From: Verrucomicrobiia bacterium DG1235
Lineage (GTDB): Bacteria; Verrucomicrobiota; Verrucomicrobiia; Opitutales; Opitutaceae
DNA: 64,000 bases
Assembly: GCA_000155695.1 (NCBI GenBank)
Contig: DS990592.1
Span: forward strand, 2,775,973-2,839,972
Direction: 5' to 3'
The position numbers and the translations under genes were made by a program. Under the pieces are notes generated by a model, which did not search any database, had not been told where the DNA came from, and worked only from the letters and a program-made list of their open reading frames with translations. Shown piece after piece: positions 1-64,000 of this stretch (positions within the stretch are counted from its first letter, which is position 1; each line of letters opens with the position of its first letter).

Positions 1-834
1 CTTTCCGCGCACCAGCTTCACCCGCTCACGCGCCTTCAGCATGCACTCCACAAACGCATGCGAGACAAATCCCGCGATCACTCCCAGTACCAAACTCATC
101 GCCAGACCCAAGCCCGACAAATGATCAGGATGAAACGGCACCTGAAACATCGCGTCCGTTCCCAGGAGCGAACGCTCGATCACCGCCGCGATCACGGCCA
201 CCATCACAATCCCCGCAAACGCCTTATGCTTCAGATCGCCCATGATCTCCTCGATAGCGAAAACGATCGCGGCAAGCGGCGTATTAAACGCAGCCGCAAT
301 CCCTCCCGCGCAGCCGAGCGGTATCAGAGCCATCACCTGACGCGGAGCCAGCCCGAACCAGCGACCGACCCACGAAGCGATCGCCGCCGAAAGGTGCACC
401 GTCGGACCCTCGCGCCCCAGGCTCGCCCCCGTTCCGATCGAGGCGGTTCCCAGGATAAACTTCCCCAAGGCCGCCCGAAAGCGAATCCGCCCGAACTTCA
501 GAAAATACGCCGCCTTGACCTGGGGAATGCCGCTGCCCGCCGCTTCAGGAGCCCAATACTTGATCAGGAATCCCACGACCAAACCGCCAAACGCCGGCAA
601 AAAGATCAGCCCAAGCACCCCCAGCCATCCGGGGATCTGACTCACCCGATAAATCCAGTTATGCTCCGCCCAGTGGATAGACTTGTGAAAGGCCACCGCG
701 CTCAAACCGCTCAGGATGCCAATCAATATCGCCAAAACATTGAAGCGGCCTTTTTGGCTTAACGCCAGCCGCCCCATCAATTCGGCGATCCACCTTCGGG
801 AAACGCGATAAAACGATCGATCACTACGTGACAT
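1..834 (-). CDS. CLC-family chloride channel/transporter, C-terminus outside window
   Basis: Integral membrane protein of the CLC family, which moves chloride as a channel or a Cl-/H+ antiporter. Reading the minus strand from ATG at 834, the frame stays open to base 1 (278 codons), so only the N-terminal part is present. Two family signatures are visible: GSGIPQVK around residue 90 and GREGPTVHLS around residue 125, both of which line the anion pathway. An Ala/Gly-rich helix (GGIAAAFNTPLAAIVFAIEE) follows, typical of the family. It is divergent from the SYLF gene at 1039. Whether regulatory CBS or TrkA_C domains follow cannot be seen. The family call is secure; channel versus exchanger is not decided. 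Confidence 0.9.
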   Translation of the reverse strand, partial: MSRSDRSFYRVSRRWIAELMGRLALSQKGRFNVLAILIGILSGLSAVAFHKSIHWAEHNWIYRVSQIPGWLGVLGLIFLPAFGGLVVGFLIKYWAPEAAGSGIPQVKAAYFLKFGRIRFRAALGKFILGTASIGTGASLGREGPTVHLSAAIASWVGRWFGLAPRQVMALIPLGCAGGIAAAFNTPLAAIVFAIEEIMGDLKHKAFAGIVMVAVIAAVIERSLLGTDAMFQVPFHPDHLSGLGLAMSLVLGVIAGFVSHAFVECMLKARERVKLVRGK

Positions 835-1038
835 GCAGGCCGCTAAGAAATCAAACCCTCCCCTCAAAACAACCTTATAGTTCTCCAATTCCCCAAGAGC
901 CCAAAACCCGCCTCCAAGAACCCCACCCAAAGATCTTCTGTTGCAAAAAACCGCCGCCCCCTCAAATAATCGCTTCCAATACTACGACCAGCGCTGCAAA
1001 AGGAACCTCCTACCCAAGCGCCAATCCTACATATAGTT

Positions 1039-1740
1039 ATGAAGCACATCAACCGGATCGCTCTTGCCTGCATAGGCTTCGCCCTCCTCGCGGCCTCCTC
1101 CGACGCCGCGCCCAAGCGCGAGAAGCTCGTAGACCGCATCGTCTCAGGCGAATACGTACTCGAGGAAATCATGGCGGATCCCGCCACCTCCATCCCTGCT
1201 GAAATCCTCCAGGACGCTCAGGGCATCATTTTCACCCTCAACTACCGCGGCGGCTTCATGGTCGGCGGCCACGCAGGCCAAGGCATCCTCATCGCCAAAA
1301 ACCCGATCACCAACGAGTGGGGCGTACCCGCCTTCGTCCGCACCGGCGGAGCCAATATCGGCATCCAGCTCGGCCTTAAGGAATTCGACGCCGTCTACGT
1401 GATCATGGATCTCGACACCGTGCGCAAAGCCTACACCGGACGCATCGACTTCGCCGCCGACGCCGCAGCCGTCGCCGGCCCGCTCGAAAGCTCCAGCGAA
1501 GCCCAGCAAAACATCGACTACAAGAACGCCAAGATTCTCGTCTACTCCAACAAGAAAGGCCTCTACGCCGGCGTCGCCGTCAAGGCAGGCTGGGTCTCGC
1601 CCAACAACAAGGCCACCAAGTTCTTCTACAACACCGACTACAACATGCCGGAAATCGTTCTCAGCGACTGGTTCGAGCTCCCCGCCGAAGCCAACGCCCT
1701 GCTCCAACGCCTCAACTACTACACCGAAGGCGGACGCTGA
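1039..1740 (+). CDS. Secreted SYLF-domain (Ysc84-type) lipid-binding protein
   Basis: A 233-residue protein with an N-terminal signal peptide (hydrophobic IALACIGFALLAASSDA) followed by a SYLF domain, a fold that binds phosphoinositides in eukaryotes and is common in exported bacterial proteins of unclear role. Visible signatures are the AQGIIFTL strand, the glycine-rich GGFMVGGHAGQGI loop, the conserved W-G-P-AF-R-G-G segment and the long strand KKGLYAGVAVKAG. The start is the ATG that gives the signal peptide. It stands alone: a terminator follows and the upstream gene is divergent. The likely location is the periplasm or outer envelope. The domain call is firm; the cellular role is unknown. 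Confidence 0.85.
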   Translation: MKHINRIALACIGFALLAASSDAAPKREKLVDRIVSGEYVLEEIMADPATSIPAEILQDAQGIIFTLNYRGGFMVGGHAGQGILIAKNPITNEWGVPAFVRTGGANIGIQLGLKEFDAVYVIMDLDTVRKAYTGRIDFAADAAAVAGPLESSSEAQQNIDYKNAKILVYSNKKGLYAGVAVKAGWVSPNNKATKFFYNTDYNMPEIVLSDWFELPAEANALLQRLNYYTEGGR

Positions 1741-1767
1741 ACCCACCCATCCCATAACCACTTTCCC

Positions 1768-1798
1768 AAGGCCCATCCTAACCCGATGGGCCTTTTTC
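1768..1798 (+). terminator. Rho-independent terminator after the SYLF gene
   Basis: Ten-base perfect arms (AAGGCCCATC / GATGGGCCTT) with a seven-base loop, ending in a run of five T, 28 bases after the SYLF stop codon. Confidence 0.9.
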
Positions 1799-1820
1799 GT
1801 CTACCCACCCATCCGCAACC

Positions 1821-1860
1821 CACCGAATCAATCCCCATCCCACCGAATCAATCCCCATCC
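1821..1860. repeat. 20-bp direct tandem repeat, two perfect copies
   Basis: CACCGAATCAATCCCCATCC occurs twice in a row, and a third partial copy begins with CACCG at 1861. It is C-rich on the plus strand and lies in the convergent intergenic gap. Confidence 0.85.
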
Positions 1861-1918
1861 CACCGTACCCCACCGCACCCATCCATATTGCGCAAAGCTG
1901 TAGTTCGCCGCCAGATCG

Positions 1919-1956
1919 GCGCAATCCAATGTCTAAAGTTAGACATCGGATTGCGC
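1919..1956. repeat. 38-bp near-perfect palindrome
   Basis: Two 18-base arms (left 1919-1936, beginning GCGCAATCC; right 1939-1956, ending GGATTGCGC) with one mismatch and a two-base centre. The core reads TGTCTAAAGTTAGACA. A further TTGCGCAA lies at about 1888-1895, and a related TGTGCAATCTAG follows at about 1965. Transcription would give a long hairpin, but there is no T-run, so it is not a standard terminator. It could be a dispersed palindromic (REP-like) element or a protein-binding site. Confidence 0.75.
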
Positions 1957-2089
1957 AAAATGATGTGCAATCTAGGAGGGAGCGCGCGTGAGAAATTTCC
2001 TTGGAACTCGCTACAGCATGCGAAATGTCCCCGAAAGCTCTCCTTCACCCTTCCCGAGCGATCTGGCAAGGGACTCTCTTAAAAACCAC

Positions 2090-2857
2090 TTACTCCGCCT
2101 TCACCAGCCGAGTCAGTCCCAGCACCCCGCACAACGCCAAACCGGGCCACACCACAAACGCCGGACTATTGAGAAGCAGCTTCTGCCCCTCCCGCAATAG
2201 CGTTCCGAGCTCCGCCCAATTCGGGTCGCCAGCCAAGCCGAGATAAGTCAAGGCGCTCAATTCCAGTAGGGCAAAAGCGAATACAAGCTTCCACAAGCCA
2301 AGCAGCTGCGGCCAAAGGTTCGGCCAAATTGTAAACACCAACCGATGCCGCATCGATCCCCCGATTGCTCGACTCGCCTCCACATAGGCAGTCGCATTGA
2401 GCTCGCTCCATAGCACCCGCAGCTGCCGGAACGCAAACGGCACTCCCGCCACACCGATCGCCACCGTCAAGGCACCCGCTCCACGCTCCAAAAAGGTCAC
2501 GATCAGCAGGCCGATGAAAATCGCCGGCATCGCGATGCCAAAAGAAACGAGCGAGCGAACCGCGTTTCCGACCACGCGCCCGCCCCTGTTTTCCAAACAC
2601 AACAATATACCCGAAGTCGAAAGCGCCGCCAAGCTTCCCAACAAGGCGAACAAAATCGAGTTCCCCGCCCCTCGCCAAATCCGGCTAAAATAGTCTTGCC
2701 CCAACCTGTCCACACCAAGCCAATGCGCGCCACTCGATCCACTGATTCGCAGCTCGAAGAAACTCTGCCCATACGGGTCTTGCGGAGTCCAAAGCACCCC
2801 CAGCAGCATAAGAGCGAAACAGAAAGCGATTCCCAGATTTACCCCCTTCTCCCGCAT
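2090..2857 (-). CDS. Oligopeptide/dipeptide ABC transporter permease, DppC/OppC type
   Basis: Inner-membrane permease of 255 residues for a peptide-class ABC importer. The open frame extends further upstream, but the ATG at 2857 is chosen because it shares one base with the stop codon of the preceding permease (TGATG) and gives a normal N-terminus (MREKGVNLGIAFCFALMLLG, first membrane segment). The cytoplasmic EAA loop that docks with the ATPase is seen near residue 165 (YVEASRAIGGSMRHRLVFTI). Several further hydrophobic segments follow. It is slightly shorter than typical DppC (about 300) because the N-terminal extension is missing. It is the last gene of the binding protein-DppB-DppC operon; no ATPase gene follows it here. 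Confidence 0.88.
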   Translation of the reverse strand: MREKGVNLGIAFCFALMLLGVLWTPQDPYGQSFFELRISGSSGAHWLGVDRLGQDYFSRIWRGAGNSILFALLGSLAALSTSGILLCLENRGGRVVGNAVRSLVSFGIAMPAIFIGLLIVTFLERGAGALTVAIGVAGVPFAFRQLRVLWSELNATAYVEASRAIGGSMRHRLVFTIWPNLWPQLLGLWKLVFAFALLELSALTYLGLAGDPNWAELGTLLREGQKLLLNSPAFVVWPGLALCGVLGLTRLVKAE

Positions 2858-3861
2858 CACGAGCTCCCTCCCTTCTTCGGGTCGAGCTTCAGCACGATCA
2901 CATCCGAAACAAACGCTACCACGATCACCAACAGCACCAGAAAAGTCAGCAAGTTTTGAGCGACAAATACATCCCTCGCCAAAATCGCGTTCACCAGATA
3001 CCGCCCAATTCCAGGCCACGAGAAAACCGTCTCCGTCAAAAACGCCCCGCCCAGCAAAGCCCCAAACGAGGTGCCAATCACCGTGATCGTCGGCCCGGCC
3101 GAAATCCTTAGCAAATGCCTCCACAAAATCCGGGCAGTCCCATAGCCCTTCGATCTGAGAGCCACGATAAAGGCCTGCAGCTCCGGCTCCTGTAGACGCG
3201 AAAACGTCACCGAAGCCACACTCGCCGCCGGAAAGACCGACAAACAAATCGCCGGTAACACCATGTGCTGGAGCGCCACCGAAAACGCTCCGAGATCGCC
3301 AGCCAAAAGCGCATCCAACAAGAACAAGCCCGTCACCCGATCCGGCTGTATTGCCGCCATGTCAAAACGTCCCCCCATCGGAAACCAGCCAAGCCAAAGA
3401 GAGCCAACTACAAGCAACAGAATCCCTATCCAAAATATGGGTACAACCAGACCGATCGACCCAATCCCGCTCGCCACTCTGGCCAGCCAAGGCTTCGTGC
3501 CCAACGCCGCAAAAAGCGCGACGCTCAAACCCACGCCGATCCCCAGCAGCATCGCGCACAAGCTCAGCTCCACCGTCGCTGGCATGAAGAGCGAGAAATC
3601 GTCCGTAGTCTCTCTTCCACTACTCAAGCTCCTCCCCCAGTCGCCCGCCAGAAACTGCTGCTGAGACAAGACGTAGCGCTCCGGCCAAGACCGGTCCAAT
3701 CCCAAGCGCTCACGCTCCAGAGCCACTCGCTCCGCATCGATCATCTTGCCAAAACGCAGCGCCACCGGGTCGCCCGGGATCGCATCGATCGCTGCGAAAA
3801 TGGCCAGACTCGCAAAAAAGTAGAGGGCTAGAAAAAACGGGATCTTACGGAGCAAGGCCAT
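2857..3861 (-). CDS. Oligopeptide/dipeptide ABC transporter permease, DppB/OppB type
   Basis: A 334-residue permease, the expected length for DppB. The N-terminus carries the family pattern of a membrane helix followed by DAIPGDPVALRFGK, and the periplasmic region has the GDWGRSLSSG motif that is diagnostic of the DppB/OppB group. The EAA loop (ALRSKGYGTARILWRHLLR) lies near residue 240, and the last helix ends in DPKKGGSS. It forms the translocation channel with the DppC-type protein encoded next, with which it is translationally coupled. It lies 58 bases downstream of the binding-protein gene and is probably co-transcribed with it. Confidence 0.92.
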   Translation of the reverse strand: MALLRKIPFFLALYFFASLAIFAAIDAIPGDPVALRFGKMIDAERVALERERLGLDRSWPERYVLSQQQFLAGDWGRSLSSGRETTDDFSLFMPATVELSLCAMLLGIGVGLSVALFAALGTKPWLARVASGIGSIGLVVPIFWIGILLLVVGSLWLGWFPMGGRFDMAAIQPDRVTGLFLLDALLAGDLGAFSVALQHMVLPAICLSVFPAASVASVTFSRLQEPELQAFIVALRSKGYGTARILWRHLLRISAGPTITVIGTSFGALLGGAFLTETVFSWPGIGRYLVNAILARDVFVAQNLLTFLVLLVIVVAFVSDVIVLKLDPKKGGSS

Positions 3862-3919
3862 GGATACGCGTCACTACAGACTCACACCAAACACGAAGCG
3901 ACACAGAAAATCCCCAAGA

Positions 3920-5500
3920 CTACTTCACCCTCACCTCGCTCAAACGCAGGTCGCCGATCTTCTGCAAAGTGAAGCCTTCGAACTGCGAGCTCAAAGCCAC
4001 GATGTTGTTGCCATGACAAAGCGGCAGCAGCGGCAAATCGCGCTTCCACAGCGCCAAAGCCCGCTCGTAAAGCCGCCCGCGCTCAGCAGAATCCACCGTC
4101 TGGCGGGCCGTAAGCAACAACTCGTCCATCTCATCATTTCGATAGAAACTGTAGTTCGTCGCAGTCCCCTTCACCGCCGCCCAACTGCCAAAAAACACGC
4201 TGAGAAAATTATCAGTATCCCCGTTGTCGCCAACCCAACCAATCAGGCCGACTTCGAATTCCCCATTCCGCAACAAATCAAGGTGCGTCTTGAAATCAAC
4301 CGACTTCACCTTCGCCGGAATTCCTATCGCCTCGATCTGTCCCTTCACGAAAGTCGCCGCCGTAACCGGATCCGGCAAATAAGGGCGCGGCGCGTTCATT
4401 ACCGTGATCTCCAACGGATTCTGCTCAAACAGAGACTTATAAGGCGCGGCCAAGGTTCTAGCTTGCTCCAAATCGACAATCATCGCGTCCTCAACATCTG
4501 GATACCCAAGAAACCCCTTCGGCAAGGGATAGCTCGCAGGACGTCCCGTTCCCTCAAGCGCCACCATCGCGAAACTCTGCTTGTCAATCGCAAGCGCAAT
4601 CGCCTGCCGCAAGTCGTGGATCGCCATCCGCTCCATCTCAAGATTGAAGGCCATATAGCCCACATTCAAACCGGCCTCTTCGTATACCGTAACTGAAGGA
4701 TCACCCCTCAAAGCGGTAACCTCAGTGGGCTGCAGCCCATCCATGCCATGCACCGTGCCGGACTTGAGCTGCAGTAAGCGCGTCGTATTGTCCGGTACCA
4801 CCTTGAGGATCAAACGCTCAAATGCTGGGGCTTCCGCCCAGTAGTCGGGATTTCGATCAAGGATGATCGCCTCGTTGGGTCGCCACTCCTTGAAGCGATA
4901 CGGCCCCGTACCCACAGGGTGACGCTGCATCGCTGACCCGTATGTATCCAAAGCCTTAGGACTGATAATCCACGCGGGAAAAATAGCCAAGGAACGCAGC
5001 ATGGCCGCATTCGGCTTCGAGAGACGAATCTGCAGGTCCATTGGAGCCACCGCTTCCACCGCAACGATATCCTGATACAAATAGCTCCAATACGAAAAAG
5101 CCGCCTCGGGCAAATGCGCCGGATGCTCCGGATCCATCTGACGAAGAAAGGAGTATGCAGCCGCCTCCGCATCAAGCTTCACCCCATCATGAAAAAGGAC
5201 GCCTTCACGAATCTTGAAGTCATAGATCAGCCCGTCCTCTGAAATTGAATACGACTCAGCCAACCAAGGCTCTATCTCCAAAGTGCCGCTCTTAAACCGC
5301 ACCAGTCCCTCGCAAATTTGCGTCAAAGTATTCACCGACTCCCCATCGTCTATATCCGCAGGATCGAGTTTATGGGCATCGCTTCCTCGAGCGAAAATGA
5401 AGACCTTCGGCGCTTCCTGAGGAGATTCGCTCTTAGATCCGCAAGCGGATAGGACGAGGGATAACAGGATCAGGCAAAGGATAGGCAAGCTCTTCATCAT
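3920..5500 (-). CDS. Peptide ABC transporter substrate-binding lipoprotein (SBP family 5)
   Basis: A 526-residue periplasmic binding protein of family 5 (DppA/OppA group). The signal peptide ends in a lipobox (SLVLSAC), so Cys-20 or nearby is probably lipidated. Typical family segments follow: SDAHKLDPADIDDGES, the CEGLVRFKSGTLEIEPWLAES block, FHDGVKLDAEAAAYSF, and PVGTGPYRFKEW. It captures oligopeptides or related ligands and delivers them to the permeases encoded just downstream. It is the first gene of the operon, divergent from the PhzF-family gene across a 90-base gap that must hold both promoters. The ligand cannot be told from the sequence. Confidence 0.92.
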   Translation of the reverse strand: MMKSLPILCLILLSLVLSACGSKSESPQEAPKVFIFARGSDAHKLDPADIDDGESVNTLTQICEGLVRFKSGTLEIEPWLAESYSISEDGLIYDFKIREGVLFHDGVKLDAEAAAYSFLRQMDPEHPAHLPEAAFSYWSYLYQDIVAVEAVAPMDLQIRLSKPNAAMLRSLAIFPAWIISPKALDTYGSAMQRHPVGTGPYRFKEWRPNEAIILDRNPDYWAEAPAFERLILKVVPDNTTRLLQLKSGTVHGMDGLQPTEVTALRGDPSVTVYEEAGLNVGYMAFNLEMERMAIHDLRQAIALAIDKQSFAMVALEGTGRPASYPLPKGFLGYPDVEDAMIVDLEQARTLAAPYKSLFEQNPLEITVMNAPRPYLPDPVTAATFVKGQIEAIGIPAKVKSVDFKTHLDLLRNGEFEVGLIGWVGDNGDTDNFLSVFFGSWAAVKGTATNYSFYRNDEMDELLLTARQTVDSAERGRLYERALALWKRDLPLLPLCHGNNIVALSSQFEGFTLQKIGDLRLSEVRVK

Positions 5501-5590
5501 TAGCTACGAATTCCAAGAGACTCGTCACTCGAGCGCAACACTCTTGAACATCTAGAATTCCTACCAATCATTCCCTTCAAACAAATATCC

Positions 5591-6373
5591 ATGAAACTGC
5601 CGCTTCTCACCATCAACGCCTTCGCCTCCGAGCCCTTTACCGGAAACCCCGCCGCCGTCTGCCCTTTGGACGACTGGCTCGACGATTCCCTTCTACAAGC
5701 CATAGCTGCTCAGAACAATATCGCCGAAACCGCCTACATCGTTAAAACAGGTCCAGGTAACTACAAAATCCGCTGGTTCACCCCTGCCGTAGAGGTTCCC
5801 CTTTGCGGGCATGCCACGCTTGCCAGCGCCTTCGCGCTCAATACTTGCCTTGGCGAAACCGCAGAAAAGATCACTTTTGACTCGAAAAGCGGCCCGCTGC
5901 ACGTCGATTGCCACGATGAGCTGCTCACGCTAGATTTCCCAGCCCAGCCGGCCAAACCTACCGCCACGCCCGACTGGTTCGTAAACGCCTTCGGAGCCAA
6001 CCCGGTGGAATTTCACAAAGCCGCATACTCCCTAGCGGTGTTTCCCTCGGAAAAAATCGTTGCCGCACTCGAGCCCGATTTTTCCATCCTTCAAAAAACT
6101 CCGAACTCCAACGTCATCGTCACCGCTCCCAGCAAAAGGTATGACTTCATCTCCCGCTTCTTCGCGCCAGCTAGCGGAATCGACGAAGATCCAGTCACCG
6201 GTTCGGCTCACTGCACACTGACTCCCTACTGGGCTAACCGACTCAAGAAAAACGCCTTGCGAGCCAAGCAAATCAGCAAGCGAGGCGGCGAAGTCGACTG
6301 CGAGCTCACTGGCGACCGCGTCTTACTCAGCGGCAAAGCCCAACTCTACAGCCAAGCTATGATCCACGTGTAG
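5591..6373 (+). CDS. PhzF-family isomerase-like protein
   Basis: A 260-residue member of the PhzF/diaminopimelate-epimerase fold. Visible motifs are AFASEPFTGNPAAVCPL near the N-terminus, NIAETAYI with the Glu that serves as general acid/base in PhzF, the PLCGHATLASAFAL block, and the C-terminal IDEDPVTGSAHCTLTPYW block. PhzF itself isomerises a phenazine precursor, but no other phenazine genes occur here, so most such stand-alone homologues have unknown substrates. The ATG at 5591 gives a start matching the family (MKLPLLTINAFAS). It is a single gene with its own terminator. Confidence 0.92.
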   Translation: MKLPLLTINAFASEPFTGNPAAVCPLDDWLDDSLLQAIAAQNNIAETAYIVKTGPGNYKIRWFTPAVEVPLCGHATLASAFALNTCLGETAEKITFDSKSGPLHVDCHDELLTLDFPAQPAKPTATPDWFVNAFGANPVEFHKAAYSLAVFPSEKIVAALEPDFSILQKTPNSNVIVTAPSKRYDFISRFFAPASGIDEDPVTGSAHCTLTPYWANRLKKNALRAKQISKRGGEVDCELTGDRVLLSGKAQLYSQAMIHV

Positions 6374-6414
6374 ACACCGGATTACTCGATCCCACCATTC
6401 TACCCGAAATAAAA

Positions 6415-6449
6415 AACGCCAGGTCCGAAGACCTGGCGTTGTTGTTTTC
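6415..6449 (+). terminator. Rho-independent terminator after the PhzF-family gene
   Basis: Ten-base perfect arms (AACGCCAGGT / ACCTGGCGTT) with a six-base loop, then GTTGTTTTC. Located 42 bases after the stop codon. Confidence 0.85.
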
Positions 6450-6471
6450 TAATTTATTTTCACCTCACTAC

Positions 6472-6597
6472 TCAGCCTAAGCTTCTGTGGCCGCGCTTCG
6501 AAAGAATACTGACGAAGACAACGATTCCGCACATCGCATAGGATGAGACTAAGATGGCTGATGGATTACTGGCGAACCAGAGCACTATTTCAGGCAT
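6472..6597 (-). CDS. Possible small membrane protein (41 aa)
   Basis: An open frame of 41 codons starting at ATG 6597: MPEIVLWFASNPSA, then a hydrophobic stretch of about 20 residues (ILVSSYAMCGIVVFVSIL), then a basic tail SKRGHRSLG. One helix with positive residues at the C-terminal end is the usual look of a small single-pass inner-membrane protein. It lies 85 bases downstream of the large PEPCK-like gene on the same strand and stops before the PhzF terminator. No clear Shine-Dalgarno sequence precedes it. I do not recognise a family; coding status is uncertain. Confidence 0.35.
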   Translation of the reverse strand: MPEIVLWFASNPSAILVSSYAMCGIVVFVSILSKRGHRSLG

Positions 6598-6682
6598 TGG
6601 ATTTTACTGTTAAAGGAATAGGAATTCCTACCCCAGAAACAGCAAATGCAATGCCAAATAGCTCTCAGCTACGTTTGTTGCC

Positions 6683-10153
<3,471 letters not shown>

Positions 10154-10221
10154 TTTCTTTTTACTTTCGCTTTTTTTTCGGCCTGTCAGAGCAGTAGGTG
10201 AGCCAATTCCACAAGGGTTTC

Positions 10222-11049
10222 CTAAACGCTTCCGATGCTCGGCATCGTTGGCACGGCGTCGAGAAGCTTCCTTGCGTAGTCGGTTTGAGGGTTACGATAA
10301 ATTGTTTCTGAGGTTCCTTGTTCGACGATCTCGCCATTCTGCATGACCACGACCTCGTGGCTCATGTGTTCGACGACCGCCAAGTCGTGAGCTATAAAAA
10401 GGTAGGTGATCCCAAACTCTTCCTGCAAATCCTGCAGAAGATTCACGATCTGAGCCTGCACGCTTACATCCAAAGCGCTCACGCATTCGTCGCATATTAT
10501 AAATTCCGGACGCGAGCTAAGGGCCCTCGCGATGCAAATCCTCTGACGCTGCCCCCCGCTAAACTGATGCGGATAACGACGCATCGCGTCCGCCGGCAGT
10601 CCCACTTTCGTTAGAAGCTCCGCGACACGAGCCTCCCGCGCGGGACGCCCAATTCCGGGCTCATGCACGATCAGCGGCTCCGAGACGATCGAACCGATCG
10701 TTAGACGCGGATTGAGAGAAGCGTAAGGATCCTGAAAAATCGTTTGAATGCGCTTTCTGTACGGCAAAAATTCGGACTCCGAGAGTCCGGTAACATCCGT
10801 CCCGTCGTATTCGATTTTTCCTGACTCGGAAGGAATTAGCTTAAGAATCGCTTTTCCGATCGTGCTCTTCCCACTGCCGCTCTCGCCAACAAGACCAACA
10901 GTCTGACCCTTTTGCACCGAGAAGCTTGCCTTCTTAACCGCGCGAAACGAACCAGGCTTCGTAAACAGGCCGCCGGGACTCGTCTGGTAGCTTACGCACA
11001 GATCGGTCACCTTCAAAAGCGGATCGGGAGAAAGCGCCTTGCTAACCAT
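10222..11049 (-). CDS. oppF: Oligopeptide ABC transporter ATP-binding protein, OppF/DppF type
   Basis: A 275-residue ABC ATPase of the peptide-importer group. Walker A is GESGSGKST (near residue 47), the signature is FSGGQRQRICIARAL, and Walker B is FIICDECVSALD with Cys in place of the usual Pro after the catalytic Glu. The C-terminal NPQTDYARKLLDAVP is the short OppF tail that in relatives leads to a Cys-rich cluster; that cluster is absent here. The start overlaps the end of oppD by eight bases, so the two are probably translated together. It probably powers the permeases at 2.1-3.9 kb, since no other peptide permease lies nearby. Confidence 0.9.
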   Translation of the reverse strand: MVSKALSPDPLLKVTDLCVSYQTSPGGLFTKPGSFRAVKKASFSVQKGQTVGLVGESGSGKSTIGKAILKLIPSESGKIEYDGTDVTGLSESEFLPYRKRIQTIFQDPYASLNPRLTIGSIVSEPLIVHEPGIGRPAREARVAELLTKVGLPADAMRRYPHQFSGGQRQRICIARALSSRPEFIICDECVSALDVSVQAQIVNLLQDLQEEFGITYLFIAHDLAVVEHMSHEVVVMQNGEIVEQGTSETIYRNPQTDYARKLLDAVPTMPSIGSV

Positions 11050-11893
11050 TGGTCGCAGCCTCCTCTGCAGCTATCGCTGCGTAATCTACTACCGGCAAAC
11101 GATCGCGCTTCACGCCAAGGCGAGGGATGCAGCGTATCAAAGCCTTCGTGTATTCATGCTTCGGAGACGAAAGCACCTGCTTCGTCTCTCCCTTTTCCAC
11201 AATACGACCGCGATACATCACCGCTACCTCGTCAGCAAATCCATCCACAATTCCAAAATTGTGCGTAATCAAAATGATCGACATATTCTCACGCTCGCGA
11301 AGCTCTCGAAGTAATTCCATGATCTGAGCCTCAATCGTGACATCGAGAGCTGTCGTCGGCTCGTCAGCCACCAGAATATCCGGCTGACACGCCAACGCCA
11401 TAGCGATGACCACTCGCTGCTTCATCCCGCCGCTCATCTGATGCGGATAGTCGTCGAAACGCGTCTCCGCATCGCGGATACCAACCTTCTTCAAAAGGCT
11501 TATCGTCTCTGCGCGAAAATCGTCGATGTCATCGCGGTGAAATTTCAAAGCCTCCTTAATCTGAGCCCCCACCGTGAAATACGGATTCAGCGAAGTCGAA
11601 GGCTCCTGAAAAACATAAGCGATTCGCTTGCCCCGCACCTTGCAAAGCTCCTTCTCAGAAAGATCGAGAAGATTTACGCCATCCAATAACGCTTCGCCCG
11701 AAACTTCGCATTTCGGAGGTGGCGGCAAAAGACGCGACAAAGACATCGACGTAACGCTTTTCCCACTTCCGCTTTCCCCCACGATCGCGAGCGTTTTGCC
11801 CTTTTCGAGTGAAAACGAGATGCCCTTGACCGCGTCGATTTTCGAATGACGGCTGCTGAAACGAATTTTTAGGTCTCGTACCTCAAGTAGCAT
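11042..11893 (-). CDS. oppD: Oligopeptide ABC transporter ATP-binding protein, OppD/DppD type
   Basis: A 283-residue ABC ATPase. The open frame runs 30 codons further upstream, but the internal ATG at 11893 (MLLEVRDLKIRFSS) matches the family start and has AGGA about 11 bases before it. Walker A is GESGSGKSV, signature MSGGMKQRVVIAMAL, Walker B ILVADEPTTALD, and the C-terminal PKHEYTKALIRCIPRLG is typical of OppD. First gene of an oppD-oppF unit that may include the large PEPCK-like gene. Transport ATPase on the cytoplasmic face of the inner membrane; probable partner of the distant binding protein and permeases. Confidence 0.9.
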   Translation of the reverse strand: MLLEVRDLKIRFSSRHSKIDAVKGISFSLEKGKTLAIVGESGSGKSVTSMSLSRLLPPPPKCEVSGEALLDGVNLLDLSEKELCKVRGKRIAYVFQEPSTSLNPYFTVGAQIKEALKFHRDDIDDFRAETISLLKKVGIRDAETRFDDYPHQMSGGMKQRVVIAMALACQPDILVADEPTTALDVTIEAQIMELLRELRERENMSIILITHNFGIVDGFADEVAVMYRGRIVEKGETKQVLSSPKHEYTKALIRCIPRLGVKRDRLPVVDYAAIAAEEAATNG

Positions 11894-12238
11894 TTTCGAC
11901 GCACATCCTGCAAAGGCCCGATCAGACAACAAGTTGAAAAGGCGAAAAATCACATACAAATTGGTATTTAATAAAAAAAGCACGAAAACGAAGCTAAAAC
12001 TCGGTAGCGAAAAGCTCCGATAGGCCTAAAAAAGACGTTTTCGCGGAATTCGGCCCTAATTAGCCGCCCTATTCGACATCGAGTTGAACACTTATACACA
12101 CAGATGGAGAAAAGCGACACCCAAGCATCCAAGTTTCTCCCAATCTTCCATTCGCATACAACCCGAGAGCTCCTCAATGACTTCAAACCCGAGCCCCTTG
12201 TCTCTCCAACTCACTTCTCACCACTCCAAACTCAAACA
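11894..12238. other. 345-bp intergenic region upstream of oppD
   Basis: Between the oppD start and the 3' end of tRNA-Leu(UAA). It must carry the oppD promoter; the stretch nearest oppD (11945-12000) is A-rich. A short TCACTTCTCACCACTCC segment at 12211-12227 resembles a decayed copy of the heptamer family seen at 22.6, 25.6 and 31.0 kb. No ORF with family features is seen. Confidence 0.5.
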
Positions 12239-12325
12239 TGGTGCCCAGGGTGGGACTCGAACCCACACGTCCTTGCGGACAGCGGATTTTAAGTCCGCTG
12301 CGTCTACCGATTCCGCCACCAGGGC
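12239..12325 (-). tRNA. tRNA-Leu (anticodon UAA)
   Basis: An 87-base cloverleaf with encoded CCA. Read on the minus strand it starts GCCCTGGTGGCGGAATCGG, has anticodon stem and loop around ACTTAAAAT (anticodon TAA), a long variable arm (TGTCCGCAAGGACG) as in class II tRNAs, and a T-arm GTGGGTTCGAGTCCCAC. The acceptor stem pairs GCCCTGG with CCTGGGC, leaving a U-U mismatch at positions 5 and 68, the same as in the other leucine tRNA of this window. Confidence 0.96.
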
Positions 12326-12473
12326 ATTAGTGAAGAAGACGGAAATGCAGCAGGTTTTTTTCCGGATAACAAGCTTTGCCTCCGCCAATTAATCTGATTT
12401 TCACCTCAAACTGAACGCTTGCGTCCCATCACCCTTAGTGTGAGCATCCGCAACTACCCTGACCAATCTATCC

Positions 12474-13544
12474 ATGCTCGAGCTCGAAAATAGCATCGGC
12501 GAATCTTCCTCTGCCACTCTTCATACCAGTACTCTGCAAATCGCGCGGTATCGCAGCGCATTGGACTGGATGCTCGCCCATCCACTCTGGGAAGACTCCT
12601 TCACATGCTCTCTTTCTGAACTAGAACTAAAGGGGCAGCGACAAGGTATCACCCAGACAAAAGCCCTCCGCTCCCTCCCAATCGAGCATAAGACCAGCCT
12701 CATCCGCCACGCCCTCGCAAACGGACTTCCAAGCCCTAGCCACGCCGAAGCCAAGCGACTCGCCCGGCTCTGGGGTATCACCCGCTACCGAGCCCGCCCA
12801 GATTTTCAGCGCCCCTCCATAAGGCAGTGGAACGCCCTCGCGAGAGCAGTCTCCCTCCGTCTCGCCACGCGTCACCAGCTGTATAAAGAAGCCCAAAGCG
12901 CCCTCTACTCTGCCCACCAAGGACTCCCGCTCGCCTGCTCGCTCGCGGCTTGCCGCAAGCCCTCCCTCCGGGAAGATGCCTGCCAGGAAGCGCGACTCGC
13001 CCTTTTAGAAGCGATCGACCGTATCGATCCCGAACAGCCTTTCGAAGCTTACGCCCGCCAAAGGATTAAACGACGTATCCAAAACTACATCATGAAAGAG
13101 GCGGTGCCCGTTAAAGCCCCGATCAACCTCATCTCTAAAACCTTTCGATCCCAGCCTGACGGCAACCTGCTACTCGAAAAAGCCATTCGCGATGGCGTAG
13201 TCAGACTGGATGATACCCACGCAGGCGGGCCTATGCTCGCCCGCGAACTCCACTGTGACTCAGACCTCGCCCCTGATCAAATCGCTGTATCCGCAGACGA
13301 ATCTGCCAAAGTCGCCGAAGCCCTCCTCCAGCTCACCGACAAGCAAAGAGAAGTGATCGAACTGCGATTCGGCCTCAATGACAGCGCCACCCCCCAGTCT
13401 CTTTCACAAATCGCCCAACACACGGGCATCTCCCGCCAACAAGTCTTCCAACGCGAAAAACGCGCCCTGCAAAAACTGTCTAGCGCTCTGGCTGAGCTCC
13501 AAAACGAGCGCACTACCATAGCCACCCGCGCAGGCGGCTATTGA
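12474..13544 (+). CDS. Sigma-70 family RNA polymerase sigma factor
   Basis: A 356-residue protein with sigma-factor architecture. Region 2-like sequence lies near residues 160-215 (REDACQEARLALLEAIDRID, then YARQRIKRRIQNYIMKE), and region 4 near residues 285-340 shows DKQREVIELRFGL followed by a helix-turn-helix (LSQIAQHTGISRQQVFQREK). The first about 150 residues are not recognisable to me and are longer than in ECF factors. It would direct RNA polymerase to a promoter subset; the targets are unknown. It heads a run with nadD and rsfS: the nadD frame starts within or just after its stop codon. Confidence 0.82.
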   Translation: MLELENSIGESSSATLHTSTLQIARYRSALDWMLAHPLWEDSFTCSLSELELKGQRQGITQTKALRSLPIEHKTSLIRHALANGLPSPSHAEAKRLARLWGITRYRARPDFQRPSIRQWNALARAVSLRLATRHQLYKEAQSALYSAHQGLPLACSLAACRKPSLREDACQEARLALLEAIDRIDPEQPFEAYARQRIKRRIQNYIMKEAVPVKAPINLISKTFRSQPDGNLLLEKAIRDGVVRLDDTHAGGPMLARELHCDSDLAPDQIAVSADESAKVAEALLQLTDKQREVIELRFGLNDSATPQSLSQIAQHTGISRQQVFQREKRALQKLSSALAELQNERTTIATRAGGY

Positions 13545-13576
13545 CAGCGGACGCCAATCGACAAGAGCTTCGACTC

Positions 13577-14164
13577 GTGAGTGAGCGAATTGGCATTATA
13601 GGCGGAAGCTTCGACCCGATACACAACGGGCACCTGATCATCGCGCTCGACGCCTGCGAACAGTTTGAGCTGGATCGAGTCCTCTTCATCCCGGCTTTCC
13701 AAGCGCCGCTAAAGTCGAAAACTCCCTCCGCCTCGCCCCAGCAACGCCTCCACATGGTCGAACTCGCAACCAAAGACGAACCGCGATTCGCGGTTTCCGA
13801 CGTCGACTTTCGCTCCGAGTCCATCAGCTACTCGGTCCGAACCGCCGAAGCGCTCGCCAAGGAATATCCCGAATCCCAGCTCTTCTGGATCCTCGGAGAC
13901 GACCAAATCGCCCAGCTCCACCACTGGCGAGACATCGAAAAACTCTCCCGACTCGTCAGCTTCATCGCCTTCGAGCGACCCGGCTCAGAAGACCATGAAA
14001 ACAAGGAACTTCCAAGCCACACCCAAATCCTTCGCGGTCCGAGCCGCCACCTAGAAATCAGTTCCACCGAAATCCGCGAGCGCCTTAAATCGGGCCGGCC
14101 CGCCAAGTACTTCTTGCCAGCGAATGTCTTTGATTACATCAAGGCCGAAAATCTCTACCTCTAG
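13577..14164 (+). CDS. nadD: Nicotinate-nucleotide adenylyltransferase
   Basis: Catalyses nicotinate mononucleotide plus ATP to deamido-NAD and PPi in NAD synthesis. The N-terminal GIIGGSFDPIHNGHL carries the nucleotidyltransferase G-F-D-P-H-GH motif, and the C-terminal ISSTEIRERLKSGRP carries the ISST-R motif; WILGDDQIAQLHHW is also characteristic. About 195 residues, the usual length. The GTG at 13577 (VSERIGIIGG) is chosen because it places the first strand where the family has it; an in-frame TTG at 13541, overlapping the sigma-factor stop, would add 12 residues. It sits 12 bases before rsfS, a common bacterial pairing. Confidence 0.94.
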   Translation: MSERIGIIGGSFDPIHNGHLIIALDACEQFELDRVLFIPAFQAPLKSKTPSASPQQRLHMVELATKDEPRFAVSDVDFRSESISYSVRTAEALAKEYPESQLFWILGDDQIAQLHHWRDIEKLSRLVSFIAFERPGSEDHENKELPSHTQILRGPSRHLEISSTEIRERLKSGRPAKYFLPANVFDYIKAENLYL

Positions 14165-14176
14165 AAGAGAATTGAA

Positions 14177-14557
14177 ATGAGCACCAAAACAAAAGCAGAA
14201 CTAAAAGGCGAAGAGCTACTGGCAATTTGCTGCAAGACCTTGGACGACGCCAAGGCGGAGAATATCGTAGCCCTCGACGTTCGAGGCGTGTCCTCCATCA
14301 CGAACTACCTGGTGCTCGCTTCCGCCCTCGCGGAGCCTCATCTACGCGCTCTCCGACGCGACTTGGACAAGGCCCTCAAAGACCACAAGGTCAAGATCCT
14401 CGGCGTGGACGAAGGCGACTTCAGCGGCTGGGCCGTAGTCGACGCCTTCGACGTCATGATCCATCTCTTCTCGCCAGAAACTCGAGACACCTACAAGCTC
14501 GAAGCCCTTTGGAAAGACGGTGTTTCCGTCGACGTCGAAAAACTTCTCGGAGCTTAA
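14177..14557 (+). CDS. rsfS: Ribosomal silencing factor RsfS
   Basis: A 126-residue protein of the RsfS/DUF143/Iojap family that binds ribosomal protein uL14 and blocks joining of the subunits when nutrients are low. Family signatures are ENIVALDVRGVSSITNYLVLAS, GDFSGWAVVDAFDVMIHLF and SPETRDTYKLEALW. The ATG at 14177 gives the expected length. It follows nadD at 12 bases, as in many bacteria, so the pair is almost certainly co-transcribed. Confidence 0.95.
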   Translation: MSTKTKAELKGEELLAICCKTLDDAKAENIVALDVRGVSSITNYLVLASALAEPHLRALRRDLDKALKDHKVKILGVDEGDFSGWAVVDAFDVMIHLFSPETRDTYKLEALWKDGVSVDVEKLLGA

Positions 14558-14582
14558 GCGGCCAGTTCGCCCCTTCTTCCAG

Positions 14583-15614
14583 CTAGAAGGCGTAGCCAAG
14601 CGAGCTTATGAAGCGACGGTCCTCCTTGAGCTCCTCGTCCAAAGAATTGTCGAAGCCCAGTTCGTAGCGAATCGACAGGTTGATCGATTCCGTTACCGCG
14701 CTCGTCAAAGCTGCGGAAAAACTGATTTCGTAGCCATCTGACTCCTCCAGTGGTATGGCGAACTTGAAATCTTGTTTCACTCGAAAACGGTCCGAGAAAC
14801 GGTAGTCCAAGTCCTGAAATAGATCCACGAGATAAGCGACCTCGTCGGTACTGTCGGCAAACTCGCGCCAACGCCCGCTCGCCCCAAGACCAGCCGACAA
14901 GGTCGATGACTCTCCATCGATAAACCGAGTGCCCAGACCCAACTTCTGCTCTACATTCGCATCGATCAGCTTAATCGCGTCCGCAGAGTATAGAGTCTGA
15001 GACTCGTAGAACACCCCCGGAGAAATGTCCTTCCGCCAACGAAGGCGAGACGATAGGCGATCCAAGGTCGTAGCGTTGTTCGCCTCGCCATAGGAGTACT
15101 CCGCATTGAAGTTCATTTGGCTCGCCTCAAACTTTCGCTGCATGTCGAGACGGTAATTCAAATTGGACTGGTCCTTTCGCCCAGAAGTCGAATTAAGCCC
15201 AAACTGCAGACGCTTCTCCCACTCCGGCAAAGGCACCATCCCCTCCGGCAAATCCGATATCGACGCGAGAAGCCCCGAAAAGAAACCTCTATCAGGCTCC
15301 AGGTCCTCCTCTTCGGACTCGCTCTCCGCGATCAGCTCCCCACCGGATCCGTCCGACTCCTCCGTCGCTCCAACATCCGAGTCTTCGACCAACAATTCCG
15401 ATTTCTCACGCATCTGCTCGACGATGCGATCAAGCGGCAAAGAAACCTCCCCTAGATAATCCACGCGCAGCCTAAGCTCACTCTCAGACTCACCCAAATA
15501 CTCCCCGCTCAGACGGTCTCCGTTATCAAGTACCACGTTGATCCTATGCAGCGGCGCCCCGTTCAAACAAAACGTTAAGTGAATGAAGGAAACAGCTGCG
15601 AAAAACTTACTCAT
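14583..15614 (-). CDS. DUF481-family outer-membrane beta-barrel protein
   Basis: A 343-residue protein with a signal peptide (MSKFFAAVSFIHLTFCLNGA), an N-terminal module DNGDRLSGEYLGESESELRL typical of proteins carrying DUF481, an acidic Glu/Ser-rich linker near residues 85-120, and a C-terminal barrel-like region of alternating strands ending in aromatic FISSLGYAF. A final aromatic residue fits recognition by the BAM machinery. The longer frame upstream (71 codons) has no signal peptide at its start, so the ATG at 15614 is preferred. It is divergent from the pilin gene. It is a paralogue in type of the protein at 29877. Function unknown. Confidence 0.75.
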   Translation of the reverse strand: MSKFFAAVSFIHLTFCLNGAPLHRINVVLDNGDRLSGEYLGESESELRLRVDYLGEVSLPLDRIVEQMREKSELLVEDSDVGATEESDGSGGELIAESESEEEDLEPDRGFFSGLLASISDLPEGMVPLPEWEKRLQFGLNSTSGRKDQSNLNYRLDMQRKFEASQMNFNAEYSYGEANNATTLDRLSSRLRWRKDISPGVFYESQTLYSADAIKLIDANVEQKLGLGTRFIDGESSTLSAGLGASGRWREFADSTDEVAYLVDLFQDLDYRFSDRFRVKQDFKFAIPLEESDGYEISFSAALTSAVTESINLSIRYELGFDNSLDEELKEDRRFISSLGYAF

Positions 15615-15821
15615 AATAACTAGGTGACCAGCTCTATTCGCAACGTGAGATTCTCGAAACTTCAATCGGTTATTTCTAAAAAAGACGTAAAGACCAGTGG
15701 GCATATCAGATTTCCCGACAAAGCCCGCAAAAGCGCTAAAGAGCGGTTTCAGACCTGCCGTAGTCCTAAGTGTTCGTATCCGAAATTCATCATAGAACAT
15801 CAAACTTAGGAAAATATCATT

Positions 15822-16196
15822 ATGCATAAGAAAACATCCAAAAAAGGTTTCACGCTCGTCGAAATTATGATCGTCGTAGTCATCATCGGTCTCTTGGCTG
15901 CCATGGCTATCCCAGCGTTCCAGAAGGTTCGTAAGGACTCTCGCGCTTCTGCCGTCTACAATGACGCTCGCCAGCTCGCTTCAGCTGCTCAGCAGTACAT
16001 GCTCGAAAACAATGTAACAACTGTTTCCGTTGGCTACAGCGATGGTGACCTCGGAGCTGACTTGACTCCTTACGTTCGTCGTATCGGCACTGGATACTCG
16101 ATCTCTGCCACTATGGGTATCGACAGCACCTTCACCATCTACCATCCACAGTTGGACGGTACCGTTACTTTCACCGCAGAAGGTCAGAAGGAATAA
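15822..16196 (+). CDS. Type IV pilin-like prepilin (pseudopilin)
   Basis: A 124-residue protein with a class III signal: KKGFTLVEIMIVVVIIGLL, with cleavage expected before Phe and the conserved Glu at mature position 5, then a long amphipathic helix (FQKVRKDSRASAVYNDARQLASAAQQYM). A short globular part follows. The small size suits a major pilin or a type II secretion pseudopilin. The coding sequence is less GC-rich and uses more abundant-type codons (GCT, CGT, GTT) than its neighbours, as expected for a strongly expressed structural protein. AGGA lies about 10 bases before the ATG. No other pilus or secretion genes are in the window. Confidence 0.9.
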   Translation: MHKKTSKKGFTLVEIMIVVVIIGLLAAMAIPAFQKVRKDSRASAVYNDARQLASAAQQYMLENNVTTVSVGYSDGDLGADLTPYVRRIGTGYSISATMGIDSTFTIYHPQLDGTVTFTAEGQKE

Positions 16197-16237
16197 TTTC
16201 GTCAAGTGAGGACACTCCTCGCTTAAGCTGAATTTCC

Positions 16238-16269
16238 AGGCCGTGTCGCAAAGCGACACGGCCTTTTTA
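16238..16269 (+). terminator. Rho-independent terminator after the pilin gene
   Basis: Twelve-base arms (AGGCCGTGTCGC / GCGACACGGCCT) with a three-base loop, then five T. It separates the pilin from the glycosyltransferase gene, so the two are not a simple operon. Confidence 0.92.
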
Positions 16270-16335
16270 ATTTGCAGAATCAAATTCAAATCCGCAAAAA
16301 ACTTCCCCCATTCGACCTCGCTAAAGTCTCCGACC

Positions 16336-18189
16336 ATGAACACGACTTCGCCAACTCAAGAGAACAAATCAGACACCCTCAGACTCATCGCGTTTATAGC
16401 TGCTGGCGTCTTGGCGCTTCTCGCGGCCTTCGTACTACTGAAACCCTACCATGCAGAGACAGCTTTCATCGAGCTCTCCTATTCCTTCATGATCGTACTG
16501 TCGGCCGCCTTCGTCGTCTCGATCATGGCAACCAGCCCGTTTTCAGTGTCGAAATTGAGACTTACCAGAGAGATGCTCACCACTCTAATCGCCTGCCTGG
16601 TTGGAAGCATATTTCTATATACGAGAGAAGGTGGCGGATTTCATATTCCCTTCGACGAACAGCTCCTGACAAACGTCTCTCAAAACCTCCACCAGCATCA
16701 TATTCCTGTGATGAGAGAAAGCACTCTTGGAGTATTCGCCAGCTACGAAATGATCGACAAGCGACCGATCTTCTTCCCGTTCCTACTCTCTCTCGTGCAT
16801 GGAGTTTTTGGATACCGCATCGAAAACGCCTTCTACCTCAACTTCGCTCTGACTGGCATTTTTCTCTTTCTCCTGTTCCGCGTCTGTGAAAAACTCTTCT
16901 CCCGCGTCGCCGGCTACTTCGCTATCGCTCTAGCCTGCTTCATGCCTCTGATGGGGCAAAACGCCAGCGGCGGCGGGTTCGAGATTCTAAATCTCTGTTG
17001 CATTCTCACCGTAGCGCTCCTCTCCATGCGCTTCTGGCAAAATCCAAACGGGGCAAACCTTGCATCGCTCGTTCTCGCAACCGCGATTTCCTCAAACGTA
17101 CGCTATGAAACGGCTCTTATTGTTCTACCAGTCGGCATCCTCATTCTATCCGCGTGGATAAAGTCGCGAAAGATACAGATAAGCTGGCTAACCGTATTCG
17201 CTCCCTTCGCCTTCCTGCCACTCGTCTGGCAATTTCGAGCGATCTCAGTCAATCCGGAACGATTCCAATACGAAACAAGCGGACTCGGATCCTTCAACCT
17301 AGGCTACTTTATAAGAAACATTGATAGCGCCTTTCGCTTCTTCTTCGTTCCCGACCCCAACTACGCCGGCTCACCCTTCGTCGCATTCATCGGCTTTGCA
17401 GGACTTCTCTTCATTGCGACCTTTTCACTGACGCGACGCAGCGAGATATATAAAAACAAACCTCATCGCGTCGCGATACTTGCAGTCGTATTCTACGCGT
17501 TCACCCACCTTTTCCTAATAATAAATTTCTTCTTCGGCCAGCTTGACCAAAGTATCGTATCCCGACTCGGACTACCCTTCATTCTAATACTATTCATTTC
17601 TGGCGGCATTCTGCTAGCGACTCTGTATCACCAAAAACACATGGGACGATACGCAAGCATCGTACTGATCGGCCTCTGCTCCCTGTATTCATTCAAAATG
17701 TATTCAGAGGCTAGATACACAAAATCAAACACGATCATGGACCGCGTGGAGTGGACTCTCGAATTTGCAGATTCCCTCCCGAAAGGCAGCTATCTATTCG
17801 TATCCGGAATGCCTAAAGTCTTCGAAATAGAAGGCTACAACAACATTTCCACCACGAGAGCTCGCGCCAGTCTCAACAAAATCAAACACCACATGGATAT
17901 GATGACCTATACGGAAGTATACGTCATACAAAGCGGAAAGATCGAAATAGAGGACGGCAAATTCGTCAAATCGCTCCTACCATTGCATAGTCTCGGCCCC
18001 GCTGTAACCCTAGAGACCATCAGCGAAGTCTCCTTCGTCGCCCACAACTTCAATCGACTTAGCAGAATCGTCGATATAAACATGGATCTCGACGAGCCCC
18101 CTACAGATTCTATAGAAGACCTGAATGAGGCTCAGTTCAGGCTGCTTACCGACGAAGATATAAAAGCCTTCAGGGAAACACTTCCTTAA
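16336..18189 (+). CDS. GT-C fold membrane glycosyltransferase-like protein
   Basis: A 617-residue polytopic membrane protein with about a dozen hydrophobic segments. The first outer loop carries an acidic pair (IPFDEQLLTN) as in GT-C glycosyltransferases such as ArnT and the PMT group, followed by KRPIFFPFLLSLVHGVFGYR, which resembles the family's H-P-P-L-P-L-L segment. The C-terminal 130 residues form a soluble domain. It would transfer a sugar from a lipid-linked donor on the periplasmic side. The frame is open upstream to 16243, but the ATG at 16336 (MNTTSPTQENKSDTLRLIAF) avoids the pilin terminator. Nearby pilin and methyltransferase genes suggest surface glycan work; acceptor and donor are unknown. 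Confidence 0.7.
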   Translation: MNTTSPTQENKSDTLRLIAFIAAGVLALLAAFVLLKPYHAETAFIELSYSFMIVLSAAFVVSIMATSPFSVSKLRLTREMLTTLIACLVGSIFLYTREGGGFHIPFDEQLLTNVSQNLHQHHIPVMRESTLGVFASYEMIDKRPIFFPFLLSLVHGVFGYRIENAFYLNFALTGIFLFLLFRVCEKLFSRVAGYFAIALACFMPLMGQNASGGGFEILNLCCILTVALLSMRFWQNPNGANLASLVLATAISSNVRYETALIVLPVGILILSAWIKSRKIQISWLTVFAPFAFLPLVWQFRAISVNPERFQYETSGLGSFNLGYFIRNIDSAFRFFFVPDPNYAGSPFVAFIGFAGLLFIATFSLTRRSEIYKNKPHRVAILAVVFYAFTHLFLIINFFFGQLDQSIVSRLGLPFILILFISGGILLATLYHQKHMGRYASIVLIGLCSLYSFKMYSEARYTKSNTIMDRVEWTLEFADSLPKGSYLFVSGMPKVFEIEGYNNISTTRARASLNKIKHHMDMMTYTEVYVIQSGKIEIEDGKFVKSLLPLHSLGPAVTLETISEVSFVAHNFNRLSRIVDINMDLDEPPTDSIEDLNEAQFRLLTDEDIKAFRETLP

Positions 18190-18264
18190 TGGCTACATAC
18201 CGCTACGCCGAAACGATCGGAGCAGCGGCCAAATCCAATCAGGGCAAAGCCAGACTATACAAAG

Positions 18265-19032
18265 CTAGTTCTGCCAATCCTTGCGTCCGACCAGAAGAAG
18301 ATTCTTTCCAGCAGGCGGGACAATCAAGTTTTCGAAAGCTCGAGTCAAAGGCACGCCGACTTTATCATAAAGCGACACGCTCCCCTTAGACAATTTTCCC
18401 TTAAAAAGCTTCATGCAAACGAACCACGGCAACATGCCAAGAACATCCGCATACTTTGCTATTTCCACCGAAAACCCTGTCTGCAATAGCAATTGGCAAC
18501 CATTCGACTTTCCATAGCGCCGAAAATGCCCAAGGCTCTTATCAAATTCACTATACAGCCAGCTCATAGCTGGAACATATATCAACACGCGGCCGCCGGG
18601 ACGAAGCATCTTATAAACGGCCTTCAGCTCGGCATAATCGTCTTCAACATGCTCCATGACGTTGTTGTAAACCACCGTGTCAAACGCCTCCCGGTAGTCG
18701 TCTACCGCATCCGTCACATAAGAATTCACCGAACTGAACCGCTCCTCGCTCTCAAACCGCTTGGCAAGCTTTCCATGCATGCTTTCAGAAGGCTCGAACC
18801 CGTGCAGGCTATCAATTTCCGTCCTCAGAAGGTATTGGGAAAAATTGCCGCTGCCAGCTCCCACGTCCGCTACCTTTCCCCTTAAAAACGGAGTGAACTC
18901 GCTGAGAATCCAATTGGGATAGTTCTCGGCCGCTCCCATCGCTTCCAAATCAGATCCCTCGTAATCAAAATCAGAGGCGTTGCCGTCTTTTGGTAAGGAC
19001 GATGAGAAGTTACTAGAAGCAGTTGTAATCAT
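18265..19032 (-). CDS. Class I SAM-dependent methyltransferase
   Basis: A 255-residue methyltransferase. Motif I is VADVGAGSGNFS, an acidic residue (GFEPSESM) follows strand 2, motif post-I/II includes FDTVVYNNVMEHVEDD, and motif III is MLRPGGRVLIYVPA. The pattern YSEFDKSLGHFRRYGK is typical of methyltransferases linked to glycan and cell-wall genes. The ATG at 19032 is chosen over one 20 codons upstream because it lies nearer the conserved core. It converges with the GT-C gene and runs in the same direction as the next methyltransferase. The substrate is unknown. Confidence 0.85.
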   Translation of the reverse strand: MITTASSNFSSSLPKDGNASDFDYEGSDLEAMGAAENYPNWILSEFTPFLRGKVADVGAGSGNFSQYLLRTEIDSLHGFEPSESMHGKLAKRFESEERFSSVNSYVTDAVDDYREAFDTVVYNNVMEHVEDDYAELKAVYKMLRPGGRVLIYVPAMSWLYSEFDKSLGHFRRYGKSNGCQLLLQTGFSVEIAKYADVLGMLPWFVCMKLFKGKLSKGSVSLYDKVGVPLTRAFENLIVPPAGKNLLLVGRKDWQN

Positions 19033-19134
19033 GTCGGTCGGTAAAACGTGAACGAACCCATAAGCTCGCAGTTCAACTATCGGACACGACACCTCCCGCT
19101 TGAGGTAGACACTATATTTCCTGTAAATCTCCCC

Positions 19135-19911
19135 TCAAATTCTCGCCAGATAGACGATCGACTCGCTATCCGCCTCAGGCGGCTCGAACTCGAAGTCCCC
19201 ATACACCGACACGTCCGAAAAGCCCGCTTCACCTAAACGCTGCATCATCTCATGCGGAAGATGCCAGCGAAGCGTCATCTCCTTCTCTTCCGAAGCAAGC
19301 AGATCCCCGTTCGCCAACCTACGCTCGTAGCGATTCGATAAACTCAAACGCTGCCCCTGCGCGTCCAGTCGCCACCCTTGCAGAGCGACCAGCCGCTCGC
19401 CCGCACCCGACAACTCCACCTCTTTCCGCTTCTCAAGCGGACAGCTGTCACGCCCGTCCCAAATCATTTCCCAAGGCATATGAGTCGGCACGATCAACTG
19501 CCCATCCTCCCTCAGATGACGGCGGCAACACGAAAGACACGCCTCCAGCTCCTCATCCTCCAACAGCATCTGGATGCTGAAACCCGGCACCATAATCGTG
19601 CCAAATCGCTTCGCCCCCAAATCAAAATTACGCATATCCCCAACAGCCAGTTCCGCCCCCTTTCCAGCTCCGCTCAGACGCTTTTCGCAGAGATCAAGCA
19701 TAGCTCGAGAGCTATCAATACCCACCACCTCCAATCCTCGCTCAACCAACGGCAGCAAAATCCTCCCCGTTCCGCAGCCCAGATCCAGAACCGGCCCGGC
19801 CACAGCATCCGCAAACCATTGATAGAAAGAAAAATCCTCAAAATCAGCCAATTCGTCTAGACTGTCGTAGAGCTCCGCCTCAAGCCCCTCGTAGTGGTAC
19901 GTTTCCGCCAT
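19135..19911 (-). CDS. Class I SAM-dependent methyltransferase
   Basis: A 258-residue methyltransferase. Motif I is VLDLGCGTGRILLPL, the acidic strand-2 end is VVGIDSSRAML, and motif II lies in KRFGTIMVPGFSIQML. The C-terminal half carries antiparallel strands (RYERRLANGDLLASEEKEM) as in small-molecule methyltransferases. The ATG at 19911 (MAETYHYEGLEAELYD) is preferred; an upstream ATG adds 12 residues without family character. It lies upstream of the other methyltransferase on the same strand with a 102-base gap, so co-transcription is possible. Substrate unknown. Confidence 0.87.
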   Translation of the reverse strand: MAETYHYEGLEAELYDSLDELADFEDFSFYQWFADAVAGPVLDLGCGTGRILLPLVERGLEVVGIDSSRAMLDLCEKRLSGAGKGAELAVGDMRNFDLGAKRFGTIMVPGFSIQMLLEDEELEACLSCCRRHLREDGQLIVPTHMPWEMIWDGRDSCPLEKRKEVELSGAGERLVALQGWRLDAQGQRLSLSNRYERRLANGDLLASEEKEMTLRWHLPHEMMQRLGEAGFSDVSVYGDFEFEPPEADSESIVYLARI

Positions 19912-20137
19912 AAAAACGAACCTGTCCACTCTCGCTGAGCCAGCCAATCCTAATCCTCCTGCGTACTTCCCCCAGCCCAGAGTCGACCAAAACCTAGGTA
20001 AAAGCGTTCACGCAGCACATATTCTCAAGCTCTCCCTCAAGAAGCCCGCTGCAAGAACCGTTTCAAACCAGATGCCAAAGGCCTTCGGGCAATAACCAAC
20101 TCTCAACCCAAGCAACCCTTCTCGGAAAACATCCCTA

Positions 20138-22033
20138 ATGACTACTCGGATCCTACTGATCGACGAAAATTTCGAAGCCCTTCAATCCTACCGCTACGCC
20201 CTCGCCCCCAAGGCCAAGCAGTGGACATTCGTCACCGCGGAAAACGCGGAAGAAGGACTAGAAAACGCTCGCGAAACCAAGCCGGACATCGTTATCGCCG
20301 CCCTCTCCGTCGACGACGGACACGGCGCTCAAATCCTCGCTCAGATCGAGCACATCGCTCCGCAAGCCCAATGCTTCATCACCGCCACAGACGCGGAAAA
20401 GCCCCTCCTCCAAGAATCCCTCGGAGCCAATTTCCAATTTCTCCCCAGCCCCTGCCCCCCAAGCCGTCTCGTCACCGAGATCCAACGCTGCGTCGCCATC
20501 GACACCTGGCTCGGAAACGACCGCATCAAGCAGCTCGTCTCCCAAATGGGCGAGTTCCCCTCGCTTCCTCCCATCTACGTAAAAGTCGTCAACGCCCTCA
20601 ACTCGCGCGACGCCTCAGCCGAGACCATCGCCCACGCCATCGCTGGAGACCTCGCCATTTCCGCCAAGGTCCTGCAAACCGTCAACTCCTCCTTCTACGG
20701 CTTCGACGCCAAGATTTCCAACATCGCCCAAGCCGTCGGCATCCTCGGCATCGACTGCGTCAAAAACCTCGTACTCGCCATCCAAGTCTTCAACAAGATG
20801 GGCCGGTCCGCCGATCAGAAAGCCATCACCGATCAGCTCTGGCACCACAGCATGTCCGTCGCCACCACCGCGCGACGCATCGCTGCTCACGAATCAAAAG
20901 ACGAAAAAGCCGCCGAAGAAGCCTACTCGGCCGGCCTCATGCACGACATCGGCAAGCTCGTTCTCCTGAACGCAGCCCCTGAACAATTCGCCGAAGCCCG
21001 CCAACTCGCCCGCGAAAAGAACACCCCTCTCTGGCAGGCTGAAAACGATATCATCGGATGCAACCACGCCGAAGTCGGCGCCTACCTTCTCGCTCGCTGG
21101 GGCATGCCAGCCAGCCTCACCGAAGCCGTCGCCCTCCACCACGAGCCCATCAATTCCTTCGGCAAAAGCTTCTCAGCGCTCGCCGCCGTACACGTCGCCA
21201 ACGCCATCGTGCACGAACGCCATAAGGCCGACCACCCAGACGCCAAGACAAGCGAAGACTTCCTCATCGAGATCGGCAAATCCGAGGAATGGGAAACATG
21301 GAAGGCCGTCGCCTCCGGCAAAACCCCACGCCTCAAACTCACCCCAAAAACTTCCGCTTCCACAGCCGAAGCCCCAAGCCCATCAGCCGAAGCCGATTCC
21401 GACGAATCCCCAAGCGAAGAATCCCTCCAGCCAAAACAAGCCGTCACCGCCTCCGAAGAAGAGCCAAAGCAATCCAAAAGCCGCCTCCCCATTTTCGCTA
21501 TAGCCGCGTGTCTCGCGCTCGCAGCAGTCGGTATCTACACTCTGAATACCGTGGATAATCCCGAGCCCATCGCCGACATTGAGGAGGGCAAAACGGACGA
21601 TGCCAGAGAAAAATCCTCCTTCGCCAATTCAATCGACACGGCCCGAGAACTGTCTGGACTCAAACGCACCGAAGACGCCCTTCAAGAGATAATCGACTCC
21701 CAAGAGGAAACACTCGCCACCAAAGAGCCCGTCGCTCCAGAAATCGAAAAACCCGCCGAGCCCGACGCCAAACCAGAGCCTCAAGTCGCTGCCGTCGAAC
21801 CATCCCCCGCCCCGGCAAAGCTTCCCAAACCCAAGCTTCCGGAAGTCAAAGACAGCTTCCCAAAGATTCAGCTCTCCGGCATTTTCTACAATCCCGACAA
21901 GCCCCTAGCCAGCATCAACGGAAAGATACGCCGCGTAGGCGACACCGTCAGCGGAGCAAAAATCGTCCGCATCGAAAAAAGCCTCATTGTCGTCCAATAC
22001 GAAAACACCCTCCGCTCCTACAAGCTGAACTAA
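20138..22033 (+). CDS. Receiver-HDOD protein with membrane helix and GspB-like C-terminus
   Basis: A 631-residue multidomain protein. Residues 1-118 form a receiver-like domain (ILLIDENFEAL start), but the phosphoacceptor Asp is replaced by Ala in DIVIAALSVDDG and the conserved Lys by Ser in FLPSPCPP, so it should not be phosphorylated. Residues 130-330 are an HDOD domain (FPSLPPIYVKVVNALN; LMHDIGKLVLLNA; ARWGMPASLTEAVALHH). A charged linker leads to one membrane helix (FAIAACLALAAVGIYTL, near 455), then a long Pro/Glu/Lys-rich stretch, then a small C-terminal domain (SGIFYNPDKPLASINGKIRRVGD ... VVQYENTLRSYKLN, residues 575-631) that resembles GspB/PulB-type secretion proteins. The predicted topology is cytoplasmic HDOD, periplasmic C-terminus. 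It stands alone. Confidence 0.82.
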   Translation: MTTRILLIDENFEALQSYRYALAPKAKQWTFVTAENAEEGLENARETKPDIVIAALSVDDGHGAQILAQIEHIAPQAQCFITATDAEKPLLQESLGANFQFLPSPCPPSRLVTEIQRCVAIDTWLGNDRIKQLVSQMGEFPSLPPIYVKVVNALNSRDASAETIAHAIAGDLAISAKVLQTVNSSFYGFDAKISNIAQAVGILGIDCVKNLVLAIQVFNKMGRSADQKAITDQLWHHSMSVATTARRIAAHESKDEKAAEEAYSAGLMHDIGKLVLLNAAPEQFAEARQLAREKNTPLWQAENDIIGCNHAEVGAYLLARWGMPASLTEAVALHHEPINSFGKSFSALAAVHVANAIVHERHKADHPDAKTSEDFLIEIGKSEEWETWKAVASGKTPRLKLTPKTSASTAEAPSPSAEADSDESPSEESLQPKQAVTASEEEPKQSKSRLPIFAIAACLALAAVGIYTLNTVDNPEPIADIEEGKTDDAREKSSFANSIDTARELSGLKRTEDALQEIIDSQEETLATKEPVAPEIEKPAEPDAKPEPQVAAVEPSPAPAKLPKPKLPEVKDSFPKIQLSGIFYNPDKPLASINGKIRRVGDTVSGAKIVRIEKSLIVVQYENTLRSYKLN

Positions 22034-22061
22034 GCGAACAACCAAAAAAGCTTTCACCAAA

Positions 22062-22098
22062 AAGCCCGAGCCTCAATAGAGACTCGGGCTTAAATTTT
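22062..22098. terminator. Bidirectional terminator between convergent genes
   Basis: Nine-base arms (AAGCCCGAG / CTCGGGCTT) with a twelve-base loop. The plus-strand side ends in AAATTTTT and the minus-strand side in TTTTT directly after the stem, so it can serve both the HDOD gene and the thioredoxin-like gene. Confidence 0.88.
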
Positions 22099-22128
22099 TC
22101 CGAAGAGTTCGCCGAAACGTCAACTCAC

Positions 22129-22497
22129 CTAGAACGCACTCGAATCCACACTCTCGATCCACTGCACGTAGCTCGACGCATCCCCATCGTCGATGAACTC
22201 CGTCGTTCCCTCCACGACACCCTCAGCGGAGTAAAACACCAAAAAAGGAATCCCCGTGATTCCAAAGCGCTCCCGAATTCCCTCCACGTCCTCAGTCTTT
22301 CGCGGAATCAATATCTTCGCCGCAAGAATGTCCTCACTTTTCAAATACGACTCCAAAGCATCGCTCTCCGCCAGAACCCCGTCCAAGGCATTGCACCACT
22401 TGCACCAGTCGCCATTGCCCTTGAAAATCATCAAAAGCCGCTTCCCTTCAGCGGCACGCTTCGCCAAAGCCTCATCAATATCGGAAATCCAATTCAT
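22129..22497 (-). CDS. Thioredoxin-fold protein
   Basis: A 122-residue cytoplasmic protein of the thioredoxin-like group that also contains DUF255 and DsbD-gamma-type domains. The active site is DWCKWCN (C-x2-C) near residue 32 after the strand RLLMIFKGN, and the cis-proline loop is ITGIPFLVFY. The ATG at 22497 (MNWISDIDEAL) is preferred over one 11 codons upstream. Likely acts in thiol-disulfide exchange; partner unknown. The heptamer repeat array lies directly upstream, between this gene and the methyltransferase gene. Confidence 0.85.
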   Translation of the reverse strand: MNWISDIDEALAKRAAEGKRLLMIFKGNGDWCKWCNALDGVLAESDALESYLKSEDILAAKILIPRKTEDVEGIRERFGITGIPFLVFYSAEGVVEGTTEFIDDGDASSYVQWIESVDSSAF

Positions 22498-22555
22498 AAG
22501 CGGACCATCCAAAACCCTACAAAAAAACAATCAACCTCAGATTCCCAAATCCCCC

Positions 22556-22645
22556 CAATTCACCACTCTCACCAATTCACCACTCACACCAATTCACCAC
22601 TCACTACTCACTACTCACTACTCACTACTCACTACTCACCACTTT
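22556..22645. repeat. Heptamer tandem array 1, TCAC(T/C)AC family
   Basis: Starts with three copies of a 17-base unit beginning CAATTCACCACT (starts at 22556, 22573, 22590), then five TCACTAC heptamers and one TCACCAC, ending CACTTTC. Two related arrays lie at 25585 and 31027. Its last part encodes the stop codon and final residues of the minus-strand RNA methyltransferase gene. Confidence 0.93.
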
Positions 22646-23441
22646 CCAGCCTCCACTTCCCCAAAAAAACAGCCGCCGCCACAGCGGCATTCAGCGACTC
22701 CCCACTCCCGAAACGCTCCACAAAAAGCTTCCCGTCCGCCAGCTCCGAAATCGCAGCCGACACCCCCCGCGCCTCGTTTCCAATCACCAAAGCGCACCGC
22801 TCAGGAAACTCGAAATCCCGCAGCGACACCGCCGACTCATCCAGCTCCGTCGTAAACACCTGAACGCCAGATCTTCGCAATTCGCTCACGGCCGCCGCCA
22901 GATCCACGCCCACCGCCACCGGCAAATAAAACAGCCCGCCCATCGTCGCCCGCGACGTCTTCCCATTCTCCAGCTCCGCGCAACCCTTGCCAAAAACCAC
23001 TCCGTCCAAGCCAAACCAATCCGCAGCCCGCACCATCGAACCGCAATTCCCAGGATCGCCCACCTCGTCCAACAACAACAACCGCGCCGGCCCCGCCTCG
23101 GGAAGCCCCTTCAGTAGCTCAGAAAAATCCATTCCAACCCGGCTCACCAAAGCCACCACTCCCTGCGAACTCCGCGTATCCGACAAAGCAGACAGCTGAC
23201 TCCCGCTCGCCTCAAACACCTCCTCCGCCATTCTCGACACGCGCTTCAGCAAAGCATCCTCCGCGGCCTCCCGCTTCGCCTCCGGATCAAACACCACCGC
23301 ATGCAGCGCCCGCCCGCTCTTCACCGCCTCGTCCACCAAATGCCAGCCCTCGATCAGAAAACGCCCCTCCTCCACACGCGTCTTCTTCAGCAGGAACTTT
23401 CGAAACATAGCAACTTTAGCCTTGGACAACAAATGGGGCAT
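22632..23441 (-). CDS. TrmH/SpoU-family RNA 2'-O-methyltransferase
   Basis: A 269-residue SPOUT enzyme that methylates ribose 2'-OH of rRNA or tRNA with S-adenosylmethionine. An N-terminal substrate-binding domain (RKFLLKKTRVEEGRFLIEGW) precedes the SpoU domain, with motif 1 in LLLDEVGDPGNCGSMVRAAD, motif 2 in CALVIGNEARGVS, and motif 3 in FGSGESLNAAVAAAVFLGKW. The ATG at 23441 (MPHLLSKAKVAMFRK) is used. The last two or three residues and the TAG stop lie inside the heptamer array, so the original C-terminus may have been a little different. The target nucleotide is not known. Confidence 0.93.
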   Translation of the reverse strand: MPHLLSKAKVAMFRKFLLKKTRVEEGRFLIEGWHLVDEAVKSGRALHAVVFDPEAKREAAEDALLKRVSRMAEEVFEASGSQLSALSDTRSSQGVVALVSRVGMDFSELLKGLPEAGPARLLLLDEVGDPGNCGSMVRAADWFGLDGVVFGKGCAELENGKTSRATMGGLFYLPVAVGVDLAAAVSELRRSGVQVFTTELDESAVSLRDFEFPERCALVIGNEARGVSAAISELADGKLFVERFGSGESLNAAVAAAVFLGKWRLESGE

Positions 23442-23506
23442 ACTCACCACTAAGATAACAACCGGCCCCAAACAAAAGCCCCAAAAACCACAATCTTCCC
23501 CTTTCC

Positions 23507-24592
23507 TTGTCCTCTAATACACAACTAAAGAGTCTGACTCAGAAAATCATCCACATCGACATGGACTGCTTCTACGCAGCCATCGAAGTGCGTGATCACC
23601 CCGAGCTCCGAGGCGAACCCGTAGCCGTCGGCGGACGCAGCTCCCGCCGCGGCGTGCTCACCACCTGCAACTACGAGGCACGCGCCTTCGGCATCCACTC
23701 CGCCATGCCCACCTACCAGGCCATGCAGCGCTGCCCACACCTCATCATCAAACCCGTCCGCTTCGAGGTCTACAAAAACGAATCCCGCCGCATCCGCGCC
23801 ATCTTCGCCGACTACACCAGCGCCATCGAGCCCCTCTCCCTAGACGAAGCCTACCTCGACGTCTCTCACCTAGACCGCCCCGCCTCCGCCATCGCCCTAG
23901 AAATCCGCAAACGCATCCGCCAAACCACCGGCCTCAACGCATCCGCCGGCATCGCCCCCAACAAGATGCTCGCCAAAATCGCCTCCGATTGGCGAAAACC
24001 CAACGGCCAATACGAAATCACCCCAGACCAAATCGCCGACTTCATGCGCGAGCTCCCCGTATCCAAAATCTGGGGAGTCGGAAAAAAGTCAGCCGCTCGC
24101 CTCGCCAGCCTCGACATCGCCACCTGTGGAGACCTCCAGCAAAAAACCCGACTCGAGCTCCAGAAACACTTCGGAAAATTCGGCTCCGAGCTCTACGAAC
24201 TCTCCCGCGGCATCGACCACCGAGACGTAGTATCAAACCGAATACGCAAGTCCATGAGCTGCGAACGAACCTACGCCACCGATCTCCACTCCCTAGACGA
24301 CCGCCAGCAGCACGCCGCCGACATCTTCCAAGAACTCTCCGCCGACCTCGCACGCTTCAAGAGCGATCGCCCCATCCACAAGCTCTTCGTCAAGTGTAAG
24401 TACTCCGACTTCACCCGAACCTCCATCGAACGCAGCGGCCTTCCCTTCACCCTCGCCAGCTTCCAAGACCTCCTCGCCGAATCCTACCACCGCCGCTCCG
24501 ATCCCATCCGTCTCCTCGGCCTAGGCGTCCGCTTCACCGACCCCGAAACCCAAACCCGCTCCCCCAACCAACTCGAGTTCGACTGGGGTTAA
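23507..24592 (+). CDS. dinB: DNA polymerase IV (Y-family translesion polymerase)
   Basis: A 361-residue Y-family polymerase, the normal length for DinB. Catalytic acidic residues lie in HIDMDCFYAAIE and SLDEAYLDVS; the little-finger and helix-hairpin-helix regions are also present (VSKIWGVGKKSAARLASL). The C-terminal QLEFDWG resembles a beta-clamp binding motif (QLxLF-like). No ATG fits before the catalytic core; TTG at 23507 is the best start, giving MSSNTQLKSLTQK before the core. The gene meets the following minus-strand gene tail to tail with a four-base overlap at a GTTAAC palindrome. Confidence 0.95.
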   Translation: MSSNTQLKSLTQKIIHIDMDCFYAAIEVRDHPELRGEPVAVGGRSSRRGVLTTCNYEARAFGIHSAMPTYQAMQRCPHLIIKPVRFEVYKNESRRIRAIFADYTSAIEPLSLDEAYLDVSHLDRPASAIALEIRKRIRQTTGLNASAGIAPNKMLAKIASDWRKPNGQYEITPDQIADFMRELPVSKIWGVGKKSAARLASLDIATCGDLQQKTRLELQKHFGKFGSELYELSRGIDHRDVVSNRIRKSMSCERTYATDLHSLDDRQQHAADIFQELSADLARFKSDRPIHKLFVKCKYSDFTRTSIERSGLPFTLASFQDLLAESYHRRSDPIRLLGLGVRFTDPETQTRSPNQLEFDWG

Positions 24593-25524
24593 CTCACCTC
24601 CAAAAAACACTCCCCCCGCACCACTCGCCTCCCGTTCGCTAGCGACGTGCGCAGCGACGGATCATTGTACCGATCAATCGCCCCCCAAACCACCGCCTCC
24701 GGCCTACAAACCTCCGCAACAAATCGCCGTTGCAAGGCCTTCGCCAACCCCTTCCCGCGCCACCGCTTCGCCAGCAGCAACTCCACGAAATACATCCCTT
24801 CGTGACCCAAAAAGTCATCCTCCTCTGCCGCGATCAATCCCGCCGTTTCCCCGCCAATCTTCACCAACCTCAGCATCCCCGCATTGCGACAATCCTCCAT
24901 CAAGCCGCGATCATTGCTCGTCACCCAATCTCGCTTCTCCGGAAACTCCTCATGAAACTTGTCATAACATTCCTGATACCAAGCGAAATACGCCCCGCTA
25001 CTCGGCAAGACCAACTCCAGATCATCCTCCCCCGGCCACTTCTGCCGTCTAAGCATAGTCCTCGCCCGCGTCGCCACATAGACCGACCCCGCCGCCTCGC
25101 TCTCCTCACCCGTCGGAGTCGAAATCTGCACCCATCGCGGCTTGAACACCTCGAACCGCTCCGCCAACTCCCGCCGATACAGCTCCCTAATCTCCTCCAC
25201 ATCCGCCACCGCGAAATTCGGCCAAACACTCACAAACGGCTTCGCCAGGTTCATCCCCAAATGCCGGATACCGCAAACCACGCTTCGACCCCCACCCAGC
25301 TCGACCAGCCGCTCCTCATAGTCTTCAGGAACCGTCCCCAAAACCGAGCAAAACTCACAGCGACGGACCAAGGTCTCCTCACTGTTTAGGCTCAAAATCT
25401 TTCCTTCAAACTCAGACTTGATGGCCTCCAAAGCCGTAGCCTTGCTCAACTCCAGAGCCCTCAAGTCATAGGTCCCCAAAGCCGCCCAAGCAAACGAGTC
25501 CATTACCTTATCGTCCAAATCCAC
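24589..25524 (-). CDS. GNAT-family acetyltransferase-like protein
   Basis: A 311-residue protein. The C-terminal half has the acetyl-CoA binding pattern of GNAT enzymes: a strand (GMYFVELLLAKRWRGKGLAKALQRRFV, residues about 240-265) containing R-G-K-G-L-A, followed by an acidic strand and a closing YNDPSLRTSLANGR segment. The N-terminal 150 residues are not recognised. An internal ATG eight codons downstream (MDSFAWAALG) is a possible start. The substrate, and whether it is an active acetyltransferase, are unknown. Tail-to-tail with dinB. Confidence 0.7.
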   Translation of the reverse strand: MDLDDKVMDSFAWAALGTYDLRALELSKATALEAIKSEFEGKILSLNSEETLVRRCEFCSVLGTVPEDYEERLVELGGGRSVVCGIRHLGMNLAKPFVSVWPNFAVADVEEIRELYRRELAERFEVFKPRWVQISTPTGEESEAAGSVYVATRARTMLRRQKWPGEDDLELVLPSSGAYFAWYQECYDKFHEEFPEKRDWVTSNDRGLMEDCRNAGMLRLVKIGGETAGLIAAEEDDFLGHEGMYFVELLLAKRWRGKGLAKALQRRFVAEVCRPEAVVWGAIDRYNDPSLRTSLANGRRVVRGECFLEVS

Positions 25525-25584
25525 CCACCTAAAATAACAACACCCCGCCCCCCGTCTAGCCCGAACACGCTTGTCCTCCTCTCA

Positions 25585-25627
25585 CAATTCACTACTCACT
25601 ACTCACCACTCACCACTCACCACTTTC
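25585..25627. repeat. Heptamer tandem array 2, TCAC(T/C)AC family
   Basis: CAAT, then TCACTAC twice and TCACCAC three times, then TTTC. The same leader (CAATTCAC) and end (CACTTTC) as array 1. It ends eight bases before the GTG start of coaBC, so it lies in its 5' leader. Confidence 0.92.
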
Positions 25628-25634
25628 AAGCACC

Positions 25635-26825
25635 GTGCTCACCGGAAAACGAATCACCATCATCATCACTGGCAGTATCGCCGCTTATAAAGCGCTCGAG
25701 CTCATCCGCCTCCTCACAAAAGCAGGAGCCAGCGTCGAAGGCGTGCTCACCCGCGGCGGAGCCGCCTTCATCACCCCCCTTTCCGTCGAGGCCCTCACCG
25801 GCAAACGCGCCCACACCGAGATGTGGGACGAGCACTCCTACGAGATGAACCATATCGAGCTCTCCCGTCGAGCCGATCTCATCGTCATCGCCCCAGCCAC
25901 CGCCGGCATGATCGCAAAGATGGCCAACGGCATCGGGGACGACCTCGCAGCCTCCGTCCTCCTCGCCAAAAACAAGCCCGTCCTCCTCGCCCCAAGCATG
26001 AACACCGAGATGTGGGAAAACGCCGCCTTCCGCCGCAACCTCTCCCAAATCCAGGCAGACGGAGCCACCATCGTCCCACCCCAGAACGACACCCTCGCCT
26101 GCGGCGAAACCGGCGTCGGAAAAATGGCCGAGCCCGACACCATCCTCGCCGCCATCGAAACCCATTTCCGCGCTAGCGAAACCCTTTCCGGCAAGTCCGC
26201 CATCGTCACCACCGGCGGCACCATCGAGCGCATCGACTCCGTCCGCTACCTCTCAAACTTCTCCTCCGGCAAGCAAGGCAACGCTCTCGCACTCGCACTC
26301 GCCCAATCCGGAGCCAAAGTCACCCTCGTCGCCGGCAACACCAAAGAAACCACCCCAAAACACCCCAACATCAACCTCGCTCCCGTCGAATCCGCCGTCC
26401 AGATGCGCGATGCCGTTCACGCCGCCCTGCCCGCCGACATCTTCATAGGCTGCGCCGCCGTCTGCGACTTCTCCGTATCCAACAATTCTGACAAAAAGAT
26501 CAAAAAAGAAGACGGCCTCGACCTTCAATTCGAAGAGACCCCCGACATCGCAAAATCCATCGGAACACTCCCAGCAGGCAAACGTCCCCAGCTCGTTATC
26601 GGCTTCGCCGCCGAAACCGACGACCTCTTAAGCTACGCAAAAAAGAAGCTCACCGCCAAAGGCTGCGACCTCATTGTAGCCAACGACGTCAGCCAAGGAG
26701 CCGTTTTCGGCCAAGACACTAACACTGTCCACCTCGTCACCAAAGACTCGATACAAAGTCTCGAAACTCTGCCGAAGTCCGAAGTCGCCCAAGCCATCCT
26801 AACCTGGATCCGCGGCCAATTCTAG
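25635..26825 (+). CDS. coaBC: Phosphopantothenoylcysteine decarboxylase / phosphopantothenate-cysteine ligase
   Basis: A 396-residue bifunctional enzyme of coenzyme A synthesis. The N-terminal flavoprotein CoaC part has the catalytic His in NHIELSRRADL, the PSMNTEMW substrate-recognition motif and the catalytic Cys in ACGETGVGKM. The CoaB ligase part from about residue 185 has VTTGGTIERIDSVRYLSNFSSGKQG and the IKKEDGLDLQFEETPDI loop. The start is GTG at 25635, eight bases after the heptamer array, so the array may have displaced or may form part of the ribosome-binding region. It is a single gene. Confidence 0.95.
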   Translation: MLTGKRITIIITGSIAAYKALELIRLLTKAGASVEGVLTRGGAAFITPLSVEALTGKRAHTEMWDEHSYEMNHIELSRRADLIVIAPATAGMIAKMANGIGDDLAASVLLAKNKPVLLAPSMNTEMWENAAFRRNLSQIQADGATIVPPQNDTLACGETGVGKMAEPDTILAAIETHFRASETLSGKSAIVTTGGTIERIDSVRYLSNFSSGKQGNALALALAQSGAKVTLVAGNTKETTPKHPNINLAPVESAVQMRDAVHAALPADIFIGCAAVCDFSVSNNSDKKIKKEDGLDLQFEETPDIAKSIGTLPAGKRPQLVIGFAAETDDLLSYAKKKLTAKGCDLIVANDVSQGAVFGQDTNTVHLVTKDSIQSLETLPKSEVAQAILTWIRGQF

Positions 26826-26873
26826 CCCCAATCAGGAAACGGCCTCGTGCCGCGATTTATCCACCCCGTCAGC

Positions 26874-27608
26874 CTACAAATGCTCGCCGATTTTCGGCAA
26901 CGGCCGCGCCCGACGCCCACCCGACACACGCTTCAAAAAGACATCCCGCGTGATGTCTCCCGCGATTTCCTCCTCCTCGAAATCCTCGTCCTCGTCATCC
27001 TCGAAAACCTCAGGCTCATCAAATATCCGCGTAATGCGACGCGGTACCGTGTCTAGCACCAGCGAAGGATTCGCAACACGCCCCTTCTTCACGTATTCCC
27101 AAAGGCAAGGATAACACTCCTCTTCGTAGTGGTCGAGGAATGCCTTCATCTCCTTGTTGCCAACGTTCTCACGCTTCGCCAACAGCACCACATCCGAATA
27201 ATGGATACAGGCTTCAAACCACTCGAACGCTTCGTGCTTCGCCACCGCTAAGTCGCAGTGCAACACCGTGATGATCCGAGCTAGCTCGCAGCCACTCCCA
27301 GGCAGCCAAGCATGAAAGGCCTCTACAAAATCCGCCGGATCCTCAAGCCCATCGACAACGATAAACACTAGGTCCAACTCCTCGGGCACCTCTAGCCGCA
27401 GCGTCTTGCCAGCCCATTCGTACTGCCCGACCTGAACATCGCGGTGCTTGACCACAAAATCAGACTCCACATCAGGAGCGTCTCCAGATGAATGATACAG
27501 AGCAGACTTTTCATCCTTTTCCGTACCAAATTCAATCAAATCTGCGAGCACTCGAAACTGATCCGAGCCCTTGCATCCTAGTACAAGATATACGAGCGGC
27601 TTTGACAT
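26874..27608 (-). CDS. Uncharacterised protein resembling a degenerate P-loop NTPase (CobW/G3E-like)
   Basis: A 244-residue protein I cannot assign firmly. The order strand (YLVLGCKGSDQFRVLADL), acidic strand (LVFIVVDGLEDPADF), a central ITVLHCDLA, and YSDVVLLAKRENVG followed by a helical segment resembles the layout of CobW/G3E GTPases (Walker B and N-K-x-D region), but the Walker A lysine/serine pattern is not intact (GCKGSDQF) and NKxD is replaced by AKREN. The C-terminal 60 residues are highly acidic (DDEDEDFEEEE) and then basic. It is last in a probable cysE-aroC unit, 24 bases after aroC. A metal-handling or regulatory role is only a guess. Confidence 0.55.
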   Translation of the reverse strand: MSKPLVYLVLGCKGSDQFRVLADLIEFGTEKDEKSALYHSSGDAPDVESDFVVKHRDVQVGQYEWAGKTLRLEVPEELDLVFIVVDGLEDPADFVEAFHAWLPGSGCELARIITVLHCDLAVAKHEAFEWFEACIHYSDVVLLAKRENVGNKEMKAFLDHYEEECYPCLWEYVKKGRVANPSLVLDTVPRRITRIFDEPEVFEDDEDEDFEEEEIAGDITRDVFLKRVSGGRRARPLPKIGEHL

Positions 27609-27632
27609 GAGGATTAGGGGGGGATTCTATAC

Positions 27633-28727
27633 TTAATCCGAGAAAGTAAACAAGCGATTTTGCGCGTGCTGACGCATCATGTGATCGACAATCACCAAGT
27701 TCGCCATCGCTTCCACAATCGGTACCGCGCGTGGCACTACGCAAGGGTCGTGACGTCCCCGCCCCATCAGAGTCGTCTCCTCGCCCTCCAGATCCACCGT
27801 CGCCTGCTCCTGAAGTATCGTCGCCGTCGGCTTGAAGGCCACGCGGAAGACAACCTCCTCCCCATTCGTGATTCCCCCTTGCACGCCACCGGACAAATTG
27901 GTCATGGTGCGAACCGCGCCGTCACGATTCTCAAAGAGATCGTTATGCTCGGAACCTTTCAAAAGTGTACCCTCAAAACCACTACCAACCTCGAAACCCT
28001 TTGTCGCAGGCAGAGACAACATCGCCTTACCCAAATCTGCCTCGAAACGATCAAACACAGGCTCGCCGAGCCCGACTGGCAAATTCCGTATCCGACACTC
28101 AACGACACCGCCAACCGAGTCGCCCACCGAACGGGCTTCCTTGATCCGCTCAACCATTGCCTCAGCCGTAGTCGCGTCGGGACACCGCACGATATTCGCC
28201 TCGATCGCCTCCTCGGAAATCTCCGCCCCCTCCGGCATACAGATGTCATGGATACGGGAAACATAGGCCAAAGTCTCGACCTTCGAGGTCAGCTTCAAAA
28301 TCTTCTTCGCAATCGCGCCCGCTGCCACGCGCCCTATCGTCTCGCGAGCCGACGAGCGACCCCCGCCCTCCGGATTCCGATGCCCGTACTTGGTCTGGTA
28401 GGTGTAGTCCGCGTGCGATGGACGAAACTTCTCCTTCATCTCCGAATACGCCCCCGGCCGCGCGTCCTTGTTGAACACCAGCATCGAGATGGGCGTGCCC
28501 GTCGTCTTGCCTTCGTAGACGCCAGAGAGGATCTGCACCTGATCAGCCTCCTTGCGGGGAGTCGTGATTTCGCTCTGTCCAGGGCGACGCCGATCCAGCT
28601 CCGGCTGGATGTCAGTCTCGCTTAGCAGAAGGTTTGGCGGGCATCCGTCAATGACGACGCCCACGCCGCCACCGTGGCTTTCGCCCCAGGTGCTGATAGT
28701 GAATAGCTTGCCGAAAACGTTAGGCAT
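27633..28727 (-). CDS. aroC: Chorismate synthase
   Basis: A 364-residue FMN-dependent enzyme that removes phosphate from 5-enolpyruvylshikimate-3-phosphate to give chorismate, the last shared step of the shikimate pathway. Family blocks are [15 protein letters not shown] at the N-terminus, [17 protein letters not shown], the KTTGTPI block, [17 protein letters not shown] and [13 protein letters not shown]. The start at ATG 28727 (MPNVFGKLF) is placed by family conservation; the frame extends 67 codons further upstream without meaning. Between cysE (71 bases upstream) and the uncharacterised gene 24 bases downstream, likely in one transcript. Confidence 0.97.
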
Positions 28728-28798
28728 GGCGGGGACTGTACGAAGCGTCACCCGCGAATCAAGCCACGATACGCGCCGCTTTCCACACCGCCGCGCAC

Positions 28799-29623
28799 CT
28801 AAACTTGATAATCGATTTGCTCGCTCGTCCCGGAAACGTCCTGGTCGACCTGCTGGTTCATGCCAAGAGCCGGAGCGCTTTCGAAACAAGTCCCAATCGA
28901 CTTGGCCGGCACGCCGACAACCGTGCAATGCGGCTTCACCGAACGCAGCACCACGCTGCCTGCTCCGATCTTCGCGCCCTCTCCTATAGTAATGTTGCCC
29001 AACACCTTCGCGCCAGCGGCAATAAGTACGCCGTTTCCTACCTTCGGATGACGATCCCCACGCTGCTTGCCCGTGCCGCCAAGCGTCACGTTGTGCAACA
29101 GAGAAACATTGTCTCCCACTACCGCCGTTTCGCCAATTACCACGCCAGTCGCATGGTCGATCAATATGCCTTTGCCAATCGTCGCCGCCGGGTGGATGTC
29201 CACCCCAAAGGTCTTCGAAATAAGCGACTGCAAATAGAGAGCCAAGGGTCGCCGGTCGTCATACCAGAGGTGATTCGCAAACCGATAGGCGGACAAAGCG
29301 CTGAATCCCTTGAAAAACAAAAACGGCGAAAGGTAGCCGTTGGCCGCCGGATCACGATCCTTCACCGCCTGCAGATCGATTCGAACCGTCTCGCGCAAGC
29401 GTTCTTCGCCCTCGAAAATCTCCAGAAAAAGATCCCGCAAGGTGATGCTCGGCAAAATCTCGTCCTTTAACTTCGAGGCTAGCGTGTAGCTCAATGCCGC
29501 CTCCAGAGATTTTTGCCCCAATATCGTCTCCTGCAGGTAGGCCACCAGCAAGCGCTCCGAGTCAGCAGCAGCTTCCGCCTCCTCGCGCAACGAATTCCAA
29601 ATAGATTCAAGTTGTTCTGTCAT
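28799..29623 (-). CDS. cysE: Serine O-acetyltransferase
   Basis: A 274-residue enzyme that makes O-acetylserine from serine and acetyl-CoA, the first step to cysteine. The N-terminal helical domain is followed by hexapeptide repeats of a left-handed beta helix ([58 protein letters not shown]). The catalytic His-Asp site lies in LIDHATG. The C-terminal tail after [10 protein letters not shown], normally involved in cysteine feedback and in binding CysK, is present but not obviously ending in Ile. First gene of the cysE-aroC-hypothetical run; its promoter must lie in 29624-29876. Confidence 0.95.
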
Positions 29624-29876
29624 AACGGCCCTTACCGAATGGAAACGCGGACAGTAGGAAGCGGACTGCAGAGCGACAAACGTATTTTTTCATTACAATT
29701 TGATCCGACCAAACCAAGCGTTTCACAAAAAAAGGGAAAACACTGAAGCCTTGACACCGTGCATACCCGCAACACAACCAATCCATTCGGAGGATATTTC
29801 TTCCGTGTTTTACTGGACTTTTAAGAAAGAGATCTTTTTTTGAGCGCACTCACTTTTCGAACAACCTAACAAGAAA

Positions 29877-30923
29877 ATGAAACTAATCCACCTTCTCACC
29901 GCAGCAGCCACGCTTCTCGCAAGCGCAGCGTTTGCAGACGTCATCGTCACTAAGGACGGTTCTTCCATTAACGGAAAAATCGTCGGCATCGACGACGGCA
30001 AGATCACCGTCGCCACCGACTTCGCAGGCGAAATCACGATCGACCAAGCGCAGGTCTCTTCCCTAAGCACCGACGAACCCATCTACCTGACACTCGAAAA
30101 CGGCACCACTATCCTCGGACCCGTCTCCGGATCCGAAGCTGGACTAAACGTCGCCTCAGACAACGGTAGCCTATCCACTGAACTCTCCAAAGTCACCGAA
30201 AGCTGGCAACCTGGCACCCAAAGCCCAAGCGAGGCTCGCGACGCAGCCACAGTAAAAAGCCTCCAACGCCACTGGGCCTACGAAGCAGCCTTCGACCTAA
30301 CCGGAAAATCCGGCAACAAAAGCTCGACTGGCATGGGAACAAGCTTCCGAGCCACCCTCGCAGGAAAAGAAGACACTCTCGCATTCTTCGCTCGCGCTAA
30401 CTTCCAAGACGCAGACGGCGTCAAAAGCGCCGACGACGCGCGCGGCGGCGTAGACTACTCCAATAATTTCGGAGACAACTTCAATTGGTACGTCCGCTCA
30501 GAGTTTGGCTACGACGCCATCAAAGATATCGACCAGCTCTTCACGGTATCAGCCGGTTTCGGAAAGCTCCTCTCCGACACAGAAACCCGTCGCCTTAACA
30601 TCCGTGCGGGTGTTGGCTACCTCTCCGAAAACTACGGCGACATATTCCGCGAAGACACCAGCGCCGCCAGCCTGGACATCGGCCTCTCCCACAGAGAAAC
30701 GCTCACTTGGGGAACGTGGGTCAACCGCGCCACCTTCACTCCTACCATCGAGGACTTCGGCAACTTCCGCTTCCTCTACGACACCAGCTTGGAACTCCCC
30801 CTCAAATCCGAAGGCTGGAGCATCCGAACCGGCGTAAACTTCGACTACAACAGCGAAGTCGTCGGCACCGAGAAGGAACTCGATACCACCTACTACGTCC
30901 GCATGGTCCTCAAGTGGCTCTAA
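29877..30923 (+). CDS. DUF481-family outer-membrane beta-barrel protein
   Basis: A 348-residue protein with a clear signal peptide (LLTAAATLLASAAFA), an N-terminal module VIVTKDGSSINGKIVGIDDG and a second similar repeat (LTLENGTTILGPVSG), then a beta-barrel of about ten alternating strands ending in YYVRMVLKWL. The aromatic C-terminus fits BAM assembly. It has the same architecture as the protein at 14583. DUF481 proteins are often salt- or alkali-induced, but no role is shown here. It is single, with its own terminator and a 253-base upstream region containing TTGACA at 29751. Confidence 0.83.
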   Translation: MKLIHLLTAAATLLASAAFADVIVTKDGSSINGKIVGIDDGKITVATDFAGEITIDQAQVSSLSTDEPIYLTLENGTTILGPVSGSEAGLNVASDNGSLSTELSKVTESWQPGTQSPSEARDAATVKSLQRHWAYEAAFDLTGKSGNKSSTGMGTSFRATLAGKEDTLAFFARANFQDADGVKSADDARGGVDYSNNFGDNFNWYVRSEFGYDAIKDIDQLFTVSAGFGKLLSDTETRRLNIRAGVGYLSENYGDIFREDTSAASLDIGLSHRETLTWGTWVNRATFTPTIEDFGNFRFLYDTSLELPLKSEGWSIRTGVNFDYNSEVVGTEKELDTTYYVRMVLKWL

Positions 30924-30953
30924 GCCCGCTTGACTTAGCAGCTAACACTCTCC

Positions 30954-30987
30954 AAGCCGCGTCCCTACCAAGGGCCGCGGCTTTTTC
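30954..30987 (+). terminator. Rho-independent terminator after the DUF481 gene
   Basis: Eight-base arms (AAGCCGCG / CGCGGCTT) with an inner loop and five T at the end, 31 bases after the stop codon. Confidence 0.88.
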
Positions 30988-31026
30988 ACGCCAAAAATCC
31001 CCTCATCCCCACATATTCCCACGCCC

Positions 31027-31062
31027 CAATTTCACCACTCACTACTCACCACTCACCACTCA
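31027..31062. repeat. Heptamer tandem array 3, TCAC(T/C)AC family
   Basis: CAATT leader, then TCACCAC, TCACTAC, TCACCAC, TCACCAC and a truncated TCAA. It overlaps the 3' end of the minus-strand glycosylase gene: the TGA stop at 31053-31055 is part of the array. Confidence 0.9.
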
Positions 31063-32150
31063 AGCTCCCAAGCCCCACTCCCAAGCCCAAGAAACAACCC
31101 CATCGCCTCGACCTCCAGCTCCGCCAAGCCCTTGAACGACACCGAACGCGGACGCTTTCCCACGTATCCAAATTCCACCTTCAATCGCTCCCGCTCCACC
31201 TTCGCGTTCGCCCAACCAATCATCTTCTCCCCCCAAAGCAGCGGCATCGCATAATACCCGCGCACCCGCTTCGCCGCAGGCACATAGGCCTCGAAACGAT
31301 AGCTCCAATCCCATACCTGCTCAAATCGCTCCCGATCTCGCACCAAAGGATCAAACGGAGCCAATATCCGAACGCGCTCCGCATACTCGCTCCCTTGCCA
31401 GGCCTCGCGTATCCACAAATACTTTACACCTTCGACTTCTACCCGCGACAACCGCCCCTCCTCCACAAGATCCTCCACCACCTCAGCTCTTTCCTTTCGA
31501 CTCGCCGTCAAATGATGATGACTCGAAAGCTCCGACAATAGGAAACGCATCGACGTCGGGCCAAACACGTGAGCGGTCGTTTCCACCAAATGACGAAACC
31601 TCCGCTTCGGATCGGACCCACTCGCCCTGCCCCCTTCCGCTACCTGATAAACCCGAATCCCCTTGTCGCGGCGACTCACTCGCAAGTGCCCATGATGATG
31701 CAGCTCCTCCAGCAAACGCTTCGTCTCGTTCGACTTGCCGCCCCAAGCATTCACCACCGATCGCCTACCGAAATGCTCGTCCAAGTCTCGCGGATGCGCC
31801 TCGCCGAGCTCGCCAATCGTTTCGAGGATCGCGATCTCTCGCTTGCTCAATCGTTTCCCTTCACGAAAACGCAAACTCTGCCAAACATCCGGACACATAA
31901 ATCCATACGCGAAGAGATAGCCCTCCTCCGCATCGAGCTCCGGAAACTGCTCCTCCAAGTCGCCTTCCCGATATCCGCTCACCCGCTGCCTCAAGGTCAA
32001 ATCCTGGGCCCTCGCCGGCGAACGAATCGGATCCGCCTGCACATACTTCAACTCCTTTAGCGCAGGCCCCAAAGCCGCGAACTCAGGAAATGCGTTCGCA
32101 ACCAGACGACGCCTAAACTCGATTCTCGCCAGCTCTTCAACACCCGCCAT
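31053..32150 (-). CDS. AlkX/YcaQ-family winged-helix DNA glycosylase
   Basis: A 365-residue protein of the HTH_42 (YcaQ/AlkZ) group, which are monofunctional DNA glycosylases that release alkylated or cross-linked bases. The QxD catalytic motif is seen in LKYVQADPIRSPARAQDL near residue 37, which places it in the AlkX/YcaQ branch rather than AlkZ (QxQ). Winged-helix segments follow (LSKREIAILETIGELGEAHPRDLDEHFG) together with the characteristic FDPLVRDRERFEQVWDWSYRFE. The last codons and stop come from the heptamer array. Probably acts in repair of interstrand cross-links or alkylation damage. Confidence 0.88.
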   Translation of the reverse strand: MAGVEELARIEFRRRLVANAFPEFAALGPALKELKYVQADPIRSPARAQDLTLRQRVSGYREGDLEEQFPELDAEEGYLFAYGFMCPDVWQSLRFREGKRLSKREIAILETIGELGEAHPRDLDEHFGRRSVVNAWGGKSNETKRLLEELHHHGHLRVSRRDKGIRVYQVAEGGRASGSDPKRRFRHLVETTAHVFGPTSMRFLLSELSSHHHLTASRKERAEVVEDLVEEGRLSRVEVEGVKYLWIREAWQGSEYAERVRILAPFDPLVRDRERFEQVWDWSYRFEAYVPAAKRVRGYYAMPLLWGEKMIGWANAKVERERLKVEFGYVGKRPRSVSFKGLAELEVEAMGLFLGLGSGAWELEW

Positions 32151-32199
32151 CCAGCGAGCAAATCGTTCACGAATTTCGCGTCAACGGGTAAGCGCTACG

Positions 32200-34422
32200 T
32201 CACAACAAACTGCCTACCTGATAGACGATCGTCGCCGCGACCCAAGCCAAAGTCGTCATGAAAAAGAAGGAAAACACGCCGTACTTCCAACTCGTTTCCT
32301 GCGAAATCACCGCCACGGTCGCCCCGCACTGCTGACAAAGAGCAAAAAACACCATGATCGCCGAAACCACCGGAATCGTGAAGATCGGCTCCCCCACCCG
32401 CGGACCCGACTGCCACTTCTGGCCCGCCATCGTATCACGCAAGTCACGACTCTCCTCATCGGCATCGCCACCCAAACTATAGATAACGCCAAGCGTCGAA
32501 ATAATCACCTCACGAGCCGGAAAGCTGGCGATTACGCCCACCGTAATTTTCCAGTCAAAGCCTGCCCAAGCGAATACAGGCTGTACCGTTTTTCCAATAC
32601 GCCCGAGGTAGCTCTGCTCTACGAATACCGACGACAGCTTGCGATCAAGCGCTCCCGCCATTTCCTCGTCCGATTCGATCAAACTCCGCACATCACCCGA
32701 ATCCACACCCAACTCGACCGCCTTACTGGCGACAAACTCCGCCGTGACCGAATCCGCAAGCTCCTCGCTCCTCGGAAAGTAAAGCAAAGCCCAGATCACG
32801 ATAGTGATCGCGAAAATCACCGTCCCCGCATTCACCACGAACTCCTTGCCCTGATTGTACATGCGCAAAGTCACGTCGCGCACCTTCGGCACCTGGTAAG
32901 ACGGCATCTCGAGCACAAAAGTCTGAGCAGGAATCTTCAAAACGTACTTGTTCGCCAAATACACGAAAGGCATCGCCACCAGCAATCCCACGAAATGCAT
33001 CGCAAACAAAGTCGCCCCCGCAACCGCCGCCCCATAAGTCGGCTCGATAAAAGCGCCAATCAACAAAACGTAAACCGGCAACCGAGCCGAACAGCTCATA
33101 AACGGAGCAAGCAAGATCGTGATAATGCGAGCCTTCGGATCCTGAATCGTTCGCGCAGCCATCACCCCAGGAATCGCGCACGCATAACTCGAAAGCAGCG
33201 GCACAAAGCTCTTCCCCGACAAACCGCACCAGCTGAAAAGCTTATCCATCAGAAAGGCCGCACGAGCCATGTATCCAGTATCCTCCAACAAGGATATGAA
33301 GAAAAACAGAATCAAAATTTGTGGCAAAAATATGAATACAGCTCCCACGCCTTCCACAATGCCATCCGTAGCGAGACTCTGCAGCATCGGCCACTGGACC
33401 AGCCAGCCGCCTACCTGCTCCTGCACCCAGCCCTTAGCCCCATCGATGAGATCCATAAACGGCCCCGCCCAACTGTAGACCGACTGAAAGACCACGTACA
33501 TCAGCCCCAGAAACGCGGCCAAGCCCCAGACCTTGTGCGTCAAGATCGAGTCGATCGACTCGCTGCCGCTACCTCCACTCGACTCCAAAGCATCAATACA
33601 CGAAGCGACCTTTTCCTTAATATGACGATAGAGCAACACCGTCTCCGCATTCCCCGGATTTAGACCACCCTTGAAAAGCCTTTGCCGACCCGCCTCTATC
33701 GCCTCCCCGGCTTCAACTTCATTCGCCCCAAGACGAACGAAAAAACTCTTGTCCTCATCGAAAACGCTGCGGTGCAAAATCGCCTTCGACGCCTTCGTGC
33801 GAATGCCTTCAGGAAGCTTCTCCCGCGCCGCGGCCAACGCATCCCCCACCGACTCCGGCCACTCCGCCTCAATAAGATGCGGCTTGGACACAACCGCTTC
33901 CGCCACAACTCGCTTCAGTTCCGTTATCCCCTCAGCTCGCGCAGCGGAAACAGGTACCACCGGCACGCCAAGCGCCTCGCTTAGCCGCTCAAGGTCGATC
34001 TTAATGTTCCTCTTCCGAGCCGTGTCCCAATGATTCACTGCCACCACCATGGGAATCCCCAGCTGGGCCGTCTGATAGGCGAGAAACAGATTCCGCTGCA
34101 GATTCGTCGCGTCCACGATGCAAAGCACCAGATCCGGACGCTCCACAGTCTCCATCTCGCCAAGCAAGGCGTCGACGACCACGCGCTCGTCCGGCGAATC
34201 CGCAGCAAGACTGTAGGTGCCCGGCAAATCGATGACCTCCGCCACATTCTTGCCAAAAAACATGCGACCCACCTTCCGCTGAACCGTGACGCCCGGGTAG
34301 TTGCCTACCTTCTGGCGAAGCCCCGTGAGGCAGTTGAAAAGCGTGCTCTTACCCGTGTTCGGGTTACCGAGAAGAGCGATCCGTGTTAATCCGCTCACCG
34401 ACGGGATCTTATCCGCTGCCAC
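32200..34422 (-). CDS. feoB: Ferrous iron transporter FeoB
   Basis: A 740-residue inner-membrane Fe(II) transporter with an N-terminal G domain: G1 GNPNTGKSTLF near residue 18, G2 in GVTVQRK, G3 in DLPGTYSL, and G4 as NHWD in place of the usual NKxD. A guanine-dissociation-inhibitor helical region follows, then two Gate domains with about eleven membrane segments; conserved Cys occurs in GLSGKSFVPLLSSYACAIPG. Length is normal. It lies 24 bases downstream of feoA on the same strand, so the two form an operon, probably iron- and oxygen-responsive although no Fur box was recognised. Confidence 0.96.
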   Translation of the reverse strand: MAADKIPSVSGLTRIALLGNPNTGKSTLFNCLTGLRQKVGNYPGVTVQRKVGRMFFGKNVAEVIDLPGTYSLAADSPDERVVVDALLGEMETVERPDLVLCIVDATNLQRNLFLAYQTAQLGIPMVVAVNHWDTARKRNIKIDLERLSEALGVPVVPVSAARAEGITELKRVVAEAVVSKPHLIEAEWPESVGDALAAAREKLPEGIRTKASKAILHRSVFDEDKSFFVRLGANEVEAGEAIEAGRQRLFKGGLNPGNAETVLLYRHIKEKVASCIDALESSGGSGSESIDSILTHKVWGLAAFLGLMYVVFQSVYSWAGPFMDLIDGAKGWVQEQVGGWLVQWPMLQSLATDGIVEGVGAVFIFLPQILILFFFISLLEDTGYMARAAFLMDKLFSWCGLSGKSFVPLLSSYACAIPGVMAARTIQDPKARIITILLAPFMSCSARLPVYVLLIGAFIEPTYGAAVAGATLFAMHFVGLLVAMPFVYLANKYVLKIPAQTFVLEMPSYQVPKVRDVTLRMYNQGKEFVVNAGTVIFAITIVIWALLYFPRSEELADSVTAEFVASKAVELGVDSGDVRSLIESDEEMAGALDRKLSSVFVEQSYLGRIGKTVQPVFAWAGFDWKITVGVIASFPAREVIISTLGVIYSLGGDADEESRDLRDTMAGQKWQSGPRVGEPIFTIPVVSAIMVFFALCQQCGATVAVISQETSWKYGVFSFFFMTTLAWVAATIVYQVGSLL

Positions 34423-34446
34423 AATACAAAAAAATATACCGCCCGC

Positions 34447-34728
34447 CTAGATGGCTTGAACAGTGATCTGAGCCGCATCCTCGCGCCGCAAACTAAGGTG
34501 CCGACCCTCCACTTCCAGAGCGATTGGATCACCCAAAGGAGCCGTTTTCACAAAACGAACCGTCGTACCAGGCATCAGCCCCAACTCCATTAAACGGCGA
34601 GCCGCTGCAAATCGAGGCATGTAACAACTGATTCTGGCAGACTGGCCCTGAGTAAGATCGTTAAGTGTTTTCAAATTACGGCTTCGTTGTAGATTTCGTG
34701 CTTGTTGAGACCGAGTTTCAGTATACAT
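34447..34728 (-). CDS. feoA: FeoA small SH3-like cytoplasmic protein
   Basis: A 93-residue protein with the FeoA core: LNDLTQGQSARISCY, then RRLMELGLMPGTTVRFVKTAPLGDPIALEVEGRHLSL and a C-terminal ITVQAI. FeoA binds the G domain of FeoB and helps iron uptake. The ATG at 34728 adds about 20 residues before the usual FeoA start; a TTG (LKTLNDL) 20 codons in is an alternative start but lacks a ribosome-binding site. Divergent from the Cys-rich membrane gene across only 30 bases, so the two promoters must overlap. Confidence 0.92.
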   Translation of the reverse strand: MYTETRSQQARNLQRSRNLKTLNDLTQGQSARISCYMPRFAAARRLMELGLMPGTTVRFVKTAPLGDPIALEVEGRHLSLRREDAAQITVQAI

Positions 34729-34758
34729 AGGTGGAAGTCAACTTGGATTTTTACGCAA

Positions 34759-34929
34759 ATGACTCATTCCGCAGAGCTCGTCATCGTCGCCATCGCCCTA
34801 CTCCTCGCCGGAGTCTACCTAGCGCGACGCTACCTCCTGCCGTACTTCCGCAAGCCTGACCGCTCTAGTCCCTGCGCCGGCGGCTGCGGCTGCTCCGCCA
34901 CCAAGCCCAAAGCCCGCCACCAACAGTAG
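34759..34929 (+). CDS. FeoB-associated Cys-rich membrane protein
   Basis: A 56-residue protein: short N-terminus, one membrane helix (ELVIVAIALLLAGVYLARRYLL), then a basic stretch and a Cys cluster CAGGCGCS, as in the FeoB-associated Cys-rich proteins (FeoC-like P12 family). The open frame starts 19 codons earlier, but the ATG at 34759 (MTHSAELVIV) matches the family. Unlike the usual order it is not downstream of feoB but divergent from feoA. It presumably sits in the inner membrane near FeoB; the cysteines may bind metal. Confidence 0.8.
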   Translation: MTHSAELVIVAIALLLAGVYLARRYLLPYFRKPDRSSPCAGGCGCSATKPKARHQQ

Positions 34930-35083
34930 ATCGGCCGCCCCGCGGACGCATTGAAGCTCCAGCTAGCGAGCGCCAAGGCCAGATCCGGCGCTACGCTGAG
35001 CAGCCCCCCAAAGCTTGCCCCTCCTGAACTCTTTCCTACTCTTCGGAAAACGTCGTCCATCGCGCCGCGCACCCCGAAACAAC

Positions 35084-37660
35084 ATGAAGCTCCCCCAGCT
35101 CCTCGCCCTTCTTCTTCTCAGCAACCCCGCCGCCCTGCAGGCCGCCAAAATCGAAACAATCAAAGCCGTAGATCGCGACTACCTCATGGTTCACGTGCTC
35201 GACGGCATCGTGGAACTGATCGAAGACATCAGTCTCATGAACAACCCATACGGGAACTTAGAGGGTAACTCCGACCTCGAGCGTGCCGTCCGCTACGACC
35301 CTCCACTCGACACCGACACCGCAACCCAGCCCACCAGTTGGATACTCACCTCCACCGACGACGAGAATTACGGTCCAGCCGGCAAACCCGTCTCCGCCGT
35401 CCACCGCCGCACCAAGCTAAACGGCCTCGCCCTGCTCGACTGGAACAGCTCCATCAACGACTGGAACTTCGACGTCACCTTCGAGCACACCCTCTTCCTC
35501 CGCCTACCCACCCCCCTGCGCCAAGGCGCTACCTACACCCTCGAAATCGACTCGACAACCCAAGCCGACCAAACCTCAAAGACCTTCACCTTCGACATCT
35601 TCCACTCCCCCACCGAAGCCATCCACATAAACCTCGCCGGCTACGCAAACGGCCCCGGCATCAAAGCCGCCGACCTCTACCAATGGCTCGGCGACGGAGG
35701 CCACCGCGACTACTCAAGCTTCGAAGGCAATACCGTCTATCTCCACAATGTGGATACACAAGAAAACCAACCAGTCGGCCAAGTCGCTTTCTGGCAGCAA
35801 AGCGCTTCCGACGCCGGTGGCTGGAATTTCACCCAATCCCCCGTCTGGAACGTAGACTTCACCGGCTTCGACACGCCCGGCAACTACCGACTCGCAGTAG
35901 AAGGCATCGGCTGCAGCGAAGATTTTGTCATCGGCCCCACCGCCCGAAAAGCGCCCTACGACACCGTCGTACGCGGATACTTCTTCATGCGCATCGGCCA
36001 AGAACCGGTCGACAAGGTCCAAGGCATCCCCCGCCAACCCCTCTGGACCCAAGGCGAAGATCCGGATGACACCCTCATCTACCTCACCTCCATGAGCCCC
36101 GACCACCCCGATTGGAACACCTTAGGCGGCGGCGACAAATGGGATCTCAAAGAACCATGGGCCGCCTACAAGCTCCCCGGCTCCCCCACCAACCCAAACG
36201 CCCGCGGAGGACACTCAGACGCCGCCGACTGGGACCGCCACCTCGGCCACGTATCCAATATCTATGACATCCTCCTGCCCTACTTCCTCTCCGGCGGCAT
36301 CCTCGACGACGACAACACCGGCATCGCCGAAAGCGGAAACGGCGTCCCCGACGCCATCGACGCCGCCCGCTATGAAGTCGACTTCTTCCTCAGCCTAAAA
36401 ACCGAGCACGGCTACGGCCACGGCATCAACAACCCAGACGGAAACAACGTCCTCTACCAAGCCGCGCCCACCGCCCACGCCGCGTGGGCAAACGCCGTCA
36501 ACGCCGCCATGCTCGCCGACGCCTACCGCCTCGCCGGCCAAGAAGACCTCATGGCCCGCTACCGCGACGCCGCAGAAGAAGCCTTCGCATTCGCCGCCGC
36601 CCTCGACGACCCCAAGCTCGACGCCCAGCTAGACGTATCCTCCATTCGACTACGCGGCCGCGATCTCCGCCTCACCGCCGCCGGACACCTCTACAACGTC
36701 ACCGGAGACACCACCTACGAAGACTACTACGCCGCCGACTCAAACGTCCGCGCCGACGACGGCGCCAACCTCACCCGCCCCGACCAAAACCAATTCCACG
36801 CCACCGTCGCCTACCTCACCACCCCGCGCCCCATCCACTACCCCGACATCCAGGCAAACATGCGCCAAGCCGTCCTGCGCGAAGCCAAAAGCCTCGAAGC
36901 AAACAACGCCCAAACCCGCCCCTCCCGCCGCAGCTCCGAAGAATCCTCCGGCTGGTTCCAAACCGCCCAATTCGTGCAACGCAGCATCCTCGCCCATCAC
37001 ATCGCCCAAGACCCCGCCGACAAAGCCCTCTTCCTCGACGCCCTCCTCCTCGAAGCCGACTGGTCCCTCGGCCGCAATCCCACCAACATGATTCAGATGA
37101 CCACCGCGACCACCCCCCTCGCGGACAAACGCAGCGTACGCCTCTGCTACACCACCGGTTCCCTCGACGGCGTCCCCAGCATGCATCCCGGCCACACGCC
37201 CTACATGAACGCGGCGGACTGGGGCAACGGCATGCGCGGCGGCCGACCCTCCTGGATAACCGGCCAATGTTACCCCGACTGGTCGAATTGGCCCCACGCC
37301 GAAGCCCACTTCGAAACCCACCACATCTGGGCCAACGGCGAATTCACCCCCCGCCAAACCATGCGCGGAAAATTCGCCCTCTACGCCTATCTCTACAACC
37401 TCGAAAAACGCCGCGCCGCCCCCACCACCCTCACCAAACTCCTCCAGTCCGACACCATAACCATCCACCTCACCAATCCCCAAGTCGACGCCCCCGCCAG
37501 CACCCTACAGCTCCACCAGTCCCCCGACCTCCAAGCCTGGAGTCCCGTCACACCCGACTCCCTCAGCTCAGCCACCCGTTACACCTGGACCCTAGCTCTT
37601 CCCCAAATCGGCTCCCGATTCTGGAAAGTCCTCGATATAGGATCCAGCCAAACAAACTAG
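35084..37660 (+). CDS. Secreted glycoside hydrolase family 9 enzyme
   Basis: An 858-residue exported hydrolase. A signal peptide (MKLPQLLALLLLSNPAALQA) is followed by an N-terminal Ig-like/CelD-type domain to about residue 300, then the (alpha/alpha)6 catalytic domain. Catalytic Asp residues lie in GGHSDAADWDRHLGH near residue 375, and the acid Glu region is near 740 (HAEAHFETHHIWANGEFTPRQ). The last 60 residues form a separate module (LHQSPDLQAWSPVTPDSL ... GSRFWKVL) of the kind often at the C-terminus of verrucomicrobial surface proteins. Likely cleaves beta-1,4-glucan or a related polymer. The ATG at 35084 is chosen because it begins the signal peptide. Confidence 0.88.
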   Translation: MKLPQLLALLLLSNPAALQAAKIETIKAVDRDYLMVHVLDGIVELIEDISLMNNPYGNLEGNSDLERAVRYDPPLDTDTATQPTSWILTSTDDENYGPAGKPVSAVHRRTKLNGLALLDWNSSINDWNFDVTFEHTLFLRLPTPLRQGATYTLEIDSTTQADQTSKTFTFDIFHSPTEAIHINLAGYANGPGIKAADLYQWLGDGGHRDYSSFEGNTVYLHNVDTQENQPVGQVAFWQQSASDAGGWNFTQSPVWNVDFTGFDTPGNYRLAVEGIGCSEDFVIGPTARKAPYDTVVRGYFFMRIGQEPVDKVQGIPRQPLWTQGEDPDDTLIYLTSMSPDHPDWNTLGGGDKWDLKEPWAAYKLPGSPTNPNARGGHSDAADWDRHLGHVSNIYDILLPYFLSGGILDDDNTGIAESGNGVPDAIDAARYEVDFFLSLKTEHGYGHGINNPDGNNVLYQAAPTAHAAWANAVNAAMLADAYRLAGQEDLMARYRDAAEEAFAFAAALDDPKLDAQLDVSSIRLRGRDLRLTAAGHLYNVTGDTTYEDYYAADSNVRADDGANLTRPDQNQFHATVAYLTTPRPIHYPDIQANMRQAVLREAKSLEANNAQTRPSRRSSEESSGWFQTAQFVQRSILAHHIAQDPADKALFLDALLLEADWSLGRNPTNMIQMTTATTPLADKRSVRLCYTTGSLDGVPSMHPGHTPYMNAADWGNGMRGGRPSWITGQCYPDWSNWPHAEAHFETHHIWANGEFTPRQTMRGKFALYAYLYNLEKRRAAPTTLTKLLQSDTITIHLTNPQVDAPASTLQLHQSPDLQAWSPVTPDSLSSATRYTWTLALPQIGSRFWKVLDIGSSQTN

Positions 37661-37730
37661 CCCCCCCTCTCCGCAATAAACCTTGCGCGAGGGTGAAAAT
37701 TCATTTTTCGTTTCGCCCTTCTTAACACCG

Positions 37731-37815
37731 GCCCTGGTGGTGGAATTGGTAGACACGCATGACTCAGAATCATGTGCCGCGAGGCGTGGGGGTTCGACTC
37801 CCCCCCTGGGCACCA
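37731..37815 (+). tRNA. tRNA-Leu (anticodon CAG)
   Basis: An 85-base class II cloverleaf with encoded CCA. Begins GCCCTGGTGGTGGAATTGG, anticodon loop CTCAGAA between stems CATGA and TCATG, variable arm TGCCGCGAGGCGT, T-arm GGGGGTTCGACTCCCCC. The acceptor pairs GCCCTGG with CCTGGGC with a U-U mismatch at 5-68, as in tRNA-Leu(UAA) at 12239. A hairpin repeat begins right at its CCA end. Confidence 0.97.
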
Positions 37816-37880
37816 GCCTTCGCTTGGAACGAAGTGGAAAGCGAAGGCTGTCACGCCGTAGAGCATCGAAGGCGGACCCA
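37815..37880 (+). repeat. Hairpin repeat, copy A, abutting tRNA-Leu
   Basis: Eleven-base arms (AGCCTTCGCTT 37815-37825, AAGCGAAGGCT 37839-37849) around GGAACGAAGTGGA, followed by GTCACGCCGTAGAGCATCGA and AGGCGGACCC. The arm includes the terminal A of the tRNA CCA. Copy B at 38185 shares the arm core and the following about 35 bases with three mismatches, but its loop is the reverse complement. Confidence 0.88.
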
Positions 37881-37918
37881 CATCCGATTTCCCAGCCTAC
37901 TCATTCCAAGACTGCGGC

Positions 37919-38182
37919 TTGGCAGGCCCAAACAGCATAACCAGCTTCCACTACGTTTACGTTCTCGTTTCAGGAGACGGAAAGCACCGTTACGTCGGAA
38001 CGACACAAAACCTCGAACAGCGCCTCAAAAAACACAATTCCGGAGGCGTTCCCCACACGTCCAGGCATGTACCTTGGACCATTGAAACAGCTACAGCGTT
38101 TCGAGCAAAATCGAAGGCGCTCGCCTTCGAGAAATACCTCAAATCAGGATCCGGTAGGGAATTCGCAAGACGGCATTTCTAA
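37919..38182 (+). CDS. GIY-YIG domain endonuclease-like protein (UPF0213-like)
   Basis: An 87-residue protein made of a single GIY-YIG domain. The motif appears as YVYVLVSGDGKHRYVGTT, the catalytic Arg in NLEQRLKKHNSGG, and the metal-binding Glu in ALAFEKYLKSGSGREFARR. These are the residues needed for a GIY-YIG nuclease. No ATG is available: the best start is TTG at 37919, and no Shine-Dalgarno sequence is obvious. The gene lies between two copies of a hairpin repeat directly after a tRNA, which suggests a mobile or formerly mobile cassette. The domain call is good; the target and the activity are unknown. Confidence 0.82.
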   Translation: MAGPNSITSFHYVYVLVSGDGKHRYVGTTQNLEQRLKKHNSGGVPHTSRHVPWTIETATAFRAKSKALAFEKYLKSGSGREFARRHF

Positions 38183-38184
38183 GA

Positions 38185-38254
38185 CCTTCGCTCTCCACTT
38201 CGTTCCAAGCGAAGGCTGTCACGCCGTAGAGCGTCGAGGACGGACTCCAAGTCC
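38185..38254 (+). repeat. Hairpin repeat, copy B, after the GIY-YIG gene
   Basis: Eight-base arms (CCTTCGCT 38185-38192, AGCGAAGG 38208-38215) around CTCCACTTCGTTCCA, followed by CTGTCACGCCGTAGAGCGTC and GAGGACGGACTCC. The loop reads as the reverse complement of the loop in copy A, while the flanking sequence is in the same orientation. It begins three bases after the GIY-YIG stop codon. Confidence 0.88.
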
Positions 38255-38393
38255 TTATATCCTCCCCTCTTTTCAAACTACAGCTCGAAAAGACAAGCGG
38301 CGCTCCACTGGGGCGATATATCCGCAAGTTCAAAGTCGTTTCCCCTGATACGCCGAACCCTCCTAAGAATGTAGAGTTTTGCAAAATCTAGAC

Positions 38394-38431
38394 ATAAAAA
38401 AACGGCGTACCGAAAACTTCGATACGCCGCG
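38394..38431 (-). terminator. Rho-independent terminator of the gltBD operon
   Basis: On the minus strand the stem CGGCGTATCGAA / TTCGGTACGCCG (twelve bases, one mismatch, three-base loop) is followed by seven T. It lies 18 bases beyond the gltD stop codon. Confidence 0.9.
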
Positions 38432-38446
38432 TCACCTAAAAAATGA

Positions 38447-39937
38447 TCAGAGTGGCAAGTAGCTCACGCCCATGAGGTACTTGTCTACCGCTCGGGCCGC
38501 GCCGCGACCTTCGTTGATCGCCCAGACGATGAGGCTCTGTCCACGGCGCGCGTCGCCCGCGGCGAATACGCCGTCCACGCTGGTCGCGTACTTGCCGTAG
38601 TCTGCCTTCACGTTGCTGCGAGGATCCGTCTCAAGACCGAGCTGCTCGATCACGGTCTTCTCTGGACCAAGGAAGCCCATCGCTAGCAACGCGAGCTGAG
38701 CGGGCACTTCCTTTTCGCTACCGGGAACTTCTACAGGCATAAAGCGCCCTTCCGGACTCTTTTCCCACTTCACTTCTACCGTGCGCAGGGCGCGAAGCTT
38801 GCCGTTTTCATCACCAAGAAACTCCTTCGTCATCACAAGATACTGACGCGGATCCTCGCCTTGCATGGCGATCGCCTCCTCTTGGCCATAGTCGACCTTG
38901 AGCACGCGAGCGTACTGCGGCCACTCGTTGCCTTGGGCACGCTCTTCGCTTGGACGCGGCATAATCTCGAGCTGGATAACGCTCTCGCATTCGTGACGCA
39001 GCGATGTGCCAACACAGTCCGTGCCGGTGTCACCACCGCCAATCACGACCACGTTCTTGCCCTTGGCTGAAATGTAGTTGCCGTCCTGATGCTCCGAATC
39101 GAGCAGGCTCTTGGTATTCGCTCCGAGAAACTCCATCGCGTAATGCACGCCATCAAGCTCGCGGCCTGGGACAGGAAGGTCACGCGGCAAAGTCGCTCCG
39201 GTACAAACGACTACTGCATCGTAATCATCCTTGAGACGGGTCGCGGTAATGTCTTTTCCGATTTCGACGCCGCAACGGAACTGAATGCCCTCATCCTCCA
39301 AAAGTTGGATACGGCGGAGAACGACTTCCTTCTCGAGCTTCATGTTCGGAATTCCGTACATGAGAAGCCCACCAGGACGATCCGCGCGTTCGTAAACGAC
39401 GACCGAATGCCCAGCCTGATTCAATTGGTCGGCGCAGGCGAGCCCGGACGGTCCGGAACCGACGACTGCCACCTTCTTGCCGGAGCGCTTTTCTGGCGGA
39501 TTCGCCTCTACCCAGCCCATCTCGAAGGCGCGGTCGATGATCGAAACTTCGTGGTGCTTAATCGTTACCGGCTTCTGGTTGATGCCGAGCACACAAGAGC
39601 TCTCGCACGGAGCGGGACAAACACGCCCGGTGAACTCCGGGAAGTTGTTCGTCTTCATCAGACGCCCAAACGCGTCCTTCCAGCGGCCTTTGAAGATCAA
39701 ATGATTCCACTCGGGGATGAGGTTGTTGACCGGACAACCAGCGATGCCGGTAAAGTGCGCCGAGTCGCCAGCGTGGCAAAACGGAACGCCGCAATCCATG
39801 CAACGAGAGGCCTGCGCCTTGATCTCGTTCTCCGGCATCTCGTTGTGCACCTCTTTCCAATCGCCCAAGCGCGCGATCGGGTCGCGGTCCGTTGCGTTGC
39901 TTCTGTCTGTTTCTAAAAATCCTGTCGGTTTTCCCAT
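38447..39937 (-). CDS. gltD: Glutamate synthase small subunit (NADPH-GOGAT beta)
   Basis: A 496-residue flavoprotein that takes electrons from NAD(P)H and passes them through iron-sulfur clusters to GltB. N-terminal cysteine clusters are [14 protein letters not shown] and [15 protein letters not shown] binds at [15 protein letters not shown] and NADPH at [13 protein letters not shown]; the C-terminal [18 protein letters not shown] is the closing FAD motif. Length is usual. It follows gltB by 36 bases in the same direction and ends at a strong terminator, so gltBD is an operon for ammonia assimilation into glutamate. Confidence 0.97.
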
Positions 39938-39973
39938 GGTCCTGAATTCTCTATCGTAGGTCTTACTTGTGGG

Positions 39974-42900
39974 TTACGCCATGGAGGCGAGGTGCATATC
40001 GAAGGCTTCCACCGCGATATCGTATTCGTTGTCGAACTTGTTCGTGGCGCGGGCCTTATCCATGAGATTGAGCATCCGCTCGTAGTCAGTCGGCATCACG
40101 AGCACGAACTTGCTGAGCATCGCGTCCCAGTCCTCGAGGATTTCCCTCGCGACAGAGGAACCCGTCGCATCGCCATGTTTCTTGATGAAGCTTTTCAGCT
40201 CCTCCACATGCTCTGGCTTTTCGACCGGACCTAAGCGCACCATTTCCATATTGCACTTGGAAGCAAAGCTTCCGTCTTGGTCTAGTACGTAAGCCACGCC
40301 ACCGGACATGCCAGCCGCAAAGTTGCGGCCTGTCTCGCCGAGGATTACTGCCCGCCCGCCGGTCATATATTCACAACCGTGATCGCCAATGCCTTCGACA
40401 ACCGCGCTCACGCCGGAGTTTCGAACGCAGAAACGTTCGCCCGCCATACCGCGAATATAAGCTTCGCCACTCGTACCGCCAAAGAAGGCGACGTTTCCGA
40501 TGATCACGTTCTCGCGAGCGTTGAAAGTGGCATCCTTATCTGGATACACGACCAATGTTCCGCCGGAAAGTCCCTTGCCGAAGTAGTCGTTTGAATCTCC
40601 TTCCAGCTCGAAGCGAACGCCCTTCGCAGTGAAGACTCCAAAACTCTGACCAGCGGATCCCTTGAATTTCACCTTGATCGTGTCGTCCGGCAAACCGTCG
40701 CCCTTGTAGATCTTGGAAATTTCATTCGAAAGCATCGCTCCGACCGCTCGGTCCGTATTCACAATTGGATACGAGAGTTTCACAGGCTCGCAGTCAGCAA
40801 GAGCGGCTGCCGCGTCCTTTATGAGCTTACGGTCAACGATATCGTGGATCAGGTGCTTCTGCTCGATCGTGCGGCAAAGGCTGTCGTCACCCTCAGGCTC
40901 TTGCTTGAAGAGAATCGGCGAGAGGTCGACGCCCTTGTACTTCCAGTGATCGATATCATCGCGGAACTCCAAGCACTGACTCTGGCCAACCATTTCGTCC
41001 ACACTGCGGAAGCCAAGTTCCGCCATGATTTCACGCAGGCCTTCAGCCATCATCGTGAAGAAGTTAACCACGTGTTCGACCTTTCCACGATAGCGGGAAC
41101 GCAACTCGCGATTCTGCGTGGCCACACCGACAGGGCATGTATTCAAGTGACACTTACGCATCATGATACAACCTTCGACGATGAGCGCCGCTGTCGCGCT
41201 GCCCCACTCCTCCGCGCCGAGTAGCGTGGCAACCGCCAAATCGCGCGGCGTCTTGAGCTGACCATCGGTCTGGACAGTGATACGGCTGCGAAGACGATTG
41301 CGAACGAGCGTCTGGTGCGTCTCGGCGAGACCGAGCTCCCAAGGCAGACCGGCATGCTTGATGGAGCTGAGCGGCGACGCTCCAGTGCCTCCATCGTATC
41401 CAGCAATCAATACAACATCCGCGTAACCCTTACAAACGCCAGCGGCGATCGTGCCGACACCAGCCTCGGACACGAGCTTCACGTTGATACGAGCGTCGCG
41501 ATTCGCGTTTTTCAAATCGTAGATGAGCTGAGCCAAATCCTCGATCGAGTAAATATCGTGGTGCGGCGGCGGCGAGATGAGCCCAACGCCTGGAGTTGAG
41601 CCACGCGTCTTGCCGATCCAGGCGTCCACCTTATGGCCGGGCAGCTGGCCGCCTTCGCCGGGCTTCGCGCCCTGAGCCATCTTGATCTGCAGCTCGTTCG
41701 CGTTCGTGAGATAGTAGGAAGTCACTCCGAAGCGACCGGAAGCGACCTGCTTGATCGCGGAACGCATCGAGTCTCCATTTTCGTCCGGCGTGAAGCGGAT
41801 CGGATCCTCCCCGCCTTCACCAGAATTGCTCTTGCCGCCAATACGATTCATCGCAATCGCGAGCGTCGTGTGAGCTTCCCAAGAAATCGATCCGAAGGAC
41901 ATCGCCCCCGTCGCGAATCGCTTGAAAATCTTTTCGACCGGCTCGACTTCTTCGAGCGGTATGCTCGTGCGGTCGGACTTGAACTTCATCAAGCCGCGCA
42001 GCGTGTAGGCGTCGCGACTCTGGTCGTCCACATTGCGGGCGTACTCGCGGAAGGTGTCGACGTTGTTGGTAGCGGTAGCCTGCTGGAGGAGCCGAATCGT
42101 GGTAGGATTGAAGAGGTGACGCTCCCCGTCCTTGCGCCAAGAGTAGTTTCCGCCGGATTCGAGCTCCTGATCTTCGACGACATTGTCATCACTCGGGAAG
42201 CCATTGCGGTGCTTGACCAGCGCTTCGCGAGCTATCTCATCGAGACCAATGCCTTCGATACGGCTGACCGTACCGGCAAAATACTTGTCGATCACCTTCT
42301 TGTTAATACCGAGCGCCTCGAAAATCTGAGCCCCTTGGTAGGACTGCAGAGTCGAAATCCCCATCTTGGAGAAGATCTTGAGCAGACCGCTGTTGACCGC
42401 CTTGGAATAGCGGTAGTACAGGGCTTCGTCGTCATGCTTAGGATCGATGACGCCTTGATCGCGCAACTCCATGAGCGACTCGAGCGCAAGGTACGGATTG
42501 ACCGCAGCTGCTCCGTAGCCAACCAGCGTCGCCACATGATGCGTTTCCCAAACGTCGCCCGCCTCGACTACGATTTCCGCATCCGCGCGAAGTCCCTTGC
42601 GAATCAGGTAATGGTGTACCGCCGCGGTTGCGAGCAGCGATGGCACCGGTGCGTGGTCGCTGTCGATGCTGCGGTGCGTGAGGATGATGATCTGGAAACC
42701 TTCTTCCGCCGCATCTCTCGCGTCACGACAGATTCGGTCGAGCGCTCTCCCGAGGGCGCCTTCCTTGCCATTGGCAGGAAACGTACAGTCGATGCTGCGC
42801 GACTGAAAATGGTCATGGTCGATGTGCTTGATCTTGAGCAGATTCTCGCTGGAGAGAACGGGCTGGCGGATCTCGATTTTGTGACAGTGGCGCGGAGTCT

Positions 42901-44569
42901 CCGAGAGCAAGTTAATCGAGCCGCCAATATAACTCTGGAGAGACATTACCATCTCCTCGCGGATCGGATCGATCGGCGGATTCGTTACCTGCGCGAACAG
43001 TTGCTTGAAGTAACTAGAAAGGTGCTGCGGCTTGTCAGATAAGATCGCCAGCGGATTGTCCGCCCCCATGGAGCCGAGCGGCTCTTTGGCAGTACCAATC
43101 ATCGCGGCGAGGATTAGATTGAGATCCTCTTCAGTGTAGCCAAATGCCTTCTGGCGGGCCGTCATGCTGTACTTACTCTTTTGCACAACACTTCCATCAG
43201 GCTCCGGCAAATCCTCGAGCGTGATCTTGTGCTTCGCCAGCCACTCGCCGTAAGGCTGGCGGGAACTGATGTCCTGCTTGACCTCTTCGTCGGAAATGAT
43301 CCGCCCCTGCTCGAGGTCGGCGATGAAAATCTTGCCGGGCTGCAAACGGCCCTTCCTGATCACGCGAGCGGGATCGATGGTGAGGCTGCCCGTCTCTGAT
43401 CCCATTACCAACATGTCGTCGTCGGTGACGAGGAAGCGCGAGGGACGCAGGCCGTTACGGTCGAGGGTCGCCCCGATTACATTGCCATCGGTAAAGGAAA
43501 TCGACGCCGGACCATCCCAAGGCTCCATAATGCAGGAGTGGTACTCATAGAAGGCCCGCTTGATTGGATCCATATCCTCCTGAGCCTGCCACGCTTCAGG
43601 AATGACCATCATCATGACGTGAGCGAGCGGACGGCCGCTCAAAACGAGCAACTCGATCACCATATCGAGATTAGCCGAGTCAGACATGCTGCGGTCGCAG
43701 ATCGGATGCAGCATCTTGAGCTCCTCGGAAGAAAAGTTGCCGGACTCGAGCAGCTCCTCGCGAGCTCGCATCCAGTTGATGTTGCCGCGCACCGTGTTGA
43801 TCTCGCCGTTGTGCGAGAGGTAGCGGAACGGCTGCGCCAAGCGCCAGGCCGGGAAGGTATTCGTCGAGAAGCGCGAGTGAAACATCGCCATGGCGGAGAC
43901 CACTTTCTCGTTCTGCAAATCAAGATAGTACTCGCGAACCTGAGCAGTCGTAAACTGTCCCTTATAAGTAATGGTGCGCGAAGACATCGAAATGATGTAG
44001 AAATCATTTCCAATGCCGCTCACCGTTTCGCGGGCGAGGTGAATCGTATAGTTGCGAGCGACATACAGCTTCCGCTCGAACTCCTGCGTCTCCATGTCCT
44101 CGGGCTTCTCTATGAAGACCTGCTCGATCTGCGGCTCGGTATCGAGCGCCGCCTGTCCGAGCGAGAAATTGTCCTTGGGCACTTCACGGTAGCAAATAAC
44201 CGACAAGCCGAGCGTCTCTATATTGCTGTTGAGCAGAGCGCGGCACTCCTCGCGCTTCCCTTCCTCAGACGGAAAAAAGACCATGCCCACGCCGTAATTG
44301 CCCGACTGGGGAAGACGGAATCCTCGCTTCGCGCAGTCCTCCACCAAGAACGCATGAGGGATCTGAATCAGCAGACCCGCGCCGTCACCACAGCACACGT
44401 CATAGCCCGTGCCTCCACGGTGCTCCATGTTGGTCAACATAGTGAGTGCGTTCTCGATCACGTCGTGACTCTTGCGGCCCTTCAAATTCGCCACAAAACC
44501 GATGCCGCAGCTATCGTGCTCCAATTCTGGGCGATATAGCCCCTGCTCTATTTTTTGGTCATCGATCAT
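39974..44569 (-). CDS. gltB: Glutamate synthase large subunit (GOGAT alpha)
   Basis: A 1531-residue enzyme that makes two glutamates from glutamine and 2-oxoglutarate. The N-terminal glutaminase domain has the Cys nucleophile in [16 protein letters not shown], near residue 22, which must be exposed by removal of a short propeptide. The FMN-binding synthase domain contains [14 protein letters not shown] and the 3Fe-4S motif [15 protein letters not shown]; the C-terminal gltB-C beta-helix region follows ([14 protein letters not shown]). The ATG at 44569 ([15 protein letters not shown]) is chosen over an upstream one 23 codons away. The upstream region is strongly AT-rich (44667-44710), suiting a strong promoter. 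Confidence 0.97.
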
Positions 44570-44764
44570 ATACCTGAAATTTTGTGGTTCTAGTAAATTC
44601 TTAAGTAGCTGACTGCGAGCTCCTTGCCAAAGCCACAATGGGGCCGTATTAGCAGAGGTTAAGTCACGTAATAATAATTATTATAAATAATTATGTTAAT
44701 TTCTATTACAATACATAGAGCTAACAAGACAAAATATTTGGAGCCCAAAGATTTTTCCTGCCCG

Positions 44765-44795
44765 CTCGGATTGATTCAGAGCCTCTCAATCCGAG
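44765..44795. other. Hairpin overlapping the stop codon of the hydrolase gene
   Basis: Ten-base perfect arms (CTCGGATTGA / TCAATCCGAG) with an eleven-base loop at the very end of the alpha/beta hydrolase gene. There is no T-run on either strand, so it is not a standard terminator; it may protect the mRNA end or be coincidental. Confidence 0.5.
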
Positions 44796-45574
44796 CCACC
44801 CATGACGAGCAATTCGACTAGCTCTCTCGGATGAGACCACTGCGGATTGTGGTCCCAGCCTTCCTTCACTACGACCGGCCAGCCGTAGGACACCGCTCGT
44901 CGGTAAAACGGATAAAACGTATCCTGCTCCAGCGAAAGCCCCGGATCGACCAGGTACACGTAAGTGGTCGCCAACTGCAGCCGCGCCTCGTTTTCGAGCG
45001 ATAGCGGCTCCGAAAAACACCTGATCGAATGCGGCACGTCATGCGGAGCCTCCGCGTCGGCAGGAACCCAAGGCGGAATTGAAAAACCATCCTCTATCTG
45101 CCCCGGTCCGCTCGAATCCTCCGAATCTCGCCCGAAAGCGCTGTTCAGGCTCTCACCGTCTTCCGGCACGAGCGCGTCTAGGTAGACGAGCCGCTTGATC
45201 CGCCCCGGCACGCGGTCAGCCGCCCCGGTCACCACCATGCCTCCATAACTATGACCCACCAAAACCACGTCTTCGAGACGCTCCCACTCAAGCAGATTCA
45301 CCACGTCCTGAACATGAAGACTCAAGTCGATCTCTGAGCTCGCCAAGTGCGACCGCTCCCCATGCCCCGTTAAAGTCGGACGATAAACCGTGTGTCCCTT
45401 GGCCTCCAGCAAGCGCTGCACGTCTTTCCAGGCCCAGCCGCCTCCCCAAGCCCCATGCACCAGCACGTAAGTCTCGCCGGAAGAATTCGCCGGAACCTGA
45501 GCAAGGTCAGACGCCCGCGAAGAAATGAGGCCTAAGCCCAAAACGAAAACAGAGAGGTATAGGGTACGAAACAT
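44786..45574 (-). CDS. Exported alpha/beta-fold hydrolase
   Basis: A 262-residue hydrolase with a signal peptide (MFRTLYLSVFVLGLGLISSRA), so probably periplasmic or secreted. The oxyanion region is YVLVHGAWGGGWAW, the nucleophile elbow is VLVGHSYGGMVV, and the catalytic His lies in GWDHNPQWSHP near the C-terminus. It resembles esterases of the salicylate-esterase/EstC type. The start at 45574 is used because the upstream ATG (MVLFKRVG) would bury the signal peptide. Single gene divergent from the GH63-like gene; the substrate is unknown. Confidence 0.88.
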   Translation of the reverse strand: MFRTLYLSVFVLGLGLISSRASDLAQVPANSSGETYVLVHGAWGGGWAWKDVQRLLEAKGHTVYRPTLTGHGERSHLASSEIDLSLHVQDVVNLLEWERLEDVVLVGHSYGGMVVTGAADRVPGRIKRLVYLDALVPEDGESLNSAFGRDSEDSSGPGQIEDGFSIPPWVPADAEAPHDVPHSIRCFSEPLSLENEARLQLATTYVYLVDPGLSLEQDTFYPFYRRAVSYGWPVVVKEGWDHNPQWSHPRELVELLVMGGSD

Positions 45575-45729
45575 GCCTACTCTTTTAAAGAGGACCACCG
45601 CGATAGCTAGAGCATTTTCAAATCTCGAGCTTCAAACCGCGTCCAGCCACCTCGCTATTTGGCAATCACCCAACCGTTTCCCACCGTCACTATTGCAACC
45701 CGACACAGCTTTAATTTCAATCCTCGCCA

Positions 45730-48411
45730 ATGCCTGCTGCTTCAACTCCTAACTCCCAACCACTATTCGACGCGGAGTCCCAACGCCTTCTACAGGAAGC
45801 TTCACGCGAGCAAAACTGGAAACGCTGGGGGACCTACCTCTCCGAACGCCAGTGGGGCACCGTGCGCGAAGACTATTCCGCCGACGGAAACGCATGGAAA
45901 TACTTCCCCTTCGATCTCGCCTCCCTACGATCCTACCGCTGGGGAGCCGACGGTCTTCTCGGGCTCACCGATCGCGAAGGGCGACTCTGCTTTTGCCCCA
46001 CCTTCTGGAACGGCCGAGACTCCATTCTTAAAGAACGGCTCTTCGGACTCTCAAGCGCCGAAGGCAACCACGGCGAAGACTGCAAAGAGCTCTACTACTA
46101 CCTCGACGCCACTCCCACGCACAGCTACTGCAAAGCGCTCTACAAATACCCCCACGCCGCCTTCCCTTACGAAAAGCTGCGCTCGGAGAACGCCAAACGC
46201 ACTCGGCTGGACCCAGAGTACGAAATTCTGGATACAGGCGTATTCGACGAAAATCGTTACTGTGACATCACTGTCGAATACGCCAAAGGGAGCCCGAACG
46301 ACCTTCTCATTCAAATCACCGCCACCAACCGCGGCCCAGATCCCGCTCCTCTTCATCTGCTGCCAAAAATCTGGTTTCGCAACACATGGGCCTGGGGCTG
46401 CCAGCACGAAGGCTGCACCCTGAAACCACGCATCACTCCTGAGAGGGACGGACTTCTACGACTCGAGCACCAAACGCTTGGCACCTTTTTCCTCGCCTAC
46501 GATGCAAACGAGAATGACGAGCTTCCCACCGCTCGATTCACCGAAAACGAGACAGACACCGAAACCCTGTATCAAAAGGAAACCTACACCAAGTTCACCG
46601 GAAACGCATTTAACAACTGGATAATACACGAAGACCAAGCTGCCGCTAGTAGCGAACGCGGCACCATGGCCATGCTGCGCTACTCTAGCTCACTCAAGCC
46701 GGGTGCCTCGCGCGTCGTCCGACTACGCCTCTACTCTGAAAAAGAAGCCCCAAAAAGTGACGCTTTCAAAAACTTCGATTCTATCCTTAAAGCTCGTATC
46801 CAAGAAGCGGATTCATTTTGGAAAAACACCCTAAAGCAAAACGCCTCTTCGGAAAAACTCGCCATCCAGCGCCAAGCCTATGCTGGGCTTATTTGGTCGA
46901 AACAATTCTATCACTACTCCGTAGCCGACTGGCTGCGAGGCGACTCTGCCATCGCGAAACCTCCCGCCGAACGCCTAAACGCTCGCAATGCGTCTTGGAA
47001 GCACCTCTTCAACCGTGACGTAATCTCCATGCCCGACAAATGGGAATACCCATGGTACGCCTCGTGGGATCTCGCCTTCCATATGATCCCCTTCGCCCAT
47101 GTCGACCCAACCTTCGCCAAGAAGCAACTCATCCTCTTCCTGCGCGAATGGTACATGCACCCGAACGGACAAATCCCCGCCTACGAATGGGCCCTCGACG
47201 ACGTCAACCCTCCCACTCACGCTTGGGCCTGTTGGCAAGTCTACCTGATCGGTGAAGCGAAAGGCAGCCCGGATATAGACTTCCTCAAACGCGTATTCGC
47301 AAAACTATTACTCAACTTTACTTGGTGGGTCAACCGGAAGGATATCGACGGAAAAAACATCTTCGGCGGTGGATTTCTCGGACTTGACAATATCGGACTT
47401 TTCGATCGCTCCAAACCCATTCCTGGCGGAGCAACGCTTCACCAAGCAGACGGCACCGCGTGGATGGCTTTCTATAGCGCCACCATGCTCGCCATGGCTC
47501 TCGAACTAGCAAAGACAGACCCCACATTCGAGGACATCGCATCCAAATTCTTCGAGCACTTCATGGGTATCGCCGACGCCATCAATCACCTCGGCGAAAA
47601 CGGTCTCTGGGACTCCGAAACCGGATTCTACTACGACGAAATCCAATTCGCCGACGGCCACTGCGAACGCGTCAAAGCTCGCTCACTCGTCGGCCTGCTC
47701 CCCCTCATCGCAAACCTCACCATCGAGAGCTCCCAACTGGAGGCATTGCCCGCTTTCCGCAAACGTATGCGCTGGTACCTCGAGCACCGCTCCGATATCA
47801 CCGCTACCATGGCTTGTCTCCACAAGTCCGATACCACGGAAAACCTGCTTCTCGCCATTCCCACCGAAGATCGGCTCCGCTCTCTCCTCCGCTACCTCTT
47901 CGACGAAACGGAGTTTCTCTCGCCATACGGAATTCGCTCCCTTTCTAAATACCACGAAAAGAATCCCTTCTCCCTGACTCTTGGCGAAGAACATCACGAG
48001 ATTCGCTACTGTCCCGGTGATTCGGATACATGGCTCTTCGGAGGTAACTCAAACTGGCGAGGCCCGATTTGGTTTCCTCTAAACTACCTGATCATCCAAT
48101 CGCTCAAACAGTACCACCAACACTACGGAGATAGCTTCACCATCGAGTACCCGACAGGCTCCGGCCAGCAAAGAAATCTCAAAGACTGCGCCTGCGATAT
48201 TGAACAACGCCTCACGCGCCTCTTCACGAAAGACACGAACGGACAGCGTCCCTACAACGCAAGCCACCCAATCCAAAGCGCCGACCCCCATTTCTCAAAC
48301 CTCCACCTATTCTACGAATTTTTCAACGGCGACACCGGCCAAGGTCACGGCGCCAGCCACCAGACGGGCTGGACTGCCCTTATCGCGACCTTTCTGCACG
48401 ACCTATCGTAA
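45730..48411 (+). CDS. GH63-like glycoside hydrolase (MGH1-type glucosidase)
   Basis: An 893-residue protein without signal peptide, so probably cytoplasmic. It matches the MGH1/GH63 group of (alpha/alpha)6 glucosidases: N-terminal beta domain ([39 protein letters not shown]), central [36 protein letters not shown], and the C-terminal [17 protein letters not shown]. Catalytic acids are expected in the [10 protein letters not shown] and NSNWRG regions, but I cannot fix them. Such enzymes act on mannosylglycerate, glucosylglycerate or alpha-glucosides. The next gene starts two bases after its stop, so they are co-transcribed. Confidence 0.85.
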
Positions 48412-48413
48412 CC

Positions 48414-50435
48414 ATGCCACAACTACACCCTGAAACATTCGACGTTGCCATCCTGGGTGGCGGATTCTCAGGCGTCTACGCCGCTCGCTCACTCGCCAAA
48501 AAGCTCCGCAAAGCCGGTCGAGAGCCGTCTATCGCCCTTATCTCGGAAGAAAACCACATGGTCTTCCAGCCCATGCTCCCGGAAGTCGCCGGCGCCACCC
48601 TTTCCCCACGCCACGTGGTCAACCCCATCCGCAACCTCTGCCCCGGCGCCCACGTCTTCAAAGCGCAAGCCACAAAGCTTGATTTCAAACAACGCTCACT
48701 CACACTCTCCGCTGGTGACTTCGTCGGGTCGATCGAACTCCGCTTCCGCCAGCTCGCCCTTTGCCTCGGCGCTAAGATCGACCTGAGTCGCATCCCCGGC
48801 ATGCAAGAGCATGCCCTGATCATGCAGAACGTTGGAGACGCCATGCGTCTGCGCGCTCACTTCATCAGTCGTTTCGAAGAGGCAAACCTTGCTTACGATC
48901 CCGAAATTCGACGGCGCCTACTGACTTTCGTCATCGTGGGCGGCGGCTACTCCGGGGTCGAAACAGCGGGCCAGCTCATCGACCTCGGCCGCGCCATCAA
49001 CAAGCACTACAAAAACGTCGATTGGGAAGACATTCGTCTCGTCCTCGTCCACAGCAAAGATCACCTCCTACCCACACTTCACCGAAACCTCGGAGACTAC
49101 ACCGCTGAAAAACTCAGTAAACGCGGGGTCGAAATGATCCTTACACGCCGCGCCAAAGCCGTCACCGCCAACAAAATCTACCTCGATGACGGAACCGAAA
49201 TCGATACCAACACGGTCATTTGCACCGTCGGCAACGCCCCCCATCCCCTCATCCTCGGCTTAGATGGAATCCAAGGAGTCGAACTCGACCGCGGCCGTCT
49301 GAAAGTAGGACAAGACCTCGCCGCCCCCGGCATCGACTGGCTTTGGGCCGCCGGTGACTGCGCCTCTATCCCGCAGGATGACGGCAACACCTGCCCACCC
49401 ACCGCCCAATTCGCCATGCGCGAGGGGCTTCTTCTCGGCAAAAACCTTGCAGCTCGTATCCAAAACTCTTCTACAAAACCTTTCCGTTTCAAGGCGATCG
49501 GCGAACTCGCCTCCATCGGACACCTCTCCGCAGTCGCCGAAATCAAAGGCATGCGCTTCTCCGGCTTCTTCGCCTGGTGGATGTGGCGCTCTATTTATCT
49601 GATGAAACTGCCAAGCCTCGAACGCAAAATTCGCGTCATGGTAGACTGGACACTGGAGCTCTTCTTCCCGCGCGACATCAACCTGCTCAATCCCCGCTAC
49701 AGCTCCGACATCTCGGAAACCTACCTCGAGCCAGGCGACAGCCTTTTCCACAAGGGCGACCCCGCCTTCTCATTCTACATCGTGAAGTCAGGCGCCATCG
49801 AACTGCGAGATGAGGGCAAGCTGATTACTACCCTAAAAACCAGTCAACACTTCGGCGAACGCGCCCTCCTAGAAAACTGCGGCTACCTCTTCGACGCGAC
49901 CGCCATCGAACCGACCACTCTCGTATCCGTACGAAGTAGCGTATTCAATCAAGTCGTACAAGCCGACGCCGCTTTCTCCAAAACCCTCGAGCAAAGCGCT
50001 CGCTCATTCCTCACAAGCAATGAACTCGACCTGCTCTTGCGGCGCCTCCCCGAAAGCTGCCTCTCAAGCCCCGTATCCAAACTCATGTGCTCCTCAGTCG
50101 TCGCCGTTCGAAACTCCGACACCTTGGACGAAGTCATGACACTGCTTCGCGAACGCCCCAAGAGCTACCTACCCGTCCTCGACGAATCAGGCTCACCGAT
50201 CGGGGCTCTCCAAAAAGAGGCATTCTTCCTTCAACTACAAAGCACCAACGTCGATCGAAACGCTCGTGTAGACAGCCTCAGCCTAACTCAATTGCCCATT
50301 GTTCAATCGAGCGAAAGTATTCGCGAAGCCATGACACTCATGGCCCGCAGCAACGCCAGCAAAGCGCTTGCGACTGACGCCAACGGAAAACTTGTAGGAA
50401 TCATAGCTCTCGTCGACGTGCTCGCGACCACATAA
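48414..50435 (+). CDS. NDH-2-like FAD/NAD(P) oxidoreductase fused to cNMP-binding and CBS domains
   Basis: A 673-residue fusion. Residues 1-430 resemble type II NADH dehydrogenases: FAD loop VAILGGGFSGVYAARSL, second dinucleotide loop FVIVGGGYSGVETAGQL, WAAGDCASIP, and the C-terminal membrane-associating segment FFAWWMWRSIYLMKLPSLER. Residues about 440-545 form a cyclic-nucleotide-binding-like domain (PGDSLFHKGDPAFSFYIVKSG; FGERALLENCGYLFDATA). Residues about 555-673 hold two CBS-like repeats (YLPVLDESGSPIGAL; ATDANGKLVGIIALVDVL). NDH-2 passes electrons from NADH to quinone without pumping protons; the added domains suggest control by a small ligand. It shares a transcript with the GH63-like gene, with a two-base gap. 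Confidence 0.87.
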   Translation: MPQLHPETFDVAILGGGFSGVYAARSLAKKLRKAGREPSIALISEENHMVFQPMLPEVAGATLSPRHVVNPIRNLCPGAHVFKAQATKLDFKQRSLTLSAGDFVGSIELRFRQLALCLGAKIDLSRIPGMQEHALIMQNVGDAMRLRAHFISRFEEANLAYDPEIRRRLLTFVIVGGGYSGVETAGQLIDLGRAINKHYKNVDWEDIRLVLVHSKDHLLPTLHRNLGDYTAEKLSKRGVEMILTRRAKAVTANKIYLDDGTEIDTNTVICTVGNAPHPLILGLDGIQGVELDRGRLKVGQDLAAPGIDWLWAAGDCASIPQDDGNTCPPTAQFAMREGLLLGKNLAARIQNSSTKPFRFKAIGELASIGHLSAVAEIKGMRFSGFFAWWMWRSIYLMKLPSLERKIRVMVDWTLELFFPRDINLLNPRYSSDISETYLEPGDSLFHKGDPAFSFYIVKSGAIELRDEGKLITTLKTSQHFGERALLENCGYLFDATAIEPTTLVSVRSSVFNQVVQADAAFSKTLEQSARSFLTSNELDLLLRRLPESCLSSPVSKLMCSSVVAVRNSDTLDEVMTLLRERPKSYLPVLDESGSPIGALQKEAFFLQLQSTNVDRNARVDSLSLTQLPIVQSSESIREAMTLMARSNASKALATDANGKLVGIIALVDVLATT

Positions 50436-50464
50436 AACAGGGCGTGACCTACCATCACGCCCTG
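50433..50464 (-). terminator. Terminator between convergent NDH-2-like and Gfo/Idh/MocA genes
   Basis: Ten-base perfect arms (CAGGGCGTGA / TCACGCCCTG) with a seven-base loop. Read on the minus strand the stem is followed by TTTTATG, so it mainly serves the minus-strand gene, though the hairpin overlaps the end of the plus-strand gene as well. Confidence 0.82.
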
Positions 50465-50474
50465 CTTACAAAAG

Positions 50475-51869
50475 CTAAGCAGGCTTCAGATCCGTAAGCT
50501 CCTCGATCTTCACGATTCGACCTTCGTCAATACTCCGACGAGCTGCGATCCCAATCAGCACGCTCATCGCGCCCTGTCGCACATCAGCTTGCTGACCAAA
50601 ATCCTTCGGCGGCGCTATCCCTTTGAAAATCTGATTCTTCATAATTGGATCCCCACCCCAATGCCCGCCGCGTACGAACGGTAGCTTTCGCACCTGCGAC
50701 TCCTGCCAATTCATACTGGTAATGATTTCATGATAACGGCCTTCGTCGGCGCCACCTCCACTCTGCGACATCTCCTTCGCATGCAGGGCCGCTTGATCCT
50801 CCTGCTGCTTCTCCAGCCAAGGGAGACCCTCCCAAGATTCAAGACGTCCATCCATGCCATTGAAGGCGATCCGGAATCCCTCGAAAGGCGAGTATGTGGT
50901 AAGTGAATACGCAACCTGAACATTGTTCGCGTACTTGATCTGCACCGCCATCTTGTCGAAAATATCGATCTCCTCGCGAAACAGGCAATTGTCCCGAATA
51001 TATCCATCGTGATGCTCATTCGCCGCGTAGAGCTTCATGTAGTGCTCGTTCTTCGTGATATCCCAATGGAACTTGCAATCGCTCTTATGCGGACAAGTAC
51101 GGCAGTTGTCGCCTCGAAACGGACCGTTCTTGCCATAGTGCTCGAGACTTCCAAACGCGCTCACCTCAACCGGTTCGGAATCGGCAAACCAATTAAGCAA
51201 ATCGAAATGGTGCGCCGCCTTGTGCAGCAGCAGCGTGCCTCCCTTCTCGCGCAAGCCATGCCAGCGACGAAAGTACGACGCCCCATGATACGTATTCAAA
51301 TACCAATGAAAATCGATCGAAGTAAGCTTGCCGATCTGCTCTTTCGCCAAAAGCTCCTTCAGCTCCGTAAAGAGATGCCCGTAACGATAATTCAAGCCGA
51401 CAATCACCTTGCCGGAAGACTCGCGCTCTGCATCCAAAACCTCCTGACACTTGAACTCGTCAGTCGTCATCGGCTTCTCAGTGAAAACCGTCAGCCCCTT
51501 CTTCAAGCCCTTCACGATAAACTCGTGGTGCGTCGCGTCCACCGTCGTCACGATCAGGAAATCCATCGGCACGGTCTCCAGCATCTCGTCGAAATCCGTA
51601 AACACCGGACAATCCGCTCCAATGTACTCGCGACCGTAACGCAAGCGACCGGGATTGATGTCCGACAAAGCCACGAACTCCAGCACGTCTCCATAATCAT
51701 CCCGCAGCGCTTTGCCCCAACAGGAAATCCCGCGAACCCCCGTGCCGACCAGACCGACACGAAGCTTTTTCCCATCCGCTCGCTGAGCGAAGAGCTTGTC
51801 AGATTCCAAGGTAACGAGCGAGGCAGCCAAAGCCGCGCTCGAGCTAGCGATAAAACGACGTCGATTCAT
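50475..51869 (-). CDS. Tat-exported Gfo/Idh/MocA family oxidoreductase
   Basis: A 464-residue NAD(P)-dependent oxidoreductase-like protein. The N-terminal twin-arginine-type signal (MNRRRFIASSSAALAASLVTL) implies folded export with its cofactor. The Rossmann motif is RVGLVGTGVRGISCWG, the EKP motif is TVFTEKPMTTDE, and GGTLLLHKAAHHFDLLNW is the conserved substrate-site region. A Cys cluster (CRTCPHKSDCKF, C-x2-C-x5-C, near residue 260) is an insertion seen in some members and may bind a metal. The start at 51869 is set by the signal. Relatives act on sugars, often as part of glycoside breakdown (including GH109-like enzymes). Substrate unknown. Confidence 0.88.
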   Translation of the reverse strand: MNRRRFIASSSAALAASLVTLESDKLFAQRADGKKLRVGLVGTGVRGISCWGKALRDDYGDVLEFVALSDINPGRLRYGREYIGADCPVFTDFDEMLETVPMDFLIVTTVDATHHEFIVKGLKKGLTVFTEKPMTTDEFKCQEVLDAERESSGKVIVGLNYRYGHLFTELKELLAKEQIGKLTSIDFHWYLNTYHGASYFRRWHGLREKGGTLLLHKAAHHFDLLNWFADSEPVEVSAFGSLEHYGKNGPFRGDNCRTCPHKSDCKFHWDITKNEHYMKLYAANEHHDGYIRDNCLFREEIDIFDKMAVQIKYANNVQVAYSLTTYSPFEGFRIAFNGMDGRLESWEGLPWLEKQQEDQAALHAKEMSQSGGGADEGRYHEIITSMNWQESQVRKLPFVRGGHWGGDPIMKNQIFKGIAPPKDFGQQADVRQGAMSVLIGIAARRSIDEGRIVKIEELTDLKPA

Positions 51870-51985
51870 AGAAACACAGGGGTAAGAGATATAGGGGGCG
51901 CGTCGGCAAAATCCAACACGTGTAGGTTTAGCTACCAAAACCAATGAGACCCCGTTTGTCCATTCCTAAAAATTCAACACGTCTG

Positions 51986-52405
51986 CTAGTCGCCAAATCC
52001 CGGACGACCGCGCAAACTCTTCGTTTTCCCCCGAATCGACTTCCCCTTCAAGCGGCGCTCCTTCGCCCCTTTAGAAGGCTTGGTCGGCCGACGCTTCTTG
52101 GGAATCACCAGAGCTCCCGCCACCAACTCCCTCAAACGAGCCAGCGCCGCCTCGCGATTCGCCTCCTGCGAGCGAGACTCCTGCGACTTGATCACCACAA
52201 TCCCTTCCTCCGTGATCCGATGGTCGCTCCGCGCGAGCAGACGCTCCTTCACCCGCTCCGGCAGCGACGACGCCCGGATATCGAAAAACAGATGAATCGC
52301 CGTCGAAACCTTGTTCACGTTCTGCCCGCCCGAGCCCTGCGATCGCATCGCCTTGATCTCAATCTCCCTCAATGGAATCGCCACTCTGCCCGAAATGCGC
52401 AACAT
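51986..52405 (-). CDS. arfB: Alternative ribosome-rescue factor ArfB (YaeJ/ICT1 family)
   Basis: A 139-residue class I release-factor-like protein with peptidyl-tRNA hydrolase activity that frees stalled ribosomes. The GGQ motif occurs in RSQGSGGQNVNKVSTA, followed by the helical link and a very basic C-terminal tail (KKRRPTKPSKGAKERRLKGK) that in relatives lies in the mRNA channel. The ATG at 52405 has AGGTGGGAG just upstream; a GTG three codons earlier is an alternative. It is divergent from the aldo-keto reductase gene across about 115 bases. Confidence 0.94.
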   Translation of the reverse strand: MLRISGRVAIPLREIEIKAMRSQGSGGQNVNKVSTAIHLFFDIRASSLPERVKERLLARSDHRITEEGIVVIKSQESRSQEANREAALARLRELVAGALVIPKKRRPTKPSKGAKERRLKGKSIRGKTKSLRGRPGFGD

Positions 52406-52521
52406 CACTCCCACCTTACTGGGCGAGCCATGAATTCAAAGCGGCAAATCGCTCATAGGGGCGAACAACGCGCCACAGCTCACAACTTGACCGCCCAACC
52501 CGCCACCTTAATCACGAAGCT

Positions 52522-53463
52522 ATGAATACACGACAGCTCGGAAACTCGGATCTGAATATCACCTCAGTCGGCTTCGGCGCTTGGGCCGTCGGCGGAGACT
52601 GGAAATTCGGCTGGGGAGCCCAAGACGACCGCGCCTCCATCGCCGCCATCCACCGATCCCTCGAAGCCGGAGTCAACTGGATCGACACCGCCCCCGTCTA
52701 CGGACTCGGCCACTCCGAGGAAGTCGTTCGCCAAGCCCTCGCCGAGTGGAGCGGCCCCAAACCCTACGTCTTCACCAAATGCGGCATGATCTGGGACGAC
52801 AAAGGCGAAGTCGGCTACTCCGGCCGCCGCGCCTCCATTCGCCACGAAGTGGAAGCCAGCCTCACCCGACTCGGCGTCGACACCATCGACCTCTACCAAA
52901 TGCACTGGCCCATGGACGAGCTCGAGGAAACCCTCGAAGGCTGGTCCGAGATGGCGAAGCTCCAGGAAGAAGGAAAAGTCCGCTACATCGGCGCCTCGAA
53001 CTACAATTTCGAAGAACTGGAAAAAGCCCGAGAGATCGCCCCCATCACCTCCCTCCAGCCTCCCTACTCCCTCGTTGATCCCGCCGCCCAAGCCGAGCTC
53101 CTCCCCTACTGCAAAAAACACGGCATCGGCTCCATCGTCTACTCTCCCATGGGCTCAGGCCTCCTCACAGGAGCCATGAGCAAGGAACGCCTCTCCTCCC
53201 TCCCCGCCGAAGACTGGCGGAAGAACAATCCCAAATTCCAAGAGCCAAACCTTTCGCGAAACCTCGCCATCGCCGAACGCCTGAAAACCGTCGCCGCCAA
53301 ACACGGCCGCTCGCCCGGCGAAGTCGCCATCGCATGGGTCCTGCGCCTGCCCGCAGTCACCGGAGCCATCGTCGGCGCCCGATCCGCAGAACAAGTCAGC
53401 GGCATCGTCAGAGCCATGGACTTCCGCCTCAGCGCCGAAGACATCGCCTTCATCGAAGGCTGA
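52522..53463 (+). CDS. Aldo-keto reductase
   Basis: A 313-residue NAD(P)H-dependent carbonyl reductase of the (beta/alpha)8 AKR fold. Family segments are LGNSDLNITSVGFGAWAVGG, GVNWIDTAPVYGLGHSEEVV (catalytic Asp and Tyr), VFTKCGM (Lys), and IDLYQMHWP with the catalytic His. The later IGASNYNFEELEKA and the C-terminal TGAIVGARSAEQV are typical of the AKR group acting on sugars and ketones. Function in vivo cannot be told from the sequence. Single gene, upstream of the ABC-F gene with a 96-base gap. Confidence 0.92.
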   Translation: MNTRQLGNSDLNITSVGFGAWAVGGDWKFGWGAQDDRASIAAIHRSLEAGVNWIDTAPVYGLGHSEEVVRQALAEWSGPKPYVFTKCGMIWDDKGEVGYSGRRASIRHEVEASLTRLGVDTIDLYQMHWPMDELEETLEGWSEMAKLQEEGKVRYIGASNYNFEELEKAREIAPITSLQPPYSLVDPAAQAELLPYCKKHGIGSIVYSPMGSGLLTGAMSKERLSSLPAEDWRKNNPKFQEPNLSRNLAIAERLKTVAAKHGRSPGEVAIAWVLRLPAVTGAIVGARSAEQVSGIVRAMDFRLSAEDIAFIEG

Positions 53464-53559
53464 TCGACCTCCTCCCAATCTGGGGGAAAACCGTATGGCG
53501 TACTCCGTCATTGACGGGCTGGGCGCAGTCTAGCACAAGTGGCCGCCTTTTCGCCTGCC

Positions 53560-55185
53560 ATGATCGCTCTGCAAAACATCACGCTCCAGTACGGAGAACG
53601 CTACCTCTACAAGGAGATCAGCGCCACCATCTCCTCCCACGACCGCATAGGACTCGTCGGCAGCAACGGAGCGGGCAAAAGCACCCTGCTCAAAGTCCTC
53701 TGCGGACGCGAGGAATTCGACGCGGGCAAAGTCGACAAGGCAAACTACGTCACCTTCGGCTACCTCCCGCAAGATGGCATCGAAATGCGAGGCCGCACCC
53801 TCTTCAAGGAAACAGAGACCGCCTTCGCCGACGTTCTCGGACTCCAGGCCAAGATCGACGAAGCGGAAGCCCGTCTCGACGAAATGGATACGTCCTCCGA
53901 AGAATTCTACGAAACCCTCGAGCTCATCGGAGCATGGGAGCACCGCCTCGAAGACCTCGACGCCGGCAAGCTCCCCTCCCGCATCGAGTCCGTCCTGCTC
54001 GGCCTTGGCTTCTCCAGCTCCGACATGAACCGCCAGACCGAGGAATTCTCCGGCGGCTGGCAAATGCGCATCGCCCTCGCCAAACTCATCCTCGCAAACC
54101 CCTCCCTGCTCCTCCTCGACGAGCCGACCAACCACCTCGACGTCACCTCCCAGCTCTGGCTGGAAAACTACCTCAAGAAATACGAAGGCTCCCTGCTCAT
54201 GATCTCCCACGATCGCGGCTTCCTCGACGAGATCTGCAACCGCACCTTCGAACTCTCCCTCGGCAGCCTCTACACCTACACCGGCAACTACAGCGTCTAC
54301 GAACGCCAATCCGCCGAACGCAAGGAGCTCCAGCTCAAAGCCTACAAAAGCCAGCAAAAGGAAATCGCCCAAGCCGAACAGTTCATCAACCGCTTCAAAG
54401 CCAAAGCCTCCAAAGCCCGCCAGGCCCAGTCGCGCGTCAAAGCCCTCGACAAGATCGAACGCATCGTCATCGACAAGGAAGAAGACCACGTCTCCTTCTC
54501 CTTCGCTCCGCCCCCGCACTCCAGCCAGACCGTCGCCAAACTCTCCGGACTCTGCAAATCCTACGGCGACCTGGAAGTCATCCGCGACGCCGACATCCGC
54601 ATCGAACGCGGCGACCGCATCGCCGTCGTCGGGGTCAACGGAGCCGGCAAAACCACCATCGCCAAAATCATCGCCGGCGTAGAGCCCTTCCAGTCCGGCG
54701 AACGCGAGCTCGGCGGAGCCACCCAGCTCTCCTACTTCGCCCAACACCAAGCAGACGAGCTGGACCAGAACCTCACCGTGCTCGAAACCATGGAAGAAGT
54801 CGCCGAAGGCAAAAACGGCACCTCCATCCGCGGCATTCTCGGCACCTTCCTCTTCCGCGGAGACGACGTCTTCAAAAAAGTCAAAGTCCTATCCGGTGGC
54901 GAACGCAACCGCCTCGCCCTCGCCAAGATGCTCGCCCGCCCCGCCAACTTCCTCATCCTCGACGAGCCAACCAATCATCTGGACATGCGCTCCCAAGACG
55001 CCCTCCAGTCCGCCCTGAAGGACTACACCGGCGCCTACCTCATCGTCACCCACAACCGCGCCTTCATCGACCCCATCACCAGCAAAGTCCTCGAAGTCCG
55101 CAAAGACGGCCTCTCCCTCTTCCCCGGAAACGTCACCGACTACCTCAACCACCTCGAACAGGTGGAAAGCCGCAAACAAAACTAG
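53560..55185 (+). CDS. ABC-F family ATPase (ribosome-associated translation factor type)
   Basis: A 541-residue protein with two ABC ATPase domains and no membrane segment, which defines ABC-F. First domain: Walker A GSNGAGKSTLL, signature FSGGWQMRIALAKLI, Walker B LLLLDEPTNHLDV. Second: GVNGAGKTTIAKI, LSGGERNRLALAKML and LILDEPTNHLDM. The linker between them (ERQSAERKELQLKAYKSQQK, then EQFINRFKAKASKARQAQSR) is the charged P-site tRNA-interaction motif region of the family. The ATG at 53560 (MIALQNITLQYG) is used instead of a GTG seven codons earlier. Likely helps ribosomes through difficult sequences; antibiotic resistance cannot be inferred. Confidence 0.93.
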   Translation: MIALQNITLQYGERYLYKEISATISSHDRIGLVGSNGAGKSTLLKVLCGREEFDAGKVDKANYVTFGYLPQDGIEMRGRTLFKETETAFADVLGLQAKIDEAEARLDEMDTSSEEFYETLELIGAWEHRLEDLDAGKLPSRIESVLLGLGFSSSDMNRQTEEFSGGWQMRIALAKLILANPSLLLLDEPTNHLDVTSQLWLENYLKKYEGSLLMISHDRGFLDEICNRTFELSLGSLYTYTGNYSVYERQSAERKELQLKAYKSQQKEIAQAEQFINRFKAKASKARQAQSRVKALDKIERIVIDKEEDHVSFSFAPPPHSSQTVAKLSGLCKSYGDLEVIRDADIRIERGDRIAVVGVNGAGKTTIAKIIAGVEPFQSGERELGGATQLSYFAQHQADELDQNLTVLETMEEVAEGKNGTSIRGILGTFLFRGDDVFKKVKVLSGGERNRLALAKMLARPANFLILDEPTNHLDMRSQDALQSALKDYTGAYLIVTHNRAFIDPITSKVLEVRKDGLSLFPGNVTDYLNHLEQVESRKQN

Positions 55186-55194
55186 AACGCGCGA

Positions 55195-58100
55195 CTAGGA
55201 AACATCGTCCGCAAGCACCGCTTCGATCGAGGAAATCAAATCGAGCGGATGCACCGGCTTAGATAGATGGGCGACCATTCCAGCCTCAATGCTGCGCCTC
55301 TTATCCTCGTTTGTCACGTGAGCGCTCAAGGCGATGATTGGACAACGGTTCTTCTCACCAAAATCTCGCCTAATCAATTCAGCCGCGTTGAGACCTCCCA
55401 TTTCCGGCATCGATAGATCCATCAATATCACATCAAATCGCCGCGTCTTGCAAGCCGCCACCGCGACACGCCCATTTGGCGCGAGCTCGGGAATTCCGCC
55501 CGCCATCTCAACAGTCAATTTCGCCATATCCGCGTTTTCCTGATTGTCCTCCACGATCAATACCCGACGCCCACGCAGCGGCATACCGATTCCCCCTCGA
55601 GCTCCACTCTCTTCCTTCAGCTTTTCCTCAGGCGCTTCAACGTACCGCCCCGGCAAGATTAAAGAAAAGCGAGAGCCCTTCCCCAATTCACTCTCGATTT
55701 CAATGCGCCCCCCCAAGGCCTCAGCAAGTTGCTTGCAAATCGCAAGCCCCAGCCCCGCGCCCTCAAACTGCCGCGTATAGCTGCTATCAGCCTGAGCAAA
55801 CGGTTCGAAAATCCGCGGAGTCGCCTCCAGATCGATCCCGATCCCAGTATCCACTACATCAATACGAACGATCTCCCCGTCTTCCGACCGACCTTCGCTT
55901 AGCTCCAAAGTCACGCTTCCTTGCTTCGTGTACTTGAAGGCGTTGCTCAATAAATTATCGATGATACGCAAGAGCATCGTTCCGTCACATCGCACCAAAG
56001 TCCCTTCGCTCATCGGAAGACTCCCCCTCGGCCCATTCACGAAACTCACAGCCAGGTCCCGCGCCAACGACCGAGAGTCCTCCACAGCCTGCACGCAAAG
56101 CGCCACGAGATCGACGGAACTCCAGACCGGTTTCACCGCTCCCTCGCCAACACGCACGTAATCCAGCAAGTCGTCTATCAAAGTAAGCAGGCGCTTCGAC
56201 GACCCGATAATCCGCCCCAAGTAATCGTGCTCCTCCCCACCAGGAAAACGCTCCTGCAAAATCGAAGCATACCCCATGATCGGGTTCAACGGCGTACGCA
56301 TCTCGTGACTCATCACTGCCAAAAAATCATCCTTCGCCGCATTCGCCCGCTCAGCCTCCTCCTTCGCCGCTAGCAATTCGCTCAAAGCCAGCTTCCGCTC
56401 AGCTTCCATCGCCAGCGAGTGCAAGGCATAAGAAATATCCCTCGAAACCAGCTTGAAAAGGCGCCGCTCCTCCAAGTCATCCGCCAGCGAAGCAGGCACC
56501 GAACAACCGAAGTAGCCATAGTCCACCCCTTCGAAACTCAACGCTACCACCAGTATCTTCCCCGGAGCCACAGAATCCTTAACCACCGGTATTCCCTTGG
56601 GCCGATCAGGAGGAGGAAACGGAGCCGCGAAGATGCCGCCTTCGACTAGAGAAGACTCCAGAATATACGGTCCATTCTCACCGATCAGCTTATCCTCAAG
56701 ATCCCCCTGAGAGTCCTCAAACCCCGCGCCTATGAATCCCTTACGGTTCCCCACGCTATCACAAAGATAAATCCAAGCAGTCACGAAACCACTCGTATCC
56801 ACCAGAATATTCACTGCCTTCTCAATCAAGACCTGCGCGTCGCGCTCACGCGTCATCAGCTGGTTCACCTCTCGAATCGCATTCAGCACCGAGTTCAAAC
56901 TCAACAAACGCTCCCTATCCAAAACTCTATCCGTGATGTCCACGATCGTTCCCGTAGTCTTTCTCGGCTCACCAGAGGGATCTCGGGAAATCCCACCATG
57001 CACCTCCACCCAACGCGCCTCGTTTGTCTCTCCGTGAATCATTCTATACTCCAAGCAATACTCACTCTCGCCAGCCATCGCCTCAGCCATCTCCGCTTCG
57101 ACCCAGTCCCTATCATCCGGATGCAAGTGCCCTTTCCCTTCCGCCAAAGGAAACACTAGCTTGTCCCGCCCAAACAACTTCCCTAGTTCCGGCGAAACCG
57201 TTATCTCCTGCGTCTGCAAGTCGATTTCATAGACTCCAATTCCACCCGCTTCCTGAGCACTTCGCAGCCTCAGCTGACTTTCCTCGAGCGCCAGATGAGC
57301 CTCCTTGCTCTCCGTAATATCTTCCAGAACCCCTACGAAGCGATAGGAATGACCACCATCCTTAGTCTCCACTCCCTTTGTGCGAGAGCGCACCCAACGA
57401 TACCGACCATCCGCGTGCATTACTCGATACTCCCACTCCCCCACGACACTCGTTCCAGCAAACAAATCCCTTACCCGCTCGGAAACCATCTTCGAATCGT
57501 CCGGATGAATCAATTCCAGCCACGACTCTGCCTTTACCTCGTTCTCATCAGGCTCCAAACCCACGATTTCATAAACGCGAGGACTCACGAAAATCGTACC
57601 CGTAACATTGTTTAGCTCCCAGACCCCTTCCTGCGTCGCTGCCAAAGCCAGCTGCAATCGTTCCTCGCTCTTCTCGATCGCCTCCCTCAGACGGTACGCC
57701 TCCGTCACATCCGAAAACACCAGCACCACGCCTCGCAGGTCGCCCGCGTCGTCTCGAATCGGCGCTCCGCTATCCGCGATGAAATACTCCTTCCCGCTTT
57801 TCGAAAGCAGCGAGGTGTGATTCGCCAGTCCAACGATCTTGCCGCTGCTCAACACCAGCTCCACTGGATTCGCGCATCGCTCGCGAGACTTGGTATTCAC
57901 AATATGAAACACCTCCGCCAAAGGCTGGCCATAGGCCTCCTCACGACTCCACCCGGTCATCTCCACCGCCACGTCGTTCATCAAGGTCACTCGGCCCTCT
58001 AAATCGGTAGCCATTACAGCGTCGCCAATAGACGAAAGCGTAATCCGAAACTGCTCCTCAAAATTCACTCCATCGCCAGCCGAGTCTCCCCTACCCTGTC

Positions 58101-58281
58101 CCCGCAACAGCCACCAAACACTCAAAAGCGGAACGCACAAAACCCCATAAAACGACAACCGCAGCCAGGCTAACCCGACCGCTTCGCCAATCGCGGCCTC
58201 GAAAATAAACGACAAAAGCAAAGCGAAGACAAAATAAACAAACCAGGAAAACTTCGGAAGGGATTTAAGAAGAAGATTCAT
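55195..58281 (-). CDS. Membrane-anchored hybrid sensor histidine kinase with PAS and GAF-like domains
   Basis: A 1028-residue kinase. Two membrane helices near the N-terminus (WFVYFVFALLLSFIFEAAIG; LSFYGVLCVPLLSVWWLL) precede three PAS domains (about 70-190, 195-320, 325-450), the second and third with PAC-type ends (YRFVGVLEDITESKEA; TTGTIVDITDRV). A GAF-like domain follows (about 470-630). The HisKA phosphoacceptor His is in FLAVMSHEMRTPLNPIMGY, the ATPase domain has DNLLSNAFKYT and DTGIGI, and the C-terminal receiver (REC) has the phosphoacceptor Asp in DVILMDLSMPEMGG. The ATG at 58281 starts the protein just before the first helix. The signal is unknown. A single gene with no response-regulator partner nearby. 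Confidence 0.92.
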   Translation of the reverse strand: MNLLLKSLPKFSWFVYFVFALLLSFIFEAAIGEAVGLAWLRLSFYGVLCVPLLSVWWLLRGQGRGDSAGDGVNFEEQFRITLSSIGDAVMATDLEGRVTLMNDVAVEMTGWSREEAYGQPLAEVFHIVNTKSRERCANPVELVLSSGKIVGLANHTSLLSKSGKEYFIADSGAPIRDDAGDLRGVVLVFSDVTEAYRLREAIEKSEERLQLALAATQEGVWELNNVTGTIFVSPRVYEIVGLEPDENEVKAESWLELIHPDDSKMVSERVRDLFAGTSVVGEWEYRVMHADGRYRWVRSRTKGVETKDGGHSYRFVGVLEDITESKEAHLALEESQLRLRSAQEAGGIGVYEIDLQTQEITVSPELGKLFGRDKLVFPLAEGKGHLHPDDRDWVEAEMAEAMAGESEYCLEYRMIHGETNEARWVEVHGGISRDPSGEPRKTTGTIVDITDRVLDRERLLSLNSVLNAIREVNQLMTRERDAQVLIEKAVNILVDTSGFVTAWIYLCDSVGNRKGFIGAGFEDSQGDLEDKLIGENGPYILESSLVEGGIFAAPFPPPDRPKGIPVVKDSVAPGKILVVALSFEGVDYGYFGCSVPASLADDLEERRLFKLVSRDISYALHSLAMEAERKLALSELLAAKEEAERANAAKDDFLAVMSHEMRTPLNPIMGYASILQERFPGGEEHDYLGRIIGSSKRLLTLIDDLLDYVRVGEGAVKPVWSSVDLVALCVQAVEDSRSLARDLAVSFVNGPRGSLPMSEGTLVRCDGTMLLRIIDNLLSNAFKYTKQGSVTLELSEGRSEDGEIVRIDVVDTGIGIDLEATPRIFEPFAQADSSYTRQFEGAGLGLAICKQLAEALGGRIEIESELGKGSRFSLILPGRYVEAPEEKLKEESGARGGIGMPLRGRRVLIVEDNQENADMAKLTVEMAGGIPELAPNGRVAVAACKTRRFDVILMDLSMPEMGGLNAAELIRRDFGEKNRCPIIALSAHVTNEDKRRSIEAGMVAHLSKPVHPLDLISSIEAVLADDVS

Positions 58282-58597
58282 CACAGATGAGGTTTCGGAA
58301 AACGAGCTCAGCGCAAACAGAGCTGTAGATACAGTTTCCCAATTCGGTCCCCTAATCAATTCCAAATAGAACCCCAATCACCCGCCAAACACGCCAAATC
58401 GCCTATCGATTCTGGGACCGCCGCCGTCTCAAAATTGGGACAACAGAAAAGAAAAAAGCCTCCCCGATAAAACTGAAAATTTTTATCAAACTGAATGACA
58501 GCTACTTAACAGCAACTCCATCAAGATTGGCACGCTCTATGATTATACGAAGCATCTACACAGAATAACACAACAACACCAAAACACCTCACACGCC
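58282..58597. other. 316-bp intergenic region upstream of a small ORF
   Basis: Between the kinase start and the small ORF at 58598. Contains the kinase promoter region, two segments that partly mirror each other (CCCAATTCGGTCCC about 58339 and GGGACCGCCGCC about 58415), an A/T-rich stretch (58438-58500) and a sigma-54-like sequence at 58527. No ORF with features is seen. Confidence 0.5.
58527..58543 (+). promoter_or_regulatory. Possible sigma-54-type promoter
   Basis: TTGGCACGCTCTATGAT: the -24 half matches the consensus TGGCACG exactly, but the -12 half reads ATGAT in place of TTGCW, so the invariant GC is GA. It lies about 55 bases upstream of the small ORF. No rpoN or enhancer-binding gene is in the window, so this is weak evidence. 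Confidence 0.28.
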
Positions 58598-58687
58598 ATG
58601 ATAACAGTACTCGTATACTCAGCCCTTATTCTCGCAACCCTGACCTACACCACGATCCAAGACTGGAAACGCACTTGCGAATCTTAA
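58598..58687 (+). CDS. Possible very small membrane protein (29 aa)
   Basis: A 29-codon frame: M-I-T then a hydrophobic run (VLVYSALILATLTYTTI) and a polar tail QDWKRTCES. The single-helix-plus-charged-tail pattern fits the small membrane proteins of bacteria. It has its own upstream sequence and a strong terminator 85 bases downstream, so the region is transcribed as a short unit; whether the RNA is translated or is a regulatory RNA is unknown. No Shine-Dalgarno sequence is evident (CTCACACGCC before the ATG). Confidence 0.4.
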   Translation: MITVLVYSALILATLTYTTIQDWKRTCES

Positions 58688-58771
58688 GGCATCCGCAAAG
58701 TCAAGTAACCAGTTAGTGGATACAGTCAGAAGCGGCATTCCGAATCCGGAACCCGCCAAACCGTACTTTCG

Positions 58772-58812
58772 ACAGCCGTCGTAGGAATCCCGATTCCGCG
58801 ACGGCTGTTTTG
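58772..58812 (+). terminator. Strong Rho-independent terminator ending the small transcription unit
   Basis: Outer arms ACAGCCGTCG / CGACGGCTGT (ten bases) enclose inner arms GGAATC / GATTCC with small bulges, then TTTTGCATTT. A long, stable hairpin of about 37 bases between the small ORF and the TetR gene. Confidence 0.9.
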
Positions 58813-58913
58813 CATTTAGACGCAACGCAGTCAGAGACCGCTCTCCCTCGTGGCTCATTACAAGGAACTTGACCGCGTCATAGCAAAGCGGATGATCGAA
58901 AAACTCCCGTGTA

Positions 58914-59486
58914 ATGACTGAAAAATCCAACAAGAAAGCCCTAATCGTTGAGGTCGCATCCAAGCTCTTCTTCGAGCAAGGCTACCACGTGACCGGCATC
59001 AAGCAGATCATCGAAGCTGCAGACATCGCAAAGGGCACTTTCTACTCCCACTTCAAGTCGAAAGAAGAACTGGGACTAGAATGGCTGCGACTCGGACACG
59101 ACCAATGGGTCGTCTGCCGAAACAAGTACCTCGACGAAGTAGGGGACGATCCCGAAGCCCAGCTCATCGCCCTCTTCGACTACCTCGCCCAAGGCTCCAA
59201 AGCCTGCAACTACCGCGGCTGCGCCTTCATCAACACCCTCGCCGAATCCCCGGATCTCGGCTGTCCCATGCGCAAAGCCATCCAAGACTACAAGCGCGGC
59301 TTCCTCGCCTTCATCCGCAGCCTCGTCGACAAGCGACTCCCCAACGCCAACGACGAAGAACGCGAACAACGCGCCGGCGCCATCTATCTCCTCTTCGAAG
59401 GAGCCACCGTCGCCAGCCAAAGCTTCTGCAAAACCGGCCCCATCGACATCGCCAAACGCCAAGTCTCGGCCATCCTCTCCCACTAG
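58914..59486 (+). CDS. TetR/AcrR-family transcriptional regulator
   Basis: A 190-residue repressor-type regulator. The N-terminal helix-turn-helix is classic: ALIVEVASKLFFEQGYHVTGIKQIIEAADIAKGTFYSHFKSKEELG. The C-terminal ligand domain (NYRGCAFINTLAES, then PMRKAIQDYKRGFLAFI) is of the TetR_C type found in regulators of the AcrR/YxaF branch. Ligand unknown. A TetR-operator-like palindrome (CGACCGGTCG) lies 220 bases downstream in front of the sigma-factor gene, so that gene may be its target. Confidence 0.93.
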   Translation: MTEKSNKKALIVEVASKLFFEQGYHVTGIKQIIEAADIAKGTFYSHFKSKEELGLEWLRLGHDQWVVCRNKYLDEVGDDPEAQLIALFDYLAQGSKACNYRGCAFINTLAESPDLGCPMRKAIQDYKRGFLAFIRSLVDKRLPNANDEEREQRAGAIYLLFEGATVASQSFCKTGPIDIAKRQVSAILSH

Positions 59487-59584
59487 CCCCCTCATCACCC
59501 GCTAGTTTCTCCCCAATCCCACTCCCCCCACAACCTCCTGGCCGTCCCTTCAGGCCTCCTACTCTCCCCCTCGCCATCCCGAAA

Positions 59585-59614
59585 CGCGAAACGCGCAACC
59601 TTACACGTTTCGCG
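59585..59614. other. Hairpin downstream of the TetR gene
   Basis: Nine-base arms (CGCGAAACG / CGTTTCGCG) around a twelve-base loop, about 100 bases after the TetR stop codon. No T-run. It could be a weak terminator or a binding site. Confidence 0.45.
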
Positions 59615-59706
59615 CCCCAGCCGCTTCCACCAGCCGCTACGCTCCCTAGCGCTCCTTTTTCCTAGCCATTTTCGGTCAAATCACACTTTGTCGCAATCGA
59701 ACCGAC

Positions 59707-59716
59707 CGACCGGTCG
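59707..59716. promoter_or_regulatory. Possible TetR-type operator upstream of the ECF sigma factor
   Basis: The perfect palindrome CGACCGGTCG within ACCGACCGACCGGTCGCT, followed at once by TATATT (59718-59723), a plausible -10 element. Sequences of the form ACCGACCGGTCGGT are common operators of TetR-family proteins, and a TetR gene lies just upstream. A protein bound here would cover the promoter of the gene at 59760. Confidence 0.5.
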
Positions 59717-59759
59717 CTATATTGATAGCAAACGAAAAACACAAACGCTATCAAACGCC

Positions 59760-60275
59760 ATGAAATCCAATATCGAATCCTCTCCCGCCCCCACCGCCGC
59801 CGAATTGATCCAGCAGGGGCGCAACTACGCCTACGGCTTTACTCGCAACAGCCACGACGCCGAAGACCTCGCCCAACAGGCGTGGCTCAAGCTCGTCCAA
59901 AAGTACGGCGAAGTAGCCGACCGGCGCCTACTCTATAGAGCCATTCGAAACCTTTTCATCGACGGCGTCCGACGCGCCAAAATCGTCCAGTTCGACCCGC
60001 TGGAAAACCGCGACTTCGCGATCGGTCGCGAACAGAGTTTCGGCGCCAACACCGACATCGACTCCCTGCTCAGCATTCTCAACGAAAACGAACGCACCTT
60101 TCTCAAGATGAACGTAGTCGACGGCTACACAGCATCCGAAATCGCAGAACGTACCGGCGTCCCGCGTGGCACCATTTTAAGCCACACCCATCGCGCTCGC
60201 AAAAAGCTGCATAAGCACTTCGACGAGGAGTTCAACGATACCGCCGCCGAACCAGAGCTCGCCGTAGCCGTATAG
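59760..60275 (+). CDS. ECF-type (sigma-70 family) RNA polymerase sigma factor
   Basis: A 171-residue sigma factor of ECF size. Region 2 has NYAYGFTRNSHDAEDLAQQAWLKL and RLLYRAIRNLFIDGVRR; region 4 has NENERTFLKMNVVDGYTASEIAERTGVPRGTILSHTHRARKKL. No anti-sigma gene is next to it; the nearest candidates are the LpxR-type gene and the TetR gene. The frame extends 24 codons upstream, but the ATG at 59760 (MKSNIESSPAPT) is preferred because the upstream part would cover the putative operator and promoter. Possibly drives the downstream lpxR gene. Confidence 0.88.
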   Translation: MKSNIESSPAPTAAELIQQGRNYAYGFTRNSHDAEDLAQQAWLKLVQKYGEVADRRLLYRAIRNLFIDGVRRAKIVQFDPLENRDFAIGREQSFGANTDIDSLLSILNENERTFLKMNVVDGYTASEIAERTGVPRGTILSHTHRARKKLHKHFDEEFNDTAAEPELAVAV

Positions 60276-60379
60276 CCGGGCAACTAAACCCGCACCCAAC
60301 ATTATTCGCAGCCCCCAGGGCTGCCAGAGGCGGAGCTTAGCCAATTCGCAGCCTTCCCGCACGACAACTCGATCCACCG

Positions 60380-61354
60380 ATGAACCTCTCGGCACCACTA
60401 AGCCTACCCAGATACTTCGCCTATCTAGTCTTCGCGATCGCCACAACCAGTCACGCTCGCGAACTCGATACCATCACGCTCCGCATGGACAACGACGCCC
60501 CTGCCGGCACCGACTCTCAGTACACCGCCGGCACGGAGTTCGACTTCGCCTACAAGCCTTGGACCGAGCCCGGCGACGACGCGTCCTACCACAACACGCT
60601 CGCACTCGGCCAATGGATCTACACGCCCGACCTTGCCGACGAACTCGATATCGTCGAAGACGATCGGCCATACGCTGGCTGGAGCTATCTCCGCTACGGC
60701 CAGCATCGAAGCAATCGCGATACTACCAAATCCTGGCAACTCACCCTCGGCCTCGTCGGTCCCAGTTCCTTCGCAGAAGACATCCAAAGAGCCGTGCACA
60801 AAGTCACGGGCGACGATACCCCGCGTGGCTGGCGCAACCAGTTGTCAGACGAATTTGGATACGCCCTCGAGCACAGTCGCCACACCACTCGCTATCGCGT
60901 CAACTTCGGAAATGAACGCAGCCTCGAAATCTCGGAAGGCCAACGCATCTCGCTTGGCAATATAGACACTAGCTTAAGCCAGGGATTTCAGCTCCGCTTT
61001 GGACGCAAACTAAGAACCGCTCCGCAACCCGATCGACTTGGGCACCCAGCCGGACCGCTGGACGACAAAACCAGATTCGCTCACCTAGACGCCTCCTTCC
61101 AGCCCAAGCGTTTCTACTGGCTCCTTGGCGGAAAAATGAGCTACGTCGCCCAAAACCTATTCCTCGACGGAAACTCTACCACCGACAGTCACAGCGTGGC
61201 CAAACACGCATTCGTACATGAAATCGAGTCCGGATTTTCGTATTCAAAACCTGGATTTAAGCTCTCCTTCGCAATGGTCTACCGCAGCGAAGAATTCAAA
61301 AAGCAAAACGGCGGACAAACCTTCGGATCACTTAGCCTCACCTTCCAGCGCTAA
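60380..61354 (+). CDS. lpxR: LpxR-family lipid A 3'-O-deacylase
   Basis: A 324-residue outer-membrane beta-barrel of the LpxR (DUF2219) family, which removes the 3'-acyloxyacyl chain from lipid A and so alters the outer leaflet. An N-terminal signal (YFAYLVFAIATTSHA) leads to the mature protein. Family motifs are TITLRMDNDAPAGTDSQYTAG with the Asn-Asp site, DDRPYAGWSYLRYGQ, and GPSSFAEDIQRAVHK followed by PRGWRNQL. The last residues (GSLSLTFQR) form a closing strand, though without a terminal aromatic residue. Length is normal. It follows the ECF sigma gene by 104 bases on the same strand and converges with the YeeE pair. Confidence 0.9.
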   Translation: MNLSAPLSLPRYFAYLVFAIATTSHARELDTITLRMDNDAPAGTDSQYTAGTEFDFAYKPWTEPGDDASYHNTLALGQWIYTPDLADELDIVEDDRPYAGWSYLRYGQHRSNRDTTKSWQLTLGLVGPSSFAEDIQRAVHKVTGDDTPRGWRNQLSDEFGYALEHSRHTTRYRVNFGNERSLEISEGQRISLGNIDTSLSQGFQLRFGRKLRTAPQPDRLGHPAGPLDDKTRFAHLDASFQPKRFYWLLGGKMSYVAQNLFLDGNSTTDSHSVAKHAFVHEIESGFSYSKPGFKLSFAMVYRSEEFKKQNGGQTFGSLSLTFQR

Positions 61355-61357
61355 TCT

Positions 61358-61768
61358 CTAGCTGCCTTTCGCGAGCAGCCGATCCGTAATTCCAATGCCG
61401 AACGCCATGCAAATGAAAAACAAAGCGACCGGCAAGCTGCCTTGTCCGAGAGCCACGACCGACGGTCCGGGACAAATCCCCACTAGTCCCCAGCCGATTC
61501 CAAACATCACACAGCCAATCACGAATCGCGCCCCTATCTTTTCAGGAGCCTGACAATCGGCCGCAACGCTTGGCCTCCTACGCTTCGCAATAAACGTACC
61601 CGCCAAGTAAATACCGACCGCCGGACCGAGCACGAAGAGCAAAGTCATATCCCACTCTCCGAAGAAATCGAGAAAACCACGCACCTTGGACGGCCGCGTC
61701 ATTCCGGATACAGCCAAACCAGTAGCGAAAATGATTCCCGCAAAAAACGCACAAAGATGCGCCCTCAT
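61358..61768 (-). CDS. YeeE/YedE-family membrane protein (second half of a pair)
   Basis: A 136-residue membrane protein with four hydrophobic segments. The motif GIGWGLVGICPGPSVVALG near residue 95 is the YeeE/YedE (DUF395) Cys-containing signature. These proteins transport thiosulfate or other sulfur species. The ATG at 61768 overlaps the preceding gene's stop by four bases (ATGA), so the two halves are translated together and probably form one transporter, as PmpA/PmpB-type pairs do. Confidence 0.88.
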   Translation of the reverse strand: MRAHLCAFFAGIIFATGLAVSGMTRPSKVRGFLDFFGEWDMTLLFVLGPAVGIYLAGTFIAKRRRPSVAADCQAPEKIGARFVIGCVMFGIGWGLVGICPGPSVVALGQGSLPVALFFICMAFGIGITDRLLAKGS

Positions 61769-62184
61769 CCAACCACCCCTCCCGATGTCAGGTAGACCGT
61801 CGCCGCCCCCGCTACGATGAAGATCAAAGTCGCCGCTATAGAGTCGATATCCAGACTTCCCATCCCGCAAAGGCTATGCCCGCTCGTGCAGCCACCCGCG
61901 ATGCGTGCCCCCGAACCCACCAGCGTCGCAGCCAGAGCGATCCTCCACAAATCCCCTCCTAAAGACTCCCCGATCGCTTCCGGATAAGTCCACCGCAAGA
62001 CCACAGCCACTACCAGCATCCCCACAAGAAAGCTAAGACGCCAATCCGCCACCTTAAATCGGAACAAAAGCGCTTTACTCAAGAAGCCGGAAACTCCCAA
62101 AGGTGCTCCAATCGAAATCCGCAGGAACACCGCTGCCAACCCAAGCAAAACTCCTCCCACTAGGCCATATACGTAATCTGTCAT
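61765..62184 (-). CDS. YeeE/YedE-family membrane protein (first half of a pair)
   Basis: A 139-residue membrane protein. The first helix reads VYGLVGGVLLGLAAVFL, and the signature GARIAGGCTSGHSLCGMGSL carries the Cys of the sulfur-transport family. Four membrane segments are predicted by eye. Together with the partner encoded next it makes the eight or so segments of a full YeeE/YedE transporter. No rhodanese or sulfur-metabolism gene is adjacent in the window. Confidence 0.9.
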   Translation of the reverse strand: MTDYVYGLVGGVLLGLAAVFLRISIGAPLGVSGFLSKALLFRFKVADWRLSFLVGMLVVAVVLRWTYPEAIGESLGGDLWRIALAATLVGSGARIAGGCTSGHSLCGMGSLDIDSIAATLIFIVAGAATVYLTSGGVVG

Positions 62185-62308
62185 TAGCAGCGACCCATAT
62201 GCCCCATTGCTCTCCCGTCAACTCCGCAGCAATTCCAGTCTGCAATTGACTGAAACCGACCCTTTCCGAATCTCTCCCGCCGAAAGCGGGCCATCTCAGT
62301 CTATGGAA

Positions 62309-62740
62309 CTACTCCTCTTTGATGAGAATGAAAGAAAACGGCATTCCCTCTTCCTGGACTTTGAAATGATCTCCCTCGACCTGAAAACGGGCGATTTCAG
62401 GCGTCTCTTTCTCAACCCCGTTTTCCATCGTTGTCGTCAACAAAAGCTCCTCCTCCAACACCTCAAACGTGCCGCCTGCCTCATTGAGCTGCCCCATCAT
62501 GTCAGCCTCCACGACGAAGGTGCCGTCCTCCTTGAGAGTCATCTTCAGTTTCAGCTGATTCACTCTGTCCAGCATCACCTCCTGCTGAGTTTCTGTCGCA
62601 TTGGCGAAGTCAGGCTGCGCCTTGAACTCCTCCCGCAACGCGTCCGCATCGATATGGTAAACTCCCTCCACTCCGGCAAAAGCCACTACGGAAAGAAAAA
62701 GAGAGAGAATCAATAAGCAGAATTTAGAGGGTGTATTCAT
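62309..62740 (-). CDS. Secreted protein of unknown function
   Basis: A 143-residue protein with a signal peptide (FCLLILSLFLSVVAFA). The mature part starts GVEGVYHIDADALREEFKAQ and then contains strand-rich segments (LKLKMTLKEDGTFVVEADMM; GGTFEVLEEELLLTT) that look like a small beta-barrel or lipocalin-like fold. I recognise no family. The ATG at 62740 begins the signal. Divergent from the GH5 gene, upstream of no clear operon partner. Confidence 0.68.
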   Translation of the reverse strand: MNTPSKFCLLILSLFLSVVAFAGVEGVYHIDADALREEFKAQPDFANATETQQEVMLDRVNQLKLKMTLKEDGTFVVEADMMGQLNEAGGTFEVLEEELLLTTTMENGVEKETPEIARFQVEGDHFKVQEEGMPFSFILIKEE

Positions 62741-62914
62741 CGAGGTATTACCAGTTGGTTCGAGAATGCGAAATATCGTAATGACCACCTTCAATAGCGA
62801 GAAAAAATACCTACCCACACCTTTTTCAGGAACTAGACTCAAGGAAACTCATTTGCTTCTATATCGGTTCACGGCAGAATAAATCCTTCTTTCAAAACCC
62901 CAGCCCCCCCATTC

Positions 62915-64000
62915 ATGACTCACTCCCCTCTCCATCGTCGCGAATTCATTAAAACGACTGCCATCGGCATTGCCGCCGCCGGCTTCGCCTCTAAAGGCTT
63001 CGCCCAAGATCCTCAAACCTCCTCCATGCAATTCTCCCACCAACACCTTCCTCATTGGAAAGGCTTCAACTTTCTGGATTTCTTCAATCCAAACCCAGCC
63101 CGCGCGAAGGCCAAAACCCACGCGGACAGCTTCAAATGGATGCGCGACTGGGGATTCGATTTCGTCAGAGTCCCGATGGCGTATCCATATTATCTGGACA
63201 TCGACTACTCGCGAGACATCACGCCGGACGAGGTCTACAAGATCTCCGAGGAAAAGGTAGCGCAAGTCGACGCCCTCGTGGAAGCCGCCCACAAATACGG
63301 CCTGCACGTCAGCCTAAACCTCCACCGGGCCCCAGGCTACTGCATCAACGCCGGATTCCACGAGCCCTACAACCTCTGGACCGACCAAGACGCCCTCGAC
63401 GCCTTCTGCTTCCATTGGGAAATGTGGGCCAAACGCTACAGCGGCGTATCCAAGGAACTGATAAGCTTTGATCTCGTCAACGAGCCGAGCATGCGGGACG
63501 ATATGAACGACCAGCACGGCAAACGCGACGCCCTCGCGCCGGAAACCTACCACCGCGTCGCCAAGGCCGCCGTCGAGCGCATCCGCAGCGTCGCCCCGAA
63601 GCACCTCGTCGTCGCCGACGGCAACAGCGGCGGACACGTCGCCGTCCCGGAGCTAGCGGATCTCAATATCGCCCAAAGCTGCCGCGGCTACTGGCCCTTC
63701 AACATCTCTCACCACAAAGCCCCATGGGTCTACAAGGATCCCGACGCACTCCCTGCTCCGACCTGGCCGGACGGACCGGAAGCAAACCGCGACGCCCTAA
63801 AAGAATTCTACAAACCTTGGTTCGACCTCAAAAACAGCGGCGTAGGCGTGCACTGCGGCGAATGCGGCTGCTATAACAAAACCCCGCACGACGTTTTTCT
63901 CGGCTGGTTCGAAGACGTGCTAAGCGTCCTCGCAGAAGAAGGCATCGGCTTCGCCCTTTGGGAGATGCACGGCGATTTCGGGATCATGGATTCCAAGCGC
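62915..64000 (+). CDS. Tat-exported GH5-family cellulase-like hydrolase, C-terminus outside window
   Basis: Open to the window edge; 362 codons are visible. The N-terminus carries a twin-arginine-type signal (LHRREFIKTTAIGIAAAGFA). The (beta/alpha)8 catalytic domain shows LPHWKGFNFLDFF, the acid/base Glu in FDLVNEPSM near residue 190, and the likely nucleophile Glu in GVHCGECGCYN near 316, with WEMHGDFG near the current end. GH5 enzymes cut beta-1,4-glucans, mannans or related polymers; the subfamily is not fixed. It is the second secreted polysaccharide hydrolase in the window after the GH9 enzyme. Confidence 0.87.
   Translation, partial: MTHSPLHRREFIKTTAIGIAAAGFASKGFAQDPQTSSMQFSHQHLPHWKGFNFLDFFNPNPARAKAKTHADSFKWMRDWGFDFVRVPMAYPYYLDIDYSRDITPDEVYKISEEKVAQVDALVEAAHKYGLHVSLNLHRAPGYCINAGFHEPYNLWTDQDALDAFCFHWEMWAKRYSGVSKELISFDLVNEPSMRDDMNDQHGKRDALAPETYHRVAKAAVERIRSVAPKHLVVADGNSGGHVAVPELADLNIAQSCRGYWPFNISHHKAPWVYKDPDALPAPTWPDGPEANRDALKEFYKPWFDLKNSGVGVHCGECGCYNKTPHDVFLGWFEDVLSVLAEEGIGFALWEMHGDFGIMDSKR

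Follow-up and report, generated by a model that had tools for sequence, protein, structure and literature searches.

A GIY-YIG nuclease gene with imperfect hairpins recurs behind bacterial tRNA and tmRNA genes and may constitute a selfish element

A nuclease gene and two hairpin blocks behind a tRNA-Leu gene

In the window, that is, the whole stretch of 64,000 nucleotides analyzed here, a tRNA-Leu gene is followed by a hairpin block, a short gene encoding a GIY-YIG nuclease and a second hairpin block (Table 1), which is the arrangement described in the first-pass annotation. The start codon of the nuclease gene is uncertain, and its 5' end overlaps segment b. No second plausible gene was found between 37816 and 38254 besides the GIY-YIG ORF, and the unit in this interval contains no site-specific integrase. 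The arms a and a' are perfect over 12 nt (37814-37825 and 37839-37850) and take in the CA of the tRNA CCA. The annotated use of the CCA by this arm is thus correct, except that two bases (from 37814) rather than the last base alone are involved. By eye, pairing of segment b with the CCA and the start of a is possible. The order of elements, a-a'-c-b, corresponds to type I as defined below.

Table 1. Features at the tRNA-Leu locus of the window
Feature	Position	Strand	Basis or remark
tRNA-Leu(CAG), host gene and insertion site	37731-37815	+	ARAGORN; encoded CCA at 37813-37815
Start of the unit: a (from 37816) and a' (AAGCGAAGGCTG, 37839-37850)	37816-37850	+	Inverted-repeat comparison
c hairpin, CGCC-GTAG-AGCAT-CGAA-GGCG	37854-37874	+	Non-Watson-Crick core (G.A, T-A, A.G); covaries in relatives
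b segment (ATTCCAAGACTGCGGCTTGGCAGGCC)	37903-37928	+	Sequence, alignment and type assignment
GIY-YIG nuclease gene, single domain, 87 codons, TTG start	37919-38182	+	ORF and PF01541 match
Copy B, second hairpin block without a nuclease	38185-38245	+	Starts 3 nt past the GIY-YIG stop codon

The arms at 37814-37847 and 38185-38218 are inverted copies of one another (34 nt, 97%), while the stretch after the arms recurs without a change of direction (direct pair of 61 nt, starting at 37817 and at 38185, 79%). For this reason, the earlier observation of reverse-complementary loops between unchanged flanks is real. The loop of copy B is inverted relative to that of copy A, and by eye the c hairpin of copy B is degenerate. 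For copy B, we favor a truncated unit in tandem, or a remnant of one; at another locus, L069, a tandem unit begins at the ORF stop in a comparable manner. A 21-nt core had two matches in the window, compared to 0.00 expected from 100 shuffles, and a 26-nt core with up to 3 mismatches matched only the two window sites in the whole 5.78 Mb genome. A repeat confined to this locus had been named as an argument against a mobile cassette. The exact repeat indeed occurs only here, yet homologues of the nuclease in relatives do have hairpins.

The encoded protein matches PF01541 (E=3.4e-16) over residues 11-78 of its 87 aa, and the extra DNA-binding region that is expected beside the nuclease domain in homing endonucleases is absent. 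Amino acids Y14, Y25, R35 and E71, which we take to be the GIY-YIG catalytic positions, are invariant or conserved at 90% or more in A1 and A2. In a profile search, the best match was UPF0213 BH0048 (9.3e-12), with Slx1 at 2.2e-8. An AlphaFold2 model of the protein has a pLDDT of 92, and Foldseek placed UPF0213 (1zg2, BH0048; 3e-4) and Slx1 (1.6e-3) ahead of UvrC and I-TevI, as did the profile search. UPF0213 and Slx1 proteins, the latter working with Slx4, thus have the same fold, and to our knowledge neither is mobile or tRNA-linked. Moreover, we know of no job for small single-domain UPF0213-type GIY-YIG proteins. In a comparison of four proteins with NCBIfam, none of them scored above the cut-off of any model. 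A pN/pS of 0.21 among 8 orthologous genes (uncorrected, with pS near saturation) indicates purifying selection on the gene; a stop codon lies within the matched stretch in 8 of the 160 loci introduced below.

Recurrence and hairpin architecture at tRNA and tmRNA 3' ends

Relatives of the nuclease were sought in 57 genomes of the order, 286 of the class and 21 of one genus, and the protein was present in 23, 109 (at E<=1e-6) and 15 of these, respectively; further confirmed matches, the best 80 of 573, came from scanning named genomes. Removal of identical ORFs among the matches listed (L129, for example, duplicates L025) left 160 loci, and locus counts lean to high-scoring relatives because only returned loci enter. 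By record titles, the named records listed span 13 phyla, although the labels of metagenome-assembled genomes may be wrong. A housekeeping repair nuclease, co-transcribed with a tRNA by chance, would agree with the resemblance to Slx1 and UPF0213 and with purifying selection. We regard this as extremely improbable given that only 109/286 class genomes and 23/57 relatives carry the protein, that its genes follow many different tRNAs and that it is absent or broken at orthologous sites (see below).

In 111 of the 160 loci, the same strand carries a complete tRNA or tmRNA gene no more than 600 bp upstream (median distance 141 bp), compared to 1 upstream on the opposite strand, 1 downstream on the same strand and 2 downstream on the opposite strand. 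The tRNA 3' end is therefore a recurrent site. A tRNA/tmRNA-like 3'-end fragment, recognized by a regular expression, was present in 14 further loci, 8 of them with a CCA hairpin start, and 11 loci were cut by a contig end. The remaining 24 had no tRNA by the criteria used. Ten of these still have a CCA and hairpin start, and among the other 14 there are seven with at least 598 bp upstream yet no tRNA (L039, L040, L041, L045, L047, L080, L090). At L047, the GIY-YIG ORF is convergent with a tRNA-Tyr that itself bears a nuclease-less block. Seventeen RNA types are represented among 107 rows (Ala 28, tmRNA 23, Leu 12, Ser 9, Val 9, and others). Placement is base-precise: in 111/111 tRNA-linked loci there is a CCA that coincides with the called RNA end or lies no more than a few bases from it, and the motif N-Y-C-T-T/A-C-G begins at the first base after the CCA in 72 of them (GCCTTCG 47, TCCTTCG 10, GTCTTCG 9).

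In the loci viewed, the unit measures approximately 350-450 bp. Across the loci compared, neither an exact target-site duplication nor a clean right boundary was found. Integrative elements at tRNA and tmRNA 3' ends use tyrosine integrases. They share with our family the niche and the intact host RNA. Candidate duplications of the tRNA 3' end were noted by eye at L026, L027, L052 and L172. Integrative elements differ in that the unit described here is about 400 bp long and without an integrase, and no constant att duplication was seen in the family. It is conceivable that tRNA-targeted genomic islands merely left GIY-YIG genes and repeats behind, in which case nuclease and hairpin would have no role, and displaced tmRNA-like 3' fragments beside some units do suggest that islands use the same sites. 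However, the window unit has no second plausible gene, the minimal unit recurs at 17 RNA types and hairpin type follows the protein (see below), so that we consider such hitch-hiking very unlikely. With the window protein as query, there was no match in PLSDB plasmids at 1e-6, and one pattern scan of viral contigs gave 15 stretches, 3 of them relatives. Rfam at the gathering threshold reported only tRNA, tmRNA and one unrelated suhB in 33 loci.

Weaker GIY-YIG relatives, nearly all of which lack the CCA hairpin, were also inspected; 40 of them, intended as a control, were hand-picked rather than drawn at random from the lower part of the class-level list. A complete tRNA lies upstream on the same strand in 22 (13/20 and 9/20), so that the set does not serve as a negative control; L334, one of the 22, has a CCA hairpin start. 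Linkage to tRNAs as such thus does not require the hairpin and extends beyond the CCA hairpin type, and the targeting of tRNAs may predate this hairpin or exceed it in range.

Two orders of elements account for the 54 loci classifiable by script, namely type I (CCA-a-a'-c-b-ORF; 17 loci) and type II (CCA-a-b-a'-c-ORF; 37 loci). Alignment of type II blocks from Verrucomicrobia, Bradyrhizobium and Acidobacteria revealed the same non-coding block in common. Among the 106 tRNA-linked loci with 300 bp of sequence to each side, a c hairpin within 300 bp of the ORF was located upstream in 63, downstream in 11 and on both sides in 8, compared to a background of 4 in 209 window tiles. This does not bear out the initial idea that two palindromic copies form the two ends of the element.

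The c element has the layout arm-G/A-N-A-G-loop-C-G-N-A/C-arm'. Paired arms were found in 143 of the 160 loci, and in 104 of the 143 the outer core pair is G.A (88) or A.C (16); the search behind this number also matches shuffled sequences (92.6 per 160), but there the core table is flat. In 77 loci anchored without requiring arm pairing, arm pairing was 0.792, compared to a mean of 0.656 and a maximum of 0.705 in 200 partner permutations, and G.A plus A.C amounted to 59, compared to at most 48 in 200 permutations (G with A versus A with C, Fisher 4e-8). Since both exceed all permutations in the anchored set, the arms of c and its non-Watson-Crick core are both constrained. A stricter motif was present on the top strand in 106/160 loci and, formed by a with b, on the bottom strand in 74/160, compared to 6 when shuffled. 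An inverted motif pair on both strands argues for a role at the level of DNA. A symmetric wobble test gave a mixed result on the folding strand, with 14 G.T versus 13 A.C in the arms and 9 versus 3 in the apical stems of c, and 16 versus 3 and 2 versus 5, respectively, in the bottom-strand motif. An initial loose search for c (79/160 loci) was noisy and has been superseded by the arm-pairing and anchored analyses.

These data also bear on an RNA-level system, in which tRNA, hairpins and nuclease mRNA would form one transcript, the tRNA 3' end would be regulated or processed and the unit would be kept as an addiction or control device. Such a system would explain why most tRNA-linked units lie on the same strand, directly after the CCA and at a short distance, and it would fit the possible pairing of the CCA with b and the G.T excess of the apical c stems on the top strand. 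It would not explain the inverted bottom-strand motif, the empty and hairpin-only sites, the stop codons within the matched stretch, hairpins located away from tRNAs or nearest structures that include Slx1, a branched-DNA cutter. Given empty sites, hairpins that stand alone and a motif that is inverted on the bottom strand, we find an RNA role less likely and assign it a low probability.

Occupied and empty sites, target switching and scattered hairpins

The genome of the window has 4 listed PF01541 matches, including L002 (a 495-aa frame) and L004. It contains related hairpins and two further GIY-YIG units elsewhere, one of them decayed. The second unit lies behind a displaced 3' end that resembles that of tmRNA, and the intact tmRNA is approximately 6 kb upstream (G000:C6:2950854-2957831); this region gives the impression of an island inserted at the tmRNA. 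In the third, decayed copy, a hairpin follows a CCACCA-like end, and the ORF remnant keeps the same terminal residues. Within the same genus, tRNA-Leu(CAG) of G003 is identical over 85 bases and is not followed by a unit, and G001 and G006 equally have no unit at tRNA-Leu(CAG). In G007, the tRNA 3' end is repeated and then followed by a unit. G005 contains two blocks, one of which lacks the nuclease and lies behind another tRNA-Leu (L172), whereas the other is cut by a contig end (L170).

A comparison of one tRNA-Leu site and its downstream gene in the 21 genomes of genus g53, 19 of which retained the flank, showed the site in different states. The site is full in 7 of the 19 (L211, L215, L216, L217, L219, L221, L229), empty in 5 (L220, L223, L225, L226, L227), hairpin-only in 2 (L213, L228), occupied by a broken ORF in 2 (L218, L222) and by a remnant in 1 (L224). 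For L212 and L214, the tRNA lay outside the stretch retrieved, and a unit is known nearby (L138, L192). Loci classed as empty or hairpin-only gave no GIY-YIG match. The full and empty alleles of this orthologous site distinguish species, not strains. Four of the five empty sites (L223, L225, L226, L227) belong to one closely similar group and thus represent few independent events, and an empty site may never have been occupied. At tRNA-Leu(GAG), units look vertically inherited across several species; movement there is therefore infrequent. In sum of these states and of the identical tRNA-Leu in G003 that lacks a unit, mobility of the GIY-YIG hairpin unit, proposed at the outset for the window cassette, is well supported.

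RNA type changes 56 times on the protein tree, compared to a minimum of 16 and a shuffled mean of 70.4 (0/200 as low), although the tree is built on 78 columns and its support is mostly weak. Targets are thus partly inherited and often switched. The sister proteins L026 (tRNA-Ala) and L046 (tRNA-Gly) are from one genome. Three properties of the non-coding block follow the protein more closely than shuffled data, with near-copies contributing to the result: hairpin order (7 changes versus 14.7; 0/300 as low), arm class (22 versus 32.6; 0/300) and the base after the CCA (12 versus 17.1; 0/300). The link between nuclease type and repeat that the first-pass annotation had anticipated is therefore present.

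Nuclease-less copies, likewise anticipated, exist not only as the hairpin-only sites of g53 and the block of G005 but also as scattered hairpins. A loose c pattern applied to the 57 genomes gave counts often near the control, and a stricter pattern was adopted. This strict pattern matched in 40 of the 286 genomes, compared to 3 control matches overall; genome G081 had 75 matches, compared to 0 for the reversed pattern. The pattern is borne by 35 of 109 genomes with the protein and 5 of 177 without (Fisher 5e-12), an association that is partly built in, since full units match the pattern too, and that is uncorrected for kinship. We viewed 21 loose-pattern copies, hand-chosen for canonical loops: two follow tRNA-Phe and tmRNA at approximately 30 bp, another two follow a single tRNA-Ser at 170 and 1271 bp, and the other 17 had no tRNA called in the stretch. 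Of 20 strict-pattern copies viewed, none had a tRNA called nearby, and one (L306) follows a CCACCA-like end. In G081 (L288-L299), 30-nt hairpins are often inside larger repeats (..CGTCGAGCACT / ATCGAGC..), and the scattered hairpins of this genome may be nested in another repeat family.

Solitary copies of this kind raise the possibility of single-strand transposition in the manner of REP/RAYT systems, in which the hairpins would be transposon ends that move as folded single-stranded DNA, with the GIY-YIG nuclease in place of a Y1 transposase or with a host Y1 enzyme acting in trans. Imperfect hairpins, inverted pairs, conserved mismatches, solitary copies without a tRNA called nearby, and the distribution of the strict pattern in G081 and among protein-bearing genomes all accord with this model, as does the presence of Y1 transposase genes in 16/16 genomes tested. 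However, a hairpin was near only 3 of 30 Y1 loci, which are part of a longer list, compared to 5/42 in the window background and 65/134 for GIY-YIG loci, and GNAG lies within the stem instead of forming an unpaired foot. Besides, we know of no GIY-YIG enzyme that forms a covalent intermediate of the kind used in such joining. We therefore consider this model unlikely, though not negligible.

The comparison with RAYT made in the first-pass annotation is sound in concept alone, since the unit encodes no Y1/HUH transposase and the frequency of hairpins at Y1 loci is close to background. Based on the parts of the sources available to us, REP/RAYT (TnpA-REP) systems, in which hairpins are paired with a nuclease, and related IS200/IS605 elements and REPtrons resemble our family in short imperfect hairpins, inverted pairs, dispersed non-autonomous copies and a repeat-nuclease link (PMC3733652, PMC6006769). 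They differ in that their nuclease is of the HUH-Y1 type, whereas a GIY-YIG nuclease is the sole plausible gene of the unit here. In REPtrons, an unpaired GTAG or related tetrad is placed at the end of the hairpin, whereas in our family GNAG is inside the stem, facing CGNA, and full units are mainly at tRNA and tmRNA 3' ends. It is possible that the Opitutus terrae GTAG families listed in PMC3733652 already include some of the scattered hairpins.

A possible homing- or transposon-like mode and related insertions

The other system that comes close is SegB of T-even phages, a GIY-YIG nuclease often encoded near tRNA genes and cutting inside them (PMC13096335). The available part of this source describes a selfish GIY-YIG gene beside tRNA genes of many isotypes and without a tie to introns, as in our family; SegB is phage-borne, and no hairpin block with a precise CCA junction is mentioned there (PMC13096335). 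By contrast, the window unit is chromosomal, and its 87-aa protein consists of the nuclease domain only and is nearer to UPF0213 and Slx1 than to I-TevI. Homing features that it shares with SegB are the conserved Tyr, Arg and Glu and the full and empty alleles between species. SegB and REP/RAYT are the closest known systems, and the hairpin unit is without defining features of both. A survey of the GIY-YIG superfamily mentions neighborhood analyses and, in the part available, notes no tRNA linkage (PMC1564403). In our literature search, which covered mostly sources outside subscription journals and bioRxiv, we found no description of a chromosomal GIY-YIG hairpin unit at tRNA ends.

We think it probable that the unit is a selfish homing- or transposon-like element of tRNA and tmRNA 3' ends, the nuclease of which acts on its own hairpins, on the empty site, or on both. 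The element would consist of the hairpin block and one GIY-YIG gene, inserting base-precisely right after the CCA; insertion would leave the RNA gene intact, and the unit would probably be transcribed from the promoter of the RNA gene. We infer the substrate from the cutting of branched DNA by Slx1 enzymes, the conservation of imperfect hairpins in the unit and the cutting of empty sites by nucleases of the homing type. The nuclease may thus be a structure-specific DNA endonuclease of the UPF0213/Slx1 type that recognizes folded hairpins, one copy folding on each strand. It would cut at or near unoccupied tRNA 3' ends, at hairpins extruded in replication, or at both; the two ideas are compatible with each other. 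The break would then be filled by copying the unit. Subsequently, units would lose the nuclease and decay, and single hairpins could scatter too. A given site may reflect either gain or loss.

More tentatively, and with some doubt on our part, the unit might be a new kind of mobile element, in which a single Slx1-like GIY-YIG nuclease and folded hairpins of DNA, their core being non-Watson-Crick, jointly constitute a transposition machinery specialized for tRNA and tmRNA 3' ends. Such elements would be one branch of a wider set of GIY-YIG-plus-palindrome insertions in tRNA anticodon arms, T-loops and conserved coding motifs.

An element as we favor it would assign one UPF0213-type subfamily a defined role in the genome and a substrate that can be tested, and it would account for the additional sequence repeatedly found downstream of tRNA and tmRNA genes. 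It further suggests that single-gene selfish elements at tRNA ends are present in bacterial chromosomes, as they are in phages. If the nuclease acts on the hairpins, REP-like repeats would have two chemistries rather than one, and this may be of use in explaining palindrome families that have no known transposase, for example, the CGTC palindrome class as described in the available part of PMC3733652.

Several observations concern other insertions. As read by eye, some loci of class relatives (L312, L314, L316, L319, L324, L325, L338, L339, L347) have a different small GIY-YIG gene that begins 7-330 bp past a tRNA. Downstream of the gene, part of this tRNA is repeated, with a palindrome in place of the anticodon arm region, for example, TCCCGC..GCGGGA at tRNA-Met loci, and some of the ORFs seem to stop at the TAA of the anticodon loop. 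Based on its translation, the GIY-YIG ORF of L341 splits a putative tyrosine recombinase gene between ..VQELLGH and VSTTMIYTHVL.., with weaker signs of an interrupted tyrosine recombinase gene at L331 and L342 and of another interrupted gene at L330. Finally, a second repeat family is seemingly located in a tRNA T-loop copy at L027, L052, L060, L165 and L172, with the layout GGTTCGA, CGNAGCGAAGC.. to GCGAATCA, ATCC..CCA.
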